In this document: positions 1 through 57,962 of the stretch, in pieces
Layout of the letters: each line of letters starts with the position of its first letter
Position numbering within the stretch: position 1 is the stretch's first letter
IMG/VR virus record: IMGVR_UViG_3300032291_002754
Location: 1-57,962 of that record
Source of the DNA: a virus
Length of the DNA: 57,962 nt
Direction: 5' to 3' (one strand)
Program-made: the position numbers and the translations under genes
Notes under the pieces: model-generated
Database searches by the model: none
Seen by the model: only the letters and a program-made list of their open reading frames with translations
What the model was told of the DNA's origin: nothing

Positions 1-123
1 ATATCTATTGCGCTCAACGGGCCACGCAGCCGGCGGATTTTCTCCGCGATCCGGATGGCCTGGTATCGCCACGCCTCCACCCCGTGATCCTCGCTGGCGA
101 GGGCATTTTCCAGCGGGTGTTCC
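1..123. repeat. Direct terminal repeat, copy 1 (circular overlap)
   Basis: These 123 bases are identical to the last 123 bases of the window (57840-57962). A gene is read continuously through the join, so the simplest reading is an assembly of a circular or circularly permuted molecule that ran past its own start. A genuine short packaged terminal repeat cannot be excluded from sequence alone. Confidence 0.95.
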
Positions 124-303
124 AGACACCCGTAGTACCCGCGCTTTCGGGAAAGCAGTGCGTGAAGTTCCTCGCAAATCGGGCGGTACGGATCACCACC
201 GATGCTCTCTTGAGGCGTTGACGATTCGGCCGTATTCGGCCCAGAAACTGGCATTGTGGGGATCGTCCCCTTCGGCGTGACAAAGGTATGCAGTCCTCGC
301 ATG
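1..303 (-). CDS. Nmad1/DUF1599-like nucleotide-modification protein, 5' part (crosses the join)
   Basis: The ATG is at 303, preceded on the minus strand by GCGAGGAG. The frame runs off the left edge and continues at the right edge to a TGA at 57764-57766, giving about 125 residues in the closed circle. The C-terminal half has the pattern seen in phage nucleotide-modification-associated domain 1 proteins: ALLSRKRGYYGC, then a helix ending IAEKIRRLRG, then LLDIAGHAVLGVACLRE. That family is MazG-like and all-helical, and its exact reaction is unsettled. The start lies about 35 nt downstream of a terminator hairpin, and the stop is just inside the next minus gene's start region, so the reading frame itself proves circularity. 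The family call is from memory of motifs, not a search. Confidence 0.6.
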
Positions 304-338
304 CGCCCACTCCTCGCAACATGTGTCTATGAAACTAG

Positions 339-367
339 AAAAACCCTGCGATTCTGAGATCAGAATC
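339..367 (-). terminator. Rho-independent-like terminator
   Basis: The minus strand has GATTCTGA and TCAGAATC in inverted orientation (350-367), followed by a short GC run and five Ts (339-343). It lies between the resolvase stop (386) and the next gene's start (303), where termination or attenuation makes sense. Confidence 0.55.
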
Positions 368-385
368 ACACCAGTAGCCTGGTCT

Positions 386-829
386 TCATTCAGGCAGAAT
401 AATCCGAAGCACCCTTCCATCGTCTTCTGCGGCCGGACGTAGCACCGCAGGGGGTACGGCACTGGAAACTTCCGCTGCGCCCACCTCCGGAACTTGCGCA
501 ACAACGCTCTCTGCCAGCCGTAGGACGAGGTCATGGAGGCGATCCAGTGGGACGGTGCAGAGCCAATCTGCGCGGGCCTTGCGGTGCAGGAGGAACGGGA
601 CTTTGGTGCCTGCGTCGGTGATGGTCTGGGCCATCCACTTGCGCACCTGTTCCCGCTCGCAGTACTTCACCTCACAATGAATGCCCTCCACGTCGATCTG
701 GACATCGGGGCTTTCCGGACCGCCGGCATACTGGACCCCTCGCCTGGCTCGGACACCCAGGCAGTCCTCCAGAGCCTTGGCCGCTTCCCGTTCTCCGCGC
801 TTTCCGCGCTGTCGTTCGCGCCTGCCCAT
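386..829 (-). CDS. Hjc/VRR-NUC-like PD-(D/E)XK nuclease (Holliday-junction resolvase type)
   Basis: 147 residues. The N-terminal helix GKRGEREAAKAL is followed by ARRGVQYAGG, PDVQI and IHCEVKYCE. This is the E...(G)D...E-V-K layout of small PD-(D/E)XK resolvases, which cut branched DNA before packaging or during recombination. The ATG at 829 overlaps the HNH stop (TGATG) and sits 4-8 nt after AGGAGGG; a GTG one codon upstream is possible. The acidic/alanine-rich C-terminal 50 residues carry no motif I recognise. It shares an operon with recombination genes (exonuclease, ERF, SSB, helicase), which fits. A general VRR-NUC nuclease is the alternative. Confidence 0.65.
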   Translation of the reverse strand: MGRRERQRGKRGEREAAKALEDCLGVRARRGVQYAGGPESPDVQIDVEGIHCEVKYCEREQVRKWMAQTITDAGTKVPFLLHRKARADWLCTVPLDRLHDLVLRLAESVVAQVPEVGAAEVSSAVPPAVLRPAAEDDGRVLRIILPE

Positions 830-1227
830 CACGCCCTCCTTGACGGCCGAGAGTTTGCCACCCTCTCTTCAATGTAATACCCCGGTATGGGCTGGGGTTC
901 GTATGACAATGCTTTTTTGTTTCGCAGCGCCGCCATGCTGGCCGGATCGTAGTTCTTCGGGTCCGCCTCGCGTTTGGCTTGTAACAGTATACCCTTGTTC
1001 AGATCCGGGAACCTACCAAAAATTTTCCCGCTGTGAAAAACTCCATGGCAGCGCGAACAGAGCTTCAAAAAATTGAACGCGCTATTGCCCTTGGTCCGTA
1101 CTGATCCGCCCTCAAGGTGATGCACTTCCAATCGCCTGCGATGGTCATGCTCCGGCCAATGGCACACGGCACAACAATCGAACTGCTGTGACCACTCATT
1201 GATCAACCTCTTAACCTTGGCGTCCAT
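829..1227 (-). CDS. HNH endonuclease
   Basis: 132 residues. Zinc pair C19/C22, catalytic H36-H37 in LEVHHLEGG, N52, second zinc pair C57/C60 and H61/H65 in LCSRCHGVFH form a complete HNH core. Such proteins nick or cut DNA as homing enzymes or packaging-associated nucleases. The frame is open upstream to 1521, but that part is Arg-rich and lacks a start with a ribosome site, so MDAKVK at 1227 is preferred. Its stop overlaps the resolvase start. A strongly folded non-coding stretch (1260-1486, same strand) ends 33 nt before the start codon, an arrangement seen for HNH genes tied to structured RNAs. It has no RuvC domain, so it is not an IscB-type protein. Confidence 0.8.
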   Translation of the reverse strand: MDAKVKRLINEWSQQFDCCAVCHWPEHDHRRRLEVHHLEGGSVRTKGNSAFNFLKLCSRCHGVFHSGKIFGRFPDLNKGILLQAKREADPKNYDPASMAALRNKKALSYEPQPIPGYYIEERVANSRPSRRA

Positions 1228-1259
1228 GCCCCCATGCGCTTCCTGGTGGTGAGTGCATA

Positions 1260-1486
1260 GCGACTCCCCGGAAAGGAGAGTCGCGCTGCGCCACCTGTCG
1301 GAGCCGGCACAGCGGGAAACGTGATTTTGTTTTCGGGGTTCGCTTCCTTGCATCCCACCACCCCGTGCGGCAGAGCGCCCACGCGCCTTTGGTTTCCACG
1401 CTGGAGTCGTCAGCATGCGTGGCTTAAACCGCAATCTGCCCGCTCTTCGCCCCTTTCGGGGTGGTCGCCAGCGTTGCATCGCTGGC
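1260..1486 (-). ncRNA. Putative structured RNA upstream of HNH gene
   Basis: No credible ORF lies in 1228-1542. On the minus strand I can pair, in order: GCCAGCG/CGCTGGC (1480-1486 with 1467-1473, loop of 6); ACCACCCC/GGGGTGGT (1458-1465 with 1357-1364), which encloses GCGGGCAGA/TCTGCCGC with one bulge (1435-1443 with 1367-1374), GGTTT/AAACC (1426-1430 with 1391-1395) and CCACGC/GCGTGG (1417-1422 with 1396-1401), all nested; then GCTGTGCC/GGCGCAGC (1306-1313 with 1285-1292) and a 10-bp hairpin GCGACTCTCC/GGGGAGTCGC (1260-1284). CCCCGAAAGGGG offers a competing GAAA-tetraloop hairpin, and ACCCCG at 3' can compete for GGGGT. It could be a novel ncRNA, a cis-regulatory leader, or an intron-like or omega-RNA-like relic; the class is unknown. 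Confidence 0.55.
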
Positions 1487-1542
1487 CTTCGGCGGCGGGC
1501 CGTATTCATGCCGTGTGGCAACAGAGCCTTGAGCGTGACGTT

Positions 1543-1623
1543 CTATTCGTCCTCGCCTTCTAGAGCAAGGAGGAAAATTGAAATCAACATGATGACAGTG
1601 AAATAGTACGCAAGAGTGTTCAT
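1543..1623 (-). CDS. 26-residue membrane microprotein
   Basis: The start MNTLAYYF overlaps the upstream gene's stop by ATGA (1620-1623), followed by one hydrophobic helix (VIMLISIFLLAL) and an acidic tail EGEDE. Too short for usual gene callers, but coupling plus a clean N-out/C-in membrane pattern support it. Function unknown; small phage membrane peptides often act in host takeover or lysis control. It is the last gene before the structured non-coding stretch. Confidence 0.6.
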   Translation of the reverse strand: MNTLAYYFTVIMLISIFLLALEGEDE

Positions 1624-1886
1624 GGCCACTCTGGATAGAAGAGAACTCCGCATTGCGTCTGGCGGTCAAGAATCTCTGCCGCCGCGGTTCGCGGAAACTC
1701 TCTGGCAATCAGTTCTGCCAGATCATCGAACGCAATCGTCTGCATTAACTCTGTGTGGGAATCCACAAACGATTGCAGGCCGGCATGGTCGCGGGCGAAT
1801 GACGGGTCTTTCTCCCCGCGGTGTACCCACACACGCATTGTAAACCGCGGATGTTCAACTCTGACGAGGTTCTCTTGGACTATCAT
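1620..1886 (-). CDS. Hypothetical protein, 88 aa
   Basis: Unrecognised. It starts MIVQENLVRVEH, mixed alpha/beta composition, no membrane segment. The start overlaps the preceding coiled-coil ORF stop by ATGA (1883-1886) and its own stop overlaps the next microprotein start, so it sits in a tightly coupled minus-strand cassette downstream of the helicase. Confidence 0.7.
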   Translation of the reverse strand: MIVQENLVRVEHPRFTMRVWVHRGEKDPSFARDHAGLQSFVDSHTELMQTIAFDDLAELIAREFPRTAAAEILDRQTQCGVLFYPEWP

Positions 1887-2050
1887 TCATCACCCCAGAT
1901 GTTAATCACCTTGGCGCGGAGCCTTGCGACTTCGGCCTCTAGGACTCGGATCACACTTGTCAACCTTTGGCACTCGGAACATGTCTGCGTTGCCTTCAAC
2001 GAGGTCAAGGTCTGCGGTTCCGCAGAGGATGGCCCTGAGTTGGTCGGCAT
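1883..2050 (-). CDS. Small coiled-coil ORF, start uncertain
   Basis: The C-terminal 32 residues (CSECQRLTSVIRVLEAEVAR and beyond) form a short coiled coil with a CxxC. The stop overlaps the next start by ATGA, which argues for translation. The ATG at 2050 gives 55 residues but has no clear ribosome site; a TTG about 38 codons before the stop or a GTG about 23 codons before it may be the real start. It overlaps the end of the 195-aa gene in another frame. Confidence 0.4.
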   Translation of the reverse strand: MPTNSGPSSAEPQTLTSLKATQTCSECQRLTSVIRVLEAEVARLRAKVINIWGDE

Positions 2051-2489
2051 GTCGGAGGCATGATGCGGGTGCGACGAGCATTGGGACGTTGAATCCCCGC
2101 ATGCTGTCCCACACTGTTTGCTCGCTCCACTGATCGTCGCGATCAAGGACCGACAGCCATACCCACGCACCCGTTGCTTTTGAAATGTACACCCAGGCGA
2201 ACGGGGTGGACCCTTTAGTGAGGCCATTGATGTCATCAACAAGCACCGTGGCGTAGGGAAAGTCTTCTGGGCATGTGAACTTTAGGCCCCTGACCTTTAT
2301 CTCCAGCCGTACGAGGCCCACGGCGTCTGGGGTTGGACAGTGATCCTTCTGCGGGTTGTGATTGGGCAGCACCAGCTTCTTGCCGTGAGCGACCGCGTGT
2401 CCCTCTGTCTGGCGTTCTTCCACCCACGCTCGTTCCGCCCGGTGGGCCTTGGATAGCACTTCCAGAAAGTCGGCCTTCGACCACCCCAT
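1902..2489 (-). CDS. Hypothetical protein, 195 aa
   Basis: The start MGWSKADFLEVL follows GGAGG by 5 nt. A middle segment reads LEIKVRGLKFTCPEDFPYAT, then FAWVYISKATGAWVWLSVLD. This beta-rich stretch with an acidic pair resembles small nuclease folds, but I see no full catalytic set. The Arg-rich C-terminus (RGRSRKAPRQGD) could bind nucleic acid. It lies immediately downstream of a HTH protein whose frame runs on over this gene's first 254 bases. Confidence 0.65.
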   Translation of the reverse strand: MGWSKADFLEVLSKAHRAERAWVEERQTEGHAVAHGKKLVLPNHNPQKDHCPTPDAVGLVRLEIKVRGLKFTCPEDFPYATVLVDDINGLTKGSTPFAWVYISKATGAWVWLSVLDRDDQWSEQTVWDSMRGFNVPMLVAPASCLRHADQLRAILCGTADLDLVEGNADMFRVPKVDKCDPSPRGRSRKAPRQGD

Positions 2490-2925
2490 TCAACCTCCAT
2501 GTGTCGCGGACCGCAGCAGCACGCGCAGCCAAGTCCTTGGGCATGAGATCATCGGCATCGATCTCTTCCCAGTACTCACTGGTCAGAGGTTCCGCTTGCC
2601 GCACACGCGCTGCGCGACGGCAGACATCGGCCACAAACTCCACCGTCACACCGAACGCGCTGGCGATCTCTTCATGCGTTCGTTCCGGATAGCCGGCCGA
2701 CAGCAGGATCAATCGCTTGGTGGATGGCAGTCTGTTTTTCCGCAGCAACGCAGTGATCTTGCGTCCGACCTCCGGCCCAACCCCGATGCGGTCATAGACC
2801 ATCATGGCCGGCTCACGGTTGATCAATACGCGGCGATGAATCTCTGGCACCAAAGCCAAAGGCACTCCGGAACCAAGCCGCCACTCTTCCCCAAAACGTC
2901 GCTCTGGGCTGTTGTTCTTCCTCAT
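2236..2925 (-). CDS. Helix-turn-helix protein with out-of-frame run-on tail
   Basis: Residues 1-145 look genuine: RRFGEEWRLGSGVPLALVP, then a helix-turn-helix segment with YPERTHEEIASAFGVTVEFV. From about residue 146 the composition becomes Gly/Arg/Pro-rich, because the frame overlaps the first 254 bases of the 195-aa gene. A TGA exists in another frame just before that gene's ATG, so either a single-base indel extends this ORF or the overlap is real. The start overlaps the helicase stop by ATGA and has GAGAGGAG 7 nt upstream. Role inferred: DNA-binding regulator in the replication cassette. Confidence 0.6.
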   Translation of the reverse strand: MRKNNSPERRFGEEWRLGSGVPLALVPEIHRRVLINREPAMMVYDRIGVGPEVGRKITALLRKNRLPSTKRLILLSAGYPERTHEEIASAFGVTVEFVADVCRRAARVRQAEPLTSEYWEEIDADDLMPKDLAARAAAVRDTWRLNGVVEGRLSGSAIQGPPGGTSVGGRTPDRGTRGRSRQEAGAAQSQPAEGSLSNPRRRGPRTAGDKGQGPKVHMPRRLSLRHGAC

Positions 2926-4523
2926 GCGCCAACTCCTCTCCCCTTGGTGGAAACGCCTCGTCCAGCCGGAACAGCAAATGCAGTTCGTTCACCGTGTCTG
3001 CCAGCAACAGTTCGCCGCTGCTTCTCTCGGTGGAAGTAACTGCGGACCCAGCCTCTGATGCTGGGCTGTCGCAATGCCCAATCGATCTCTCCATCTGTCA
3101 GATCCCCCATTCGCTTGCCTGCATGCCGCCCACGCAGCGGCACCTTGTACTCGCTGATGCACTTCTTCTGGACGATCTGCACGTCCTTGGCATCGATCAC
3201 ACCGCTCGCCTCGCCACGCATGGCGGCAAGACCCTCTTCGATCAACTTTGCCTTGCGGAGATCGTCCGCCGCTTGGGCCAGCAGATCGGCTGGATCGGCG
3301 GGGTCGGCGTCCTCGGCCGCGGCGGCTTGCCTTGCACGGCGGACGATCTCCGGGTCGGCGTCCCTCGCAAACATGTCTACGGCGGTAACAAGCGAGTGGC
3401 TGGCCGTCTCGTCGGTCATGTCAATGACCTTGAAGAACGGCTTGCTGCTCCTTGCAATCGCTGTCTGGCGGGCGACGACTCCAAGCCATCCAGACATGTT
3501 GGCAAATGGACAGTTGTTCAGTGTATCAGATGACAGCCTTGTAGCGCGACCGACAATCTGAAGCCAGAGCGACCGGCTCTTGGTCGGACGCGCCAGCACA
3601 ATCGTCTGGGTGGCGGGAGCGTCAAAGCCCATGGCCGCGATCTGGCAATTGAACAACACGTCGATATCGCCGCGGCGATAGGCATTGATAATCCGATTCC
3701 GCTCATCCTCCGGCTGGATGAATGCAGACCCGCAGATCGCAGCCGCGTTCATGCCGTAACTGCGAACAGCCAGGTCAGCCGCCGCAAACGCCGACTTGAC
3801 CCCGGGCAAGAACGCAATGCACTGGCCTGTGCGTTCCTTCTGGATTGTCAGGCACACTTGGTGCAGCGGCTTGCTGGCACCAATCACCATCTCCAGATCC
3901 GACGCCACGTAATCACCGCCGGCAACTGCCACGTTCGACAGGTCTAGCCCGCGGCACTTGACGATCTTCGCTCTCGGTGGAGGCGCCCATCGCTGCTGGA
4001 TGGCCTCCTGCAAGCCCATCTCATACGCTGTAGTCTGGTAAAACCTCCCAAGCCGCCGGCCGTCAGCGCGGAACGGAGTGGCCGTGAATCCAAGAATGTG
4101 CGCCCCATGCTCTTGGAACTTCTCCAGCATGGCGATCATGGCTGGGCTGTCCTGGGCATGCGCCTCGTCAACGATGACGAACCGCTTTCCCAGATGCCGC
4201 ACGTACCTCTGCGGACTGCCGGACAGGAGCGTCTGCCGGCTAGCAACGGTGATGCGTGACCCGTGGACGGCCCACTGGTCGGCCATCTCAATTTCGACAA
4301 ACTCGCCGGTAACGCGGTCCAAGGTTTTCGCCGCCTGCCAGACAAGTTCGCGCTGTGGTGCGACGATCAGAAAACTAGACCTGTCGCAGAGTTGCGCCAG
4401 TCGGCTGAATATCACCGTCTTCCCACCACCCGTGAATAGGGAGACAAGTGCCGTTTTGTGACCGCGAGCAATCGCGGCCAGAATGTCATCTACGCAGTGC
4501 TGCTGATAATCTCGCGTGTGCAT
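2922..4523 (-). CDS. Superfamily 2 DEAD/DEAH helicase
   Basis: 533 residues from MHTRDYQQ, chosen because GGAGGGG lies 4 nt before the ATG; an upstream ATG lacks a ribosome site. Motif I SLFTGGGKT (P-loop), motif Ia VAPQRELVWQAA, motif II VDEAHAQ, motif III GFTATPFRADGRR, and motif VI QIVGRATRL are all present. This is a RadD/UvsW-like SF2 helicase that unwinds DNA or drives branch migration. It sits downstream of SSB, ERF and exonuclease, so recombination-dependent replication is the likely setting. The last 40 residues are Arg-rich without a motif. Confidence 0.88.
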   Translation of the reverse strand: MHTRDYQQHCVDDILAAIARGHKTALVSLFTGGGKTVIFSRLAQLCDRSSFLIVAPQRELVWQAAKTLDRVTGEFVEIEMADQWAVHGSRITVASRQTLLSGSPQRYVRHLGKRFVIVDEAHAQDSPAMIAMLEKFQEHGAHILGFTATPFRADGRRLGRFYQTTAYEMGLQEAIQQRWAPPPRAKIVKCRGLDLSNVAVAGGDYVASDLEMVIGASKPLHQVCLTIQKERTGQCIAFLPGVKSAFAAADLAVRSYGMNAAAICGSAFIQPEDERNRIINAYRRGDIDVLFNCQIAAMGFDAPATQTIVLARPTKSRSLWLQIVGRATRLSSDTLNNCPFANMSGWLGVVARQTAIARSSKPFFKVIDMTDETASHSLVTAVDMFARDADPEIVRRARQAAAAEDADPADPADLLAQAADDLRKAKLIEEGLAAMRGEASGVIDAKDVQIVQKKCISEYKVPLRGRHAGKRMGDLTDGEIDWALRQPSIRGWVRSYFHREKQRRTVAGRHGERTAFAVPAGRGVSTKGRGVGA

Positions 4524-4547
4524 GTGACCCCTCCATGCGGTTACTGC

Positions 4548-4577
4548 CGCCGGGGAGATATCCGTCTCTCCCCGGCG
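4548..4577 (-). terminator. Perfect 11-bp hairpin between SSB and helicase
   Basis: CGCCGGGGAGA (4548-4558) and TCTCCCCGGCG (4567-4577) pair perfectly around an 8-nt loop. There is no T-run, so it may attenuate or protect mRNA ends rather than terminate intrinsically. Confidence 0.5.
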
Positions 4578-4612
4578 ACAGGTGCGTCCGTGCAAACCAC
4601 TTCCGTCCTAGA

Positions 4613-4939
4613 TCAGAATGGGCTAGTTTCGGCCTCCGCACGCTCCCTGCTTCCAAGCAGCGTGAGATTGTTGACCCGCAGCGAGTAGGCAGTGCGCTTG
4701 ACGCCATCCTTCTCGTACTGCCGGCACTTCAGTTCACCCGAAACAGCCACAGCCTTTCCGCGAGTCAGGTACTCCACCACCTGACCGGGCTTCCAGTAGT
4801 CACAATCCATGTACAGCACCTCGTCCTTGCGGCCATTGACCGCAATGGCGAAGGCTGCGACCTCACTGTCACCGACAGACCGGACCTCGGCATCCCGCGT
4901 GAGATTGCCGGTAAACGTGCAGACATTCATGCTGGCCAT
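4613..4939 (-). CDS. ssb: Single-stranded DNA-binding protein
   Basis: 108 residues. MASMNVCTFTGNLTRDAEV, then FAIAVNG, DCDYWKPGQVVEYLTRGKAV, SGELKCRQYEKDGVKR and YSLRVNNLTLL are the strand order of a bacterial-type SSB OB fold. It ends ...SPF, a shortened form of the acidic DIPF tip that recruits partner proteins. Shorter than E. coli SSB (178), as usual for phage versions. The ATG at 4939 overlaps the ERF stop (TGATG) and lies 7 nt after AGGAGG. It protects single strands for the ERF annealing protein encoded next to it. Confidence 0.9.
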   Translation of the reverse strand: MASMNVCTFTGNLTRDAEVRSVGDSEVAAFAIAVNGRKDEVLYMDCDYWKPGQVVEYLTRGKAVAVSGELKCRQYEKDGVKRTAYSLRVNNLTLLGSRERAEAETSPF

Positions 4940-5595
4940 CAAACACCTCCTGGGAACTGTGATGCAAACTCTTCGATCCGAACCAACACAGCGGTGGGAC
5001 AGACCCCCTCGCTGACTCTCAACCGCACCAACTCAACGGTCTTCTGAATCGCCTCTGGAGACGCGGCCTTGGAAATCGCTTCCCGCGCCTTCGCCTCAAT
5101 CTCCATTCCTCGCCCGATGACGTTTGGCTTGGACGCCTTCGACTTTGGCGGCGGCGCAGACTGCTGGCCATCGTCATCGTCCTCGGCCCAAGCACCCACC
5201 AGCGACAAGAACGTGTACTTCTTCGCGTAGGTGTAGGCACTGCCCAAGGACTGCATGTCAATCTTCGGAGTGCCTTCCTTGTCAAATCCCATGTAGATCG
5301 GACAGAGCGTGTTGACCCACTGCCCGCTTGGGGCATGGTGCAGTTCAGCCACTGCCACCCAATCGCCATTGATGCGGGTCAGCTTCGTCTGCGGGATCGG
5401 GAATCCCTCCGCAAGCAACGCCGGCCGCAATGCCTCGCAAATGTCGCTATACCGCATGTATCGGTAGCGACCGAACTTGTTGTCACCTCCACGCTCCACT
5501 GACGGGAACTGTGCCTGTGCGCGGGCAAGAGCCGCATACAGTTCCTGCGTTTCCGGTGACGATGTCAGACCGGGCAAACTGTGATCAACCGTCAT
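4939..5595 (-). CDS. erf: ERF-family single-strand annealing protein
   Basis: 218 residues from MTVDHS, 7 nt after GGAGGG. The ERF core is visible: ELYAALARAQAQFPSVERG, then NKFGRYRYMRYSDICEALRP, and a central SAYTYAKKYTFLSLVGAWAEDDDDG, the signature YA.KY.....G...D.DD.D of this family. ERF proteins anneal complementary single strands and pair with a 5' exonuclease in phage recombination. The C-terminal third is helical and linker-rich. The gene overlaps the exonuclease stop by 11 bases and the SSB start by TGATG, a textbook recombination operon. Confidence 0.88.
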   Translation of the reverse strand: MTVDHSLPGLTSSPETQELYAALARAQAQFPSVERGGDNKFGRYRYMRYSDICEALRPALLAEGFPIPQTKLTRINGDWVAVAELHHAPSGQWVNTLCPIYMGFDKEGTPKIDMQSLGSAYTYAKKYTFLSLVGAWAEDDDDGQQSAPPPKSKASKPNVIGRGMEIEAKAREAISKAASPEAIQKTVELVRLRVSEGVCPTAVLVRIEEFASQFPGGV

Positions 5596-6466
5596 TGGAC
5601 CCTCCAATCCATTTGGGAAACTCCAACTCCACCACCTCCGTATCAGCCGCCTCCGCGTAGACACCGAGACTGCGGCGCATGCGGATCACATCAAGGGTGC
5701 GGGCAATCTCTTCCCGCGCCTTCTCCAACAACTCCTCCGGCAGGGTGAACACCCTGACCGAGAATGGTGCGAACGTCTGGGCGACGATGAACGGCATGTT
5801 GAATCGCTCCCACATGCCGGATGCCACTGCGGCGTCGGAGTACCAAGCCGATTGCCACAGGTAGCCGTAGTCCACAAACGAGCGCCACAGTTGCGGCCAC
5901 TCGCTGCGCGTTGTCTTGAAATCCCACCAAAGGTCCGGCGTCATTCCATCCGCCAACGCCTTGCGCTTGTGGCCGTCCTCGTCTTGGAATCGGACAGAAC
6001 CCTGCATGTCCACTGCGCTGTCCAGCAGTTCCGATGCGACGGGATGCTGGGCTGTGTTGCAGCAGATGCGGTCGATCTTGAAGAACTCGTCAGCCGTACA
6101 CTCCCTCGCGCCGGCAGGCAGTGACGCCTTCCATTCGGTGTATGGCTTTCCACGCCTCGCACCGTTGGACAGAACATCCTCCGGCGGAACCACGTAGTTG
6201 GCAGACAGGGACTGTCCACACACCATGAGTGGAATGGCTGCGTCAACAAGTGACCCAAAGTCCGTACCGGCATTGCCAGAGAACAGGCGTTCACCGTTGT
6301 CCAGCGCACGCTGCCCCATACCGCCAAAGCGGTGGATGCTGTGTGCCGTGGAGCGGGTGATGTACCCGTCGTTGACCCTGTAGGCAGCGTCCACAGCCGC
6401 CTGGTCTAGAAGGGTCTTGACCCCTCCATTGCCGGAGATCACCCCTGGGGTATAGGATGCTGTCAT
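5585..6466 (-). CDS. PD-(D/E)XK phage exonuclease (PF12684-like)
   Basis: 293 residues. It contains FGSLVDAAIP (helix with the first acidic residue), KRKALADGMTPDLWWDFKTTR (D...D-x-K core) and WRSFVDYGYLWQSAWYSDAA (Q-containing motif IV-like helix), as in RecE/YqaJ-type phage exonucleases that resect double-strand ends. GGAGGG precedes the ATG by 7 nt. It is first in the exonuclease-ERF-SSB-helicase series. The stop of a possible membrane ORF (6463) overlaps its ATG. Confidence 0.82.
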   Translation of the reverse strand: MTASYTPGVISGNGGVKTLLDQAAVDAAYRVNDGYITRSTAHSIHRFGGMGQRALDNGERLFSGNAGTDFGSLVDAAIPLMVCGQSLSANYVVPPEDVLSNGARRGKPYTEWKASLPAGARECTADEFFKIDRICCNTAQHPVASELLDSAVDMQGSVRFQDEDGHKRKALADGMTPDLWWDFKTTRSEWPQLWRSFVDYGYLWQSAWYSDAAVASGMWERFNMPFIVAQTFAPFSVRVFTLPEELLEKAREEIARTLDVIRMRRSLGVYAEAADTEVVELEFPKWIGGSNDG

Positions 6467-6660
6467 GCGAATGCCCTCCGCAGGAGACGAAGGGCGAGGC
6501 GGGCATGGCCACAGACCATGAGGGTCAGGGCCAGACAGAAAAAACCACTAGCAGAAGCAGTGATTAGGAGGGCAAGCCACGCTGCCCTAGCCAATTGAGC
6601 TAGGGGTGCGTCGGACTTGACCAACCTATCCTGCCGAATTACAGGAGAGGCTGCAACCAT
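6463..6660 (-). CDS. Possible 65-aa single-TM protein
   Basis: The ORF ends in ATGA overlap with the exonuclease start. Its ATG (6658-6660) lies 5-6 nt after GGAG and shares the palindrome CATG with the divergent integrase ATG. The C-terminal half has a membrane helix (WLALLITASASGFFCLAL) and a basic end. Against it, the middle is formed by a tRNA-like sequence on the same strand. Either it is real and the tRNA likeness is chance, or the reverse. Confidence 0.35.
   Translation of the reverse strand: MVAASPVIRQDRLVKSDAPLAQLARAAWLALLITASASGFFCLALTLMVCGHARLALRLLRRAFA
6559..6609 (-). other. tRNA-like 5' half, candidate attP region
   Basis: The minus strand reads GCACCCC, then TAGCTCAATTGGC-TAGGGC, which matches the acceptor 5' strand, TA8-9 and D-arm of an Arg-type tRNA, followed later by CTCCTAA, like a CCU anticodon loop. 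The spacing between D-arm and loop is too long, and no T-arm or 3' acceptor follows, so it is not a functional tRNA. It lies 50 nt before the integrase start, where attP sequences derived from host tRNA genes are common. Confidence 0.4.
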
Positions 6661-7474
6661 GAAAATCTCCGAATACGCGAGGCTCTACGCCAAAAGGGTG
6701 GGGGCTAGTCCGGGATACCTGGAACAACTGGTCGTCTGCACCAAACGGCTGGATTGGGACATCGCAAGTGTGACACGCGACCAAGTGGACGAATACCTCA
6801 CTCGGGCTATGTCAACGCTTGCGCCCAGCACAGTCTCTAACCACCGCCGCTATTTGAGAACCCTCCTCAGAGCTGCCAATCGCGACGGCGTGAACGAAAG
6901 TATAGCGGTCGATTTTCGGCGTGTCAAGGTGCCGCGAAAAATAGTTCGCGCCTACAGCCTGGTTGAAATTCGCAAGATCGTGACGGCCGCGCGGGCCGCT
7001 ACTCGCCAGTTCCATGGCGCACCACACTCCGTTGTGCTACCAGCGTGGATCCTCTGTGCGTACAGCACGGGCCTCCGCGCGGGCGATTTGCATTCCTTGC
7101 ATCGCGATCAAATTTCCGGTAGGCGAGTATATTGCGTCCAGCGAAAAACGCAAGCCCCCCACATCGCGGTTTTGAACGATGACGCGTTTCTCGCACTGGA
7201 GGCATTGCCCTACAAAAACCGTGTGTTTGCAGACTTGGCGAGTCGCAAGCAACTGGAGAAAGCACTGCGTTCTGTCCTGCGAAGCATCGGCATGCCGGGT
7301 TCTGTCAAGTGGCTGAGAAGGTCGGCAGCGACATACGCCGAGATCAGCGGCATGAGTGCGATGGCCACGCTCGGACATCTCACGCCTGGCCTAGCCGCAA
7401 AGCACTATGTCGATCCACTCCTTCTGACCGACGCGAAACGGCCGCTGCCATCCGCAATGCTAGCGGACGCCTAG
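6659..7474 (+). CDS. int: Tyrosine recombinase / phage integrase
   Basis: 271 residues from the ATG at 6659, 8 nt after AGGAGAGG. An N-terminal core-binding/SAM-like domain (residues 1-80) precedes a catalytic domain with R140 (STGLRAGDL), K163 (RKTQ), WLRRS (R220/R221), H240 (LGHLTPG) and nucleophile Y250 (KHYVDP). The usual first His of the H-x-x-R box is replaced by Lys217, a tolerated variation. At 271 residues it is XerC/D-sized, lacking the arm-binding domain of lambda-type integrases. It is an isolated plus-strand gene among minus-strand genes, beside a tRNA-like sequence, consistent with an integration cassette. Its end overlaps the facing 1119-aa gene by 15 bases. Confidence 0.9.
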   Translation: MKISEYARLYAKRVGASPGYLEQLVVCTKRLDWDIASVTRDQVDEYLTRAMSTLAPSTVSNHRRYLRTLLRAANRDGVNESIAVDFRRVKVPRKIVRAYSLVEIRKIVTAARAATRQFHGAPHSVVLPAWILCAYSTGLRAGDLHSLHRDQISGRRVYCVQRKTQAPHIAVLNDDAFLALEALPYKNRVFADLASRKQLEKALRSVLRSIGMPGSVKWLRRSAATYAEISGMSAMATLGHLTPGLAAKHYVDPLLLTDAKRPLPSAMLADA

Positions 7475-10400
7475 TATCGACAGCGGGTCCATGGAGTCTT
7501 TCTTCTTCTGCCGCGCCCGCTTCGCTGCCTCGCTCTGGAGAATGCGATACAGGAGGTATTGCCTCTTCTGCGTGTCGGGCAGTTTGGCCAGATCCTCCGG
7601 AGACACAAACAGATTCTGGTACGAACCAATGCCGGGGGTGTTGTCCAGCAACTGGTTGAGGGTGGTGCGAGCGGCCAGCCGCATGGTCTTCTCTTGATCC
7701 ACGTCCTGTAGTTTCACGCCAGTCAAGGAGTTCACCAAGAACTTTGCCGCACGTTCCTGCGGGGAGATTCTCTGGTCGGTGAGTTGTCGGTACGTGCCAA
7801 GGATTCGCGAGCCGCCAGGTGCGTTTACCAGTGCCTGCTCCGCTAACCGCCCCGGCATTCCGAAGGTCTGCTCCAGAACGCTGTACAGGTCTGAAAGCTG
7901 CCGGCCGCTGTAGAACTGGCGATTGGTGATGTACTCAAGCGGCCCCTTGAGTAGGGGGTTCGTCTGCCCCAGAATGTTCTGCCCAGTCTTGGTCAGCGAA
8001 TCCTTGACTGCTTCGGCAACGGTGTTGCCAATACCCGGCGTGACGAGATTGACAAACGACTCATGCGGCAAATCCAAGTTGGTCAGGAAGCGCGTAACGC
8101 CGGGGGTCTTTACGCCCAAGAAGGGGATTGACCCGGGCATTGGCAGCGCAGCCGACTGCCGCAGATATTCTGGGACAAACTGATCTTCGCTTGGCTCTGT
8201 GCCGCGGTTGATGGCCCGAACTGAAGCGGACTGCAAGCCGGCCGGTCGCTCCAGCGTCTCTTGCACAACAAGCGGCGCTATGCCTCGGGTGTACTTGTAA
8301 AACGGAAACAGGCGGGCCAGAAACTCGCGCTCAAACTCGGAGTATTTCTGGGGCTGATAGTTGACCTGGGTAAGGTCAGTAACGGACTTTGCGGCAGACG
8401 GCGCGTACCCTTTGCGAATGGCGGTCAGATATGTGCCAATGCGGTTGGCGGCGTCGGATGTTTCCGCGGCGCGGTCGCCCAACTCCACAAGAGGGTTCTC
8501 TGACAGCGACAGCCATTTCCTTGGATTGCGCGCCCAGTCTCTTGTCGATGACAACAGGCTTGACCATGTTGGCCTAGCGGCACCGGGGAAGATTTCCTTG
8601 TATGCAAGGTTCTCTGTTGCCTTCAGAAGGTTGTCGGTCACCGACGCGTTTGACAGCGCCTGACCGCCGCTGTCCGCCAAGAACTTGCGGATCTTCTCCT
8701 CGTCGCTGAGAAGCGTGTAGCCCGGTGCGTCTTTGAGTCGGGCCGGCAACCAAGAATAATCTCCGGAACGCACGCGCACTCCAGTCGCGCGATCAATGGG
8801 GTTGTATAGTCCCTGCGTGGCGGCAGCGAAACCGCCACTGTAGCGATCCCGCGTATAGCGGGCGGGCCACAGCAACGCCAGCGTTTTGAATGCGCGGGTG
8901 TAACTGTCAGCCGCTTTGAGAAGACCCTTCGTCTCCATGGGCTGGCGACTTCGCTCAATTCGCTGGGCGTAATTCTCAATGAAGTTGCGGTCGAAGGAGA
9001 CGTTTGCCAGATCGTCTGGACTTATACCCATACGCCGCGCCAGTGCAGCCGGCCCTGTCTCCGAATCAAACCCAAGGCGGCGCAGTGCGTCAGCGGCAGA
9101 GTAGGCCGTATTGCCAGGGATAGAATCCGCAGATGCGGCAATGTGCGTCTGATTCAACTGGTTAAGCAGTACATTCGCCGTTGCTTCGGCGCGCCGGCGA
9201 CCGCGTTCGTAACGCGCGAGGTCATTCAGTGAGTTGCCGAACAGAGGCAATGCGTTCTTGGCGAACTGCGGATCCGCTCGCCGGAAATGGTCGGCTGTCT
9301 GGCGGTAGAGAAGTTCCTGCGTGGCGTCATCTGCGTAGTCAAAGACCGATCCGCCGCGAGACGAAATGCCCGTTGGCATCCAGAAATCCGGCGCATTGGC
9401 AGTGATCCAATTGTCCAGCAATGGCCGAACACCGCTTCCGCCACCCGGAAGCGCATTGGGGGCCTGCCGGAGAGCGGCCTGCAACGTCGCGTCTTGCTGC
9501 ATGGCGTTCAGCACCCATGCCGGAAAGGCGCGCGCCCAGTCGCGGCGAGCGTATTCCGCGCCATCTCCAACTGGCGCCAAACGCGCACTGCGAAGGTACG
9601 GCGGACTGGCGGACGGCGGATACATGGGACCGCCGGACGCGTTGAGGATAGGCGTTTGCTCTTTGAGCAACACACTCTGGCGAGGAAAGAATCGGACGTT
9701 GTTAGGGCCTGGAGAGAGGTGCTGGAGTGGGATGCCCAGATCGCGAGAGGTTGTCAACGCCTTTCTTTGCTGGAACCGCCAGTATCGATAGAGGGCCTGC
9801 ACTGCGGGCGTCTGCATGACCGCCGCCATGTGCGCCGGGATCTGGTCCGCTTGGTCTTCAGCGAGCATGCGGAATGCATCCGCAAACTCCTGCGACTGAA
9901 ACATGTCTGGCCCGATAGACCTAGCCACGTTCACTTGCGCTCTGGCTAAAGGCCCATCGGCAGCAAGCGCGGCTACACGCTCGGCCTCGGACAATTCCCG
10001 CCCCATCCACTGTTGATTGTAGTCGGTCAGCCCCTTGAACTTGTAGTCCAAGAGCGCGCTTGTCCCTCGGACGGCCGAACCGATCAGCGGTGCGGTCTTG
10101 GCGTAATCCCCAATGGCATCGCTTGCGTCGGCTAGCGCATCACCAATACGTCTGCCAAAGAGATCGTATGCCCCAGTCTGAAAGCCGGGGATCGACACGC
10201 GGTTTGTCCGCGTCAGCGGTTGATTGAGAAGCTCTTTGGCGCGTGTTCCGGCGGCGTTCGACCAATCGATCCCCGCCTGGATCGGATTGGGCGAGAGTCG
10301 AATAAGATCGTCAGGTGTGCTGTTGCGAAGGAACCTGGCTTTCCCCATGCCCTGCTGGCGCGCCAGCAAGCCTATATCGCCAGCCAAAAGACCGGCCTTG

Positions 10401-10819
10401 CCAGCGATTCCGCCGGCAATTGTTTTGGCGCCACGTCCGATAAGGCCAACACCAATATAGGTTGTTGGGTCCAGAAGCAATTCAGCCGCCATGCCAGTGG
10501 CAAAGTTGCCCCAGTCATCCTTGCGACCGGCCATTCCCCATTTTCGCAGGAGGTCGCGGCCTGACACGCGCTCGTCGGTAAAAGCATCGCCAAGGCTTTT
10601 GCCGGCAAGCAGAGTCCTGACGATTCCGCCCGGTGTGTCAATCACCCACCCTAGACCAGACAGTCCAGAAATGCCACGCTGCGACAGAGCGCGCAGCATG
10701 GAAGTCTTCTCCTCCTCCGGCATCAGATCCGCAAGCGTGCGTTTCTTTCTGCCAAAGGGGATGACGCCAAGATCGTCACCGCCCAGCGGATCGTAGATGT
10801 CAAACAGCGGGGAAGACAC
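7460..10819 (-). CDS. Large internal virion protein, LPD38-like C-terminal region
   Basis: 1119 residues, GTG start 5 nt after GGGAGG. Long helical stretches and Gly/Ala-rich amphipathic segments near residues 115-160 (GVGLIGRGAKTIAGGIAGKA). The region around RLFPFYKYTRG, preceded by SDAANRIGTYLTAIRKGY, resembles the conserved F-E-R-x-x-x-R-x-x-F-P-F-Y motif of large phage polyvalent/ejection proteins. Position at the end of the tail gene block and size suggest an internal virion protein injected with DNA, as in podoviruses. No peptidoglycan hydrolase motif is evident. Family placement is by motif memory. Confidence 0.6.
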   Translation of the reverse strand: MSSPLFDIYDPLGGDDLGVIPFGRKKRTLADLMPEEEKTSMLRALSQRGISGLSGLGWVIDTPGGIVRTLLAGKSLGDAFTDERVSGRDLLRKWGMAGRKDDWGNFATGMAAELLLDPTTYIGVGLIGRGAKTIAGGIAGKAGLLAGDIGLLARQQGMGKARFLRNSTPDDLIRLSPNPIQAGIDWSNAAGTRAKELLNQPLTRTNRVSIPGFQTGAYDLFGRRIGDALADASDAIGDYAKTAPLIGSAVRGTSALLDYKFKGLTDYNQQWMGRELSEAERVAALAADGPLARAQVNVARSIGPDMFQSQEFADAFRMLAEDQADQIPAHMAAVMQTPAVQALYRYWRFQQRKALTTSRDLGIPLQHLSPGPNNVRFFPRQSVLLKEQTPILNASGGPMYPPSASPPYLRSARLAPVGDGAEYARRDWARAFPAWVLNAMQQDATLQAALRQAPNALPGGGSGVRPLLDNWITANAPDFWMPTGISSRGGSVFDYADDATQELLYRQTADHFRRADPQFAKNALPLFGNSLNDLARYERGRRRAEATANVLLNQLNQTHIAASADSIPGNTAYSAADALRRLGFDSETGPAALARRMGISPDDLANVSFDRNFIENYAQRIERSRQPMETKGLLKAADSYTRAFKTLALLWPARYTRDRYSGGFAAATQGLYNPIDRATGVRVRSGDYSWLPARLKDAPGYTLLSDEEKIRKFLADSGGQALSNASVTDNLLKATENLAYKEIFPGAARPTWSSLLSSTRDWARNPRKWLSLSENPLVELGDRAAETSDAANRIGTYLTAIRKGYAPSAAKSVTDLTQVNYQPQKYSEFEREFLARLFPFYKYTRGIAPLVVQETLERPAGLQSASVRAINRGTEPSEDQFVPEYLRQSAALPMPGSIPFLGVKTPGVTRFLTNLDLPHESFVNLVTPGIGNTVAEAVKDSLTKTGQNILGQTNPLLKGPLEYITNRQFYSGRQLSDLYSVLEQTFGMPGRLAEQALVNAPGGSRILGTYRQLTDQRISPQERAAKFLVNSLTGVKLQDVDQEKTMRLAARTTLNQLLDNTPGIGSYQNLFVSPEDLAKLPDTQKRQYLLYRILQSEAAKRARQKKKDSMDPLSILGVR

Positions 10820-10821
10820 GT

Positions 10822-12288
10822 CTACCTCCCGCGGCGTTGACCCGGCACAAGTGGACGCGTTGCCGATGAAGCCGGGGTGGGAGTGGGAGTCGCAGACCCG
10901 GGCGCAGACCCAGCGGACCCAGGCGCTGGGCTAGGGGGCGCGATTGGCCCTCTCGCACCAATCCACCTCCTGCCATCGGCGGCTTTCCTTGCCGCCTGCC
11001 GTGCTTCTGCTTCCCCCATTCCGTAGTTTCTGATTAGGTAGTCCACTAGTCGGTTCTCGTCTTCGTCGCTGAAACCACCAGTTGTGGTATCCATCGATTC
11101 CGCAAGACGATCAACTTCTGCCTCTGCCTCCGGACTCTGCCAATTACCGCTCTGGAGATCCTCTTTGCCGGCCGCAACCGGGTCAGCGCGGCGCGCCTGC
11201 CGGAGCTTCTCGCGCGCCGCCTCTCGCGCAAGTGGGTCCATGCCGGCGAGAGTTTCGGCGGTCATCAGACGCGCTGCATTTTGCATGTTTTGCGCATCCA
11301 CCGATGCGACCAACTGACCACCTGGCAGCATGTACTGCAATGATCTCTTGCGCTCTTCTGGATCCAACTCTTCCAGTGCGTTGACAATAGCCTTTGATCC
11401 GCCACGTCCTCCCGTTGGCTGACCACCAGCAAGCATCGCCTGCTTACGCCACAGATCGCGACGAGCGTTTGCCTCGTCCGCCCTTGCGGCTCGCGCACCC
11501 AAGCGCAATGAGTTCATTCCATCTTCAGTCTGGGCCAACTCCAAAGCCTTTGCGGCCGGAATGCCAGACTGTTCCGCCAGTCGAAGGGCTGAACGCTGGC
11601 GGTCTTGAAGAGCGTATCGCGCCTTCGCTTCCTCGCCGGGAACCATTACTGTCACCGGGCCAGTCGGGCCTTTCACACCTCGGGAAGTCCAGCCCTTTTC
11701 CAACAAATCGATCCTGACACCGGGGCGGCCGGGTGCGCCGATTATGCTCGGATCCTCGCTGTACTCCACTCCGTACCCAACGCTACCGTCTGCGTTGTAT
11801 CGCGGCACCATACCGCGGAGTCGCATGTCCTCGTCGCGCTGCGATGGAAGATATTCTCCTGGGGTATCGGGGTTCTCCTCGCGCACTTCGTAATCCCGCT
11901 GGTCATCTTCATCCACAATAGGTTCGCCCTGCGGAGTCGGCAGTCCATTCGGGAGACGCGGGCCAGGAGCGCGGCGATAGTCTCCGATGCGCGGGTCAGG
12001 CGTGGACTTGAATTCAGCGGGAGCGCGACCCGGGGCGGGAGCATCCGCGGGCGGACCTTGGAAGTAGAAACTGGCAATCCGCACCGCTTCTGGGTACGGG
12101 ATGCCTTGCGCAACGTAGTTCTGAACCATCGCTTCCCGCATTGCTTCCGGGTTGCCGCCGCTGGTGACGCCAGCCATTCGGGCTTCGGTGGCCATATTGC
12201 CTGCGCGACGATTGGGGCTGTACGGCCCAACGTCCGGATCGCGGCCAACTGGATTGGAGAGCGGGTCAAATCCCGTGCGAACGTCCAT
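10822..12288 (-). CDS. Proline-rich virion-associated protein, 488 aa
   Basis: Unrecognised. Low-complexity Pro/Gly/Asp linkers at both ends (PPADAPAPGRAP; APGSAGSAPGSATPTPTPAS) flank a helical middle with many Arg/Glu/Ala heptads (QDRQRSALRLAEQSGIPAAK; REAAREKLRQARRAD). It lies 2 bases from its neighbours within the run of internal virion or tail proteins, so a structural role is inferred. Confidence 0.65.
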   Translation of the reverse strand: MDVRTGFDPLSNPVGRDPDVGPYSPNRRAGNMATEARMAGVTSGGNPEAMREAMVQNYVAQGIPYPEAVRIASFYFQGPPADAPAPGRAPAEFKSTPDPRIGDYRRAPGPRLPNGLPTPQGEPIVDEDDQRDYEVREENPDTPGEYLPSQRDEDMRLRGMVPRYNADGSVGYGVEYSEDPSIIGAPGRPGVRIDLLEKGWTSRGVKGPTGPVTVMVPGEEAKARYALQDRQRSALRLAEQSGIPAAKALELAQTEDGMNSLRLGARAARADEANARRDLWRKQAMLAGGQPTGGRGGSKAIVNALEELDPEERKRSLQYMLPGGQLVASVDAQNMQNAARLMTAETLAGMDPLAREAAREKLRQARRADPVAAGKEDLQSGNWQSPEAEAEVDRLAESMDTTTGGFSDEDENRLVDYLIRNYGMGEAEARQAARKAADGRRWIGARGPIAPPSPAPGSAGSAPGSATPTPTPASSATRPLVPGQRRGR

Positions 12289-12290
12289 GA

Positions 12291-13310
12291 CTACCTCATA
12301 TTGCTGTATCGAAGGCCCATCCGCTTTTCGCGTTCACGCTCAACGCTGCCCTCTGGGTAGAAACTATCCATCTTCTTACCGGTAACAGGATCGCGGATAT
12401 CAATCACTTGAGTTCGCAGCCCATCGATGTCCGACGCTGACAGCCGGCCGCTTGAAGGCTGCGGGCGCATGTTGGTGTATCTCTTGCCTTCCCGAAGTTC
12501 CCGCTCTCTCTCAACGCTTCCTTCGGGATAGAAACTCTCCAGCCGTTCGCCGGTAACGGGATCGCGGATGTCCACTACTTGGGATCGCAGTGCTTCGATT
12601 TCTTCTGGAGTCAGGCGATCCTCTACCGATTCAATCTGGGTTTCCGGACCAGGGCGCGTCTCTGCCACAAGGTCGGCAGTTGCAAACGGGTCTTCGGTCA
12701 TCCCGTATCCCGGGATTGCGATCTCGGGCTGATCAACAACAACCATGTCAGCGAAGTCTTCTGCGCTGGGGAATCGGCTGACGGGATCCATGCTGGCTTC
12801 CGACTGCTGCGGTGCGCGTTGAGATGCTATAGCCGCTGCAACAGCCGCAGCGCCGCCGCCTGCGATACCAGCGTCGTTCAGAAGCGCGCCGCGCTCGGCG
12901 TCTCGGGCCATCTGCGCATAACGCTCGTCCCGCATATTCCGTAAATTTTCTTGGGCAACGGAGGCCAAGGACCGCTGGCGCTGTTCTGGCGTCAGTCGGT
13001 TCAGTCGGCTTTCGGTCAGCGCACGCGAACGCTCGTTGCGGAGAATCATATCCATGAGCGGCTCTTGGGCGGCGGGCGCTTCATATCCTGCGGCGATACG
13101 CTCAAGCGGCGTAAACGGCCCACCGCTCGCCGCTTCGTCCAGCCAAGACTGCGGGGCCGCGGTGAGGGCGCGCATGCCTTGGATGTTGTCCGCCTGCGAC
13201 ATTGCCTCGGCTTCCAACTGCGCCAAGTAACGCGCCGCATCCGGGTCCATACCCCGAACGCGGGCGAGCTTCTTCGCCATGTCCGCAATCATGTCAAAAT
13301 ACGTGGCCAT
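12291..13310 (-). CDS. Virion-associated protein with tandem C-terminal repeat, 339 aa
   Basis: The N-terminal helical region (MATYFDMIADMAKKLARVRG) is followed by a coiled Arg/Gln-rich stretch. The end carries two copies of about 42 residues: VVDIRDPVTGERLESFYPEG and VIDIRDPVTGKKMDSFYPEG, each followed by SVERER and YxNMR. Duplicated short beta/turn units are common in phage attachment or linker proteins. Its start overlaps the stop of the 86-aa gene by one base. Confidence 0.65.
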   Translation of the reverse strand: MATYFDMIADMAKKLARVRGMDPDAARYLAQLEAEAMSQADNIQGMRALTAAPQSWLDEAASGGPFTPLERIAAGYEAPAAQEPLMDMILRNERSRALTESRLNRLTPEQRQRSLASVAQENLRNMRDERYAQMARDAERGALLNDAGIAGGGAAAVAAAIASQRAPQQSEASMDPVSRFPSAEDFADMVVVDQPEIAIPGYGMTEDPFATADLVAETRPGPETQIESVEDRLTPEEIEALRSQVVDIRDPVTGERLESFYPEGSVERERELREGKRYTNMRPQPSSGRLSASDIDGLRTQVIDIRDPVTGKKMDSFYPEGSVEREREKRMGLRYSNMR

Positions 13311-13570
13311 TATCGCCTCTTCTTCTTTGGCTCGGTGTCCTCGTCCTCATCTTCCTCGTCTTCCTCAACAGCAATCTTGGAGGGTGCGCCACGCATCTCC
13401 TCGTTGAGGTCTGCCAAGTCATTGCTCTCGTCGGCGGCGCGCTTCTGTCTCTTGGTCAGTTGGTCAAGGATTTCTTTTTCTTCGCCGTCCGGTGCGGCAA
13501 GCAACTGATGAACAAGACGCTTGAGAGCGGCCTGCGTTAGATCGTCAAGGTTGATGTTCAGATTCCGCAT
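13310..13570 (-). CDS. Small charged protein, 86 aa
   Basis: From MRNLNINLDDLTQ: a helical Leu-rich N-terminus, then an extreme acidic run EEDEEDEDEDTE ending PKKKRR. The ATG follows the upstream stop by 1 base (TGAAATG), with only a weak ribosome site, so coupling is likely. Unrecognised. The acidic-then-basic tail suggests binding to DNA or a basic partner, or a scaffolding role. Confidence 0.6.
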   Translation of the reverse strand: MRNLNINLDDLTQAALKRLVHQLLAAPDGEEKEILDQLTKRQKRAADESNDLADLNEEMRGAPSKIAVEEDEEDEDEDTEPKKKRR

Positions 13571-13571
13571 T

Positions 13572-14051
13572 TCAGTACCCAAGGAAAGTGTCCAGCCAGT
13601 TACCGCCGCCGCCCGCATTTGAGCCGGCAATGGATCCCATTGACCCCATAAGTCCGCCCAATACGCCCGTCTGGTAGTTCTGCTGCATCTGTTGACGTTG
13701 GAGCGCGGCCAATGCAGCGGAGTAATCGTTCTGCTGCTGGAGCGAGGTCATGTCATTTCCGAATCGCTCCCGGCTGGATTCGTACGCCAGCGTGTTCTTG
13801 GCGTCCGCGGCGGCGTCCTCCATGGGAACGGCGTATGCGTCCGCGATGCCCTTGGCCATGGACTGCGCGCCTCGCAATCCACCTTCCGACGCAGCCCCTC
13901 GCCCACGGGAAATGCCAGCGCGGTCGAACTGCTTCTGGTTGTAGCGCGGATCCCCAGCCGACAAGGCATCGGCGTACTTCTGATTGAAGTATGCCTGCGT
14001 TCCTGGCGTTGCTTCCGGCGGAACATCAAACGTGTTCGTTTTGTAGTTCAT
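13572..14051 (-). CDS. Gln/Ala-rich virion protein, 159 aa
   Basis: Starts MNYKTNTFDVPPEATPGT; the middle is helical with Gln-rich heptads (LQQQNDYSAALAALQRQQMQ), and the end is glycine-rich (GSNAGGGGNWLDTFLGY). Its start overlaps the previous stop by ATGA. Probably a small structural or internal virion protein like its two neighbours, which share the Gln-rich composition. Confidence 0.6.
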   Translation of the reverse strand: MNYKTNTFDVPPEATPGTQAYFNQKYADALSAGDPRYNQKQFDRAGISRGRGAASEGGLRGAQSMAKGIADAYAVPMEDAAADAKNTLAYESSRERFGNDMTSLQQQNDYSAALAALQRQQMQQNYQTGVLGGLMGSMGSIAGSNAGGGGNWLDTFLGY

Positions 14052-14407
14052 CGGAAAAGACCCTGTAGCAGGCCGTTGACGTTACCCATCATTTTCTGGC
14101 TGTAGTCAAGCGCCATCTGCTGCTTCTGGTTGTCCAGGTTCTGCTGGTTCTGCTTGAGGTTGGAAAGAACCTGCGCTCCTTGGAGCATGGCCTGACGCTG
14201 TTGCTCTTGTGCTTGCAGTGAATACTCGTTGTTGAGAGCCGTGGCTTGGCGATCCAATTGCGTCTGGCCGCGCTGCGCCTCGGCGGCATAGATGTCCGCG
14301 GCAGGCCCGGGGGCATAACCCGGGTAGGCAGACAACCCCGCCAGAACGGAGTCGCGCATCTGCGGCGTGACTGGAGGCGAGTACTTGATTCCTGTGGTGT
14401 ATTGCAT
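14048..14407 (-). CDS. Gln-rich coiled-coil virion protein, 119 aa
   Basis: After a Pro/Gly N-terminus (YPGYAPGPAAD) comes a continuous Gln-rich coiled coil (LQAQEQQRQAMLQGAQVLSN, then NLKQNQQNLDNQKQQM). Overlaps the 159-aa gene by ATGA. No family recognised; a structural role is inferred from position. Confidence 0.6.
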   Translation of the reverse strand: MQYTTGIKYSPPVTPQMRDSVLAGLSAYPGYAPGPAADIYAAEAQRGQTQLDRQATALNNEYSLQAQEQQRQAMLQGAQVLSNLKQNQQNLDNQKQQMALDYSQKMMGNVNGLLQGLFR

Positions 14408-14410
14408 TGA

Positions 14411-15973
14411 CTACCACTTCTTGACTGGTGGGCGGTTCGCGAGTTCCTGTTCACGCCGCATCTTCCGATAGTCCTGCAACTGAGCCTGATCGCGAGCTTG
14501 TTCGACGGGCGTCTTGTAGAAATTGGTCTTGCCCATCGACTGGTTCCAGAGATTCGCCAAAGCCCCAGACGTTTGCCCAAACCCCATGTCGCCGCCCGTC
14601 TGGAGTTTGCCGTAGGCGTTGCGCAAATCCATCGCGCCTTGGTTGAAGGCAGTACTCATGTCGTTGTTGTTCATCGAACCCAAATGACCGTAGTACTGAT
14701 TCATGCCGGCGTTCAATTGGCCATAGCCTTGGCCAAGCATCCCCTGCAAACCGCCATAGCCCTGCCGCGTCATGTTCGCGACATTGGAGTTAGTGTCGCT
14801 GAAAAATCTGTCGGCCTGCCTGCGGCCGGCGGAAGCGTTCTTCATCAAGTCAGACTGAACGGTCGATCCGAGAACGCCGCCCATTGCCTGACCAATACCG
14901 CCATAGGACGCGGCCCCGGCGTTGGCAATCCCCTGACCGCCAGCGGCTGCATTGCCGCCAATCGCGGCATAGGCGTTCTGGTCGGCGTTATCCATGGATT
15001 GGGCTACACCGGGAATCCGGCTATTGAATCCGGGTGCCTGCTGCTGGTTCTGATACCACTCTCGCCCACCACCGTACTGGGTTGTCGGTGGCACGTTGTA
15101 GCCGCCACCCGGAGCGGGAATCATGCCGTATGACCCGCTAGCGTACGTGCCTCCACCGGCTCCGTTGCTGGACAGATTCAGACCGCCAAGAGCGCCACCG
15201 ATAGCGCCAGTCGCGGCTGGCAGAGTGCCGTACCCCTGCGAAGCAACGCTCAACTGGCCTGTGCCAATTTCTCTTGCGAGGCCCAATTTCGCCATGTCTC
15301 TGGCGTAGTTCAGATCGGCCATGTAGGCATTCTGATCGTCGCGCCCAAGGCTGGCGAGCGCGCTTGCCCTCGCAGCCGCCGACTGCCCGCCGTAGTTGCC
15401 GGCCGCAGTGCTGGCAGCGCCATACAGGTTGCCGTATGCGCCGCTAAGTGCGCCGCCCAAGTTGGCATAGGAACTCCCCAAGCCAGCCAAGGCCGCGTCA
15501 CGGGATCCGCTGTACGCCGCAAGCGCGGCCTGGTCAGCCGCCTGACGGTCGGAATTCGCCTTCATCGCCGCGGTGGCGTTGGCCGAAATCGCACCCAATC
15601 CCTGGCCCATCATCTGCCCATAGGATGTCATCCCGGTGGTGGCGAGATTCGATAGGGCGACTTGGCGAGCAACCTCGGCTTGGCCCATGGAGGCCATCCG
15701 GTTGGTCTGAAGGTTGGCGAGATTGTTGAAGTAGTTCTGGTACAGGGCGCTCTGCGCACCGCCCAAAGTGCCTACGCCTTGGTTATAGGACGCAATTCCA
15801 GCCCCCATGGCCTGCGAGGCTGCGCCTCCCATGTTGCCGAGAGCGCCAGCAAACGCCCCGGGCTGGCCATAGGCCACGTTCTGGGGGCCAAATGGATCGC
15901 CTCCGGGGTCCATGTGGCCGACGCCAATAGAAAACCCGGGGCCAGTCGTTGTAGAAATCGGCGTATACGGCAT
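14411..15973 (-). CDS. Gly/Ala-rich internal virion protein, 520 aa
   Basis: Very rich in Gly, Ala, Ser, Tyr, Gln, with recurring GxxxG and AxxxA spacing (GAFAGALGNMGGAASQAMGA; GSSYANLGGALSGAYGNLYG). It has many amphipathic or membrane-active looking segments, as in podovirus ejection proteins that form a channel in the host envelope. No signal peptide and no enzymatic motif. The upstream 28-base gap to the Asn-rich gene is empty. Confidence 0.6.
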   Translation of the reverse strand: MPYTPISTTTGPGFSIGVGHMDPGGDPFGPQNVAYGQPGAFAGALGNMGGAASQAMGAGIASYNQGVGTLGGAQSALYQNYFNNLANLQTNRMASMGQAEVARQVALSNLATTGMTSYGQMMGQGLGAISANATAAMKANSDRQAADQAALAAYSGSRDAALAGLGSSYANLGGALSGAYGNLYGAASTAAGNYGGQSAAARASALASLGRDDQNAYMADLNYARDMAKLGLAREIGTGQLSVASQGYGTLPAATGAIGGALGGLNLSSNGAGGGTYASGSYGMIPAPGGGYNVPPTTQYGGGREWYQNQQQAPGFNSRIPGVAQSMDNADQNAYAAIGGNAAAGGQGIANAGAASYGGIGQAMGGVLGSTVQSDLMKNASAGRRQADRFFSDTNSNVANMTRQGYGGLQGMLGQGYGQLNAGMNQYYGHLGSMNNNDMSTAFNQGAMDLRNAYGKLQTGGDMGFGQTSGALANLWNQSMGKTNFYKTPVEQARDQAQLQDYRKMRREQELANRPPVKKW

Positions 15974-16001
15974 GATTTTCTCCTACAGATCAGTGTCCCG
16001 G

Positions 16002-16940
16002 TTACGGCCCAAGCACTCTGTATGTCTTCATAGTCACCGGCTGTTCCTGTACGTCCGACACCACGGACACTTTCCCTGCTTCCTTGAATGTCGGCACTTC
16101 GTACGTGAAATCGACGTTGTCAACTCCGTCGCTAACGAGTTCGCACGTTGCGGAGTCGAACTTGTATTTAGGTACTTGGATGGTTCCGGTCTTGACTTCC
16201 GGTTCGTCTTCGACAACGCCTTCCGAAGGAACGTCTTCGGTTTCTTTGTTTATGATGCTTATATTATCCTCTACCTCAATGACGTTCCCGGTCATTCCGT
16301 ACTGGTTGACAATGTTGTTAATGACGTTAGTCACCAGTTGCTGTAGCGTCACAAACTCGTTGTTGTATTGAATGTTGAAGTTTTGCGTTGTCAGGTTCGT
16401 CGTGAACAGATTCTTGGTTGTCAGATTGTTGGTTGTCTGATTGTTGGTGATGGAGTTGTTGACGTTAACGTCGTTGCTGTAGTTGGTGACCGAATTGTTA
16501 ACGTCATAGTTGGTGGTCGATGGGCCAAGGTAGATATCGTTGCTGATTCTCCTCTGGTCGTAGTACTGACTGTTGTTATAGTCGCCCCAGTTATTCGTCT
16601 GCGAGGCGTCGATATTGGTGTCACCGAACGAAATATCGCCGCCGTGATATATGCTGTCGCCGTATGTGTAGTTGTCGCCGCCGTAAACAAACTGGTTTGA
16701 ATAGTTGTTGGGGTCCAGCATGTTTGGACTCCAGCCAACGTCGTTGTTGTTGTTGACCAGATACGTGTCGCCGTAACCTCCACCGGCAGGAACTCGCTTG
16801 GTTGGGTTGACCGTTATGCCTGCGCGCTGCGTGAGAGGCTGTCCGCAGTTGGCGAACGTCTGCAAGATCGCCTGTATGTCCTTTGGACCGGCAATGTTGG
16901 ACAGCGCGTTGGACAGCAATTCCGCTTGCGATGTGAACAT
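16002..16940 (-). CDS. Asn/Thr-rich fibre-like protein, 312 aa
   Basis: Residues about 60-190 are exceptionally Asn/Thr/Tyr-rich with a quasi-period of 5-7 residues (NNSITNNQTTNNLTTKNLFT, TNLTTQNFN). This pattern is typical of beta-helical or triple-stranded fibre shafts. A short hydrophobic coiled segment follows (VTLQQLVTNVINNIVNQYG), then an acidic linker and a mixed C-terminal domain. The start overlaps the nozzle gene stop (TAATG). Placement just after the tail nozzle gene suggests a tail-associated fibre or spike component. Confidence 0.6.
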   Translation of the reverse strand: MFTSQAELLSNALSNIAGPKDIQAILQTFANCGQPLTQRAGITVNPTKRVPAGGGYGDTYLVNNNNDVGWSPNMLDPNNYSNQFVYGGDNYTYGDSIYHGGDISFGDTNIDASQTNNWGDYNNSQYYDQRRISNDIYLGPSTTNYDVNNSVTNYSNDVNVNNSITNNQTTNNLTTKNLFTTNLTTQNFNIQYNNEFVTLQQLVTNVINNIVNQYGMTGNVIEVEDNISIINKETEDVPSEGVVEDEPEVKTGTIQVPKYKFDSATCELVSDGVDNVDFTYEVPTFKEAGKVSVVSDVQEQPVTMKTYRVLGP

Positions 16941-19315
16941 TACTGCGTGACCCCGGCAATCGTTACGCCGTAAAGAGCAACTCCGGACGCCACTTGCGAT
17001 CCGTCAAGGCCGACCGCCACATGCCTGTCGCCGCCGGCAGATCGGTCATCGAAGCGGCCCGAATACCTTGCCACCGCGTACCCAGTGCTGTCTGCGAGTG
17101 CAGAGCGCGTGCGGCTCATGTCCAGCACCGCAGCCGTAGAGCCTGTGGTGGTCTTGAAACCCTCGCCGCGGTCGGACACTACGGCGTTGGGGCTGGCGGC
17201 CGTGCTGCCGTTGTAGTTGACCGAGAGAGATAGGGGGGAAGACTCTTCCGTTGGCCGATACAGAACTCCCACATGGCGGGTGGGTTCATTGAGTACCGGG
17301 AAATTTCCTGTGCGAAACGCGAACGGGATGGGCGCGGCGGCGCCAGCATCCTGCGCCCCCTGTGCCGGTGTGTGCAGCGCGCCGCTGGAAGTGCCGTATA
17401 TCGCAGACTGCTGGCCTGCCAAGCTGGAGACGCAACCGGCGGTCATGCCCACAGAATACGTTTCCTCCCACCATGCCTTCGTAGTGACGCAATAGCACAG
17501 CGCACGTTTCGGAGAACCAGCGTCACCCACCTTGTGGTAAAACATCCGCACGGTCCTGGAGGCAGGCTCGCACTCCACAAAGAACTCTGCGCTCCGAGAG
17601 AAGTCGATGATGCGGTTCCTCCAGTAGTCATCTACGGCTACTGAAAGCGGCTCGGCGTTAGAGCCGTCGAATGCGTACAGGCCAAGAGAATCGGCCATGT
17701 ACAGCACACCCTCCATCGCGCACCAGCACTGGGCGTTAAGCAGGCCGCGGTGGCTCATGAGCGTGACGCTAGCGTCAATGACCGGCTGCGACACGTACAT
17801 GATGCGATACAGATGGCGCCTCTGGGCAACAACCAGCATCGAACCAAACGGGGCAAGTCCTACGATTGCGTCCTGTTCGCCGCTGTTCTCCTGCAAAACA
17901 ATTTCGTTGGTGTCCGGAACGGATTCCGGCTCATCAATCTCCGAGAACAGAAGGCTGTTTGGATTGTTGCCAGTGGTGTCGCCGGCATACCAAGCGCGGT
18001 CTTGGAATACAACGGCAAGAGACATGGTTGTCGGCGGCACTGTGAATCGCCGCGCGTTGAGTTGTCCGGACGGCAGGGTGATCGGCATGTACATGTACTC
18101 ATCGCGGTTGCGGTCGATGAGCATCGCATCCGACAGAGTGTCAACGTAGGTGGTAGGCAGGACTCCATCCACCTTGCTGAGTACCGCCACGCGGTAGAGA
18201 ACGACCGCTTGATCGGCCGACGTGCGGAACAACTCCACCTTGTCGGCGCGAACGTCCGCGCTGGAATTGCTCCAGTTCCAGGTAAAAGAAGTCGCTCCGT
18301 TGTCGGCAACAACCTCAACTAGTTCTGTGATGTTGGATGGAATCGGGCCACCTTCCGACTCGGGGGTGGTGTCGCGATAGCGAACAGCGCACCGATACTT
18401 GCCCAGCATGGGTGACCGCAGCCGCGCAATTGCAGCCGCAGGAGTGGGTACGGCCGTAACCGTGGGGATATCGTAAAAGAGTCCCGGGTTGACGATCTCA
18501 ACGCGGTCCAATGCGCCGCTGGTGGTGTTGGCATAGGCGTATGCCACGGCGCTCGCGGCAGGATTCGTCAGGGACGTGAATGTCAGCGGGATCTTCCCAG
18601 CAAACCCAGTCCCGCCGGAAGTGATGCTGATGGCCGACAGCGACCACTGCATGAAGCACGTACCGGCTGCGGATGTTCCGGTCGATCCAGTGATCGCCAC
18701 GGTCGCGCCCGTAGTGAATCCTGTGCCGCCGTACATTAAGTTGACAGAGGACACAGAATCGTTGTTCATGCTGTCCACGTAGACCGTGGCGACAGGGGTG
18801 TTGCTTGGGCCAAACCGCGCCGTCGCGCCATTCACATATCCCGTGCCGGCGTTTGTGATAACGACAGACTGAACTGAGCCGACCATTACAGGCACAAACG
18901 ATGCACCGGACGCCTGCCCACCGCTGAACACTACGGTTGGTGGAGACTGATACCCAGCGCCGCCGCCAAACACAATGACCCCATCAACGCCTTCGCCCTT
19001 CAGAGCCGCCCTTCCGGTCGCGGCAGTGGTTGCTGCACCCACAAACGTAACCGTGGGAGGCGTGTAGTACCCGTCTCCACGGGTTGTCATTTGAACGGAA
19101 GCGACTGTTTTGTAGGTGGACGTAGTCCCAGCGGCTGTCACCGAAACAGAGGATGGTGGCGTGATCCCAATCGGCTCTACGGCTGTGCTGGCGCCGTCCC
19201 ACCGAAACCCGCGACCGTATCCGTTCACGCCATAGATGTATCGGTGACGCCCCTTGAATACCGTGATAGGGGCGGTAGACGCCATGTTCACGCCAGTGAG
19301 TTGCGTCAGTTTCAT
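16940..19315 (-). CDS. Tail nozzle protein (T7 gp12-like beta-propeller)
   Basis: 791 residues. Around residues 440-560 the sequence shows the family hallmarks LLFSEIDEPESVPD, GLAPFGSMLVVAQRRHLYRI and GLYAFDGSNAEPLSV, typical of the propeller of podovirus tail nozzle (tubular B) proteins. N-terminal residues 60-300 contain five or so beta repeats of the form ITNAGTGY / GGTGF / GGGAGYQSPPTV, common in tail appendages. It closes the tail tube below the adaptor. The first part of the usual domain is encoded separately in the 90-aa gene just upstream, overlapping by ATGA. Confidence 0.78.
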   Translation of the reverse strand: MKLTQLTGVNMASTAPITVFKGRHRYIYGVNGYGRGFRWDGASTAVEPIGITPPSSVSVTAAGTTSTYKTVASVQMTTRGDGYYTPPTVTFVGAATTAATGRAALKGEGVDGVIVFGGGAGYQSPPTVVFSGGQASGASFVPVMVGSVQSVVITNAGTGYVNGATARFGPSNTPVATVYVDSMNNDSVSSVNLMYGGTGFTTGATVAITGSTGTSAAGTCFMQWSLSAISITSGGTGFAGKIPLTFTSLTNPAASAVAYAYANTTSGALDRVEIVNPGLFYDIPTVTAVPTPAAAIARLRSPMLGKYRCAVRYRDTTPESEGGPIPSNITELVEVVADNGATSFTWNWSNSSADVRADKVELFRTSADQAVVLYRVAVLSKVDGVLPTTYVDTLSDAMLIDRNRDEYMYMPITLPSGQLNARRFTVPPTTMSLAVVFQDRAWYAGDTTGNNPNSLLFSEIDEPESVPDTNEIVLQENSGEQDAIVGLAPFGSMLVVAQRRHLYRIMYVSQPVIDASVTLMSHRGLLNAQCWCAMEGVLYMADSLGLYAFDGSNAEPLSVAVDDYWRNRIIDFSRSAEFFVECEPASRTVRMFYHKVGDAGSPKRALCYCVTTKAWWEETYSVGMTAGCVSSLAGQQSAIYGTSSGALHTPAQGAQDAGAAAPIPFAFRTGNFPVLNEPTRHVGVLYRPTEESSPLSLSVNYNGSTAASPNAVVSDRGEGFKTTTGSTAAVLDMSRTRSALADSTGYAVARYSGRFDDRSAGGDRHVAVGLDGSQVASGVALYGVTIAGVTQ

Positions 19316-19584
19316 GACGATGCCCTCACAGCGTAGAGTTCGCCGGCCGCGTTCTGGTACAGGATGTTTTCGATGCCGCTCGCGGCCTGCACTCTCGCCA
19401 TGGCGCGGATGGGCCGCGTGTTGCCCTCGCTGCTAGCGTAGGAATGCGCGGTCATGGCGCTGCGCACGACAAGCTGACCGGGGGTCAAGACTTGCAGATT
19501 GACTTGCGTCACTGCCGCTCCAGGCGGTATTGCGTACGGGGAGGCATTGGTGACCAAGCCAGCCCACTTGTCGATGATGATCAT
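19312..19584 (-). CDS. Split N-terminal piece of tail nozzle protein, 90 aa
   Basis: MIIIDKWAGLVTNASPYAIP, then PGAAVTQVNLQVLTPGQLVV, matches the usual N-terminus of nozzle proteins, which continue into the beta-propeller. Here a stop overlaps the 791-aa gene start by ATGA, so the two are translated as coupled halves. The start overlaps the adaptor stop by TAATG. Either a stable split or an ancestral fission; no frameshift is needed to explain it. Confidence 0.68.
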   Translation of the reverse strand: MIIIDKWAGLVTNASPYAIPPGAAVTQVNLQVLTPGQLVVRSAMTAHSYASSEGNTRPIRAMARVQAASGIENILYQNAAGELYAVRASS

Positions 19585-20696
19585 TAGCCTTGGTCCGGCA
19601 TGATGGGGGAACGCCAGCCGAATGCGTCCCATATGATTCGCGACGGCGAGTACGCTGTGTGCAGGCTGTCCGACTCCATGGCGAGCCGCAAATCCCGCTG
19701 GTACAACTGCACTGCGCCTTCAAGTTTTTGCCCTCGCATGCGGGCCAGCCAGTATTCGCAGATGCTGTACAGCGCGTTCTCCATCCCTTGGGAAACGTCC
19801 GCGGGATCGGAGATGAGATACTTCACGCTGGACGCGGTGTACGCGGAATCCATTGTCAGCGATGTTGGGCTGGCAACGGCCGTCACGCGGGCCTCATGCA
19901 TCATCGGCGTCAATGAGGCGTCGTTTCCTGGGTGGTCGGATGCCGTGCCGAAACGGATGACAGAACCCACCATTGCGCTTGTGAAGGACGTGCCAACCCC
20001 AGTTACGGTTGTCCCGGCCGCGCTGACGGTGCCGGCTCGGTTCACGGTTTCATGCCCAGACCTCACCATGGGCCTTGGGGTTCTGCGGTAGGTGAAATCA
20101 AGCGTTTGGTACTGCCGCAAAACGCCGACAACACGCACTGCCCAGTGGCCTTTAAACGGGATGACAGACCAATAGGACGGCGGGTTGACCGTTGTCTGCG
20201 AGGCATCCAGTTTGTAGATGGCGTCTTGATCCACGTAGTGGTAGTGCGCCCAGCCAGTCTCATCGATTGGGGTGTTGAGGTTTCTGAAATCGGCTGGCAG
20301 GGGGTAGTCAATGCGATACACGCTGGCGGGATGCGCAGTTATGGCCGTACCGTCTGGAAAGGGCAGGGCGGCGTCCAGCGTCAAGACGGTATCGCTGACT
20401 CGCGCTGCAATCTTGGAGGTGACCAAGCCAATTCGGATGCGATAATCCGCCGCATCCGCAGGGAACGCTGGGCCGCTAACCTTGGTGACCGTCAGTCCGT
20501 TGACAGTCACAGTGCCGTTCCACTGGTCTTCAAACAGAATTCGGCAATTGGTGTAGTAGTGCTGCCAGTCCTTGATCCAAGACAACTCCCTGTACCCGCG
20601 CTGCACGGCGGCGCGGATGTCGCGCTGCTCGGCGTCTTGCGGGCCACCGAAAGAGCTTGTGATGAGGTGTTCGACTAGGTCGAAATACGTGATCAT
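19584..20696 (-). CDS. Head-tail adaptor / tail tubular protein A (gp11-like)
   Basis: 370 residues. An N-terminal helical bundle (YFDLVEHLITSSFGGPQDA, DIRAAVQRGYRELSWIKDW) is followed by a beta insert with an Ig-like or RIFT character, then a C-terminal helix region containing GMENALYSICEYWLARMRGQ. This helix-barrel-helix order matches podovirus adaptor proteins that join the portal to the nozzle. Next to the nozzle genes. Its ATG overlaps the stop of a 22-aa membrane microprotein (ATGA). Confidence 0.72.
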   Translation of the reverse strand: MITYFDLVEHLITSSFGGPQDAEQRDIRAAVQRGYRELSWIKDWQHYYTNCRILFEDQWNGTVTVNGLTVTKVSGPAFPADAADYRIRIGLVTSKIAARVSDTVLTLDAALPFPDGTAITAHPASVYRIDYPLPADFRNLNTPIDETGWAHYHYVDQDAIYKLDASQTTVNPPSYWSVIPFKGHWAVRVVGVLRQYQTLDFTYRRTPRPMVRSGHETVNRAGTVSAAGTTVTGVGTSFTSAMVGSVIRFGTASDHPGNDASLTPMMHEARVTAVASPTSLTMDSAYTASSVKYLISDPADVSQGMENALYSICEYWLARMRGQKLEGAVQLYQRDLRLAMESDSLHTAYSPSRIIWDAFGWRSPIMPDQG

Positions 20697-20761
20697 TTTC
20701 GGAGTGCCAGTACAAAAACGGCAACGCCTAGCAGAAGAAGGATGAGGTGTTCAAATCCCAT
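20693..20761 (-). CDS. 22-residue membrane microprotein
   Basis: MGFEHLILLLLGVAVFVLA then LRK: a nearly complete hydrophobic helix with a short positive tail. GAGAGGAG lies about 10 nt upstream and the stop overlaps the adaptor start by ATGA. Too short for standard callers. Function unknown; the size and topology resemble holin-like or host-membrane-modulating peptides. Confidence 0.6.
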   Translation of the reverse strand: MGFEHLILLLLGVAVFVLALRK

Positions 20762-20821
20762 GGCAAATACTCCTCTCAACTAGTGTCCTTCAGCCAGGGC
20801 CTTGGAAGCGTACGTCGGACC

Positions 20822-21082
20822 TTACGGGAGTCCCTGCAACACCGCCGCCGGGTCGGCCCCTAGCACCTCGCGTAGCCGTTCCTCTGCTTGGGCCTGCGTG
20901 TAGTCGCCCGCTGCGTCATAGTCCGCGCCGCTCCACAGCGTGACCCGCGTGGTCACTGGAATCAGCATGGCGTAGACCTTCTTGTCATCGGCAACGTCAA
21001 GCAGAGCGAAGCCGAACGCCTGCCTCGTCAGAGTCTGTCCGTTTCGGAGCCGAACGGTAATAGGAGATGGAAATACGAACAT
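20822..21082 (-). CDS. Hypothetical protein, 86 aa
   Basis: MFVFPSPITVRLRNGQTLTR and following is beta-rich, with a helical C-terminus (QAQAEERLREVLGADPAAVL). Similar small proteins occur between tail genes in podoviruses. No motif recognised. The 60-base gap downstream holds the microprotein's ribosome site and an ACTAGTGTC sequence (20779-20787). Confidence 0.6.
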   Translation of the reverse strand: MFVFPSPITVRLRNGQTLTRQAFGFALLDVADDKKVYAMLIPVTTRVTLWSGADYDAAGDYTQAQAEERLREVLGADPAAVLQGLP

Positions 21083-21125
21083 CTGGCATCCTCTCTAGGT
21101 TACTCGCACCCGCCAGGGCCGGTCA

Positions 21126-23249
21126 TCAGCAGCACGCTTCGTATGAAATAACTTCAAAATACTCGCCGCAATTTCCGTCCGCGTACACGGTGCCGTAGTC
21201 GCAGCCTTGGCACTCATCGCGGATGTAGGTTCCATAGGGTTCGCAGGATGGAGGTGCCGCCGGAAAGCAGAAGGTTGTGGCTGTGTTGGCTGGCGGTTGG
21301 GACGGAGGAGTGAACGGTCCGCAATACAAGCACGCTTTCGTGACTCTCAGGCCGTCCATGTAGCCGTCGAACTGCCAAAGACCGCTTGTTTCCAAATTTC
21401 CGACGAGCGATCCTTGAGGCTGAGACAGGCTTGCAAGCCAGTTGCCGCTGTCAACTATCTGGCCGTTCAGAAACAGTGTCGCATAGCCGCCGTTTCTCGT
21501 AACGGCAACGTGACACCACTGCCCTAGTGGGACTGCGGTTGAACTGAAAAGCGGGCTTCCGCCCACGTTTGCTTGATCTGCAATAAGAAACCCTGTGGAA
21601 TCAATCGCCAGCGCCAAACCGCCACCCGGCTGTCCGAAAATGCCGCCTTGCCCCGAGCCAACCCTGTGAATCCACGCTTCAACCGTGAAGTCTCCTGACC
21701 CGAGCGCAAGGTTAGGAGCATTCTGAAAGGTTATGTACGTCCCGCTGAATCTCGCAGCCCCGCTACCAAACTTTTTTTCCGTGCTGCTGATGGCGACGGC
21801 CCCCGCCGGGAATGATGCCTGCACGGCATCAATTCCATCATCTACGAACGACCCATCGAAGTTGAGCAACAGGCTGGCGGTATACGTTCCCGGTACGGGC
21901 GTTGCGGTAACGGAGAGCGGGGCAGCGGGAGGGGTAAATGGACCGGCGTATACTGCCAGACCCTTTACGAAGCGGAGATCATCGATGTGGCCTCCGACAG
22001 GCGAATCGCTGCCGTCACTGGCACTACCGATCTGAAGGGCGGCGCTCGCGTAGGTGACGTTGCACGGCGCGGCGTCACCGAGCGGAATGCCATCAACGAA
22101 CGCGCGAATTGCGTTCCCGTTGCGGCATACCGCTACGTGATACCACACGTTGGGCGACGGAACCCACGAACGAATCAACTGGTTTTCTAGTCGGTCGGAA
22201 ACGACAAGAGACTGATAGTTGTATTTGCCAGCATCGTAATAGATCGACAGCCCGCCGAACGTGCTGAAGTTCAGAATCGTCGCCGTGTCTTCCCCTGTCG
22301 GCGTGGCGTCAAACCGAACCCAGCACTCCGCTGTAAAACTTGAGTTACCCGGCGACAGCGAGTTTGGCGAAGCAACCGTCGCATAGTTTTCGCCACCGTC
22401 CGGGAAGTACCCCGCACCGCTGCCGAACTTCTTCGTCGCCGTGCTGATTGCGGCACTGCCAACTGAAGTGACTGTCACAGGACTTGGTGAAGAATCCGCG
22501 AACGACCCGTCGAAGTTGATCAGCAGGGACGCCTCCCTCTCCACCGGCACAGGCGTGGCGTAAGCAGAGAGCGGCGAGGCGGGCGGAATGAACGGGCCTT
22601 CGTAAACAGCCAGACCCTTTACAATTCTAACCTCATCAATGTAACCATTGGCAGTTGCATGATTAGGTAGCCCGCCAACTGCATGTGCGCCGGTTGGCGA
22701 TCTGAGGTTCACCGAAGACTGGTACTCATTCACCTTCTGTCCGTCAATAAAAAATCGGAATACGTTGCCGCTTCTGGTTGCCGCAAGGTGATACCACCGA
22801 TTCGCCTCCGGGAGCGGAACAAAACTCACATTTATCCAATAATTAGCGTCATAGCCTTGAGTCAGTAAGATTGCGCCCTCATTTGTCTGGCTCATTCGCA
22901 CTTGGGCGTAACTGACTTGATCGGCGTTGATTGCAATGATGTTGCTTCCAGTGACGAGGTCTAGCGGTCGCCACCAAAGTTCAACTGTCCAATCGCCAGA
23001 CTGAAGGTTCAAGACAGGCGAATCTTGCACCGTCAGGCACCCTTCTGCAACAAACGAAGCACTGCCAGAGCCATGCCTAAACTCTGTTGTGCTGATTGTG
23101 GCGTTTGACCCGGCAGATACTGCCAAATTATTGTTTGACGAGTCATTGAAGTTCCCGTCGAAGTGAAGGAGCAGGCTCGCGGGTGTGCCTGTCGGCGCAG
23201 CCGCAGCAGCGGCACGTTTGGGTCGCAGCCTTTTGGGCGACATGGCCAT
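21126..23249 (-). CDS. Triple LamG/ConA-like tail protein, probable receptor binding
   Basis: 707 residues. Three consecutive domains of about 210-220 residues start with ASLLLHFDGNFNDSS, EASLLINFDGSFADSS and TASLLLNFDGSFVDDG. Each contains a D/E-W-T-V-E-L/C-W strand, a W-Y/C-H-V/L-A strand, and ends with GYIDEVRIVKGLAVYEGPF-like sequence. This is the concanavalin/LamG jelly-roll common in phage carbohydrate-recognition proteins. After the third copy the last 40 residues are Cys-rich (CEPYG, DECQGCDYG, CGEYFEV, ACC) and may form a disulfide or metal-bound tip. Divergence between copies suggests old duplication. Confidence 0.78.
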   Translation of the reverse strand: MAMSPKRLRPKRAAAAAAPTGTPASLLLHFDGNFNDSSNNNLAVSAGSNATISTTEFRHGSGSASFVAEGCLTVQDSPVLNLQSGDWTVELWWRPLDLVTGSNIIAINADQVSYAQVRMSQTNEGAILLTQGYDANYWINVSFVPLPEANRWYHLAATRSGNVFRFFIDGQKVNEYQSSVNLRSPTGAHAVGGLPNHATANGYIDEVRIVKGLAVYEGPFIPPASPLSAYATPVPVEREASLLINFDGSFADSSPSPVTVTSVGSAAISTATKKFGSGAGYFPDGGENYATVASPNSLSPGNSSFTAECWVRFDATPTGEDTATILNFSTFGGLSIYYDAGKYNYQSLVVSDRLENQLIRSWVPSPNVWYHVAVCRNGNAIRAFVDGIPLGDAAPCNVTYASAALQIGSASDGSDSPVGGHIDDLRFVKGLAVYAGPFTPPAAPLSVTATPVPGTYTASLLLNFDGSFVDDGIDAVQASFPAGAVAISSTEKKFGSGAARFSGTYITFQNAPNLALGSGDFTVEAWIHRVGSGQGGIFGQPGGGLALAIDSTGFLIADQANVGGSPLFSSTAVPLGQWCHVAVTRNGGYATLFLNGQIVDSGNWLASLSQPQGSLVGNLETSGLWQFDGYMDGLRVTKACLYCGPFTPPSQPPANTATTFCFPAAPPSCEPYGTYIRDECQGCDYGTVYADGNCGEYFEVISYEACC

Positions 23250-23255
23250 ATGCCA

Positions 23256-23585
23256 CTAGCCCTTCAAAAAGACTGTGGCGTTGGCTGGCGTCCCTGCCGA
23301 TGCCGTGATGACAATGCACGGTACGCCGTAGCACTCATCCGGCAGTTGGACGCACACATTGGATGCAGTGGCTGACGCGGTGACGGCAGAACCGTCCGGC
23401 TTCGTCATCGGGAACACAGCGCCACCGGGCTGGACGGCCGCGTGAAACGTGAGAGTCGCAGACGTGCTGCCGGCCCAGAACACACTTCCGCCAGCGTATC
23501 GCTGCGATGGAATGACGCTGGTGGTCTGCGTACTTCCAGTGATTGTCACCACTTGGGTGGTGCAGTAGCGTTCGATTTCGATCAT
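23256..23585 (-). CDS. Small beta-rich protein, 109 aa
   Basis: MIEIERYCTTQVVTITGST followed by alternating Thr/Ser/Ala-rich strands and two late Cys (DECYGVPC). Looks like a single beta-sandwich domain. It overlaps the 189-aa gene stop by ATGA and precedes the LamG protein, so a small head or tail decoration role is plausible; no family recognised. Confidence 0.6.
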   Translation of the reverse strand: MIEIERYCTTQVVTITGSTQTTSVIPSQRYAGGSVFWAGSTSATLTFHAAVQPGGAVFPMTKPDGSAVTASATASNVCVQLPDECYGVPCIVITASAGTPANATVFLKG

Positions 23586-24151
23586 TTGGCTTCCTTCCTC
23601 TTGGTTGGGTGTGCGTGTTTGCTGATCACCATTTCGCGAAGCTCTTCGCGCTTCTTGCCTGGGTGCAGTTTTTGATACCGCGCCACTTCCTCCTTGACGA
23701 TCCGTTCGTTGAGTACTTTTCTCTGCGGTGGAACTGGCGTTCCCTTGTGCGTTACTGCGCCATCCACTGTCAGATTGCGGTCGCGCGCCACCCGCAATAT
23801 GTCGCCTGTGCTGTCAACCCAAGCCGCAGGGTCTTTGAACCCCCTATGGTCGGCCAGACCGCCCACGTACACCTTGCCTGTAGGATTAATGCCCGCCGAC
23901 CGCGCTTGCGAAAGCATTCGCTTCGCTTGGAAATCGGGCATGTCATCTAGTTGCTGGTTGTTCAGCCGCCCCTCCATGAAGGCCCTGTCAGACCCACGCG
24001 TTCCAGGCGGCGTCTGGAGGGCGACCATGATTGCAAAACGCTCTGTTGCTCCGTTTGCCAGCGCGCTCTGGTAGATTCGGGCGGCGGCAGGGCCGGCGTC
24101 ACTGATTTCCCGGGGGAGGGGGTCCATCGGGCGGTCCTTGCGGAGGGCCAT
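23582..24151 (-). CDS. Hypothetical protein, 189 aa
   Basis: Segments ARIYQSALANGATERFAIMVA, LNNQQLDDMPDFQAKRMLSQ and GINPTGKVYVGGLADHRGF suggest a small alpha/beta fold. The end is highly basic (KKREELREMVISKHAHPTKRKEAK region). The start lies 53 bases inside the portal gene's 3' end. A DNA-facing role at the portal is conceivable but not shown. Confidence 0.6.
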   Translation of the reverse strand: MALRKDRPMDPLPREISDAGPAAARIYQSALANGATERFAIMVALQTPPGTRGSDRAFMEGRLNNQQLDDMPDFQAKRMLSQARSAGINPTGKVYVGGLADHRGFKDPAAWVDSTGDILRVARDRNLTVDGAVTHKGTPVPPQRKVLNERIVKEEVARYQKLHPGKKREELREMVISKHAHPTKRKEAK

Positions 24152-26108
24152 TTGGCGGTCCTTGTGGTGGTGCTGGGGGGGCTGGGGGAGGAAGCATGTA
24201 GCGCGTCACATCGATATCCATTGCTCGCCCCCAGTCCTCTATCAAAGCGTTCATCATTTCCGGTCGGCCGGCTTGGACGAGTCCTTGGGCGATTGGCATC
24301 ATCACTTGCATGCTCTGGTTAATCTGTTCGACCTTCGTACCCTTGTTGGGCTTGCGAGCGGAGCCAGCCTCAACGCGGTAGTCGAACTCGCGGACAATCT
24401 GGTCCGGCTGCATGACTTGGACGTGCATGCCCCAAGCCTGCGCCGCTATCGGCCCAAGCAGTGGCGCCACGTCCTGCGGCTTGACAAGCCACCTCGCCAA
24501 GAACGCCTCCTTGCGGGCCAGCATTCCCATGGCGTCTTCCAGCGTGTTGGCCATGTCATCGGGCCGTACGCTGATTTGCTCGGCCTTGACGTTGGCCTCC
24601 GCGGCACTGCGGAACTGGTTTCTCGTCATTCCATAGACGAGTTCAGTCAGGCCAACCCGCCGGTCAAACAGTTGCGTGACCTCGGAGACAATCGTCCACA
24701 ACTCGGCAGGGACGCCGGGGAGGTTGAAGACAGAAATAACGTCGTTGACGTTACGGCCGATTGCCTCGGAGATTTCAACAATCTTGAATCCGGCCTCGCT
24801 GGAGTCCAGGATTTTGGCCTTCAAATCTTGGTCAGCCGCCTTGCTGACGCCGATCATGGTGTGTGCGCTCGTCGCGATCTTGGTAGCGATGAACGACATG
24901 GCCCAGTTGATGAACCGCAGTTCACCAATCCCGGGCTTGATCAGCGAAATCGGGTAACTGTACCCCGGCTTGCCGTGGAACCAGAGCGGCGTCATCGGCC
25001 ATCCGCCGTTATCAACCCAGTACGGAATGGGCCACTGTGCGCGCTGGAACATGGATGGCGGGATACCGCTCTCATCCACTTCTTCCTCCAGCATCTGGGG
25101 AGGAATGTTGAGCGGGAACGGCACTCCCTCGCAAACGACCACATAGCAGTGGTCGCCAAGTGCTTGGAACTTGCCTTGCAGATCCCTGTCGGCGTCTTTC
25201 AGACGGTCGCCAAAGCCGCACTTGGAATACACTTCCCAATACGTGACGAGGTCGGCTGTCTGGCCGTTCTTTCGTTTGTTCTCATATCCGCGGTCGCGCG
25301 AGTGCGACCGGGATTCGTAACTCTCGGAGGTTCCTTTGAGATCCTCCATGGGGATTCCGAACCGCTGCGACACAAACGACTTCGGATGCACGCGCTTGCG
25401 AGCCAGCCATTTGATGTCGAAGTAATCGTCGGCATCTGGATCCCAGACCACATTGTCGAAGCTCTCATAGAAACTGCCGGGTACGCTCTGGCTAGAGCCT
25501 GGCGGTTGGTAGAGTTCCGTAAACCAGCACCCGCTGCCCTTGATGAGGGCCTCATCGACCACCTTCTTGGAGTGGGTCTTGAGGTCTAGTTCGACAGGCG
25601 TGTAGTTCAGATAGTCTTCCAAGAGACGGCTGATCAGTTTGCGCCTGTCAAACGCCAAGCCGGTTTGCTCTACCATTTGCTGGTATTGCTGCATGGCTGG
25701 GTCCGGCATCATGATCGGCTGGCCGTCTGGGCCAACAACAGGCTGGCCGTCCGGACCCATTTGCGGGATCGGTGGCTGGGGCATGATCCCCAGCATCGGC
25801 GGCGAGAACACTGGGTATTCGCGCGGGGTGACGGTGCGCGTCGGGTTACGGTGATAGATCACCGCCCCGAACAAACGCACCGCCTCCCACACCCGATTGA
25901 TCGTCATCCGGAAGGCCGGAGGGGCTAGCCCTTGAATGAACCCTTTCTCCCCGCGAACGTACTCGTTCCGGAACATCCAAGCGTTGTCGCCGTCATAGAA
26001 GTTCATCGCCTCTTCGGCGTCTTCTTGGAACGGTTTCTTGTGCTTGATGGCCAGATCGATCTTGTCCAGCCAAGACCGGACAATCGGACGCAGCGGGTGG
26101 GTTTCCAT
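24099..26108 (-). CDS. Portal protein
   Basis: 669 residues, start METHPLRP at 26108 (TGATG overlap). Typical podovirus portal features: N-terminal helices with NFYDGDNAWMFRNEYVRG, FRMTINRVWEAVRLFGAVIY, central WDPDADDYFDIKWLARKRVH, and stem/wing PFPLNIPPQML, LFDRRVGLTELVYGMTRNQFRSAAEAN. The C-terminus ends in Pro/Gly/Gln repeats (PPQGPPNGPPQGPPDGPPPP). It sits one 106-aa gene away from the large terminase, the usual order. Forms the dodecameric DNA channel of the capsid. Confidence 0.82.
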   Translation of the reverse strand: METHPLRPIVRSWLDKIDLAIKHKKPFQEDAEEAMNFYDGDNAWMFRNEYVRGEKGFIQGLAPPAFRMTINRVWEAVRLFGAVIYHRNPTRTVTPREYPVFSPPMLGIMPQPPIPQMGPDGQPVVGPDGQPIMMPDPAMQQYQQMVEQTGLAFDRRKLISRLLEDYLNYTPVELDLKTHSKKVVDEALIKGSGCWFTELYQPPGSSQSVPGSFYESFDNVVWDPDADDYFDIKWLARKRVHPKSFVSQRFGIPMEDLKGTSESYESRSHSRDRGYENKRKNGQTADLVTYWEVYSKCGFGDRLKDADRDLQGKFQALGDHCYVVVCEGVPFPLNIPPQMLEEEVDESGIPPSMFQRAQWPIPYWVDNGGWPMTPLWFHGKPGYSYPISLIKPGIGELRFINWAMSFIATKIATSAHTMIGVSKAADQDLKAKILDSSEAGFKIVEISEAIGRNVNDVISVFNLPGVPAELWTIVSEVTQLFDRRVGLTELVYGMTRNQFRSAAEANVKAEQISVRPDDMANTLEDAMGMLARKEAFLARWLVKPQDVAPLLGPIAAQAWGMHVQVMQPDQIVREFDYRVEAGSARKPNKGTKVEQINQSMQVMMPIAQGLVQAGRPEMMNALIEDWGRAMDIDVTRYMLPPPAPPAPPQGPPNGPPQGPPDGPPPPGNQ

Positions 26109-26428
26109 CACTTGCCCTTCTTAACGCCCAGGTCGCGCTCCAGAGCCGACAGCCGCTCCGAAAGCATCGCGATTTTGGGGTCACGCGGGCGATGCTCCCA
26201 CGTACCGTATTCCTTCCACTGGACGCTTTCTTGCAGCCGCGGATCGTCCGCGTGATGCACAGAAGTCTTCTCCACCCCGCCGTAGCCGGGTGAAAGCGCC
26301 CACAGTTCTAGTGTCTCTCGGCCGACTTTCGTCACAAAAGCCATGGACGCCTCGGCACCTTCATGCGCCCGAAACAGCACCGTATCGCCCAGATTCACAT
26401 CCGGCATTTTCCAAGCAGTCATGCTCAA
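26108..26428 (-). CDS. Hypothetical protein between terminase and portal, 106 aa
   Basis: An SH3-like small beta barrel is suggested by VNLGDTVLFRAHEGAEASMA and FVTKVGRETLELWALSPGYG, followed by a short coiled coil KIAMLSERLSALERDLG and a Lys-rich end. Overlaps the terminase stop by ATGA and the portal start by TGATG. Function unknown. Confidence 0.65.
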   Translation of the reverse strand: MSMTAWKMPDVNLGDTVLFRAHEGAEASMAFVTKVGRETLELWALSPGYGGVEKTSVHHADDPRLQESVQWKEYGTWEHRPRDPKIAMLSERLSALERDLGVKKGK

Positions 26429-28113
26429 CCCTTTCTTACAGGCCCTAAGATCACGTATCCCTTGCCGTCATCGCCCTGTCGTTTCTTGCGGTCAGCCAGC
26501 CACTTCACGTACCACGGGTCCGGCCCTGCATTTGCCGGCGGCGCGTGATAGGAGGGTTCGTATGCGCACATGTATTCCAAGCACTGGACGGCATGTACAT
26601 CCCCACGCGTGTTTGGCATGTCGGTGACGAACGCGCCGTTTGTGCCGTGGATGACCTTCTTCTTGTACCGCTTGAGTTCCCTGACCAACTCCGGCGTGGC
26701 GCCCTGCAAGAACTTCAGCGCCGTTGTGCCGTCCTTGCGAATGTGCAGCATCTGACGCACAAGTGCGGTGCGGGCTTGGATATCGTCGGAACCCGGAATG
26801 AAGGAATGGCCGGAGAGTTGCGCGCGGATCTTGCGGTCGCGAAGCTGCTCTGAGTACAGGTCGCTGGGGAGCCGGCCGGACCCAAGGTCGCGCAGCGAGC
26901 CTCCATGCATGTCCATGATGAGGGCATAGAAGAACTGGCCTTCAGCCTTCTTCGCAAACTCTTCGCCCCAGATCAGAGCGTTGGCATTGCGGATATACAG
27001 TTCGTCATAGATCAGAAGGAATCGCTCGTCGGGCGGCACGGCACCAAACACGCATGCCATCACCGTGTGTCCCGGGTCAATCGCCACATAGCGCGTCCAT
27101 TCTGGCGGGACGATGCCGCCGGCCAGTTCGTCGCGCGGCATGACATGCACCGTCTGGTTCCAAGACGGGTACATCAAAATAGAGTCTTGCGTGAACTCAC
27201 CTTCCGCCCGCATGCGGAGTTCATCCACGCCCAGCGCAGACCATCGCGCGATGTTCTTCTGCTTCTCTTCGTTGTCTATGTGCCGGTTATCAAGAAACCT
27301 GAGAACAAACTTGCGGATGGGGGGGTCTTTCACGCCCAGTTCGATCTCCCTGTCGGCGCGCTCGCACAAGCCGAGAAGCGCATCATTCTTGCTATGTGGC
27401 ATAGCGGACCACACCAGTCGGCCTTTGCGGTCCGCAAGACGCGCCTGCATTTCACCCACCCACGCGGGATTGGACACGTCCTCGTCCAGATGCACCAAGT
27501 CGGCTTGAAAGCCCTGCGGAGGCTCTCCCTCGCTGGAGAAGAAGTTGATGATCCAGCCGTTGGTGAGCGTCACCTTCTGGCAGTAGCCGGCGCTCTTGAG
27601 AACCCATGCCACTTCCTTGACGAACCGCGGAGGGATCAGCGGGGGCGCGGGCTTGGTTTCGGAGATGCGAGCCGCATCGCTTGCCGGCCGGAACGCGCGC
27701 CACTGTTTCGTTTCCGCATCCTTGATGATCTTGAAGGCACCGGCCTTGAAGAGCATGGGGTATGCAACGAGTCCTATGTGCGGCCAATTGCGGCCAACAA
27801 TGACTATGTTCCCGTCTGTCTTTGGGTACTTCCCGAATGGATCTTGGCCCGTCGCCGCCCTGGCGTCCTCAACAAACGTCGATAGCGACTTGCCGGAACG
27901 ATTGCCGCCCAAGACGATACGCTCGCTGGCCATGCAGGCATGCATTTCCTGCTGCGCCTCCATCGGCTCATACAGACGCAACGCCTCTATGCGGCGGTTG
28001 TTGATTTCCGCCTGCATCTCCTTCAGCACATCAAATGAGTGCTTGGAGACGTTCTTGGCAAAGTCGCCTTGCGGCTTGCCTTGGTCAGGAATCTTGCGAG
28101 GGTGCTTCTTCAT
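26425..28113 (-). CDS. terL: Terminase large subunit
   Basis: 562 residues. Walker A GGNRSGKS at 69-76, Walker B-like LVHLDED in the ATPase domain, coupling-motif-like LVWSAMPHSKND, and nuclease motifs AIDPGHTVM, LIMDMHGGS and GDVHAVQCLEYM carry the expected acidic residues. It pumps DNA into the procapsid and cuts it. The putative small-subunit gene overlaps its start by 29 bases. Packaging type (headful or cos) cannot be judged from the sequence. Confidence 0.9.
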   Translation of the reverse strand: MKKHPRKIPDQGKPQGDFAKNVSKHSFDVLKEMQAEINNRRIEALRLYEPMEAQQEMHACMASERIVLGGNRSGKSLSTFVEDARAATGQDPFGKYPKTDGNIVIVGRNWPHIGLVAYPMLFKAGAFKIIKDAETKQWRAFRPASDAARISETKPAPPLIPPRFVKEVAWVLKSAGYCQKVTLTNGWIINFFSSEGEPPQGFQADLVHLDEDVSNPAWVGEMQARLADRKGRLVWSAMPHSKNDALLGLCERADREIELGVKDPPIRKFVLRFLDNRHIDNEEKQKNIARWSALGVDELRMRAEGEFTQDSILMYPSWNQTVHVMPRDELAGGIVPPEWTRYVAIDPGHTVMACVFGAVPPDERFLLIYDELYIRNANALIWGEEFAKKAEGQFFYALIMDMHGGSLRDLGSGRLPSDLYSEQLRDRKIRAQLSGHSFIPGSDDIQARTALVRQMLHIRKDGTTALKFLQGATPELVRELKRYKKKVIHGTNGAFVTDMPNTRGDVHAVQCLEYMCAYEPSYHAPPANAGPDPWYVKWLADRKKRQGDDGKGYVILGPVRKG

Positions 28114-28621
28114 GGTCCCGTGGCGCGGGTAGGTTGGCCTGCGGTATCACTTGCAGGGTCACCGTAGTGTTCAATTCCAAGAGCCTCTTCTGAAGCTCTT
28201 CCTCCAACTCCTCCTCATTCCACAGCGACAACGGTTTCTTGGCGCCACCAAGAGCCGTGTTGTTGACGATCAGCCGCATGACAGAGTCGATCTGTTTGGT
28301 GCGAAACGCGCCGCCTGCGGGGCTATCGTAGTACTGCTTCATGAAGAGATTGCAAAAGCCATTGATGCCGCCGAAGTAGGTCAGGAGCGTTTCAAGGAGT
28401 TCGCTGGAGTGCGGGATGTTTGCCCCGCCCAGACGGGAGGCGGCGCAGAACAAATCGACCGCGCCCTTTTCGATGTCATCCAGGCGGGTGTCCTTGCTCT
28501 TCTTTCGACGCTTGCGTTCATACTTGGTGCGACATTCCTTGCACTGGGTGTGACGCTTCCCGCTTGCGGCGAGGTGAAACCGCTCTTCCGGCAAGTCCTT
28601 GTGGCACTTGATGCAGAGCAT
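28085..28621 (-). CDS. Candidate terminase small subunit with zinc ribbon
   Basis: 178 residues from MLCIKCHKDLPEERFH (the ATG overlaps the glycosyltransferase stop, TAATG). The N-terminus has C-x2-C...C-x2-C (CIKCHKD, CKECRTKYERKRRKK), a zinc ribbon with a basic tail. The middle is helical (SSELLETLLTYFGGINGFCN, TKQIDSVMRLIVNNT) and the end is a Leu/Glu coiled coil. Position directly before terL, DNA-binding ribbon and size fit a small terminase, but no diagnostic small-subunit motif is seen. Confidence 0.5.
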   Translation of the reverse strand: MLCIKCHKDLPEERFHLAASGKRHTQCKECRTKYERKRRKKSKDTRLDDIEKGAVDLFCAASRLGGANIPHSSELLETLLTYFGGINGFCNLFMKQYYDSPAGGAFRTKQIDSVMRLIVNNTALGGAKKPLSLWNEEELEEELQKRLLELNTTVTLQVIPQANLPAPRDHEEAPSQDS

Positions 28622-29484
28622 TACACGCTCAATTCCTTCGGGAGTGGCTGGACAATGTCCATCACTTTGGTCACGCAGCCGGCCTCCCAGTCCGTTCGCA
28701 TCTTGGAGGCCACATCGGACGGCGAGATCGGCACAGGCTTGCCAACGCACTTCGGCTTCCAGTGACCGGCCCATGCGTCCCAGTTGCAGAACACGGGGTT
28801 GTATCCCAGTTTCTGGCTACCGATCAGTGACAAGTCGCGAGTCATCGTCACGTCTTCGGTGGACGCTTTCTCGGAGGCGTACACGTCGCTCCACTCATAG
28901 TAGAACCACGGGTGGTCTTTTGCGGTCTTTGGTTCAGTGACCTCAAAGCAACGCATGTCATACATGATCAAGCCGGTCGGAAGAGCGGCGCAGGACTGAA
29001 TGCCAGTCAGGCTGGATGCGGTGTGTCGGTCATACATCTCCAGCCGAAAGTCGGGATTCGGATGTTCGTTCTGGTGATTCTGCCAGCGGAACACGTAGAC
29101 GCATTCGTTGGGCGGGGGGCCGCAGTACGGCGCTCCGACGCACACAGGACCGCGTTCGTAGTGGTTGAATATGAAATCGAACGATGTTGAGAAGAACGGC
29201 TTCGCCCACGTTTCGCCTGAGTACATGTCGGGCTTCATGTCAGAATCGACCATCAACAGCACATCGCACTTGTGGGAGCGCGCGGTCAGCACGGCGCGGT
29301 TTCGCGTCATGGTGATTGGCGTATCGGACAGGTTCCAGATGTGGATGTTGTCGATACGCGGATCTCGCGAAGCGTCCGCAACCAGCGGCACCATCCACTC
29401 GCGGATGTCCGGAACTTCGGAGGAGATGCCTCCGTTTCCGCCGTAACTGAACGTGCAAATACCTACGTTCATCTTCTTCTGCAT
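28621..29484 (-). CDS. GT-A type glycosyltransferase-like protein
   Basis: 287 residues. NVGICTFSYGGNGG, then TMTRNRAVLTARSHKCDVLL and MVDSDMKPD: the DxD motif (DSD) after a hydrophobic strand, with an N-R-A helix before it, is the GT2-like nucleotide-sugar site. Further C-terminal FYYEWSDVYASEKASTEDVT supplies acidic residues of the acceptor side. Phages use such enzymes to modify DNA, capsid or host surface sugars. No signal peptide; acts in the cytoplasm. Location between proline-rich structural genes and terminase is unusual for a surface-sugar enzyme. Confidence 0.72.
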   Translation of the reverse strand: MQKKMNVGICTFSYGGNGGISSEVPDIREWMVPLVADASRDPRIDNIHIWNLSDTPITMTRNRAVLTARSHKCDVLLMVDSDMKPDMYSGETWAKPFFSTSFDFIFNHYERGPVCVGAPYCGPPPNECVYVFRWQNHQNEHPNPDFRLEMYDRHTASSLTGIQSCAALPTGLIMYDMRCFEVTEPKTAKDHPWFYYEWSDVYASEKASTEDVTMTRDLSLIGSQKLGYNPVFCNWDAWAGHWKPKCVGKPVPISPSDVASKMRTDWEAGCVTKVMDIVQPLPKELSV

Positions 29485-29538
29485 GCGACACCTTTAAGGG
29501 GGGTTAGGTGGAGGCTAGCGCCTCACAAGTGTACACTA

Positions 29539-30195
29539 TTACACCCAAACTTTGGGTGGCAATACGCGTTTTGTTACTGGGTCTAGCCTGCCGTGGCTGA
29601 CATAGCGCGGCCCATTGTTTTCGCCAGCGGTCCTTCCATACAGACCGTCGCGGCTACCGGCCACAGTCTGGGTGTAGGTTCCATTGGGGTTTTGTGTGAG
29701 CCGCTGCCAAGAGTTTGGTCCGGTTTGCCCTTCCTGCGTTTGTCCTCTGCCGGGGTTCAATGCTGATGAAAGTCGGCGGATGCTGCCGGCAGAATCGTAG
29801 TTCTGCCGATATTGGTTTCCTCCGCGGGACTGCGAATACATGTCCCAAGGAGACGAAGGATTTGACCGAGGCGCCGCTGGCATCGGTCCAGCCGTCCGAA
29901 TCTCTGGCGCCGCTGACCGCGAATACATCATGCCATCCGGTGGCGGGTTGGCTTGATATTGACCCGGCGTGTCCGACCTGGCGTAGGTCATGCCCGGTGG
30001 TGGGGATGACTGGTATTGGCCGGGTGTTTCAGAGCGCATGGCGGAAAACCCGCCGTACGCCCCCATATTGGCGCCTTGGGAAGAAGAGCGCGTGTAGTTC
30101 TGGTTCGTCGGGGAATTGCGATTAACGACCGACTTGTTGGTCGTTGAGTAGTTGTTAGTGACGGTGTTTCGGCCTTGCTGGTACACGCCTATCAC
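29539..30195 (-). CDS. Low-complexity virion-associated protein, 218 aa
   Basis: GTG start after AAAGAGGAAAAG; overlaps the preceding stop by GTGA. Asn/Ser/Thr/Pro/Gln-rich with a short tandem repeat TPGQYQSSPPPGMTYARSD / TPGQYQANPPPDGMMYSRS. Intrinsically disordered by composition, with a Tyr every 7-10 residues. Unrecognised; likely a flexible structural or assembly protein like the proline-rich gene next to it. Confidence 0.6.
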   Translation of the reverse strand: MIGVYQQGRNTVTNNYSTTNKSVVNRNSPTNQNYTRSSSQGANMGAYGGFSAMRSETPGQYQSSPPPGMTYARSDTPGQYQANPPPDGMMYSRSAAPEIRTAGPMPAAPRSNPSSPWDMYSQSRGGNQYRQNYDSAGSIRRLSSALNPGRGQTQEGQTGPNSWQRLTQNPNGTYTQTVAGSRDGLYGRTAGENNGPRYVSHGRLDPVTKRVLPPKVWV

Positions 30196-31850
30196 CTTTT
30201 CCTCTTTTTAGGGGCCGGAGGCTTGGCTGGAGGCCCGTTAGGGATCCAAGTATTTCCAACCCACATTCCGCCAGTCGGTGAGTCAAGCGGGTATCCGCGG
30301 CGGTCAACGCGCACGACCGTTGGATTCATTGGATCGCTTCCAGGCATTGTCCTTTGCCTCACGCCATTGCGTCGATCTTCCGCTTCTTTCGCAGCCTTCT
30401 CGGCGCGTTGCCTTTCGCGCTGCGCGTCAAGCCGACGCTGGTTCTCAACGTCATACTTGGTTTTTTGCTCCGGCGTCATTTGGGGGCCAGGTGACGGCCT
30501 CGGCGTTTGGTTGGGCTGCGGGTGGAACGGCCGGCCGCGGTCAGGCGGCGCCCACGTCAACACCGCATACTCGTTTTGCGGCGTTTGGTTGGGCCGCGGG
30601 AGGAACGGCTCTGGGGCGTTTGGTACGTACGGCGGCGGAAACTGGTAGGGCTGCGGGGAGGTCACAGGCGGCATTTGGTTGGGCTGCGGAGTTGGAGCGC
30701 CGTTCGGCCAACCCCATCCGGAATCGTTGTAGTACTCCATCCCTGGCCTTGGCGGTCCTCCCCATGGGCTAGCCCCAGCCAGATTTTCATCCGAGACTTG
30801 TGGTCCGTAGTCGTTAACTAAATACGGGTTTTGCGGCGTTGGGTAGCGATGCCGGCGGGACGGCTGGCCGTAGTCAGGCTGCGGGTAGACCACCGCAGGC
30901 TCGTATTGAGGCGTTGGATTGGGATCCCCGTAGATCACAGCACCCGGGTCGTTCGGGTTTGTGCGCTGTTTTTCGCGCTCCCAACTCCCGTCGGCATCGC
31001 CCAAATGGCGCAATTCTCCCGGATAGCCTGAGAACTGCTGGTTCATGTCTGGGCCTAGGTAGCCGGGGTAACTTTCTAGTGGCCCCAACTCTGGCATAGG
31101 GGTGTGTATTTTGGGTTTGCCAGTCTGTTGAGGTACACCTGAGAACTGCTGGTTAATGTCTCCAACGAAAGTGTTGCCCGTGTAGCCGGGGTCCATGGTC
31201 GGAGATCCGTTCCCAAGGCCAGCCTGCTGAATCAAGTCGCGGATGTTCGTCATCGTCGGCCTTGCGTTCAACCACTCGGCGGGCGGGGGGGTGTTTCCAG
31301 TCCACGTCTGATTGAACTGCACTTGGTTCCGCATGTTCTCTTCTTCCATCAACTGGATCATCTTGGCGCGTTCGGCCAATGGGTCCATTGACGGCCCCCA
31401 CGGGGTCTGCGCAGGCCCCATAGAGAACGGTGGCTTTTTGGGAGCCGCGACTGGAGCGTAGCCGCCACTTGGCGGGTTGTAGGCTTGGCCAGGCACCACT
31501 TTCTTAGTCTGCGGTACTGGCTGACCGTACGGTGTGCCTTGCGACTGCGGAGGAATGGGGTTTGCCTGACCGGGCCTGTAGGCGCTCATGTCAAAGCCGC
31601 CAGAAGGCTTTGCGCCACCCTTGGGAGATCCAGCGGCTTGCCATGCCTCCGTGGTTCCGTAACCATACAAGGTGTCAAGCCCGAGCGGCCGTGAGGCGTT
31701 GTTTGTAACGCCAGTGTTCTTGGCAGGCGGGGCAGCGTCTGGGGCCTTGGAATACATCCATCTGCCGGCACCAAACTCGTTGTCATACTGTCGGGCGCGT
31801 TCCACGTCGGCAGCAGTTTCTTCGTATCGGCCCCCTGGCGCGTATCTCAT
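30192..31850 (-). CDS. Proline/glutamine-rich disordered protein, 552 aa
   Basis: Pro, Gln, Asn, Tyr and Gly dominate. Three copies of PNQTP/PNQMP-type units (PQPNQMPP, RPNQTPQNE, PQPNQTPRP) are encoded by near-identical DNA at 30502-30522, 30580-30609 and 30671-30690, so the repeat is recent. Two copies of INQQFSG/MNQQFSGYPG also occur. A charged coiled segment (RRLDAQRERQRAEKAAKEAE) precedes a Lys-rich tail. No family recognised. Located between capsid and terminase blocks; a flexible virion or assembly function is inferred. Confidence 0.6.
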   Translation of the reverse strand: MRYAPGGRYEETAADVERARQYDNEFGAGRWMYSKAPDAAPPAKNTGVTNNASRPLGLDTLYGYGTTEAWQAAGSPKGGAKPSGGFDMSAYRPGQANPIPPQSQGTPYGQPVPQTKKVVPGQAYNPPSGGYAPVAAPKKPPFSMGPAQTPWGPSMDPLAERAKMIQLMEEENMRNQVQFNQTWTGNTPPPAEWLNARPTMTNIRDLIQQAGLGNGSPTMDPGYTGNTFVGDINQQFSGVPQQTGKPKIHTPMPELGPLESYPGYLGPDMNQQFSGYPGELRHLGDADGSWEREKQRTNPNDPGAVIYGDPNPTPQYEPAVVYPQPDYGQPSRRHRYPTPQNPYLVNDYGPQVSDENLAGASPWGGPPRPGMEYYNDSGWGWPNGAPTPQPNQMPPVTSPQPYQFPPPYVPNAPEPFLPRPNQTPQNEYAVLTWAPPDRGRPFHPQPNQTPRPSPGPQMTPEQKTKYDVENQRRLDAQRERQRAEKAAKEAEDRRNGVRQRTMPGSDPMNPTVVRVDRRGYPLDSPTGGMWVGNTWIPNGPPAKPPAPKKRKR

Positions 31851-32011
31851 CGGTCCTCCTGCTTGACTGTTAGAGCGGTTGTCCCAACACCCGGCACCCG
31901 ATACATGCGCAGATCAATGGCGTCCTCTGCGGGCATATTTGCCCTTGCCTCCGCAATCAACTGGCGAAGCGTCTCAAGGTTTGTGATTGCCGGCCGGTCT
32001 TGCGTTGCCAT
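31847..32011 (-). CDS. Small helical protein, 54 aa
   Basis: MATQDRPAITNLETLRQLIA, ending LTVKQEDR. The stop overlaps the 552-aa gene start by ATGA. It is encoded immediately after the terminator that follows the decoration gene, so it may need its own or read-through transcription. Unrecognised. Confidence 0.6.
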   Translation of the reverse strand: MATQDRPAITNLETLRQLIAEARANMPAEDAIDLRMYRVPGVGTTALTVKQEDR

Positions 32012-32016
32012 CTACG

Positions 32017-32054
32017 AAAAGGGCCTCTGGCCCAGTCTCCCAGGTCAGAGGCCC
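32017..32054 (-). terminator. Rho-independent terminator after capsid block
   Basis: On the minus strand, GGGCCTCTG (32046-32054) pairs perfectly with CAGAGGCCC (32021-32029), followed by TTTT (32017-32020). It follows the decoration-like gene stop by 26 bases and would cap high-level capsid transcription. Confidence 0.75.
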
Positions 32055-32079
32055 TCCCCCTAGCCCATGAAGGGCATGA

Positions 32080-32661
32080 TCACGCGACCGGGGTGCTGAC
32101 AAACGCCAGCACGTTCGCGCCAGTCGTTGCGCCGGCCGATGCCGCGTAAGCGATCACGCCGATGCCAGTGTTGCCCGGGGAGGTGGTCGCCGCCCCAACG
32201 GTCGAAGGAGTCACTCGGCCCGAGGTGGTCGCCCCGGTCGTGGCGCCTGCCACGGCAGCGAGACGATCACCAACCGCAACCGCCGTTCCCGAAAGAGCGA
32301 CGGCCACTTCAGTTGGGCCGTTGACGGTCACCCAGAAAACATCCTTGTCGGCAACCCCGCCGGCAAGATGCTCGTCCACCACACCAACAAGTTCGTTGTT
32401 GGCAGAGGTGTTGTATCCGGCGACGGCAGAGAAGCTGCCGCTCACAAACGACACCAGTCGCTTGGGAAGAAGAGTGGTGCCGGACGAGTTGCGAACCGCG
32501 ACACAGAGTTTGACGCGGTTCGACCGGATGGTGCCGGTCTTGGGGTCAACGTCTGGGAACTGCTTGATGGCGCCGATCCAGTTGGCTCCGATTTCCACAC
32601 CACCCTCGCCAAGGCCGAGGGTCTGGCCGAGACTGAACGGCGGGTCAACGAAATAAGACAT
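32080..32661 (-). CDS. Capsid decoration / head-stabilising-like protein
   Basis: 193 residues, rich in Gly, Ala, Thr, Val. The beta-strand pattern LCVAVRNSSGTTLLPKRLVS, GVVDEHLAGGVADKDVFWVT and TSPGNTGIGVIAYAAS resembles small trimeric head decoration proteins that follow the major capsid gene. It lies 18 bases downstream of the capsid gene and is bounded by a terminator. Call rests on position and fold pattern. Confidence 0.55.
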   Translation of the reverse strand: MSYFVDPPFSLGQTLGLGEGGVEIGANWIGAIKQFPDVDPKTGTIRSNRVKLCVAVRNSSGTTLLPKRLVSFVSGSFSAVAGYNTSANNELVGVVDEHLAGGVADKDVFWVTVNGPTEVAVALSGTAVAVGDRLAAVAGATTGATTSGRVTPSTVGAATTSPGNTGIGVIAYAASAGATTGANVLAFVSTPVA

Positions 32662-32679
32662 GCGAATCTACTCCTTCTG

Positions 32680-33786
32680 TCAGGCGAGTTTGGCGAGCTT
32701 GAAAAAGTTCCGGGGCGACTTGAACTTGAGGTTACCCAGAGTGGACACCACGTACCTGTACATCTGCGAAGTTTCGTCAAAGAAGGGGCCTTCGCTGTTG
32801 TACATGGTGCCTTCCATGTTCAGCAGTTCGATGTTGCCGAGGGCAAGACCGTAACCGCAGTTGGTCGGGACACCGTACTCGGTCGCGATCTCAACGCCAT
32901 CCAGTTCGATGGTGTTGAAGCCGAACGACCGCATGCCGTTCTCCTTGGTGATCAGCACCCGCTCCTTGCCATCAAGAGCGTTGAGAAGGCCGATGTACAA
33001 CTTACGATCAAGGACGATCAGATCGACGGCGTCCTCTTTCGTATCGTTTCTCTTTGTGTGATGCAAAGCCTCGCGGATGGCCTTCACGCAGTTGGCCTCC
33101 CACGTCGTTGCGCCGAATGCGCTGGAAGACCAGTTCACGATCAGCGGCGAGTAGAAGTCATACTCGCTGTCGGCCTTGCCCACCGGCCACAGACCTTCGG
33201 TCTGACTGCCGCCGTAATAGCCGAGGTTCGTCCGGAGGCCAGCGTACGCATCGTCCGGAGCGCCGAACATGTCTTCAGCGTTCGCGGCGCGCGGCGTCCC
33301 GTCAACCTTCGACAGCGTCTGCGTGGCGGCGAGAAAACTTTCCAGCCCATGGTATCGCAGTTCGTTACCGGCGGCATTACCGTCGATGTAAACTTCCTGC
33401 GCGAGGTACTGTTCGATGCTGGTCAGGAGCCGGCTGGCCATCTTGCCGGCCACGTTCACCAGAGCCTGAGTGCCTCTGTTCTCCAAAAGCTCCTTACGGA
33501 ACAGGGCATCCGTTGCCTGGTAGCCGCGGTATTCCAACTCTGCGCGCTTCCACAGGTTCTGACGTGCGAACGACCGCGGAGTTTCTCCGTTGTTGCCGCT
33601 CGGCTTATGCAGACGATAAGACACCTCCCAGTCGAAGCCGCGCCCAGACATGTTCATGCGGACGTTGCCGCGCGACTCAATGCCGGCGAAGACGATGTAC
33701 TTACGCAGGGATGCAATCTCTTCATCCCTGAGATGGTTGATAATCGTCGTTGCGATACTACGCGCGAAATCTGTCGTGCTGGGCAT
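32680..33786 (-). CDS. Major capsid protein (HK97-like fold expected)
   Basis: 368 residues. YIVFAGIESRGNVRMNMSG, YRGYQATDALFRKELLENRG, VNVAGKMASRLLTSIEQYLA and LIVLDRKLYIGLLNALDGKE, then ANCGYGLA-like and PFFDETSQMYRYVV strands are consistent with phage coat proteins of the HK97 superfamily. Position directly after a Gln-rich scaffold gene and before a decoration gene makes the assignment firm by context. No N-terminal delta domain or protease is apparent, consistent with a separate scaffold. Confidence 0.75.
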   Translation of the reverse strand: MPSTTDFARSIATTIINHLRDEEIASLRKYIVFAGIESRGNVRMNMSGRGFDWEVSYRLHKPSGNNGETPRSFARQNLWKRAELEYRGYQATDALFRKELLENRGTQALVNVAGKMASRLLTSIEQYLAQEVYIDGNAAGNELRYHGLESFLAATQTLSKVDGTPRAANAEDMFGAPDDAYAGLRTNLGYYGGSQTEGLWPVGKADSEYDFYSPLIVNWSSSAFGATTWEANCVKAIREALHHTKRNDTKEDAVDLIVLDRKLYIGLLNALDGKERVLITKENGMRSFGFNTIELDGVEIATEYGVPTNCGYGLALGNIELLNMEGTMYNSEGPFFDETSQMYRYVVSTLGNLKFKSPRNFFKLAKLA

Positions 33787-33798
33787 GCCTGTTTACTC

Positions 33799-34836
33799 CT
33801 ATGCGATTCCGTCTTTGACGAATTGGTTGGTCAGACGCTCACCGAAAGTCATCTTCTGCCGAGGAGCGCGAGGCTCCGAGGCACCGCCGCTCCTGCTTGG
33901 TGCGCGCGTGGCGCGCTCTCGCAGGAACTGCATGTTCGATTCAACCATTGGGTCTGCCATCTGCTGCGGGGGCGCGTACTGGTAGTTCGCTGCCGCCTGC
34001 TGCGGATGGGCCTGGTAGGCCGACATCATCTGGCTGTGCCGAAGGTTCAGTAGATCGCGCTCCAGCATTCCGGTCGCGTAGTTCCACCTTGCCTGCGGGT
34101 CGTTGATTCCGATCTGCGCCGCCTGCGCAATGTACGCTTGGATGGCCTGACCCTCGCGGCTGACGTTGCCGCGACCGTCGTAAAGCCAGTCGGCGTTTTG
34201 CTGCTCCAGCGACTGAACGTAATTGCTTGTTTGGTATTGGTTGAGACTCTGCTGAACAAGTTCCTGCGCCTTCTGCTGCGCGACCTGTTCGATGAAAGGC
34301 TTGAGCGTGTTTTCGGGGTCTGTGACCAACCGCTTGGCGAAGTTGGCCGTGTAATTCTGGTACTCGCGGATCTGGGCCTGCGCCTCAAACGGGGCGTCAG
34401 GGGCAATCACCTCGCGGCCCGTCTCCGGATCGCGAACGATGAAACTCTTCCAAGTATCCTTGATCTCTGGTGGATTCCACCACGGCTTGGGAGCGTTGGC
34501 TTGGGCCTGCTGCGCCTGCTGTGATTTGCGCCACTCTTGGAATGCCTGCTGGTTCTTGAGGTATTCCGTTGCATACGGCATGACCTCTTGGTACTGCCGC
34601 AGTGCATGCTCGGCCATCTGGCGCTGCTGCATCGACTGATACAGGTTCTGCGCGATGGCCACATCGTCTTGGCCTTGGAACTCCGGCAGCGACTTGAACG
34701 CGTCAAACGCGGACTCGCGCTGGTAGCCTCCATCGGGCGAGGACGATTGGGGCGGTGAATTGTCAAAGGACTGCGAGGGAGACGTGTCGGAGACAGGTGC
34801 GGGGGAACCTTGACTCTGGATCGCTTCTTCGCTCAT
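33799..34836 (-). CDS. Scaffolding protein
   Basis: 345 residues. Ser/Pro/Gln-rich disordered N-terminus, long Gln/Ala/Glu helices (NLYQSMQQRQMAEHALRQYQ, IEQVAQQKAQELVQQSLNQY), and a basic C-terminal end (RAPRQKMTFGERL) that would contact the coat protein. Composition and position before the major capsid gene are typical of podovirus scaffolds. A hairpin with an ACTAG motif lies just upstream. Confidence 0.75.
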   Translation of the reverse strand: MSEEAIQSQGSPAPVSDTSPSQSFDNSPPQSSSPDGGYQRESAFDAFKSLPEFQGQDDVAIAQNLYQSMQQRQMAEHALRQYQEVMPYATEYLKNQQAFQEWRKSQQAQQAQANAPKPWWNPPEIKDTWKSFIVRDPETGREVIAPDAPFEAQAQIREYQNYTANFAKRLVTDPENTLKPFIEQVAQQKAQELVQQSLNQYQTSNYVQSLEQQNADWLYDGRGNVSREGQAIQAYIAQAAQIGINDPQARWNYATGMLERDLLNLRHSQMMSAYQAHPQQAAANYQYAPPQQMADPMVESNMQFLRERATRAPSRSGGASEPRAPRQKMTFGERLTNQFVKDGIA

Positions 34837-34844
34837 ATGATCAA

Positions 34845-34877
34845 CCTTTCACAAGACTAGGGGGTGTCTGTGAAAAG
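34845..34877 (-). promoter_or_regulatory. Hairpin upstream of scaffold-capsid genes
   Basis: On minus, CTTTTCACA (34869-34877) pairs with TGTGAAAGG (34845-34853) around a loop holding GACACCCCCTAGTCT. It is 9 nt upstream of the scaffold ATG, overlaps the ribosome site AAAGG, and could control translation or mark a processed 5' end. Confidence 0.45.
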
Positions 34878-34911
34878 AATGTCCGCAGAGTTAAAACCGT
34901 AAACCGATTTG

Positions 34912-35883
34912 TTACTCTTGCGAACCAACCGCTACGGCGGGAACCGCCAAGAGTCCACCGTTGCGGATGAACTCACGCAACACCTTGTCTGGTGTGGTTT
35001 TCAATCTCTTGGCTTGTTGATAGATAACTGTCTCAAGCGCATGCGGAAGAGTGGGGTCGGTGGAGCGCACGCCAGTCCTCTTGGCACCACCCATCCACCG
35101 CGCCGCTTGGAACGCCGCCGGATCCAATCCAAGTTCATCGGCCAAGGCTATAGAGCGCGCCTCTGCTATGCCGTATGCCGCTCCGGATGGGAGGCTGGGG
35201 TATCCTCGCGCTCGCCACTCATGACGATCCAAGACCATTGGGGCGTAGTTGCCGCGGATGTTCTCGCCAAAAGACATCATCTTGTTAGCGGCCTTCGCGC
35301 TGCCCAGGCCGGCGAACGGATCTTCGTAGAAGTATCGCCCGCTCCACAGCGCGTCGTTCTGTCGTGCTATGGATCCGTACCCCGAAGGAACCTCTGTTGC
35401 CTTCACATACCGCTTCGCATCTGCGGCGTTCTCCAATTGGGGCAGTAGGCCGTTGAGGGCCTGCTGCCGGTAGAAGCTCGCCTTGCGGAGGTTGTTGCGA
35501 ACTGGTGCGCTAGACGATGTCGCCGCGATCATCTTGGCGAATAAATCGAACTGCTCCTGCCCAGCGTCCTTGCCAAGTTCGTAGATGAATTCTTGCCGGA
35601 TTGGCTCGGCGTGATACCAGAGATGCGCGTTCTGCTTCAGCCCGCGTTCCACGTCCTGCAATAGGCGCGCATCGTATCGGCCAAGGTTTTCGGCGCGGCC
35701 GGTGATTGGACGCGAGGATACGAATCGCGGCAGAGCAACTTGCTCCACCCCCGGTATCGGGGCAACGTCTTCCATCTGGAAGAGTGTGAGTTTGTCCAAG
35801 GCACCGCGTCCGGACGCATTGCGCGGCCCCCAGTCAACGGAAGCCTGCCTGACTCTCGCCAAGATATCGTCAATTGCTGGCAT
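34912..35883 (-). CDS. Virion-associated protein upstream of scaffold, 323 aa
   Basis: Start MPAIDDILARVRQ at 35883; the longer frame overlaps the previous gene without a ribosome site. Mostly helical: VERGLKQNAHLWYHAEPIRQ, QFDLFAKMIAATSSSAPVRN, NNLRKASFYRQQALNGLLPQ. It reads like a catalytic-less helical phage protein of the polyvalent type; no motif I can name. The C-terminus is hydrophobic (GGLLAVPAVAVGS). Confidence 0.6.
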   Translation of the reverse strand: MPAIDDILARVRQASVDWGPRNASGRGALDKLTLFQMEDVAPIPGVEQVALPRFVSSRPITGRAENLGRYDARLLQDVERGLKQNAHLWYHAEPIRQEFIYELGKDAGQEQFDLFAKMIAATSSSAPVRNNLRKASFYRQQALNGLLPQLENAADAKRYVKATEVPSGYGSIARQNDALWSGRYFYEDPFAGLGSAKAANKMMSFGENIRGNYAPMVLDRHEWRARGYPSLPSGAAYGIAEARSIALADELGLDPAAFQAARWMGGAKRTGVRSTDPTLPHALETVIYQQAKRLKTTPDKVLREFIRNGGLLAVPAVAVGSQE

Positions 35884-35890
35884 GATGCGA

Positions 35891-36391
35891 TCAGTGGATG
35901 CGAACGGTTGTGCCGGGATTGATTGAGAACTGGTTGCCGACTGACTGCTGCGACAGTGCGCGAATGTTGTTTGCGCGCTCTTCCGCCTCAAGTCTCATGC
36001 GCAACATTTCCCGCTGATGCTGCTGACGCTGGTACTCGCGAGCCTGCGAGACTCTGGAATCAAACTCGTCGTTCCAAGCGTTCGACACGCCACCGATCAT
36101 TCCGGCGAGGTGGGCGGCTTGATCTTGCGGGCCTACAACAGGGATCTGCATTGGTGCGTTTCCGGGTGACTGTAAACCGCCAACGGCAGACTGCTGGCGG
36201 CGGGCCTTCATGTTTGCTTGATGCTCTGCCCAACGCTGGCGACCGTCTTCGGTGATTTGCTCTGGAGTCTCGTACCAGTCGGGATCAAGACCAAACGCTG
36301 GGAACTTCGCCGCGGCTTTGCTCTTCTTGCGATCCAAGTCAGCGCCGGCGCTTTGGTCGCCCCACATTGGGCTAGTGAACAACTGATCCAC
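35891..36391 (-). CDS. Helical virion-associated protein, 166 aa
   Basis: GTG start, 7 nt after CGGAGG. Composition: FGLDPDWYETPEQITEDGRQ, then a long Arg/Gln coiled coil (QAREYQRQQHQREMLRMRLE, AEERANNIRALSQQS). Unrecognised. The gene sits in the block that precedes scaffold and capsid. Confidence 0.6.
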   Translation of the reverse strand: MDQLFTSPMWGDQSAGADLDRKKSKAAAKFPAFGLDPDWYETPEQITEDGRQRWAEHQANMKARRQQSAVGGLQSPGNAPMQIPVVGPQDQAAHLAGMIGGVSNAWNDEFDSRVSQAREYQRQQHQREMLRMRLEAEERANNIRALSQQSVGNQFSINPGTTVRIH

Positions 36392-36392
36392 T

Positions 36393-36851
36393 TCACGTCC
36401 TCCGTAAACTAGTGTCTTTTTTCTTCGCTCTGGAAATCGCCAGCCGGACTATGGCTTGCCCAGCCAGGTCGATGAACGGCAGTCCGCGCTTCGACGCCTC
36501 ATCGCGGAGCCAGCCGACGATTGTCGGGATGTTGTCTTCGCACCATTGAATGCCCCTATCGTCCATGGCTCGGGCTTTTTGGTTGCAGGAACACGTCGGG
36601 CTTGATGTGATGCCAATGCGTTTGAGTAACGCCTTCAACTCCGTTCCTGCACCCGGAGCGGGCGGGACGTAGTTTGGACGGTACTTGGCTTTAAGGGAGA
36701 CAAGTTGTTCTGCCGTGAAGCCGACAGCCTCAACCTCGCCGGTTGCAGACAGGTATTTTTCGCCCTTGTCTAGAAGTTCTTGCACGTACCCTTCCGGCCG
36801 CTGCTTGGCGGTTTCCAGAATGTCTTGCATCGGGAAGACAACTGAGATCAT
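36393..36851 (-). CDS. Conserved-looking phage protein with C-x-C and helix pair, 152 aa
   Basis: N-terminal half: QELLDKGEKYLSATGEVEAV, FTAEQLVSLKAKYRPNYVPP. C-terminal half: SPTCSCNQKARAMDDRGIQW, CEDNIPTIVGWLRDEASKRG, a C-x-C...C-x(n) pattern followed by two helices that I recall from other phage structural cassettes without a known function. Overlaps the Cys-rich gene's stop by ATGA. Confidence 0.6.
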   Translation of the reverse strand: MISVVFPMQDILETAKQRPEGYVQELLDKGEKYLSATGEVEAVGFTAEQLVSLKAKYRPNYVPPAPGAGTELKALLKRIGITSSPTCSCNQKARAMDDRGIQWCEDNIPTIVGWLRDEASKRGLPFIDLAGQAIVRLAISRAKKKDTSLRRT

Positions 36852-37510
36852 GGAGGAGACTCACAGGACAGGCTTGGCTCGCCATTCAGAACGCCTTCAT
36901 CGACCGGCGGCGCGTTGCAGCCGGAGCAAGATCGCATGCAATCACCAGTAGGCGGAATAGTGGTGTTTAGGACGAAGCAATACTCCGTTCCGCGCGCATT
37001 CCCCCACCCAGGCAATCCCGTGACTGGGTATCTTAAATCGTCGTTTCCTGGGGAGCATTGAAAAATCCACGCTTGCGAGGCCGGAGAGGTTATTTCTGGA
37101 TGCGGCACTGGTTCTTCTGGGGTAGAGCGAATTTCCACGGCTTGGGAGGTGACATCTTTGAAGTTCTTGCCGTCGCACATATACAGCGAATACTTGTATT
37201 TAATTCGTCCGCAACAGAGGCCGCTGCCGTATTCGCCGGAGTAGGTGCCGTACGAAGCCGCCATCGCAACGTACCATTGCAAGGTGCAGCCTTTTGACGT
37301 GAGGGCCTGCGGATACCCTGTCTTGAAAGACACTTGCACGTTTGGACTGAGGCCCGCCGGTAAGAAAACTGCCACAGAGTGCGACGGTACTTCGCACGGT
37401 GGCAGTGGATTTTCCTCCGGATAATCCTGCGGGTACTGGCCCTGCGGCACTACAGTTATGCAGCCTTCGCGATCACACGGCTCGGAGCATCCGCAGCAAG
37501 GGCAGGGCAT
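36848..37510 (-). CDS. Cysteine-rich protein, 220 aa
   Basis: Seventeen or so Cys, with clusters at the start (MPCPCCGCSEPCDREGC), the middle (GLCCGRIKYKYSLYMCDG) and the end (CMRSCSGCNAPP). The middle is beta-rich. No signal peptide, so disulfides would form only after release; metal binding is possible. Unrecognised. Similar Cys-rich tips occur at the end of the LamG protein in this genome. Confidence 0.6.
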   Translation of the reverse strand: MPCPCCGCSEPCDREGCITVVPQGQYPQDYPEENPLPPCEVPSHSVAVFLPAGLSPNVQVSFKTGYPQALTSKGCTLQWYVAMAASYGTYSGEYGSGLCCGRIKYKYSLYMCDGKNFKDVTSQAVEIRSTPEEPVPHPEITSPASQAWIFQCSPGNDDLRYPVTGLPGWGNARGTEYCFVLNTTIPPTGDCMRSCSGCNAPPVDEGVLNGEPSLSCESPP

Positions 37511-37512
37511 GG

Positions 37513-38457
37513 CTACTCTCCTGCGTAGGTCTTGCTTTGTAGATCGGGGTTGCCAATCAATTCACGCACACGCGCGCCGGATGCGTCCAAGGCTCTCTTA
37601 ATCGCAGGCCCTCGCTCAAGCGCCACGCCGACCGCCGGCAGAGCAACCTCCCAGCCGACTTTCTTCCAAGCCGGTCCGATTTTCCCGGCGCGCGCCAGAA
37701 GTGCCGCGTGAGGGAGATTGTTGAACGGATCTAATGCGGCATCGCTGAAAAACCCAAGCGCCGTCGCCAGCCCGGGGGAAGCACCGAGAGCGGTGTAGTG
37801 ATCAAAACCAGTGCGGGTTCCTTCCCACTGCTTCTTGTGAGTTGCTTCGTCTATCTCGGCGTAGTCGGAAGACGGGTCCAGCGTCTGCCAAGACACCTGT
37901 TCCTTGCGGCGGTTTTGCTCTGGGAGTTCGTCAGCGAACGTGCCTGTGCCTTTTGGCACCAACCCAAAGTCCTCCGCGCCGTACATAGTCAGCGTGTTGA
38001 CGGCTCTGGCCAATCGTTTTTCCGCCTGCGGATCCCAAGGAGCTTCCGGGTCAACGGAGTTTGCCAAGACACCGGACAGCGAATACGCGGCAGATGGCAG
38101 CGCGGCCATGCCATTCAAGACGTTGCTCAAATGGCCTCCCGGCGTCAGAAGGCCGCGCTGGTATGGAGACTTCAAGTCCGGAAGTTTTCCGTACTCGTAG
38201 TCCACAGCCGGCCCCGTTACCGCGGATGGAAGAAAGCCGGTGGGGCCTTTCGGAAACCGCTCATTGATCTTCTCTAGGAAGTGCGCGCGCCGCATGTCCT
38301 GGTCATACTGGTCTGCGGATTTGGTCTGATATGCCAGCGCGCCGGGGTGATTGATGATTCGCGACACAAACCCTGGCCGCTCAAACCGAGGTAGGTCTTT
38401 GGTTTCCTTCACCAGTTGGCGAAGGAACTCCATGTCTTCTGGTGCGTAGTCGGCCAT
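37513..38457 (-). CDS. Virion-associated protein, 314 aa
   Basis: Starts MADYAPEDMEFLRQLVKETK. Segments LNGMAALPSAAYSLSGVLAN and ASPGLATALGFFSDAALDPF resemble the N-terminal part of the 1119-aa protein (the DPFNN/DPTTY after a Gly/Ala helix), hinting at a related internal virion module. Two bases separate it from both neighbours. No enzyme motif. Confidence 0.6.
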   Translation of the reverse strand: MADYAPEDMEFLRQLVKETKDLPRFERPGFVSRIINHPGALAYQTKSADQYDQDMRRAHFLEKINERFPKGPTGFLPSAVTGPAVDYEYGKLPDLKSPYQRGLLTPGGHLSNVLNGMAALPSAAYSLSGVLANSVDPEAPWDPQAEKRLARAVNTLTMYGAEDFGLVPKGTGTFADELPEQNRRKEQVSWQTLDPSSDYAEIDEATHKKQWEGTRTGFDHYTALGASPGLATALGFFSDAALDPFNNLPHAALLARAGKIGPAWKKVGWEVALPAVGVALERGPAIKRALDASGARVRELIGNPDLQSKTYAGE

Positions 38458-38459
38458 GT

Positions 38460-39146
38460 CTATCTCCCGAGGTCTTGAAGTTGCGCTGGCCGGCGGCGGC
38501 GCATGATTTCCTGCGCGGTCGGTTCGCCGCCCCTTGCGGATTCCATCTCTGGCTTGTCCACGTACGCTGCGGCCGTCAAAAGACCGCCGGAACCAATTGC
38601 AGCCCCGAGAGCGTACGGCGCAACGCCACGCGCAGTTGACGCCGCGGTCTGAAGCCCACCCAGGACAGCGTATGGAACCGGGTCAAGTTCGGCGTAATTG
38701 TTCACTGGCCAGTCAACTAGTTGCGAAGACTGCCCCGATGCAAGCCGCGCCAGAAGCTCGTCTTCAAAAGGCGCATATTTTTGTGGGTATTTCAACCACC
38801 GCGGCAGGGCAGCGCGAACCGACTCGTCATTTCTTGCGATGTCATAGATGCCGTGCATCAACTCATGCCGAAGGGATGGACGGTCGCCAGCGCGGTGCCA
38901 TACCTCCTTGGCCGATGGTGAGTAAAACCCGTACATCCGACCACCGGCTTCGTACGCGTCAGGATTTGACCGCATGAATAGATCATCCAAGGCTTCCGGC
39001 TTTGCCTCAATTACGTTTAACTGCCGGCGGGCCTTCAGTAACGCAGGGACGCGCGAGGGCGCCCCCGTGAAGTTCCTCCACGCGCTGTCTAGATACTGGG
39101 CCGCTGCGAGCGGCATGGACTTTCCAGCCGGACCGCCCACGGTCAC
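38460..39146 (-). CDS. Zincin-like metallopeptidase domain protein, 228 aa
   Basis: GTG start at 39146, overlapping the stop of a 14-aa minigene (GTGA). Residues around 93-97 read PSLRHELMHGIYD, a full HExxH zinc site, with FEDELLARLASG about 40 residues later supplying a possible third ligand. A hydrophobic Gly/Ala segment near the C-terminus (VAPYALGAAIGSGGLLTAAA) could insert in a membrane. In a virion gene block this may be a peptidase carried in the particle. The substrate is unknown. Confidence 0.6.
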   Translation of the reverse strand: MTVGGPAGKSMPLAAAQYLDSAWRNFTGAPSRVPALLKARRQLNVIEAKPEALDDLFMRSNPDAYEAGGRMYGFYSPSAKEVWHRAGDRPSLRHELMHGIYDIARNDESVRAALPRWLKYPQKYAPFEDELLARLASGQSSQLVDWPVNNYAELDPVPYAVLGGLQTAASTARGVAPYALGAAIGSGGLLTAAAYVDKPEMESARGGEPTAQEIMRRRRPAQLQDLGR

Positions 39147-39187
39147 TCCTCCTCATCGTCCCAGAAAAGAAATTCAAACGGGTTCAT
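39143..39187 (-). CDS. 14-residue acidic minigene
   Basis: MNPFEFLFWDDEEE. Its ATG overlaps the preceding stop by ATGA and its stop overlaps the next GTG by GTGA. The codons for the last four acidic residues supply GAGGAGGAG, the ribosome site for the next gene. It may therefore exist mainly as a re-initiation leader. Confidence 0.45.
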   Translation of the reverse strand: MNPFEFLFWDDEEE

Positions 39188-40041
39188 TCTGTGTCCACTG
39201 CTTGCGAAGCGGCCACCGGCAGCGTGGCCAGGATCTTTGTCATGTAGTCCGCATATTGACTCTTGCTGCGAGAGTTCAGCACAGCGTCTGCCGTGGCGCG
39301 GCGGCGAGCGTCATTGTCGAACAGCGCCTCTTGCAGGGCCTCCATGGCCTTGTCGCGGCTATCCACCAGAGATCCGGTCTTGTTGACTCGCCTTGAAACA
39401 ATGTCGCTTAACGTGGCGGCAATCTCGTCGGGGTGGCTGATGTAGGCGGCATCAAGACCCTTGGCGCTCATTCGCGACAGCGGCAGTGCGTCCCGCTGCC
39501 TTTGGCCGACCAAGCGGTCGATGGCGTGAGCCGCCTCTTCCCTGACAGTGGATGGCAGCGTATCGGGATTGCCAGCCGCCAAACGGATGACCTGGCGGGG
39601 GGCGGGTGTGTCGCGTGTTCGGACACGCTCATACCGACCGAGGCTGGGCTTTCCGGCAACGATGCTGTTCTTCGGCGTGACCAATACGGGGATGTCCCAT
39701 TCCGAAGCACCGTCTCGCGCGAAATACGGCCCGTCTATCGGGTCGCGAGAAACGTCTTGGAGGCCATGCTTGCGCGCATGGGAAAGCACGTCACCCCTCA
39801 TGCCCTCGTCATATGACCGAAGAACCGCGTCAAGCGGATCTACTGACATGAGATCGACTGGGCCGTGCCGACCTTGGCCGGCGTACGCCGCCGGGATGTC
39901 AGGCGAACGCCGCAACAGCGTCAGCGCCTTGTTGCTGTTCACATCAACGGGAAGGACTCCAAGCTCTTGGAGAAGCGTCCGGATTCCAGATGGCACATTG
40001 CCAGTCATCTGGCCAACGTCGCCCCACCACTGCTTGCCCAT
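39184..40041 (-). CDS. Virion-associated protein with degenerate zincin motif, 285 aa
   Basis: The segment STVREEAAHAIDRLVGQ has E-E-x-x-H in place of HExxH, followed by YISHPDEIAATLSDI, which resembles the layout of phage zincins (a Met-turn or third ligand with P-x-E-x-x-A). It may be an inactivated or variant peptidase. The N-terminus (GKQWWGDVGQMTGNVPSGIR) is unlike known domains. Located at the head of the virion block; upstream is a 56-base gap with two CTAG-rich sequences. Confidence 0.55.
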   Translation of the reverse strand: MGKQWWGDVGQMTGNVPSGIRTLLQELGVLPVDVNSNKALTLLRRSPDIPAAYAGQGRHGPVDLMSVDPLDAVLRSYDEGMRGDVLSHARKHGLQDVSRDPIDGPYFARDGASEWDIPVLVTPKNSIVAGKPSLGRYERVRTRDTPAPRQVIRLAAGNPDTLPSTVREEAAHAIDRLVGQRQRDALPLSRMSAKGLDAAYISHPDEIAATLSDIVSRRVNKTGSLVDSRDKAMEALQEALFDNDARRRATADAVLNSRSKSQYADYMTKILATLPVAASQAVDTE

Positions 40042-40097
40042 CGATGGACCCTCTAGCCACTAGTTATCCGCTAGTTGCTAGTGTCCCGCGAGCGGCG

Positions 40098-40490
40098 TCA
40101 CTTAGTTCGCTCCAGCAGCGAGCGGAGCGTGGCGCGGGCTTGAACCAGAGAAACTACGCCCTTCTCTGTCCACTTAGCCCCCTCCAAGTCCCCCTCTTGC
40201 ATGTACTCGTCCTGCTTCTTTTGCCCTCTGCGGACTGTCTCCGCAAGATTCATACACGCAATATCCACAGCCTCCCGCTCATCGCTGGTGAGGCAGTCCT
40301 GTTTCAAATGTAGGTTCTCTCGCCGCAGTTCCATCATGGCAGAAGACATTTCTCGCCACTGTTGACGCAGCATTTCGATTTCGGCTGCGGCATCTTTGCA
40401 TGGACTGCACTGCGGCTCAGGGAGTCGAAGCAGCAGCGTCGTTATGTCTTCCATCGCGTCTCTCACTGATTTCTGGAGCGCCCCGATCAT
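40098..40490 (-). CDS. Coiled-coil protein, 130 aa
   Basis: Continuous heptads from AAEIEMLRQQWREMSSAMME to LRRENLHLKQD, then a helical end (ARATLRSLLERTK). Two C-x2-C Cys at 28/31 (CSPC). Weak ribosome site. Unrecognised small protein of the kind found in regulatory blocks. Confidence 0.6.
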   Translation of the reverse strand: MIGALQKSVRDAMEDITTLLLRLPEPQCSPCKDAAAEIEMLRQQWREMSSAMMELRRENLHLKQDCLTSDEREAVDIACMNLAETVRRGQKKQDEYMQEGDLEGAKWTEKGVVSLVQARATLRSLLERTK

Positions 40491-40499
40491 ATTGAAAAC

Positions 40500-40805
40500 T
40501 CACCGCGAAACGTCGGTTTTCTCATATGGCAAGGGCAACTCTTCAATGCCGCTGATGTCCAAGCGGTGCCTGCCCAGCCGATCTCCAACCATGTCCTCAA
40601 AGGCAACAAAGCAGTCTCTCACATCCTCGTCGTTATTCAGCAGTTTTTCGACCGCTGCCCCGATATGGGTGCCGAGGCACCTTGGAAGATTGGCAAGTTC
40701 TGGCGTCCAGCCAAGTTCCTCTGTCACAATCTGCGAGCATGCATCCGCGCGGTCTTCGATCTCAATGCGTATCCGAATCACGCTGTGGGCGTCTGGGTAT
40801 TTCAT
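40500..40805 (-). CDS. Hypothetical protein, 101 aa
   Basis: Start MKYPDAHSVIRIRIEIED, 6 nt after GGGAGG. Mixed alpha/beta, with EELGWTPELANLPRCLGTHI and a Lys/Glu-balanced end. No motif recognised. Ten bases upstream of the 130-aa gene in the same direction. Confidence 0.65.
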   Translation of the reverse strand: MKYPDAHSVIRIRIEIEDRADACSQIVTEELGWTPELANLPRCLGTHIGAAVEKLLNNDEDVRDCFVAFEDMVGDRLGRHRLDISGIEELPLPYEKTDVSR

Positions 40806-40819
40806 TCGGAACCTCCCTG

Positions 40820-41047
40820 TCACTTTTTGTTGTTGTGGTCAGAACCCGAGAAGCGAACTGTTGGATGCTCCATGAACATCACGCGCATGGTGGCGAGGTG
40901 GTCATCGAAAGCCCGTGCCGCTGCCATCCAGTGGTTGCGCTCCTTGACCAGACGCTCAATCTCGTCCGCCGCCTCCTCCATCAGAGGATCCTTGCCCTTG
41001 AACGAGAACGACCTGTCCCGAAGTCGTTCCACCAGGCTGTTGAACAT
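40820..41047 (-). CDS. Small helical protein, 75 aa
   Basis: MFNSLVERLRDRSFSFKGKD, then PLMEEAADEIERLVKERNHW, a motif (D-P-L-M-x-E-A-A-D-x-I-E-x-L) common in tiny phage early proteins of unknown role. GGAG lies 7-8 nt upstream. Overlaps the end of the 74-aa gene in another frame. Confidence 0.65.
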   Translation of the reverse strand: MFNSLVERLRDRSFSFKGKDPLMEEAADEIERLVKERNHWMAAARAFDDHLATMRVMFMEHPTVRFSGSDHNNKK

Positions 41048-41180
41048 CGCGATTCTCCACTGGGGCTGGGGGGATACGGAAGGACACATTGCCGGACGGG
41101 AAGAACTGGATGACGGCCTCCAAGGCTTCCAGGCGGGCTGACAGTGACCTGACGGCGGCGAGAAGCTCTTCGGTGTCCAT
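40956..41180 (-). CDS. Small protein, 74 aa
   Basis: MDTEELLAAVRSLSARLEAL forms a short coiled coil, followed by AVIQFFPSGNVSFRIPPAP and a Gly-rich tail that overlaps the next gene's first 92 bases. The ribosome site is weak. First gene after the CGCCCCGTTAGG element at 41515-41532. Confidence 0.5.
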   Translation of the reverse strand: MDTEELLAAVRSLSARLEALEAVIQFFPSGNVSFRIPPAPVENRDVQQPGGTTSGQVVLVQGQGSSDGGGGGRD

Positions 41181-41212
41181 GGCGCTACATCCCGTGCGGT
41201 TAGTTGCGCGCC

Positions 41213-41245
41213 ATAGTAGCGCATTTCACGGCCTAATAGTAGCGC
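41213..41245. repeat. Direct repeat pair ATAGTAGCGC
   Basis: ATAGTAGCGC occurs at 41213-41222 and 41236-41245, a 23-bp period (about two helical turns), just upstream of the minus-strand 74-aa gene. A related inverted sequence GGCGCTACAT lies at 41181-41190. The layout suggests protein-binding sites. Confidence 0.5.
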
Positions 41246-41349
41246 GCCCTCACAGACCACGTTGGTTTGGAAATGGGTGAAAACCACATGGTTCTAGGAA
41301 GTTAGAAAAAATCCAGGTGGGGATATGACAAGAACCTCCGGGCTTCGAC

Positions 41350-41392
41350 GGGGGCGGGCCGGGGTGGTTCAACTCACCCCAGCCCTGCCCCC
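41350..41392. other. Large GC-rich hairpin
   Basis: GGGGTG (41361-41366) pairs with CACCCC (41375-41380), and GGGGGCGGG (41350-41358) with CCCTGCCCCC (41383-41392, one bulged T). No T-run on either strand. It lies in the gene-free stretch 41181-41657. Confidence 0.6.
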
Positions 41393-41514
41393 AAACCCTT
41401 GCCCCGCCGGGAGTTAGGTGTTTCGTCCGGCTTGCCAATCGGACAAGCGGCCGAAAACGACCCCTCCGGCGGACGGTCGCGGCGTCGGCCGCGTTGCCGT
41501 GCATCGTCACCATC

Positions 41515-41532
41515 CAAAAACCTAACGGGGCG
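41515..41532 (-). promoter_or_regulatory. CGCCCCGTTRG element, site 1
   Basis: Minus strand: GATTTTTTC, 7 bases, then CGCCCCGTTAGGTTTTTG. It lies after the hairpins that follow the 143-aa gene and upstream of the genes at 41180 and below. One of eight matching sites. Confidence 0.65.
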
Positions 41533-41563
41533 ATCAGCGGAAAAAATCTTTCCCGCAAACCAC

Positions 41564-41597
41564 CCGACCGCATCCCCCCGCAGGGGAACAGGGTCGG
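41564..41597 (-). other. Nested hairpin CCGACC/GGTCGG
   Basis: CCGACC (41564-41569) pairs with GGTCGG (41592-41597), with an inner CCCC/GGGG pair. It lies between a strong hairpin (41612-41647) and regulatory element site 1. Part of a stack of structured elements in this gene-free stretch. Confidence 0.4.
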
Positions 41598-41611
41598 ACA
41601 GTCTGCCCGTG

Positions 41612-41647
41612 GGTAGGGGGGGTGAAATCCTGGCCACCCCCCCTACC
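41612..41647 (-). terminator. Perfect 13-bp hairpin after the 143-aa gene
   Basis: GGTAGGGGGGGTG (41612-41624) and CACCCCCCCTACC (41635-41647) pair without mismatch around a 10-nt loop, starting 11 bases past the stop at 41658. There is no T-run, so termination may need Rho or another factor. Confidence 0.6.
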
Positions 41648-41657
41648 GGGGCGTCTG

Positions 41658-42089
41658 CTATTCGGACCGCCCGTAGGCTGCGGCGACAGCGTCTGCCGCC
41701 GACAGTCCAAGCCTGTTGCACTTGCGGCGGGCATCGGACTGCATCGCCTCCGCTGCGACCATCTGGTCAAGCGGCGACGGAACGTGGCAGCGGGCCGTTT
41801 CCCGCACCGCCACGGCCTGCATGGCCTCCGCGACCTTCTCCGGCGTCCGCCTGTTCTTGCCCTGCGGCTGACGCCACCCGCCACCCCGCCAGACCTTCCT
41901 AACGATCTTGGTGAAGTCTTCCGGCGTGGCCGGCGGCAACCGCCACTCCCTCCGCAGACCCCAAACGAATGCCGCTTGGGCGGCCTCTTCTGCCGCCTCC
42001 CGTCCCAGACCGTACCACCGGGCGGACCGTTCCAGATCGGCAAGGATCAGCCGGAAGACTTCGTTACTGGCAGTCTTGACCCATTCCAT
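41658..42089 (-). CDS. Putative regulatory protein, 143 aa
   Basis: Start MEWVKTASNEVFRLIL, 7 nt after GGGGAG. Helical throughout: LERSARWYGLGREAAEEAAQ then AAFVWGLRREW resembles the region 2 helix of small sigma factors but is not diagnostic. A later part, RTPEKVAEAMQAVAVRETAR and GLSAADAVAAAYG, is also helical. It has its own sigma-70-like promoter (42139-42167) overlapped by a palindrome (42114-42133), and is followed by a perfect hairpin. An isolated, operator-controlled, one-gene unit suggests a regulator, perhaps acting on its own promoter. Function not recognised. Confidence 0.65.
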   Translation of the reverse strand: MEWVKTASNEVFRLILADLERSARWYGLGREAAEEAAQAAFVWGLRREWRLPPATPEDFTKIVRKVWRGGGWRQPQGKNRRTPEKVAEAMQAVAVRETARCHVPSPLDQMVAAEAMQSDARRKCNRLGLSAADAVAAAYGRSE

Positions 42090-42113
42090 CGTTCTTCTCC
42101 CCATGGTGACTAT

Positions 42114-42133
42114 CACAGTGTGTCAGCACTGTG
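42114..42133. promoter_or_regulatory. Operator-like dyad CACAGTG-N6-CACTGTG
   Basis: CACAGTG at 42114-42120 and CACTGTG at 42127-42133 form a perfect 7-bp dyad with a 6-bp centre. It lies 25-44 bases upstream of the 143-aa gene start and covers the predicted transcription start region of the minus-strand promoter at 42139-42167. Confidence 0.6.
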
Positions 42134-42138
42134 CCGGG

Positions 42139-42167
42139 ATTGTAACACCGTTTCCGCGGCACTGCAA
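42139..42167 (-). promoter_or_regulatory. Sigma-70-type promoter
   Basis: Minus strand: TTGCAG (-35, 42162-42167), exactly 17 bases, TACAAT (-10, 42139-42144). Transcription would start near 42131 inside the dyad. This is a near-consensus host-type promoter for the 143-aa gene. Confidence 0.7.
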
Positions 42168-42215
42168 CCCCTTACTATATCGGCAGAATGGCGGTTGAAC
42201 TCCGGCCAATCGCAG

Positions 42216-42251
42216 CCCCTCCCCAGAGGCTTGGGCGTATCTGGGGAGGGG
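42216..42251 (-). terminator. Perfect 12-bp hairpin after 61-aa gene
   Basis: CCCCTCCCCAGA (42216-42227) and TCTGGGGAGGGG (42240-42251) pair around a 12-nt loop, 20 bases past the stop at 42271. No T-run. It separates the 61-aa gene from the sigma-70-like promoter at 42167. Confidence 0.6.
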
Positions 42252-42270
42252 TTCGCGACGGGCCGCGGGA

Positions 42271-42456
42271 TCAAGCCTTGACGTAGGCGTTCAGGCCGAT
42301 CACAAGCGGCTTCCCGTCCACAAGGACGGTGGTCTTCTGGTTACCCCCGGTGCTGGCCACCCGCAGTCCCTTGCCGGAACTGGTGGGCAGGAGGTTCGGC
42401 TCCACCGGGATGCGGACGGTCAAGATGCCCTTTTCGATCTTCGCTTCGATGCTCAT
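42271..42456 (-). CDS. Small conserved-looking phage protein, 61 aa
   Basis: MSIEAKIEKGILTVRIPVEP, then SSGKGLRVASTGGNQKTTVL, ends DGKPLVIGLNAYVKA. The pattern (short beta strand, S-x-S/G-G-K-x-L-x-V-A-S-T-x-G-N) is one I recall from many small phage/plasmid proteins of unknown role. GGAG is about 8 nt upstream. First gene after the minus-strand regulatory element at 42505-42522. Confidence 0.7.
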   Translation of the reverse strand: MSIEAKIEKGILTVRIPVEPNLLPTSSGKGLRVASTGGNQKTTVLVDGKPLVIGLNAYVKA

Positions 42457-42504
42457 TGTGAAGTCTCCGTTTCGGCCATCGTTCCTGCCGCTCGTCGCGG
42501 CTTA

Positions 42505-42522
42505 CAAAAAACCAACGGGGCG
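42505..42522 (-). promoter_or_regulatory. CGCCCCGTTRG element, site 2
   Basis: Minus strand: GATTTTTC, 8 bases, CGCCCCGTTGGTTTTTTG, about 50 bases before the 61-aa gene. It diverges from site 3, and the AT-rich sequence CGATCTATATATAGC lies between them. Confidence 0.7.
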
Positions 42523-42604
42523 GTGCGTCAGAAAAATCTTTCGGCCGGACGATTTTTTCGATCTATATATAGCCTCGCGATTTTGAAAAGTTTTTTTGGA
42601 TCAT

Positions 42605-42620
42605 CGCCCCGTTAGTTTCG
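42605..42620 (+). promoter_or_regulatory. CGCCCCGTTRG element, site 3
   Basis: Plus strand: GTTTTTTTGGATCAT then CGCCCCGTTAGTTT. It is divergent from site 2 and upstream of the gp88-like gene, and starts the plus-strand early arm. Confidence 0.7.
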
Positions 42621-42628
42621 CGGCGGCG

Positions 42629-42781
42629 ATGTCGTTTTCGCCGCTGCGTCCGCCGTCGATGTTCGACGGCTTTCCACTGCCCCCCGCGGCAGACCTCGTC
42701 GGCCGCACCCTGCCGGGTGGCCGGTGGCACTCTGATGCGGGCAGCGGTCGTTTGCCTGAGTGTGCGGGCAGTTGGGGCTAG
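42629..42781 (+). CDS. Possible small protein, 50 aa
   Basis: MSFSPLRPPSMFDGFPLPPA, ends ECAGSWG. An open frame in the 210-base leader between regulatory site 3 and the gp88-like gene; Pro-rich, with no clear ribosome site. Kept as a low-confidence call; the stretch may instead be untranslated leader. Confidence 0.3.
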   Translation: MSFSPLRPPSMFDGFPLPPAADLVGRTLPGGRWHSDAGSGRLPECAGSWG

Positions 42782-42832
42782 TCGCGACGGCGGACGCTGG
42801 GGCTATCCATGCGGGCAAGTGAGGGTGTTTCC

Positions 42833-43585
42833 ATGCGCGTCTCCTATGGCAAGGCCAACAGCAAGTTGGTGCGGTTGCAGGCTCTTCTGGGCCGCAAGGT
42901 CTACTCTTGGTCGATCCTCTCTGGGAAGAACTGCACCTATGCCAAGGACTGCAAGGTCTGGGCTGAGAGGGATTCCCAGACGGGCAGGACACGCAAGGTG
43001 CGCTCCCCGCTGACGGTGTTCGACTGCTTCTCTGCCTCTGAGGAAGCACTGTATCCCAGCGTGTATGACTCTCGGGCGCGGAACTCTGAGGTTCTGATGC
43101 TGAGTCAGTCCCAGATGACCGAGGTCATGCTGGCCGGCATACCCAAGAATGCCGGAGTCATTCGCATCCATGTCGGCGGTGACTTCAAGACGCAGGAGTA
43201 CTTCGATGCGTGGCTGGATGTGACTCTGCGCCGTCCGGAGCTGCTCTTCTACGCCTACACCAAGTCCATCCCGTTCTGGCTGAAGAGGGTGGACAGCATC
43301 CCGGACAACTTCAGGCTGACCGCCTCCCGCGGTGGCCACCGTGACGATCTGATCGCGGCCCATGGGCTGAAAGAGGCCGTTGTGGTCTACACCGAGCAAC
43401 AGGCCGCTGATCTGGGTCTGGAGATCGACCATGACGATAGCCATGCCGCGCTGGGCAGCACGTCTTTTGCCCTGCTGATCCACGGCAAGCAGGCCGCTGG
43501 CACAGAGGCCGCTGCTGCGGTGCGTGCGCTGAAGGGCAAGGGGTCTTACTCACACAAAGTGAACAAGGCCCTGGCTCTGGCCTGA
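42833..43585 (+). CDS. gp88-family protein (PF17338-like)
   Basis: 250 residues from MRVSYGKANSKLVRLQALLG, start 6-7 nt after GAGGG. Signature segments of the gene product 88 family: VYSWSILSGKNCTYAKDCKV, FDCFSASEEALYPSVYDSRA, VIRIHVGGDFKTQEYFDAWL, LLFYAYTKSIPFW, RLTASRGGHRDDLI, and GLEIDHDDSHAA near the end. Cys pairs early in the protein may bind metal. The family is common in mycobacteriophages and plasmids and its biochemical role is unsettled. First large gene of the plus-strand arm. Confidence 0.82.
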   Translation: MRVSYGKANSKLVRLQALLGRKVYSWSILSGKNCTYAKDCKVWAERDSQTGRTRKVRSPLTVFDCFSASEEALYPSVYDSRARNSEVLMLSQSQMTEVMLAGIPKNAGVIRIHVGGDFKTQEYFDAWLDVTLRRPELLFYAYTKSIPFWLKRVDSIPDNFRLTASRGGHRDDLIAAHGLKEAVVVYTEQQAADLGLEIDHDDSHAALGSTSFALLIHGKQAAGTEAAAAVRALKGKGSYSHKVNKALALA

Positions 43586-43612
43586 CGCAGAAACCGGAAT
43601 TTTTCGTTTCAT

Positions 43613-43631
43613 CGCCCCGTTGGTTTTTTGG
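43613..43631 (+). promoter_or_regulatory. CGCCCCGTTRG element, site 4
   Basis: AATTTTTC, 7 bases, CGCCCCGTTGGTTTTTTGG, followed by ATCGATCC. It is 31 bases before the 64-aa gene and right after the gp88-like gene stop. Confidence 0.7.
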
Positions 43632-43661
43632 ATCGATCCGTTTCCCCAAAGGAGTTCCACC

Positions 43662-43856
43662 ATGCGCGTTTTCTGGGTCTACAACCGGACGGGTGATTCG
43701 TCGTGGCGTCTGCATGAGGTGATTGCGGCCCCCAATCGGAAGGCCGCTGTGCGCGCCCTTGACGCCGCCTCTTCCCGCCGGCTGCGGGACGGCATGGTCA
43801 TGGTCGGTCCGGCCCTCAACAAGACCCTTGCCCCTAACCGCACTGTGGAGGTTTGA
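43662..43856 (+). CDS. Small protein, 64 aa
   Basis: MRVFWVYNRTGDSSWRLHEV, then APNRKAAVRALDAAS and LNKTLAPNRTVEV. AAAGGAG lies 8 nt upstream. A compact alpha/beta protein; unrecognised. First gene of the cassette started by regulatory site 4. Confidence 0.7.
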   Translation: MRVFWVYNRTGDSSWRLHEVIAAPNRKAAVRALDAASSRRLRDGMVMVGPALNKTLAPNRTVEV

Positions 43857-44068
43857 TGTACGCCTACAAGATGCCACCGAAGCGGGTGTTCCGCGACCGA
43901 TTCAAGGGCAGTGATGCACTGTTTGAGGCTTGCTGGAGGCAGTACCGCCAGTACCTCAACGGTGCTATCGATGACCCGACCTGTGACGATGACGTGATGG
44001 GATGGCTGGAATCCATTGCGTCGGAGCGCGTCAATTCCAGTTCCTCCAGGTTCTACCTCTACGGCTGA
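43856..44068 (+). CDS. Small protein, 70 aa
   Basis: The ATG at 43856 overlaps the previous stop (TGATG) and follows GTGGAGG. MYAYKMPPKRVFRDRFKGSD, then helical FEACWRQYRQYLNGAI and a Ser-rich end. Unrecognised. Confidence 0.65.
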   Translation: MYAYKMPPKRVFRDRFKGSDALFEACWRQYRQYLNGAIDDPTCDDDVMGWLESIASERVNSSSSRFYLYG

Positions 44069-44086
44069 CAGAAAGGCGGTGCGACA

Positions 44087-44272
44087 GTGAAAGAGAACGT
44101 GAAGATTGTGCTGACCAAGGACGAGGCCGTTGAGTTGGAGGACGTTCTTGGTGAGTCCATTGAGACTCTGAAGAACTCCCTGCGGCGATCCGACTATCCA
44201 TCGCTAGATGACTCTCACCGGCTCGCAGTTCTGACCGACATCTGGAATCTACTGTCCGACGCCATGGTATAG
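44087..44272 (+). CDS. Small helical protein, 61 aa
   Basis: GTG start after AAAGGCGG. MKENVKIVLTKDEAVELEDV, then SLRRSDYPSLDDSHRLAVLT. Resembles the short helical phage proteins that carry L-T-x-x-E-A-x-x-L at the N-terminus. Function unknown. Confidence 0.65.
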   Translation: MKENVKIVLTKDEAVELEDVLGESIETLKNSLRRSDYPSLDDSHRLAVLTDIWNLLSDAMV

Positions 44273-44283
44273 GGGGAACGCTA

Positions 44284-44610
44284 ATGCCTACCAAATCTTG
44301 GGCCGTGATCTACGAATTGAATGACCCTTCGTTCCAGAACATCATGGGCGGTCCGCACTACAACGTCGTTGACATAGACGAGGGAGAAGAGGTTGTTGCC
44401 ACCGTCTGGATTGACGATGACGCCAACAAATGCCAGCGCGATGCACTGCTTCTTGCTGCGGCCCCCAACTTACTGCGAGCCTGCGTTGACGCAATCAAAT
44501 GGGGAGAGGCGCAGGATGACACAGTGGCGCCGCGATGGATTCGACGCATGGCCAAGGCAGTGCAACTGGCACTGAATGGCGACCAGCACTCTCGGACGTT
44601 CTACGACTGA
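44284..44610 (+). CDS. Small protein with AAPxLL motif, 108 aa
   Basis: PTKSWAVIYELNDPSFQNIM, then WIDDDANKCQRDALLLAAAP and NLLRACVDAIKWGEAQ. The DAxLLAAAPNLL(x)AC motif is common in short phage early proteins (often called DUF-type hypothetical), role unknown. GGGGG lies 5 nt upstream. Confidence 0.7.
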   Translation: MPTKSWAVIYELNDPSFQNIMGGPHYNVVDIDEGEEVVATVWIDDDANKCQRDALLLAAAPNLLRACVDAIKWGEAQDDTVAPRWIRRMAKAVQLALNGDQHSRTFYD

Positions 44611-44636
44611 CCTCAAACACACCGGAGAGTCTTTGC

Positions 44637-44906
44637 ATGGCCAAGTTCAAGGTCGATCTGCGCTATTCTGCGGAGTACTCCACTACTGTGGTCGTGGAGG
44701 CGCGAGACATTGAGTCTGCGCAGGAGTTACTTGAGTACGCAGATGGAGACTACATGGAGAGTCTTCTGCACTGGAAGACCATCGATTGGCAGATGCCTCA
44801 CGTCATTGACATCAACCCCACCGAAGACTGCGCGGTCTGCCAGAAGTTGATGGATCATTGTTTCAATGAGAAGCGGCAGTCTGTAGCGCGAAGAAACAGG
44901 GGGTAA
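44637..44906 (+). CDS. Small protein with Cys/His pairs, 89 aa
   Basis: The start MAKFKVDLRYSAEYSTTVVV is preceded by CCGGAGAG. AREDIESAQELL-like beta-alpha unit first, then DCAVCQKLMDHC (C-x2-C-x5-H-C), a possible zinc site, and a basic tail. Unrecognised. Confidence 0.65.
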   Translation: MAKFKVDLRYSAEYSTTVVVEARDIESAQELLEYADGDYMESLLHWKTIDWQMPHVIDINPTEDCAVCQKLMDHCFNEKRQSVARRNRG

Positions 44907-44910
44907 TGAA

Positions 44911-45195
44911 ATGTTTAACAACCTCAATGTGCAGTACCTGTTCTCCGATGGACCGTGGACGGACGGGGTTTGCAGGCGATTCATACTGTCAGTGAATGCT
45001 TGCTCCGATAGGGTCGAAAGTGAAGTCTTCGGAGAACCAAAGGAACTGAGCGATTACATGGAACTGTATGAGCATGCCATCATTCTGGTTCCAGTCAGCG
45101 ATGAGCCGTGGCGCATCCTGCCACTGACCCCATACGGTGCAAAGCAATTGGCGGCTGCGGCGACCTTCACCCAGTACAAGGAGGCAGAGGTATGA
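44911..45195 (+). CDS. Hypothetical protein, 94 aa
   Basis: MFNNLNVQYLFSDGPWTDGV, then YMELYEHAIILVPVSDEPWR. No motif recognised. AGGGGG lies 6 nt upstream; it overlaps the next gene start by 4 bases. Confidence 0.65.
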   Translation: MFNNLNVQYLFSDGPWTDGVCRRFILSVNACSDRVESEVFGEPKELSDYMELYEHAIILVPVSDEPWRILPLTPYGAKQLAAAATFTQYKEAEV

Positions 45196-45494
45196 TCACC
45201 TACAAACTGTACAGCGCGGATTGCCGCAGTATCCTGCCGGTCGGATCGGAGTTCGACGCCATTCTCACACGCCGTGACAACCACGTTGAACGGCGGCGCG
45301 TCACCAAGCAGACAAGCCGCATGATGGTGACCACCGTGATCGGTGGGCCGCGTGACGGCCAAGAATGCGAGTGCATCTGGAGCGATGTCGAAGCGGATGT
45401 CGATGAGGACGGCGTGATCATCATGTCGGCTGGGTGGTGCGGCGTGTTCATGCGGATCGACAACGTGAACCGTGCCATTTGCGTTGTGGCCTAG
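45192..45494 (+). CDS. Hypothetical protein, 100 aa
   Basis: MITYKLYSADCRSILPVGSE, then VTTVIGGPRDGQECECIWSD, a single beta-rich domain ending in a hydrophobic strand (NRAICVVA). Overlaps the preceding stop by ATGA; followed at once by regulatory site 5. Confidence 0.65.
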   Translation: MITYKLYSADCRSILPVGSEFDAILTRRDNHVERRRVTKQTSRMMVTTVIGGPRDGQECECIWSDVEADVDEDGVIIMSAGWCGVFMRIDNVNRAICVVA

Positions 45495-45509
45495 ATTTTT
45501 TTCGTCCAT

Positions 45510-45527
45510 CGCCCCGTTGGTTTTTTG
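45510..45527 (+). promoter_or_regulatory. CGCCCCGTTRG element, site 5
   Basis: GATTTTTTTC, 6 bases, CGCCCCGTTGGTTTTTTG, then directly AAAGGA, the ribosome site of the 109-aa gene. The spacing shows that any transcript start must lie within or before the element. Confidence 0.7.
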
Positions 45528-45539
45528 AAAGGAACCCAA

Positions 45540-45869
45540 ATGGCAACCTACTATCTTGCGACAGCAAACGGCTTTGACCCCTTTGACTGGTTACCAGTGG
45601 GCATTCTGAACGAACAGTCAACCCCCATAGAGGTGCGCTGCGCCAGGGTTCAAGCCGACGCCGCCGCGCGAGTCTGGGGAATCCCATCAGCGGTCGCCAT
45701 GCGCGTCATGCGCGGCGAGGTGCGTGTCAAGTGTGATGAGGAAGGCTTCATGCGGATCTACGATGACACCAAGATCATGCTGCCAGACGTTGCCGCCGGG
45801 ATACTGAGTTCCGGCACCACATACACGTCAGTCAGTGACGATGCTGACTTCGTCAGGGTCTTGGAGTAG
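45540..45869 (+). CDS. Hypothetical protein, 109 aa
   Basis: MATYYLATANGFDPFDWLPV, then VQADAAARVWGIPSAVAMRV and GTTYTSVSDDADFVRVLE. Mixed alpha/beta; unrecognised. The ribosome site is AAAGGA. A single-gene unit between regulatory site 5 and a strong terminator, so it may be transcribed separately and highly. Confidence 0.7.
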   Translation: MATYYLATANGFDPFDWLPVGILNEQSTPIEVRCARVQADAAARVWGIPSAVAMRVMRGEVRVKCDEEGFMRIYDDTKIMLPDVAAGILSSGTTYTSVSDDADFVRVLE

Positions 45870-45899
45870 ACTTCGGATCGGGGCTTGGCCCCATGGTGG

Positions 45900-45947
45900 C
45901 CCCCGCCGGGGAAAGTTGTCAGCAAGTACCCGGCGGGGGTTTTTTTC
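45900..45947 (+). terminator. Strong rho-independent terminator
   Basis: CCCCCGCCGGG (45900-45910) pairs perfectly with CCCGGCGGGGG (45929-45939), followed by TTTTTTTC (45940-45947). Just 31 bases after the 109-aa gene stop. Confidence 0.88.
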
Positions 45948-45971
45948 TGCGCTTCAAAGGGGCGTGAACGT

Positions 45972-46412
45972 ATGATCACCGTGCGAATGAACCTGTTGAA
46001 TGGCAAGCACAAGGGCCATTGGGAGATCACCTACCCAGGCGGACGGCGTGAATACGCAGACCCCGCAGAGGTGGCGCTGGTCATGCGCCAGTGCAGGCTT
46101 GTGAACGACACGGCCACTGCCAACCGCATTCACTCACGCAAGCAGAGCAAGACTCGCTGCTCTTGGGTGGAGGCCAGCCAAGTTGACGTGTGGAGCAGTA
46201 CCTATTCGATGAGGTACACCACTCTCTTTGAACACACGCTCCTGTCCTACGATCCGCACGTTCGGCCTCACTGGGTTCGCACTGCGGTGTCACTGTATGC
46301 GAGTCACGTTTCGACGGCTGACGGCGAGGTCTTTCCGCTTCTGCGCACAGATGGAACAAAGATATTTTTCAGCCCCTCCGAAACCACAGACTTTTATCGC
46401 GCGGGCAAGTGA
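45972..46412 (+). CDS. Hypothetical protein, 146 aa
   Basis: Start MITVRMNLLNGKHKGHWEIT at 45972, after AAAGGGGCG; the frame is open further upstream only through the terminator. Contains QCRLVNDTATANRIHSRKQS and VRPHWVRTAVSLYASHV. Unrecognised. It lies downstream of a strong terminator without its own CGCCCCGTTRG site, so expression may depend on read-through. Confidence 0.65.
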   Translation: MITVRMNLLNGKHKGHWEITYPGGRREYADPAEVALVMRQCRLVNDTATANRIHSRKQSKTRCSWVEASQVDVWSSTYSMRYTTLFEHTLLSYDPHVRPHWVRTAVSLYASHVSTADGEVFPLLRTDGTKIFFSPSETTDFYRAGK

Positions 46413-46455
46413 CCAGACGCTTCGGGCTGTAGGAACGAATTAAAAATCACGCGAG

Positions 46456-46470
46456 CGCCCCGTTAGTTTT
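46456..46470 (+). promoter_or_regulatory. CGCCCCGTTRG element, site 6
   Basis: AATTAAAAATC, 7 bases, CGCCCCGTTAGTTTT, immediately followed by CCGGAGGAAC, the ribosome site of the 76-aa gene. Confidence 0.7.
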
Positions 46471-46484
46471 CCGGAGGAACATCA

Positions 46485-46715
46485 ATGGACGCACCAAACA
46501 TCCCACAACAACAGACAGCCGGACTCACCGTTGGGTCATTGCGCTATTTGCTGGAAGGCTTGGACGATATGACGCCCATCGGCGTTGCGTGGCAGGACGG
46601 TGAAGTACCCGGCGATGACGCTCCGGCAGTCTCGGTGTTCGGGTTTCGGCGCGACCGCCACAACTGCCAGTCGGTCGATGTGCTTGTTGGTCTTGCATGG
46701 ATGGGCGATGAGTGA
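46485..46715 (+). CDS. Small protein, 76 aa
   Basis: MDAPNIPQQQTAGLTVGSLR, then LLEGLDDMTPIGVAWQDGEV and DVLVGLAWMGDE. The segment G-S-L-R-x-L-L-x-G-L-x-D-x-x-P is typical of short phage proteins of unknown role (DUF-type). GGAGG is 7 nt upstream. Confidence 0.7.
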   Translation: MDAPNIPQQQTAGLTVGSLRYLLEGLDDMTPIGVAWQDGEVPGDDAPAVSVFGFRRDRHNCQSVDVLVGLAWMGDE

Positions 46716-46748
46716 CCGCACACCCTTTCTTGACAGGAGGAACATCAA

Positions 46749-46976
46749 ATGCCCACGCCAGATCACACTGACGATAGCAGGCTGTTCAGCATCGACGTTG
46801 TCCGGAGGCGCATTGCGGAGTGGGTTGCGTCTATTGCTTCCATCGATGAACTGGCTGCAATGTGGTCGGAGTTTGAGCCAAGTGCGCCAGTCCAACTGTT
46901 CGACAGAGCCATGAGAGAACTCTCTGACATCTACCATGACGGCGAGAGAGTACCCTATCAAAGAGGTGACAAATGA
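46749..46976 (+). CDS. Small helical protein, 75 aa
   Basis: MPTPDHTDDSRLFSIDVVRR, then RIAEWVASIASIDELAAMWS. Helical, unrecognised. AGGAGG lies 6-7 nt upstream; overlaps the next start by ATGA. Confidence 0.65.
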   Translation: MPTPDHTDDSRLFSIDVVRRRIAEWVASIASIDELAAMWSEFEPSAPVQLFDRAMRELSDIYHDGERVPYQRGDK

Positions 46977-47134
46977 TGCGCGTTGTCGTTGAGTTTCTGT
47001 TTGAAGACATCGAAGACCCAAACGGCGTCCGCGCCGACGAGGCGGTTGAGTTGCTTTCTCTTGGGCTGGAGGAGGCAGGGATTCACTGCGATTCATGGCA
47101 CATTGACGATGTGTACGCAGGCCAAGCCGGCTGA
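46973..47134 (+). CDS. Small protein, 53 aa
   Basis: MMRVVVEFLFEDIEDPNGVR, then AVELLSLGLEEAGIHCDSWH. A ferredoxin-like beta-alpha-beta unit is suggested by the pattern. Starts by ATGA overlap with the 75-aa gene; a second ATG follows immediately. Below usual length cut-offs. Confidence 0.65.
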   Translation: MMRVVVEFLFEDIEDPNGVRADEAVELLSLGLEEAGIHCDSWHIDDVYAGQAG

Positions 47135-47157
47135 CCAGTCTTTGAAGGGAGTCATCA

Positions 47158-47736
47158 ATGGCGCGTGTTCTTGTCGGATGCGAGTTCTCCGGTACGGTGC
47201 GGTCTGCGTTCAGAGCTGCCGGTCATGAGGCGTACAGTTGCGACCTCTTGCCGGCAGAGGATGGCGGGCCGCACCTCCAGTGTGATGTTCGCGAGGTACT
47301 CAATGACAACTGGGACTTGGCAATCTTCCACCCACCATGCACCCACCTTGCGGTCAGCGGCGCACGTCACTTCCACCGCAAGCAGGCAGAGCAAGCCGAT
47401 GCGCTGGAGTTCGTTCGCGCCCTGCTGAACGCACCGATTCCGCGGATTGCACTGGAGAATCCCGTGTCTGTGATCAGCACACGCATTCGCAAACCCACCC
47501 AGATTCTACAGCCGTACATGTTCGGCCACCCGGAGAGCAAGAAGACGTGCCTCTGGTTGGTGAACCTTCCGGCCCTGCGTCCGACAGATATCATGAGGAA
47601 CCGTGGGCGCTGGGAGAACCAGACGCCAAGCGGGCAGAACAAACTTGGCCCGTCGCCAGACCGATGGAAGATCCGGAGCCGCACATATCCCGGCATTGCC
47701 AACGCAATGGCCGTTCAATGGGGAGAAATACTATGA
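47158..47736 (+). CDS. Short C5-cytosine methyltransferase-like protein
   Basis: 192 residues. N-terminal MARVLVGCEFSGTVRSAFRA corresponds to the SAM-binding F-G-G-x-G region in altered form; DNWDLAIFHPPCTHLAVSGA is the P-C motif IV position; IPRIALENPVSVIST is the E-N-P/V motif VI; the C-terminus has R...PGIANAMAVQWG, like motif X. The target-recognition domain is missing (typical enzymes exceed 300 residues), so it may need a partner or act on another pyrimidine. Such short versions are common in phages. GGGAG is 8 nt upstream. Confidence 0.72.
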   Translation: MARVLVGCEFSGTVRSAFRAAGHEAYSCDLLPAEDGGPHLQCDVREVLNDNWDLAIFHPPCTHLAVSGARHFHRKQAEQADALEFVRALLNAPIPRIALENPVSVISTRIRKPTQILQPYMFGHPESKKTCLWLVNLPALRPTDIMRNRGRWENQTPSGQNKLGPSPDRWKIRSRTYPGIANAMAVQWGEIL

Positions 47737-47978
47737 CGCTTGAGGAGTTCGTAGCCACCCGCACCAGGGAAGAGTCCATTGGTGAGCGCATCGGGTCGCC
47801 TCACATGCAGACGGGTGGGTTCCTGTACTGCGGCGTCTACTACATCTGCGATCCGCTGGAAGACGGTCAGTACTGGACGATACTGGGCAATCAACAGCCG
47901 TCCGGAACTCTGGATTACTGCGAGCAACGACTGTACGAATGGGCCAAGGCCAACGAGGGTTGGGGCGACAGCCACTGA
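47733..47978 (+). CDS. Small protein, 81 aa
   Basis: MTLEEFVATRTREESIGERI, then FLYCGVYYICDPLEDGQYWT and CEQRLYEWAKANEGW. Overlaps the methylase-like gene by ATGA. No family recognised. Confidence 0.65.
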   Translation: MTLEEFVATRTREESIGERIGSPHMQTGGFLYCGVYYICDPLEDGQYWTILGNQQPSGTLDYCEQRLYEWAKANEGWGDSH

Positions 47979-48010
47979 CTCCATTCCAAGACATCATCAA
48001 GGGGTAAGTG

Positions 48011-48256
48011 ATGCCACGGGTTTCTGTATGCACCAACTTGGCCGATAAAGAGAGACTGGGCGCTCGTTTCTCTGGTGAGAACAACAATCTGGACTACTGC
48101 CGCAAGTGTTATGCGGCCCTGACAGAGTCGGTCATTGCGCTCCATCACGGCGTGTCGGTAGACGCTGTGGATATGGGAGCGGACCACCCGTACTACGCAG
48201 ACGATGACTACTCCTGCGAGAGGTGCGGCAAGAGGCTGGGCATATCTGACGAGTAG
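48011..48256 (+). CDS. Small zinc-ribbon-like protein, 81 aa
   Basis: MPRVSVCTNLADKERLGARF. C-x2-C at DYCRKCYAAL and C-x2-C at YSCERCGKRL form a probable zinc site; an HHGVSVDAVDMGADH segment lies between. Function unknown. Follows GGGGTAAGTG. Confidence 0.65.
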   Translation: MPRVSVCTNLADKERLGARFSGENNNLDYCRKCYAALTESVIALHHGVSVDAVDMGADHPYYADDDYSCERCGKRLGISDE

Positions 48257-48288
48257 TCTTCTCGCGGTTTCGGAAAATTTCTTTTCAC

Positions 48289-48306
48289 CGCCCCGTTAGT
48301 TTTTTG
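48289..48306 (+). promoter_or_regulatory. CGCCCCGTTRG element, site 7
   Basis: AAAATTTC, 7 bases, CGCCCCGTTAGTTTTTTG. It is followed by a small GCGCGC-TT-GCGCGC-type palindrome and AACAGGAG, the ribosome site of the 125-aa gene. Confidence 0.7.
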
Positions 48307-48349
48307 GGTGCGCGCTTGCGCGCCGAGCCTTCCGCAACAGGAGATAGCC

Positions 48350-48727
48350 GTGTCTTTGAATTGGGATGTCACCGCATGCGAGCCGCCGGCCAACTTCGAC
48401 AACCCGGGCGATACCAACCGCTTGGACAGCCTCATCTGGGGTGCGTTGTACGTTGACATTGGCACAATCACTAACGCAAACATTGAGGAGTGGGTGTGGA
48501 GGGTGGAGTTCCTGCGCCGCTCTCTTGGCGATGGAAAATCTCCGTTCACCCTGCGGTATGCAGATGGCCGTGAACAGAAGTTGCACCGAGCCGATCTTCG
48601 TCGGTGGGTTGGACTACGCACCAACGTGACAACGACCTCACGCAAGAAGTTCATCAAGAAGGTCATGGATCAAATGGTGCAGCAGGTGAATGCGATTGTC
48701 GCTGCAAAGATGAAGGAGGAGGAGTGA
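48350..48727 (+). CDS. Hypothetical protein, 125 aa
   Basis: GTG start at 48350, 8 nt after AGGAG. Contains DSLIWGALYVDIGTITNANI and EEWVWRVEFLRRSLGDGKSP, then RWVGLRTNVTTTSRKKFIKK, ending in a basic/acidic helical tail. Looks like a small alpha/beta phage early protein; unrecognised. Confidence 0.7.
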   Translation: MSLNWDVTACEPPANFDNPGDTNRLDSLIWGALYVDIGTITNANIEEWVWRVEFLRRSLGDGKSPFTLRYADGREQKLHRADLRRWVGLRTNVTTTSRKKFIKKVMDQMVQQVNAIVAAKMKEEE

Positions 48728-48963
48728 TGAATAAGCAGAGGGTCAAGAACCTTCGGGCATGGGCGCTGTCCAAGTGCCGCGAGTGGAATTGGAATGTCAA
48801 TCTCGCAGAGATAGCGGCACAGTTGATTGACGAGGACATCGGCACTGACTCCGAAGAGTTTGCTGCGCTTGGCAGTGCGTTTGAGGAGTTCTTTGGACCC
48901 TCTGACCAAAATGCCAAGCACAACTGGGAGATCGTCGGTCACATCATTGAACAGTTTTCCTAA
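48727..48963 (+). CDS. Small helical protein, 78 aa
   Basis: The ATG overlaps the preceding stop (TGATG); AGGAGG is nearby. MNKQRVKNLRAWALSKCREW, then DSEEFAALGSAFEEFFG. Helical, acidic C-terminal half; unrecognised. Confidence 0.65.
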   Translation: MNKQRVKNLRAWALSKCREWNWNVNLAEIAAQLIDEDIGTDSEEFAALGSAFEEFFGPSDQNAKHNWEIVGHIIEQFS

Positions 48964-48977
48964 CAGGAGGTGATGCG

Positions 48978-49238
48978 ATGCCGTGGGCAAGGTTGAGATA
49001 CATCGCGGTTGAGATTGACGATCATCCCAAATACCCGTTCGTCGTTACCGCATGGCGGAACGTCGGAGACATCTACTGCGGCGACAGGTTCTCCCGAAGT
49101 GTGGGGGATATTCTGATCGAAGCGTGGCGGGAAGACGGCATTGAGGTCAGCGTGACAGCGGCTTCCTCTGAAGAGGGAGGTTATGAGACGTATGCAGAAA
49201 CTACGCCTGTCAGTCCGCCCGATCTGGGCGCTGGGTAA
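48978..49238 (+). CDS. Small protein, 86 aa
   Basis: MPWARLRYIAVEIDDHPKYP, then FVVTAWRNVGDIYCGDRFSR. AGGAGG lies 8 nt upstream. Mixed alpha/beta; the C-terminal quarter is Pro/Thr-rich and overlaps the start of a small basic ORF in another frame. Confidence 0.65.
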   Translation: MPWARLRYIAVEIDDHPKYPFVVTAWRNVGDIYCGDRFSRSVGDILIEAWREDGIEVSVTAASSEEGGYETYAETTPVSPPDLGAG

Positions 49239-49347
49239 AGGTCACCCGGCCAAGATCAGCGGGGCCGGCGCGCACTCCGACCGCAGGACACGCCGCCTGC
49301 GGACACGCGGAGATCAACGGCGGCGTTCTGTGGAGGATGGCCAGTGA
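49192..49347 (+). CDS. Small Arg-rich basic protein, 51 aa
   Basis: Starts MQKLRLSVRPIWALGKGHPA (GGGAGG 10 nt upstream; an earlier ATG is too close to it). The C-terminal half is RTRRLRTRGDQRRRSVEDGQ, strongly basic. The stop overlaps the next GTG by GTGA. May bind nucleic acid. Missed by length filters. Confidence 0.5.
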   Translation: MQKLRLSVRPIWALGKGHPAKISGAGAHSDRRTRRLRTRGDQRRRSVEDGQ

Positions 49348-49547
49348 GCGTCATTGACAAGATGACAGATGCGGATGTGCGACAGGCGCTTTCTCTCTTG
49401 TTCAATGCAAGAGAGTTGCTTCTGAAGTGCCTGCGGAGGGCATACCCAAATGCTACCCCGGGCTATCTGGAGTACGAAGTCGGTCGCGAAATCGGGCAGT
49501 ACCTTGACCGCGTTGGATACAACCCCTTCCAAGAACAGGAGGACTGA
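49344..49547 (+). CDS. Small helical protein, 67 aa
   Basis: GTG start, 6-8 nt after GTGGAGG. MSVIDKMTDADVRQALSLLF, then ELLLKCLRRAYPNATPGYLE and YEVGREIGQYLDRVGYN. Three helices; unrecognised. Confidence 0.65.
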   Translation: MSVIDKMTDADVRQALSLLFNARELLLKCLRRAYPNATPGYLEYEVGREIGQYLDRVGYNPFQEQED

Positions 49548-49742
49548 ATGCCCTTGCCTAAGTTCACATCGAAGGTTCGGCGTGGGATGTGGCTGATCGT
49601 AGCCAGATCCCCAACCGTGATGATGGCAGAGGAGTCGGACGTTGGGTTTGACAAGGAGGATCGCGAGGCCGTCCTGGCTGCGAGCCGGTACGCCGAGGCG
49701 CACTGGCACCCCGATCCCGTAGAGAAGCACTTGGTTGATTGA
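49548..49742 (+). CDS. Small protein, 64 aa
   Basis: MPLPKFTSKVRRGMWLIVAR, then DREAVLAASRYAEAHWHPD. Starts 1 base after the preceding stop; AGGAGG is 2-7 nt upstream. Unrecognised. Confidence 0.65.
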   Translation: MPLPKFTSKVRRGMWLIVARSPTVMMAEESDVGFDKEDREAVLAASRYAEAHWHPDPVEKHLVD

Positions 49743-49787
49743 CAGTAGCGCGAGAACGCGGCGGGTTGTAAAATTAATTTCAACAAA

Positions 49788-49801
49788 CGCCCCGTTAGTT
49801 T
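49788..49801 (+). promoter_or_regulatory. CGCCCCGTTRG element, site 8
   Basis: AATTAATTTC, 6 bases, CGCCCCGTTAGTTT, followed by GGATCGATG as at site 4 (GGATCGATCC). Upstream of the DUF932-like gene. Confidence 0.7.
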
Positions 49802-49837
49802 CATGGATCGATGAAGTTTTCCCTTGGAGGTATGAGC

Positions 49838-50566
49838 ATGACCGGCATGATTCTGCACTGTGGCGGCGAGATCGTTGACCGCAATCAGATCGAAGACGTT
49901 TCCACCCCCAGCGCCACCAAGACGTGGCAGCCTGTGCCTCACAAGACGGTGATCGAACTGGTGGAGAAGAGCCTTGAAGGCTCCGGCCTCCCGATCACCG
50001 ACAGTTCCTTTGCCCTTGCCAAGAACGGCAATCGGATGTTCGGAGTGATCACCCTTGCCGGCGGCACCGACTATGCCACCGTCATCGGCGTTCGCAACAG
50101 CCATGACAAGTCGTTCCCCGTGTCCTTCTGCCTTGGTTCGCGGGTGTTTGTCTGCGACAACCTCGCCTTCTCGGCCGAGGTCACTGTCAAGACCATGCAC
50201 ACCCGCCTTGTGTTCGACCGCCTTCCTGGCACCATCAACGATGGCATTGCCAAGCTGGTGGCCGCGCGTGGCCGGCAGTCTGCCCGTATCGAAGCCTACA
50301 AGAACACGGCGGTGAACGGCCTGCCTCACCTCCATGATCTTGTCATTCGTTCCTACCGTGCCGGTGCGATCCCGGCGCGTGCCATCCCCGATGTGATTGC
50401 TGAGTACGATGCCCCGCGGCATCTGGAGTTCTGCGACCAGAACCTCTGGTCGTACTTCAACTGCGTGACCGAGGTGCTGAAGGAGTACGGCGATCTGCCT
50501 CGCCGCACCCAGCGCCTGCACGGCGTGGCCGACAGCGCCTGCGGCGGTCTGCTGCTTGCGGTCTAG
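49838..50566 (+). CDS. DUF932-like protein
   Basis: 242 residues from MTGMILHCGGEIVDRNQIED, the ATG 7 nt after GGAGG; an ATG two codons earlier is too close to the ribosome site. VPHKTVIELVEKSLEGSG, ITDSSFALAKNGNRMFGVI, FCLGSRVFVCDNLAFSAEVT and TRLVFDRLPGTINDGIAKLV follow the pattern of DUF932/phage-plasmid-like proteins, which are common early genes of unknown role. C-terminal VTEVLKEYGDLPRRTQRLHG is helical. Terminated by a strong hairpin. With the gp88-like gene this is a pairing often seen in phages and plasmids. Confidence 0.78.
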   Translation: MTGMILHCGGEIVDRNQIEDVSTPSATKTWQPVPHKTVIELVEKSLEGSGLPITDSSFALAKNGNRMFGVITLAGGTDYATVIGVRNSHDKSFPVSFCLGSRVFVCDNLAFSAEVTVKTMHTRLVFDRLPGTINDGIAKLVAARGRQSARIEAYKNTAVNGLPHLHDLVIRSYRAGAIPARAIPDVIAEYDAPRHLEFCDQNLWSYFNCVTEVLKEYGDLPRRTQRLHGVADSACGGLLLAV

Positions 50567-50581
50567 GAACGATTGGAACTT

Positions 50582-50609
50582 GGGGGCGGCGTATCTGTGC
50601 GCCGCCCCC
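50582..50609 (+). terminator. Perfect 10-bp hairpin after DUF932-like gene
   Basis: GGGGGCGGCG (50582-50591) pairs with CGCCGCCCCC (50600-50609) around TATCTGTG. There is no T-run. It lies 16 bases past the stop. Confidence 0.6.
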
Positions 50610-50629
50610 TGCTACCCCCGGAGAATTGC

Positions 50630-51082
50630 ATGTCCTCTTTGCGTTACTCGCTGGCCTGCCTCGCTAACGAAGACCCGTTCGACCTACTGAAACGCACACT
50701 TGAGGCGTTGTTCCTTGAGTCGCTTCATGGCCATGAAAACAAAGATGCGATTGCATGCGTCGTGAACGCCATTCAGAAATACCGTGCAGGCTGTGATGAC
50801 GAGGACGATAATGGCGCAACGCTGAACGGCGGATCTTGGACTCACACGGGTGAGGGCGCCGAGATGTACTATCACCAAGCGTACATGAACGCGGCCAAGA
50901 GGAACGACATCTACGCATCCGAAGAGGATGGCGTCATGTGCGACTACCTTCCGATTGAATGCTTCTGGCATCGCAAGGAGTTGGCGGAACTTGCCCTTCT
51001 TGATCTGGGCCACGGCGTTTCTGTTCGACGGGAACTGACTAGGCTCGCCAAGGAGCATGCTGATTCGCAGGCCCGCAAGTAG
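50630..51082 (+). CDS. Hypothetical protein, 150 aa
   Basis: MSSLRYSLACLANEDPFDLL, then helical KRTLEALFLESLHGHENKDA, and TGEGAEMYYHQAYMNAAKRN. A mixed helical protein with Cys and His late (IECFWHRKELAELALL). CGGAGA lies 7 nt upstream. Unrecognised. Confidence 0.65.
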   Translation: MSSLRYSLACLANEDPFDLLKRTLEALFLESLHGHENKDAIACVVNAIQKYRAGCDDEDDNGATLNGGSWTHTGEGAEMYYHQAYMNAAKRNDIYASEEDGVMCDYLPIECFWHRKELAELALLDLGHGVSVRRELTRLAKEHADSQARK

Positions 51083-51114
51083 TTCGGACATATCCACGGC
51101 AAGGAGGATCGACA

Positions 51115-51432
51115 GTGAAGAATAACAGGCTTGACATGGCGGCTTTCATCGCTGCCTACCAGCGGGCATACGAACAGGGGCGCACGGTTGGCGATCTCGC
51201 AAAGGAACTCGGCGTGACAGGCAACTGCCTGCACCAGCGCCGCTTTGTACTGGAGCGGAAGAAGGGCATCGTCCTGCCGACGTTGAAGCGGACGGTGGTC
51301 CGGCGGAAGTCGCGAGTCAGGCCAGCCGGCAAGGCATGGTCGGATGTTGAGATCCGCAACCCCGGCGCTGCAATGCCTGTGCGGATGCATGCTCCCGAGA
51401 CGTTCGTCATGTTTGTTGGAGGTGCTGCATGA
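51115..51432 (+). CDS. Small HTH-like basic protein, 105 aa
   Basis: GTG start, AGGAGG 8 nt upstream. YEQGRTVGDLAKELGVTGNC then LHQRRFVLERKK forms a plausible helix-turn-helix, with a basic tail RRKSRVRPAGKAWSDV. Likely DNA-binding regulator; target unknown. Overlaps the next gene by ATGA. Confidence 0.6.
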   Translation: MKNNRLDMAAFIAAYQRAYEQGRTVGDLAKELGVTGNCLHQRRFVLERKKGIVLPTLKRTVVRRKSRVRPAGKAWSDVEIRNPGAAMPVRMHAPETFVMFVGGAA

Positions 51433-51650
51433 GCGAATCACGGGTCACCATAACCGTGGAGCGCGGTGAGATTGATGCGCTCATGGAATCGCTGCGTACG
51501 CTGCGAGATCAGATGCGCAGGAGGCTGCATGACGCCAAGCCGGACACACCGGAGGGCGACTATCTTCGTGATGGACTACTGACGAATCTGTGGGTGATGG
51601 ATATCATCACCACTGGCATGAATTCATCTGCGACAAAGAGGAAGACGTGA
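51429..51650 (+). CDS. Small helical protein, 73 aa
   Basis: MSESRVTITVERGEIDALME, then SLRTLRDQMRRRLHDAKPDT. Coiled-coil-like. Overlaps the 105-aa gene by ATGA and the next gene by GTGA. Unrecognised. Confidence 0.65.
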   Translation: MSESRVTITVERGEIDALMESLRTLRDQMRRRLHDAKPDTPEGDYLRDGLLTNLWVMDIITTGMNSSATKRKT

Positions 51651-51784
51651 CATCTCGGCTCTGGCGGGACATCGTTTCGATACTGCAAGCACTGGCAACG
51701 GCCGTGCTGATGCTACTGACGGTCGAACTCACGGGCATTGCTCGTCAGTTGTTGGCCATGGCTATCACAGGGGGATCCAAATGA
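51647..51784 (+). CDS. 45-residue membrane microprotein
   Basis: GTG start (GTGA overlap with the previous stop): a basic start MTSRLWRDI, then a membrane helix VSILQALATAVLMLLTVEL, then GIARQLLAMAITGGSK. The stop overlaps the next ATG (ATGA). Possibly a holin-like or host-membrane peptide. Confidence 0.6.
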   Translation: MTSRLWRDIVSILQALATAVLMLLTVELTGIARQLLAMAITGGSK

Positions 51785-52122
51785 AGTTTGACGGCGTCGA
51801 TGAGAATACATGCGACCACCAAGTCACCTTGATGTTTGCGGACGCGCTGCGAAAGCACATCAACCGCAACGTGCGCGGCTGGAAACGGCACTGCAACAAT
51901 GCGGACATTGATTTCACAGAGGCTCCGGTCCTGTCGGCCATTACAATGCTGTGGCTGGAGTCAGTCGCAGGCACGTTTGGCATGGCAGCGTTTGAGAGTG
52001 CCGTTCAATTGTCATCCGATCTTCGGCCCTCTGATCCTGACGTTGAGAGGACTATGCGTCAGGCGGCGAGCGACTTCCTTCGCCGTTCGGAATGGCTCGC
52101 CAAGAAAGCGGGTGCCAATTGA
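51781..52122 (+). CDS. Hypothetical protein, 113 aa
   Basis: MKFDGVDENTCDHQVTLMFA, then helical HINRNVRGWKRHCNNADIDF and TMRQAASDFLRRSEWLAKKA. Mostly helical, unrecognised. Coupled on both sides by ATGA and TTGA overlaps. Confidence 0.65.
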   Translation: MKFDGVDENTCDHQVTLMFADALRKHINRNVRGWKRHCNNADIDFTEAPVLSAITMLWLESVAGTFGMAAFESAVQLSSDLRPSDPDVERTMRQAASDFLRRSEWLAKKAGAN

Positions 52123-52463
52123 GACGCCAAGAATACATTTGCACTGGCGGGGCAGGCGATCCTCTCCGCTTGTTCGTTGTGCCTGTTGACGAGGACACGC
52201 TGAAGTTATGCGGCGATCCAGTGGAATGGACAGCGCATGTACCGCAGTCGGAGGTGGAGCTTGCCGTTGTCTGCTATCAAGAGGACCGCAACAAGGATCG
52301 CTATGGACCGCTATCGGACATCACGCCGCCGGATCAGTTCAAGGTTGTTGCTAGGTACTGGCATTCCGAGGAACTGCCTAACATCGACGGCAATCAAAAT
52401 ACCGCTGCCGTCATAGAGCGTCTGATCCGAGACGGCATTCTCCGGAACGGTGCCGATGACTGA
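52119..52463 (+). CDS. Hypothetical protein, 114 aa
   Basis: A TTG start at 52119 by overlap with the previous stop (TTGA); the longer frame lacks a better start. RRQEYICTGGAGDPLRLFVV, then SEVELAVVCYQEDRNKDRYG and TAAVIERLIRDGILRNGADD. Unrecognised alpha/beta protein. Confidence 0.6.
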   Translation: MRRQEYICTGGAGDPLRLFVVPVDEDTLKLCGDPVEWTAHVPQSEVELAVVCYQEDRNKDRYGPLSDITPPDQFKVVARYWHSEELPNIDGNQNTAAVIERLIRDGILRNGADD

Positions 52464-52521
52464 GGCCATCGTCGCAGTGGCGGCATGGTTAATCATTCTG
52501 TTCGTAGCGAGGAAGTCATGA
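52456..52521 (+). CDS. 21-residue membrane microprotein
   Basis: MTEAIVAVAAWLIILFVAR plus KS: a single hydrophobic helix with a basic end. The ATG lies inside the previous gene's last codons (GATGACTGA) and its own stop overlaps the recombinase start (ATGA). GGAAC is weak as a ribosome site, so coupling is likely. Confidence 0.55.
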   Translation: MTEAIVAVAAWLIILFVARKS

Positions 52522-53285
52522 GCAAGGTGTTCGGTTACGCCCGCGTTTCAACTGACGATCAAGCCAACAGCGCGGAGGCGCAGGAGCGGAAGATCCGCGA
52601 CTATGCGGCCAAGGAGGGCCTGGTGTTGGAACACATCTACGTTGACGAGGACGTGACCGGACGAATCCCACTACGCAATCGGCCGCAAGGCAAGTTGCTG
52701 TGGGAACGCATGGAGGCGGGCGACACGCTGTGCTTCTGCCGGATTGACCGTGTGTTCCGTAGTATGCGAGATGCATCGGACACCGCGTACAACTGGCGGA
52801 AGGACGGCATTGCCGTCATCATCCTTGATCTCAACATCAATCTGAGCGAGCCTGCCGGCCGGCTGTTCTTCCACCAGTTGGCTTCGTTCGCTGAGTTTGA
52901 GCGCGAACTGAACGGGCAGCGCGTACGCGAGGTGAAGAAGTTTCTTTCCGACAACGGTCGGCCTCACGGCAATCGCCCTTTCGGTTGGCGGCGCGACCGT
53001 CCCGGCAAGGGTGCGTCTTTTGTTCCTTGCCAGCAGGAGAGGGAACTCGCTGACCGCGTGAGTTCTTGGCATGATCACGGCCGGAGTTACCGCGAGATCG
53101 CCCTCGCTTTGTACTACCAGAAGGTTGCGAAGCCTGGCAAGAAGTGGTCGGAGCAGGGCAGGGGGATTCACTACTCTCACCGGGACGTTCACCGCTTGGT
53201 GCTGGCGCGTCAGCGTGGATACCCAATTTGCTCGCGAGAGTCCTTGCGAGTCTGCGAGACGCCATCGACGCAGAGCGCATGTTGA
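52518..53285 (+). CDS. Serine recombinase (resolvase family)
   Basis: 255 residues from MSKVFGYARVSTDDQANSAE; ATGA coupling and AGGAAG upstream fix the start. Catalytic Ser11 in YARVSTDDQ, DEDVTGRIPLRNRPQG, LCFCRIDRVFRSMRDA and FFHQLASFAEFERELNGQRV are the standard N-terminal domain and long helix. A HTH-type C-terminus follows (SWHDHGRSYREIALALYYQK). Size is of the small resolvase/invertase or phage IS607-like group, not the large integrases. Converges with the sigma-like gene, with which it shares its last 450 bases on the opposite strand. Confidence 0.85.
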   Translation: MSKVFGYARVSTDDQANSAEAQERKIRDYAAKEGLVLEHIYVDEDVTGRIPLRNRPQGKLLWERMEAGDTLCFCRIDRVFRSMRDASDTAYNWRKDGIAVIILDLNINLSEPAGRLFFHQLASFAEFERELNGQRVREVKKFLSDNGRPHGNRPFGWRRDRPGKGASFVPCQQERELADRVSSWHDHGRSYREIALALYYQKVAKPGKKWSEQGRGIHYSHRDVHRLVLARQRGYPICSRESLRVCETPSTQSAC

Positions 53286-53724
53286 GGTCGAACTGTTCTG
53301 ACAGATCGGAGATTCTGCCCTTGGCCACAAAGCGGAACTCGGCCATCTCACGGTCGCGTTCCGGCAGGCAGGCTATCGCCTCGCGCAGGTGGTCCCTCTC
53401 ATCCGGGGCGCACAGAGAATCCTCCGCGCTGTCCATGCTGACCCTGTCACCGGGCGTCCTGGTCAGGCGGCGGATCGCCTTCAGCATGGCGTTCAGTATG
53501 GAGCGGGCGAAGTATTTCTTGGGGTAGGGCAGGCGGGCAGGATCGTAGGTGCGTGCGCTCTTGCACAGTGCCAGATATCCCTCGCCCTCCAGTTCTGGGA
53601 TGAGTGCGCTGCGCTGCCACGCCGGCCGGTTGGCGACGAAGTAGCGGGCCACCATTGGGACCATTGACTGGTATTCAGTGACGAGCGACTGTTGCCGCTT
53701 GGAGAGCTTGGATTGCTTTTTCAT
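52837..53724 (-). CDS. Sigma-70-family-like protein, long antisense run-on
   Basis: Residues 1-167 look like a small sigma factor: RQQSLVTEYQSMVPMVARYF, IPELEGEGYLALCKSARTYD (region 2 core), YPKKYFARSILNAMLKAIRR (2.4-like basic helix), CLPERDREMAEFRFVAKGRI (region 4 start) and LSEQFDLNMRSASMASRRLA (HTH). From about residue 170 the composition is Gly/Ser/Arg/Pro-rich because the frame is antisense to the recombinase; no stop occurs until 52837. Probably the functional protein is the first 170 or so residues, or the tail is tolerated. A phage-encoded sigma would redirect host RNA polymerase, possibly to the CGCCCCGTTRG class of sites (inference). Confidence 0.62.
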   Translation of the reverse strand: MKKQSKLSKRQQSLVTEYQSMVPMVARYFVANRPAWQRSALIPELEGEGYLALCKSARTYDPARLPYPKKYFARSILNAMLKAIRRLTRTPGDRVSMDSAEDSLCAPDERDHLREAIACLPERDREMAEFRFVAKGRISDLSEQFDLNMRSASMASRRLARTLASKLGIHADAPAPSGERPGESSESPCPAPTTSCQASQPSGSTKRGRSRGNSGRDHAKNSRGQRVPSPAGKEQKTHPCRDGRAANRKGDCREADRCRKETSSPRVRAARSVRAQTQRTKPTGGRTAGRQARSD

Positions 53725-53875
53725 GCTGGTGAAGTCGCTCGCGGGTATCTGCGACCAGTTCTGGCAGACCTTCCATGGCGTGTGCGATGAGCGTCACCTT
53801 GGCGTGAATGCTCATGGCCCACGGCACAACCGCGACCAACACAGTAGCGGCAATCAGTATCTCGTCAGTTGTCAT
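53675..53875 (-). CDS. Small membrane-anchored protein, 66 aa
   Basis: MTTDEILIAATVLVAVVPWA is an N-terminal membrane helix, followed by a coiled segment (LPELVADTRERLHQHEKAIQ). Typical of small phage holin or membrane-associated proteins. Overlaps the sigma-like gene by 50 bases. Confidence 0.6.
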   Translation of the reverse strand: MTTDEILIAATVLVAVVPWAMSIHAKVTLIAHAMEGLPELVADTRERLHQHEKAIQALQAATVARH

Positions 53876-54098
53876 CGTTCACCCCGCTGGCTATCACCTC
53901 AAGCAACCCCTTGGCCGCATCCTCCGGAAGCGCACCGCGCTTCACGTCATACATGATGCGGCGCACAGCCCTCTGCCAATTGTTCTCTGGGAACACATAG
54001 ACCCACGCGTGTGTGCCATCGCTGGCAGTGGCGCGTATTACCTCTTGCACTTCCCGTTTGGACAGTCTGTTGGCATTGTGCATTGGCAGGCCGTCCAT
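53865..54098 (-). CDS. Small helical protein, 77 aa
   Basis: MDGLPMHNANRLSKREVQEV, then VYVFPENNWQRAVRRIMYDV and PEDAAKGLLEVIASGV. GGGAG lies about 10 nt upstream. The longer upstream frame is Arg/Cys-rich and overlaps another gene. Unrecognised. Confidence 0.6.
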   Translation of the reverse strand: MDGLPMHNANRLSKREVQEVIRATASDGTHAWVYVFPENNWQRAVRRIMYDVKRGALPEDAAKGLLEVIASGVNDDN

Positions 54099-54265
54099 GA
54101 TTGGTTGTCTCCCGTGCGAACTTGTCCAGTGCCGCGGCACTTCTGGCATTGCGGATCTGGCGGCTTCGGCTGCGGAGCAGGCGCTGGCTGTTCCACGGTT
54201 GCGTGGAGCGCGCTCTGCACGGCACAGATCGCCACGTAGTGCGGTGTGTATGCGTCCCAGATCAT
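54038..54265 (-). CDS. Zinc-finger-like small protein, 75 aa
   Basis: MIWDAYTPHYVAICAVQSAL, then a Pro linker (QPAPAPQPKPPDP) and C-x2-C-x-G-T-G-Q (CQKCRGTGQV), ...CQC...C...C, a DnaJ-type zinc-ribbon pattern. Overlaps the protease stop by ATGA. It may deliver or chaperone a partner; function inferred only from the motif. Confidence 0.6.
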   Translation of the reverse strand: MIWDAYTPHYVAICAVQSALHATVEQPAPAPQPKPPDPQCQKCRGTGQVRTGDNQSWTACQCTMPTDCPNGKCKR

Positions 54266-55209
54266 ATGCGTCCAATGCTCCCGAGGTCTGGCAAGGTTCT
54301 GGCAGGGTAGCCACGCACATCGCTGTACGCCCATGCGTCTTCGCTGTCCACGCACACGGCCCAGTCCTCTGCGCGAGTGACGATCATCCCCGGTATCCAC
54401 TTTGGGTACGCCGCCGGCCAGTCATTTACAGGCTTGTTCCACAGCCCCCAGGAATTCGCCACAAAAAAAACTGTGAACGGCCAAAACTCTTTCGTATCGT
54501 CATAACCAACGGTCGCCATATCATGCGCCCACCCGGGCGACACGCGGCCATGCACATTCTTGGAATTGGGGCGAGAGTCCCACGCAGCCATCTGTCCGGA
54601 GTGGATTCCGTAGCCACTGAACAGCGCGTCCATCGCGGACTCCACTGTCTTGACAAGAGCGATGGTCCCTACCTTCCGCTCACGGCATATGTCCTGTACC
54701 GCTTTTGGTACACCCGTCCGCCCCCATCCCTGCCCGAGAGCGCCGTTGTACTTGGACAGATTGACTACGCCCGGGAAATCCTTGCGGGCAGCAAAGCCCA
54801 CATCCCTCTCAAACCGTGACGCCGCTGCCGGCGACATTCCAGATCCGGAATGGCCGCGCGCTCCGTAGGTCGGCTCTGTTGCAGTGCGGGCAAACCAGTC
54901 ACCCACCTCACCTTTGATGAGTAGCGAGACGGCGCGAGTAATGTCACGGGCGTTGCGACTACCATGGGAAACACAATCGCCCTCTGTCTGAACTTCACTG
55001 AACGCACCGGGGTCAAGTTGCGTGTAGTACTGCCACAGCAGGGCGCGTTTGCCTGCGCCGGACTGTGGTACGGAGAACGCTCGCATCGGATTGGAGGACA
55101 GGAATTCCTCGCGCTCCGCTTCGTTCGGGACATAGCCCCTGAATCCGCCCGCTTGGTAGGCGGACAGCAGTTCCTCCGGTCCGCGGAACATCGGCTCATC
55201 GGGCGGCAT
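54262..55209 (-). CDS. Papain-like (C1) cysteine protease
   Basis: 315 residues from MPPDEPMFRGPEELLSAYQA, GAGG 7 nt upstream. Catalytic set: Q74 and C79 in QTEGDCVSHGS, H229 in GWAHDMATVGYDD, N252 in FVANSWG. All are present, so an active C1 fold is expected. No signal peptide, so it acts in the cytoplasm, in the virion, or after lysis. Its genomic neighbours are a subtilisin, a secreted/anchored small protein and structural-type small proteins. Role may be virion maturation, host-protein degradation or lysis; not determined. Confidence 0.85.
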   Translation of the reverse strand: MPPDEPMFRGPEELLSAYQAGGFRGYVPNEAEREEFLSSNPMRAFSVPQSGAGKRALLWQYYTQLDPGAFSEVQTEGDCVSHGSRNARDITRAVSLLIKGEVGDWFARTATEPTYGARGHSGSGMSPAAASRFERDVGFAARKDFPGVVNLSKYNGALGQGWGRTGVPKAVQDICRERKVGTIALVKTVESAMDALFSGYGIHSGQMAAWDSRPNSKNVHGRVSPGWAHDMATVGYDDTKEFWPFTVFFVANSWGLWNKPVNDWPAAYPKWIPGMIVTRAEDWAVCVDSEDAWAYSDVRGYPARTLPDLGSIGRI

Positions 55210-55600
55210 TGGATACCTCGCGCAGTGCGGCAACCAGTGCGGCTCGCCTGTCAGCGGTCAGTGCCACATTCTCCAGGCCGATGGCCTTGACCAGCATGTC
55301 ATTGACTGCAACGTCCAGGCCGATGTACTTGCCCTTCAGATCAGTGCCGCGGAAAGCCTCGTCCAGAGATGCGGCGTGGACAATGCGGAACAGAGACACG
55401 GTATTGATGTGAGTGCTGCGCTCAACAACGTCTGCCAGCGCGGCGTAGAACGCGGACACGCGGTGGCGGTCATCGTCTGGTGCAAGGCGCAGGGCGATGC
55501 CGACAGGGGCGAGAGGTGCCGGCGGGACCACTGGTTTCTGTGGCATCCACGCGAAGAGGCATACGCCCAAGACAAGCACTGCGATGATGTGTTTGATCAT
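55196..55600 (-). CDS. Membrane-anchored or secreted small protein, 134 aa
   Basis: MIKHIIAVLVLGVCLFAWMP is a signal/anchor segment, then a Pro linker and a globular helical domain (SAFYAALADVVERSTHINTV, ADRRAALVAALREVSNAAR). A spanin- or lysis-accessory-like architecture, but no diagnostic motif. Overlaps the protease start by 14 bases. Confidence 0.6.
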   Translation of the reverse strand: MIKHIIAVLVLGVCLFAWMPQKPVVPPAPLAPVGIALRLAPDDDRHRVSAFYAALADVVERSTHINTVSLFRIVHAASLDEAFRGTDLKGKYIGLDVAVNDMLVKAIGLENVALTADRRAALVAALREVSNAAR

Positions 55601-55613
55601 GCTTCTCACCTTG

Positions 55614-55880
55614 TTAACACTTCCATGCCCGAAGGGACTTGTTGATTCGGCTGTTTGGATCGCGGGCCGTTTCCTTGCTGGTGAGCTTCTCCTTCATGCC
55701 CTGCATGCGGGCGCAGAATGAGTCGCGCCGTGAGCCGCCCTCCGGCTGCGGGGGCTTGAGGTTGGCACCATGCTCCCGGTTGTATGCGGCCCTGCCCTTG
55801 GCGTTCAGCCCGCCGTTGGGGTTCTGCCCCTCCTTGCGCGCCCACACCTCGTTGCGTAGTTTGCGAATGCGGTCGCTCAT
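55614..55880 (-). CDS. DUF6321-like phage protein, 88 aa
   Basis: MSDRIRKLRNEVWARKEGQN, then PNGGLNAKGRAAYNREHGAN, LKPPQPEGGSRRDSFCARMQ and GMKEKLTSKETARDPNSRIN, ending KSLRAWKC. The pattern GLNAKGRAAYNR..G..LK.P.....RR.SFCARM.GMK......RINKSLRAWKC is a well-conserved phage structural-type domain, probably basic and DNA- or capsid-bound. Start by TGATG overlap; function unknown. Confidence 0.75.
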   Translation of the reverse strand: MSDRIRKLRNEVWARKEGQNPNGGLNAKGRAAYNREHGANLKPPQPEGGSRRDSFCARMQGMKEKLTSKETARDPNSRINKSLRAWKC

Positions 55881-56050
55881 CACTTCCTCTTGGACTTGGA
55901 GTCTCGGAAATCGCTGGCCGTTGGTGCGCCATCAGACCCGGGCTTGCGCATCTGCTCGCCCGATCCGTTGGCAATCCGCTTGCGTTTGGCGTGTATGTTC
56001 GCCCAGAGTCCCGGCCGCAGTCTCCGGATGTTGTCTTCTCTGGATGGCAT
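55880..56050 (-). CDS. Small basic protein, 56 aa
   Basis: MPSREDNIRRLRPGLWANIH, AKRKRIANGSGEQMRKPGSD, then GAPTASDFRDSKSKRK. LWANIHAKRKRI(A)NGSGE.MRKPGS.GAPTA is a recurrent short phage motif beside DUF6321-like genes. It is shorter than usual length filters. Its N-terminus PSREDNIRRLR nearly repeats that of the next gene upstream (PTPEDNIRRLR). Confidence 0.7.
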   Translation of the reverse strand: MPSREDNIRRLRPGLWANIHAKRKRIANGSGEQMRKPGSDGAPTASDFRDSKSKRK

Positions 56051-56361
56051 TAGGTGTCCTTGTCCTTCGGCCGACGTGGCTCTACCAATTCCAGTTCGCC
56101 AGTCTTCGGATTAATTTGCAGCGACTTGTGGGGGTAAGGCTGTGTCACGTTTTGATTGAGTCCGCGGTCGTTGACCCGCGCAGTGATCCTGTCTCGGTAC
56201 ACACCACCCTCATTGGAATGCGTCAGAGGCGATGCATTGCCAAGCATGCTGGTGTTGTAGGACTTGAGTACAGGGTCGTTCACGCCCATCTCTTCGTATG
56301 GCGTACGCTCTTCTTTGCGCGGCCTGCGAAGTCGGCGGATGTTGTCTTCTGGAGTTGGCAT
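56050..56361 (-). CDS. Hypothetical protein, 103 aa
   Basis: Start MPTPEDNIRRLRRPRKEERT (the ATG overlaps the preceding stop region), then GGVYRDRITARVNDRGLNQN and QINPKTGELELVEPRRPK. A basic N-terminal helix shared with the 56-aa neighbour suggests a common partner or a duplicated leader. The stop overlaps the next ATG by TAATG. Unrecognised. Confidence 0.65.
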   Translation of the reverse strand: MPTPEDNIRRLRRPRKEERTPYEEMGVNDPVLKSYNTSMLGNASPLTHSNEGGVYRDRITARVNDRGLNQNVTQPYPHKSLQINPKTGELELVEPRRPKDKDT

Positions 56362-56570
56362 CACTTGATCTCCAGCAGAGTCTGAATCAAGGCGTTGCAT
56401 GCCTGCGTCACGGGTGGCGTCTTGTACTGGTCGCGGACTGCAATGACGTTGCGGAGGTGAGACAGCAACGAGTCCGGTGCCGCCTGCGTTGGCACCTTGA
56501 TCAGTGGGATCAGATACAGACCTAGCAGGCAGATGACGGCCGCGATGGAGATGATTTGTGGAATGGTCAT
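56361..56570 (-). CDS. Single-TM small protein, 69 aa
   Basis: MTIPQIISIAAVICLLGLYL, then IPLIKVPTQAAPDSLLSHLR: one N-terminal membrane helix plus a soluble helical tail. ATGA overlaps on both sides. A holin or membrane adaptor for the proteases is possible. Confidence 0.65.
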   Translation of the reverse strand: MTIPQIISIAAVICLLGLYLIPLIKVPTQAAPDSLLSHLRNVIAVRDQYKTPPVTQACNALIQTLLEIK

Positions 56571-57451
56571 ACGATTGCCCTGCATCCTTGGGAGACTATG
56601 CTTGCCGGATTGATCAGCCCCCACCCGTACACTTCGTCTAGGCCGGGAGCGCCGACATCCATGGAGGTCATTCGTATGATGTCGTTGGCTGAAGACCCGG
56701 CGCCAGCGCCACATGCGCCTCTGGCTAGAGCCAAGACGCCGGCCACAAACGGCGCGGCCATGGAAGTTCCAGACAGGCAGGCCACGCCGCCGTCAAGCCA
56801 CGCCGATACGATCTCGCAGCCCGGTGCGGCAACGTCGATCTCCCGGCCGCGGCAGGAGAACTCGCATGCCCTGCCGTCCTTGTCCACCGCGCCGACCGCG
56901 ACCGTCTCGGAGTACGCGGCCGGGTAGTTCACGGCACCGCCGTCGTTCCCCGCGGCGCAGACAATCGTCACTCCGCTCTTCGATGCGGCCTTGATTGCCT
57001 CATGCAGCGGGCCGCAGTCGGCCGGCGCACCCAGCGACATCACAATGATCTGGCAATGGCGTTCTGTGGCGTACCACACGGCGCGTGCGATGGCCTCCAT
57101 GGATCCTGCACCGGAGTGGCCAAGCACCTTGCAACTGATGATCTCGCAGCCGGGGGCAATACCCTTGACCGCGCCTCTGCCCCCGACGATGCCGGCGACA
57201 TGTGTGCCATGGCCGACCGTGTCATATGGGCTGGAGTCGGTGGTGAAGTTGCGATGCTCAAGCACAGCACCCTCTAGGGCTGGATGCCCCGGGACGATGC
57301 CGGTGTCCAGAACACCCACCCGAATCCCGGCCCCTTGGTGGCGCTGCCAAAGGGCCGGGATTGCGTACGCGTGGAGGGACCAGTCAATGCCCGAGGAGGG
57401 GAGGGCATGGATGACGGCTTCGACACGGTACGGCGGGAGGTGGGCGATCAC
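56567..57451 (-). CDS. Subtilisin-like serine protease (S8)
   Basis: 294 residues, GTG start (GTGA overlap). Complete triad: D49 in VGVLDTGI, H81 in VGHGTHVAGIVGG, S230 in SGTSMAAPFVAG, with oxyanion N169 in VCAAGNDGG. There is no clear signal peptide, but a 40-residue N-terminal segment (PPYRVEAVIHALPSSGIDWS) may act as a short propeptide. The family cleaves proteins broadly; in a phage it could mature the virion, disarm host factors or help lysis. It is one gene cluster away from the papain-like protease. Confidence 0.9.
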   Translation of the reverse strand: MIAHLPPYRVEAVIHALPSSGIDWSLHAYAIPALWQRHQGAGIRVGVLDTGIVPGHPALEGAVLEHRNFTTDSSPYDTVGHGTHVAGIVGGRGAVKGIAPGCEIISCKVLGHSGAGSMEAIARAVWYATERHCQIIVMSLGAPADCGPLHEAIKAASKSGVTIVCAAGNDGGAVNYPAAYSETVAVGAVDKDGRACEFSCRGREIDVAAPGCEIVSAWLDGGVACLSGTSMAAPFVAGVLALARGACGAGAGSSANDIIRMTSMDVGAPGLDEVYGWGLINPASIVSQGCRAIV

Positions 57452-57771
57452 GTATCGTTCTCTCTGGTCAGCGCCGCCTTGATCAGAGCCGCAACGATTG
57501 GGACGATCACGTTCAGAAGCAGGACCGGAGCGATGCCGAAGGACTGCGCCGTCGCGATCTCATTGTCAACTTCCTCCGGCTCAACGGAGTTGGCTCGGAA
57601 CAGAGGGTAGGACTCAATGATCGGCAGGATTGCCTGCGCGATCCTGTAGACGATCTCCAGCTTCGCCGCCAGAGTCAGGCTGTCGGACCACGTAGAGACG
57701 ATGTCGGAAATCTGCCGCAGCACACCCGTATTGGAAATCAGCCACTTGACGATCAGATACTTGTCAGCCAT
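57448..57771 (-). CDS. Membrane-associated small protein, 107 aa
   Basis: Start MADKYLIVKWLISNTGVLRQ at 57771, near the stop of the join-spanning gene. KLEIVYRIAQAILPIIESYP is helical, and the end has a hydrophobic helix (PVLLLNVIVPIVAALIKAAL). Upstream of the subtilisin with GTGA overlap. Holin-like or a membrane platform; not recognised. Confidence 0.65.
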   Translation of the reverse strand: MADKYLIVKWLISNTGVLRQISDIVSTWSDSLTLAAKLEIVYRIAQAILPIIESYPLFRANSVEPEEVDNEIATAQSFGIAPVLLLNVIVPIVAALIKAALTRENDT

Positions 57772-57962
57772 CGGATTTCTCCCGTAGACACGCCACCCCC
57801 AGAACCGCATGACCAGCGATGTCAAGCAGAGTTCTCTGAATATCTATTGCGCTCAACGGGCCACGCAGCCGGCGGATTTTCTCCGCGATCCGGATGGCCT
57901 GGTATCGCCACGCCTCCACCCCGTGATCCTCGCTGGCGAGGGCATTTTCCAGCGGGTGTTCC
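57764..57962 (-). CDS. Nmad1/DUF1599-like protein, 3' part (crosses the join)
   Basis: This is the continuation of the frame that begins at 303. From the right edge it reads through the terminal repeat (57840-57962, same residues as 1-123) and ends ...IQRTLLDIAGHAVLGVACLR, EKSDG, TGA at 57764-57766. The stop lies 3 bases inside the start region of the 107-aa gene. Confidence 0.6.
   Translation of the reverse strand, partial: EHPLENALASEDHGVEAWRYQAIRIAEKIRRLRGPLSAIDIQRTLLDIAGHAVLGVACLREKSDG
57840..57962. repeat. Direct terminal repeat, copy 2 (circular overlap)
   Basis: Exact copy of bases 1-123. The duplicated end should be removed to give the unique circle of about 57,839 bp. Confidence 0.95.

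Follow-up and report, generated by a model that had tools for sequence, protein, structure and literature searches.

A compact RNA of ~270-290 nucleotides, referred to here as type A, is encoded in a short gap between phage genes, and in some related phages the same slot is filled by RNAs of other, unrelated sequence. As judged from sequence comparison, type A is folded and pseudoknotted, and compensatory base-pair changes across dozens of relatives show that the fold is real. The window, i.e. the whole stretch of DNA analysed, is the source record IMGVR_UViG_3300032291_002754 with its 57,962 bases. It carries an identical 123-base direct repeat at both ends (1-123 and 57840-57962), so that it probably represents a complete phage genome, and genes for terminase, portal and head are among its contents. 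The initial annotation had proposed a candidate new structured RNA at positions 1260-1486. This proposal is strongly supported, both by the covariation described below and by Rfam searches of positions 1100-1700, which gave no match even at E-values up to 10. The positions given were right for the location of the RNA but too short at the 5' end, where the RNA reaches ~1528.

On the minus strand, the gene order is an ORF at 1620-1886, a 26-aa ORF, the gap, an HNH endonuclease gene and a RusA-like nuclease gene (Table 1). The ATGA of the 26-aa ORF overlaps the stop codon of the ORF at 1620-1886. The gap had been described as free of credible ORFs, which is correct except for this hydrophobic peptide at its 5' end. 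A reading of the gap as a coding extension of the HNH frame was rejected: the frame is open for 230 aa in the window, and for only 6-42 codons in the eight relatives with an adjacent HNH gene in which openness across the RNA was compared. The HNH protein, of 132 aa, lacks a RuvC domain, as had been noted, and HNH is its sole credible Pfam match. Around the RNA, neither a promoter (sigma-70 consensus only) nor an intrinsic terminator was evident on its strand, a picture equally compatible with a cis element embedded in the operon and with an RNA that is processed. Because the upstream stop codon abuts the RNA in several relatives, and no terminator was seen in this stretch of the window, the RNA is probably co-transcribed with its neighbouring genes.

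Table 1. Features of the type A locus in the window. Helix strands are written 5' to 3' on the RNA strand, with descending positions.
Feature	Position	Strand	Description and basis
Type A structured RNA, whole	1260..1528	-	From the 5' hairpin GGC/GCC through the Pf 3' strand, both ends approximate; homologues, covariation
P0	1490..1513	-	CGGC 1513-1510 / GCCG 1493-1490; first pair covaries CG/UA/AU
P1 pseudoknot	1438..1500	-	GCCCGC 1500-1495 / GCGGGC 1443-1438; compensatory changes in 4/6 pairs
Pa	1366..1433	-	UGCGG 1433-1429 / CCGCA 1370-1366; compensatory changes in 5/5 pairs, 97% paired
Pb hairpin	1396..1422	-	CCACGC 1422-1417 / GCGUGG 1401-1396; compensatory changes in 5/6 pairs
Pc short hairpin	1374..1387	-	~1387-1383 / 1378-1374; compensatory changes in 4/4 pairs among relatives; register in the window approximate
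Pd pseudoknot	1334..1365	-	CGGGG 1365-1361 / CCCCG 1338-1334; 100% of cells paired; compensatory changes in 3/5 pairs
Pg	1315..1347	-	GGAAG 1347-1343 / UUUCC 1319-1315, crosses Pd; compensatory changes in 5/6 pairs
Pe hairpin	1285..1313	-	GCUGUGCC/GGCGCAGC; window sequence
Pf 3' hairpin	1260..1284	-	GCGACUCUCC/GGGGAGUCGC
ORF, 88 aa	1620..1886	-	Upstream of the RNA, same strand; no family match
26-aa hydrophobic peptide ORF	1543..1623	-	Stops ~15 nt before the RNA; sequence inspection
HNH endonuclease gene, 132 aa	829..1227	-	PF01844 in 9/9 aligned members; PHROG HNH
RusA-like / PDDEXK nuclease gene	386..832	-	Downstream of the HNH gene

The phage family was opened by the terminase, the relatives of which gave 72 loci. 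Single-sequence searches with the HNH protein and the helicase had returned none or one distant relative, and BLAST against cultured phages found the region to be without relatives, with remote helicase or HNH matches only. The terminase-derived loci yielded nine HNH homologues (46-57% identity), and a search with the HNH alignment then retrieved 80 HNH loci in viral contigs, plus a further one in a contig that binning places in the Pirellulaceae (Planctomycetota). The phages of this family have genomes of ~60 kb, and their host assignment comes from this one binned contig. For the gap itself, an exact 24-base pattern search found no match, a spaced motif pattern found nine, eight of them in this phage family, and plain BLAST matched 14 of the loci compared, at 69-77% identity. 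The ninth spaced-motif match (L184) was rejected as type A, as it received no support from the covariance model. This model, built from eight relatives with the window excluded, recovered the left-out window with 70 bits (E 3e-16) and also matched 23 other loci at E < 1e-3, all E-values being rough owing to a short calibration. A sequence profile brought 15 more type A loci, which form a divergent subtype. Whole-genome searches of 40 records gave a type A match in 15, with a single match in each of these.

Covariation was assessed on a model-based alignment of 21 sequences (A7), the plain MAFFT alignments A2 and A3 having placed Pa out of register. Its 26 pairs in five helices were paired in 96.8% of 530 pair cells, and 22 of the 26 showed compensatory changes, a count that none of 500 shuffles reached. 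Similarly, 112 cells were changed on both sides, against a shuffle mean of 27 and with none of 500 shuffles as high. When the partner strand was slid by 1-3 columns, pairing fell to 34-48%. These counts lean towards the model, because the alignment was fitted to one that contains 21 of the 26 pairs. Pd lies outside the fitted model, yet all of its cells pair and three of its pairs compensate. For the 5' domain (P0/P1), evaluated on a plain MAFFT alignment, compensatory changes were seen in six of ten pairs, a level reached by one of 500 shuffles.

The architecture shown by the comparison has at least two crossing helix pairs, P0/P1 and Pd/Pg, and its 3' end pairs over a long distance with an internal loop. 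The loop of P0 carries the 5' strand of P1, which in turn encloses a 7-bp hairpin (1486-1467) and a GAAA hairpin (1461-1450). Both of these had been recognized in the initial annotation, together with the 8-bp (1313-1285) and 10-bp (1284-1260) hairpins near the 3' end, and all four are present. The loop of Pb is conserved (CUGACGACUCC, 1413-1403), and so is the motif GGCUCC (1305-1300) in the Pe loop, in most rows of alignments A7 and A8. In types A, C and D, the coding strand carries variable GNRA-type tetraloops (GUAA, GCAA, GGAA, GAAA, GUGA). The alternative pairings suggested earlier for an ACCCCG segment exist, and the comparative data assign it the partner CGGGG at 1365-1361. Four nested segments in a single rod, in contrast, had to be abandoned. 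The rod, CCACCCCG/CGGGGUGG, is a product of the minimum-energy fold and competes with the supported pseudoknot, as the relatives favour Pd (CGGGG/CCCCG) crossing Pg instead.

The long-range pairing, Pk, joins CGACUCC (1409-1403) in the Pb loop to GGAGUCG (1267-1261) in the 3' strand. Full Watson-Crick complementarity (7/7) is kept in 30 of 33 sequences, and the seventh pair, which is variable, covaries in every one of the 33 (CG 26, UA 5, AU 2). As only this pair out of seven varies on both sides, the statistical weight of Pk lies in that pair and in the maintained complementarity. Switch-like alternative pairings had also been suggested, and they hold in part: GGAGUCG can pair either with the Pb loop or locally in Pf, but for the local alternative (Pf 5' strand or Pe loop) a 7/7 Watson-Crick match was seen in just one of the 33 sequences. 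The 3' end may lock into the Pb loop as the last folding step, with the hairpin Pf as a possible intermediate or alternative state.

Folding energy points in the same direction, as the minus strand folds better than dinucleotide-shuffled controls (z -3.56 for 1260-1486, -4.27 for 1229-1619 and -3.89 for 1240-1535). It is suggestive, not proof. The plus strand of the gap also scores z -2.4 and ~5% of this phage's minus-strand segments fall below -3 (the best one over the target is second of 381), so that energy alone would not settle the structure; covariation does.

At least four sequence types (A-D) occupy this slot, and approximately 70 of the 80 HNH loci carry one of them. Type B was found in 14 full and three partial loci (e.g., L149 2231-2518 and L106 1015-1302); compensatory changes occur in six of 24 pairs, with 0/500 shuffles as high, and a proposed pseudoknot is paired in only 76%. 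Type C is present in eight loci and in the Pirellulaceae-binned contig (e.g., L159 2140-2440, L128 1600-1900, L190 3730-4069), and type D, which may be distantly related to type C, in seven loci (e.g., L102 1262-1590 and L119 1138-1470). RNAalifold consensus folds of five type C and four type D sequences contain 18 compensating pairs each. This structural evidence is weaker, and we regard C and D as probable RNA classes. Whole-genome searches with types A, B and C gave a single occurrence per record, and no genome searched carried two of these three types.

The exchange is most apparent in the loci L170 (type A) and L165 (type B). Upstream, the two are 98.7% identical over 1.7 kb and then 93% over the last 214 bases, downstream they are 98.5% identical over 2.9 kb, and in the 265 bases between these flanks there is no similarity. 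The replaced segment is bounded by the last codons of the upstream gene and the first codons of the HNH gene. The same replacement pattern was observed between L127 (A) and L128 (C), with flanks of 81-85% identity, and between two type A subtypes in L112 and L122. Furthermore, on the HNH tree loci with the same RNA type do not group together, and the types require 19 changes compared to a minimum of five. Chimeric assembly is possible but unlikely as the source of these swaps, since they recur in several independent metagenome assemblies. No RNA was apparent upstream of the HNH gene in the ORF maps of L135, L136 and L163, which are candidate empty sites; loci that appear to be RNA-free suggest that the element is accessory, and not essential to the phage family. 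The spot is also rich in nucleases: in L102 (2092-2508) and L163 (2121-2504) an endonuclease VII-like gene immediately precedes the HNH gene, that of L102 being also downstream of its type D RNA.

The broad kind, a large phage RNA of obscure function, is precedented by GOLLD and ROOL, ornate phage and prophage RNAs of unknown function (PMC12286853). Type A resembles them in being large, pseudoknotted, phage-encoded and without a known function. It differs in its size, ~290 nt against their roughly 600-850, in having no Rfam match (the GOLLD, ROOL and OLE models were all negative), in not being near tRNA genes, of which none were found in the window or in 23 loci, and in being exchanged with unrelated RNAs at one locus. 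None of types A-D matches Rfam; across the scans of the window and of the relatives (the latter at E-values up to 1), the one match was a chance miRNA match (E 0.47). We found no description of these RNAs in the open-access library. Judged against Rfam 15 and this library, these RNA classes are new, and so is the way they replace one another at a single locus.

We tentatively favour, at somewhat less than even chances, a swappable accessory phage RNA that is co-transcribed and acts in trans. The RNA would be transcribed with the operon, fold, and be released or protected as a stable, moron-like accessory non-coding RNA acting during infection. In related phages, the comparison shows the slot to hold either type A or one of at least three RNAs of unrelated sequence, the whole unit being exchanged through recombination in the flanks. 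Such replacement of folds suggests that the RNA takes part in conflict with the host or with other phages, for example by decoying or inhibiting host defence or by excluding competing phages; the replacement pattern is the one basis for this role. The more specific idea, that the unrelated pseudoknotted RNAs are interchangeable, share one trans role and have been diversified by selection in such conflict, like variable anti-defence protein genes, seems rather unlikely.

The main rival to a trans-acting RNA is a cis-acting intercistronic element, which would control the downstream genes through masking or exposure of the ribosome binding site, mRNA protection or processing, or antitermination, with Pk versus Pf as the switch. 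The position of the RNA fits: its neighbouring genes are co-oriented, the HNH start follows 32 nt later in the window, and in several relatives the RNA comes directly after a stop codon. Its 3' strand has competing partners, and in L165 (type B) the 3' pseudoknot strand GGGGU shares bases with what appears to be the Shine-Dalgarno sequence of the HNH gene. We consider this reading possible but doubtful, as so elaborate a fold goes far beyond what plain expression control would require, RNAs of unrelated sequence take each other's place, and the downstream gene is inconstant (HNH, endonuclease VII-like, a 90-aa protein and others, at 19-121 nt). The varying downstream genes argue against a leader for any one gene, and the HNH-specific leader proposed initially was not borne out. 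A riboswitch-like cis regulator would be expected to have a constant or functionally related downstream gene, and this gene varies among type A loci. The antitermination RNA of phage HK022 is similar in being a structured RNA within a phage transcript, but such put sites are far shorter and simpler than type A. The pseudoknotted architecture, the precise cassette exchange, and the HNH and endonuclease VII genes close by would also suit a self-processing RNA, either a new ribozyme or an intron-like mobile element, its spread aided by the nearby nucleases. This is improbable, since no group I or other ribozyme family in Rfam matches and the replacement is another RNA, not an intact gene. Group I introns with HNH homing endonucleases likewise combine an RNA with an HNH gene, yet type A sits between two ORFs and interrupts no gene; membership in that family was rejected, in agreement with the earlier remark that a group I core was missing.

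A DNA-level element, such as a replication origin or a single-stranded DNA structure, is very improbable. Covariation alone cannot tell RNA from single-stranded DNA, and the set, being GC-rich, contains few G-U pairs. However, the GNRA tetraloops vary on one strand, the element always runs in the coding sense of the adjacent genes, and G-U outnumber A-C at pair positions, although these numbers are small. Scarcely credible is the idea that the RNA guides the neighbouring HNH nuclease, or partners with it, in the manner of the omega-RNA of IscB/IsrB. A structured RNA upstream of an HNH-motif gene recalls HEARO/omega-RNA, and the genomic association is close in many phages, but no HEARO covariance model matches and the adjacent protein is not a RuvC-bearing IscB/IsrB, so that HEARO membership was rejected. 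Furthermore, another gene lies between the RNA and the HNH gene in approximately 20 of 31 type A loci. Two pairs of loci also speak against the HEARO-like link considered at first: L165 (B) with L170 (A), and L127 (A) with L128 (C), have HNH proteins that are nearly identical on the tree and stand beside unrelated RNAs. One HNH protein beside unrelated RNAs argues against an RNA-guided HNH nuclease.

These results add type A as a covariation-supported RNA class, type B as a second supported class, and types C and D as two probable additions. The swap between phages with 98.5-98.7% identical flanks represents a natural swap experiment. It implies that different folds can serve the function of the slot, or else that diversifying selection acts on the folds as such; in both cases the role of ornate phage RNAs becomes open to direct testing.

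Elsewhere in the window, the top minus-strand folding signal (57305-57454, minus strand, z -6.3) overlaps the start of a protease-like ORF, and the next-strongest signals after the target are at 32377 and 41345. Between positions 41518 and 49802, eight copies (seven exact) of CGCCCCGTTRGTTTY were found, six on the plus and two on the minus strand, compared to a chance expectation of 0.6 copies in the whole window. It is possible that these repeats are an operator, promoter or terminator element.
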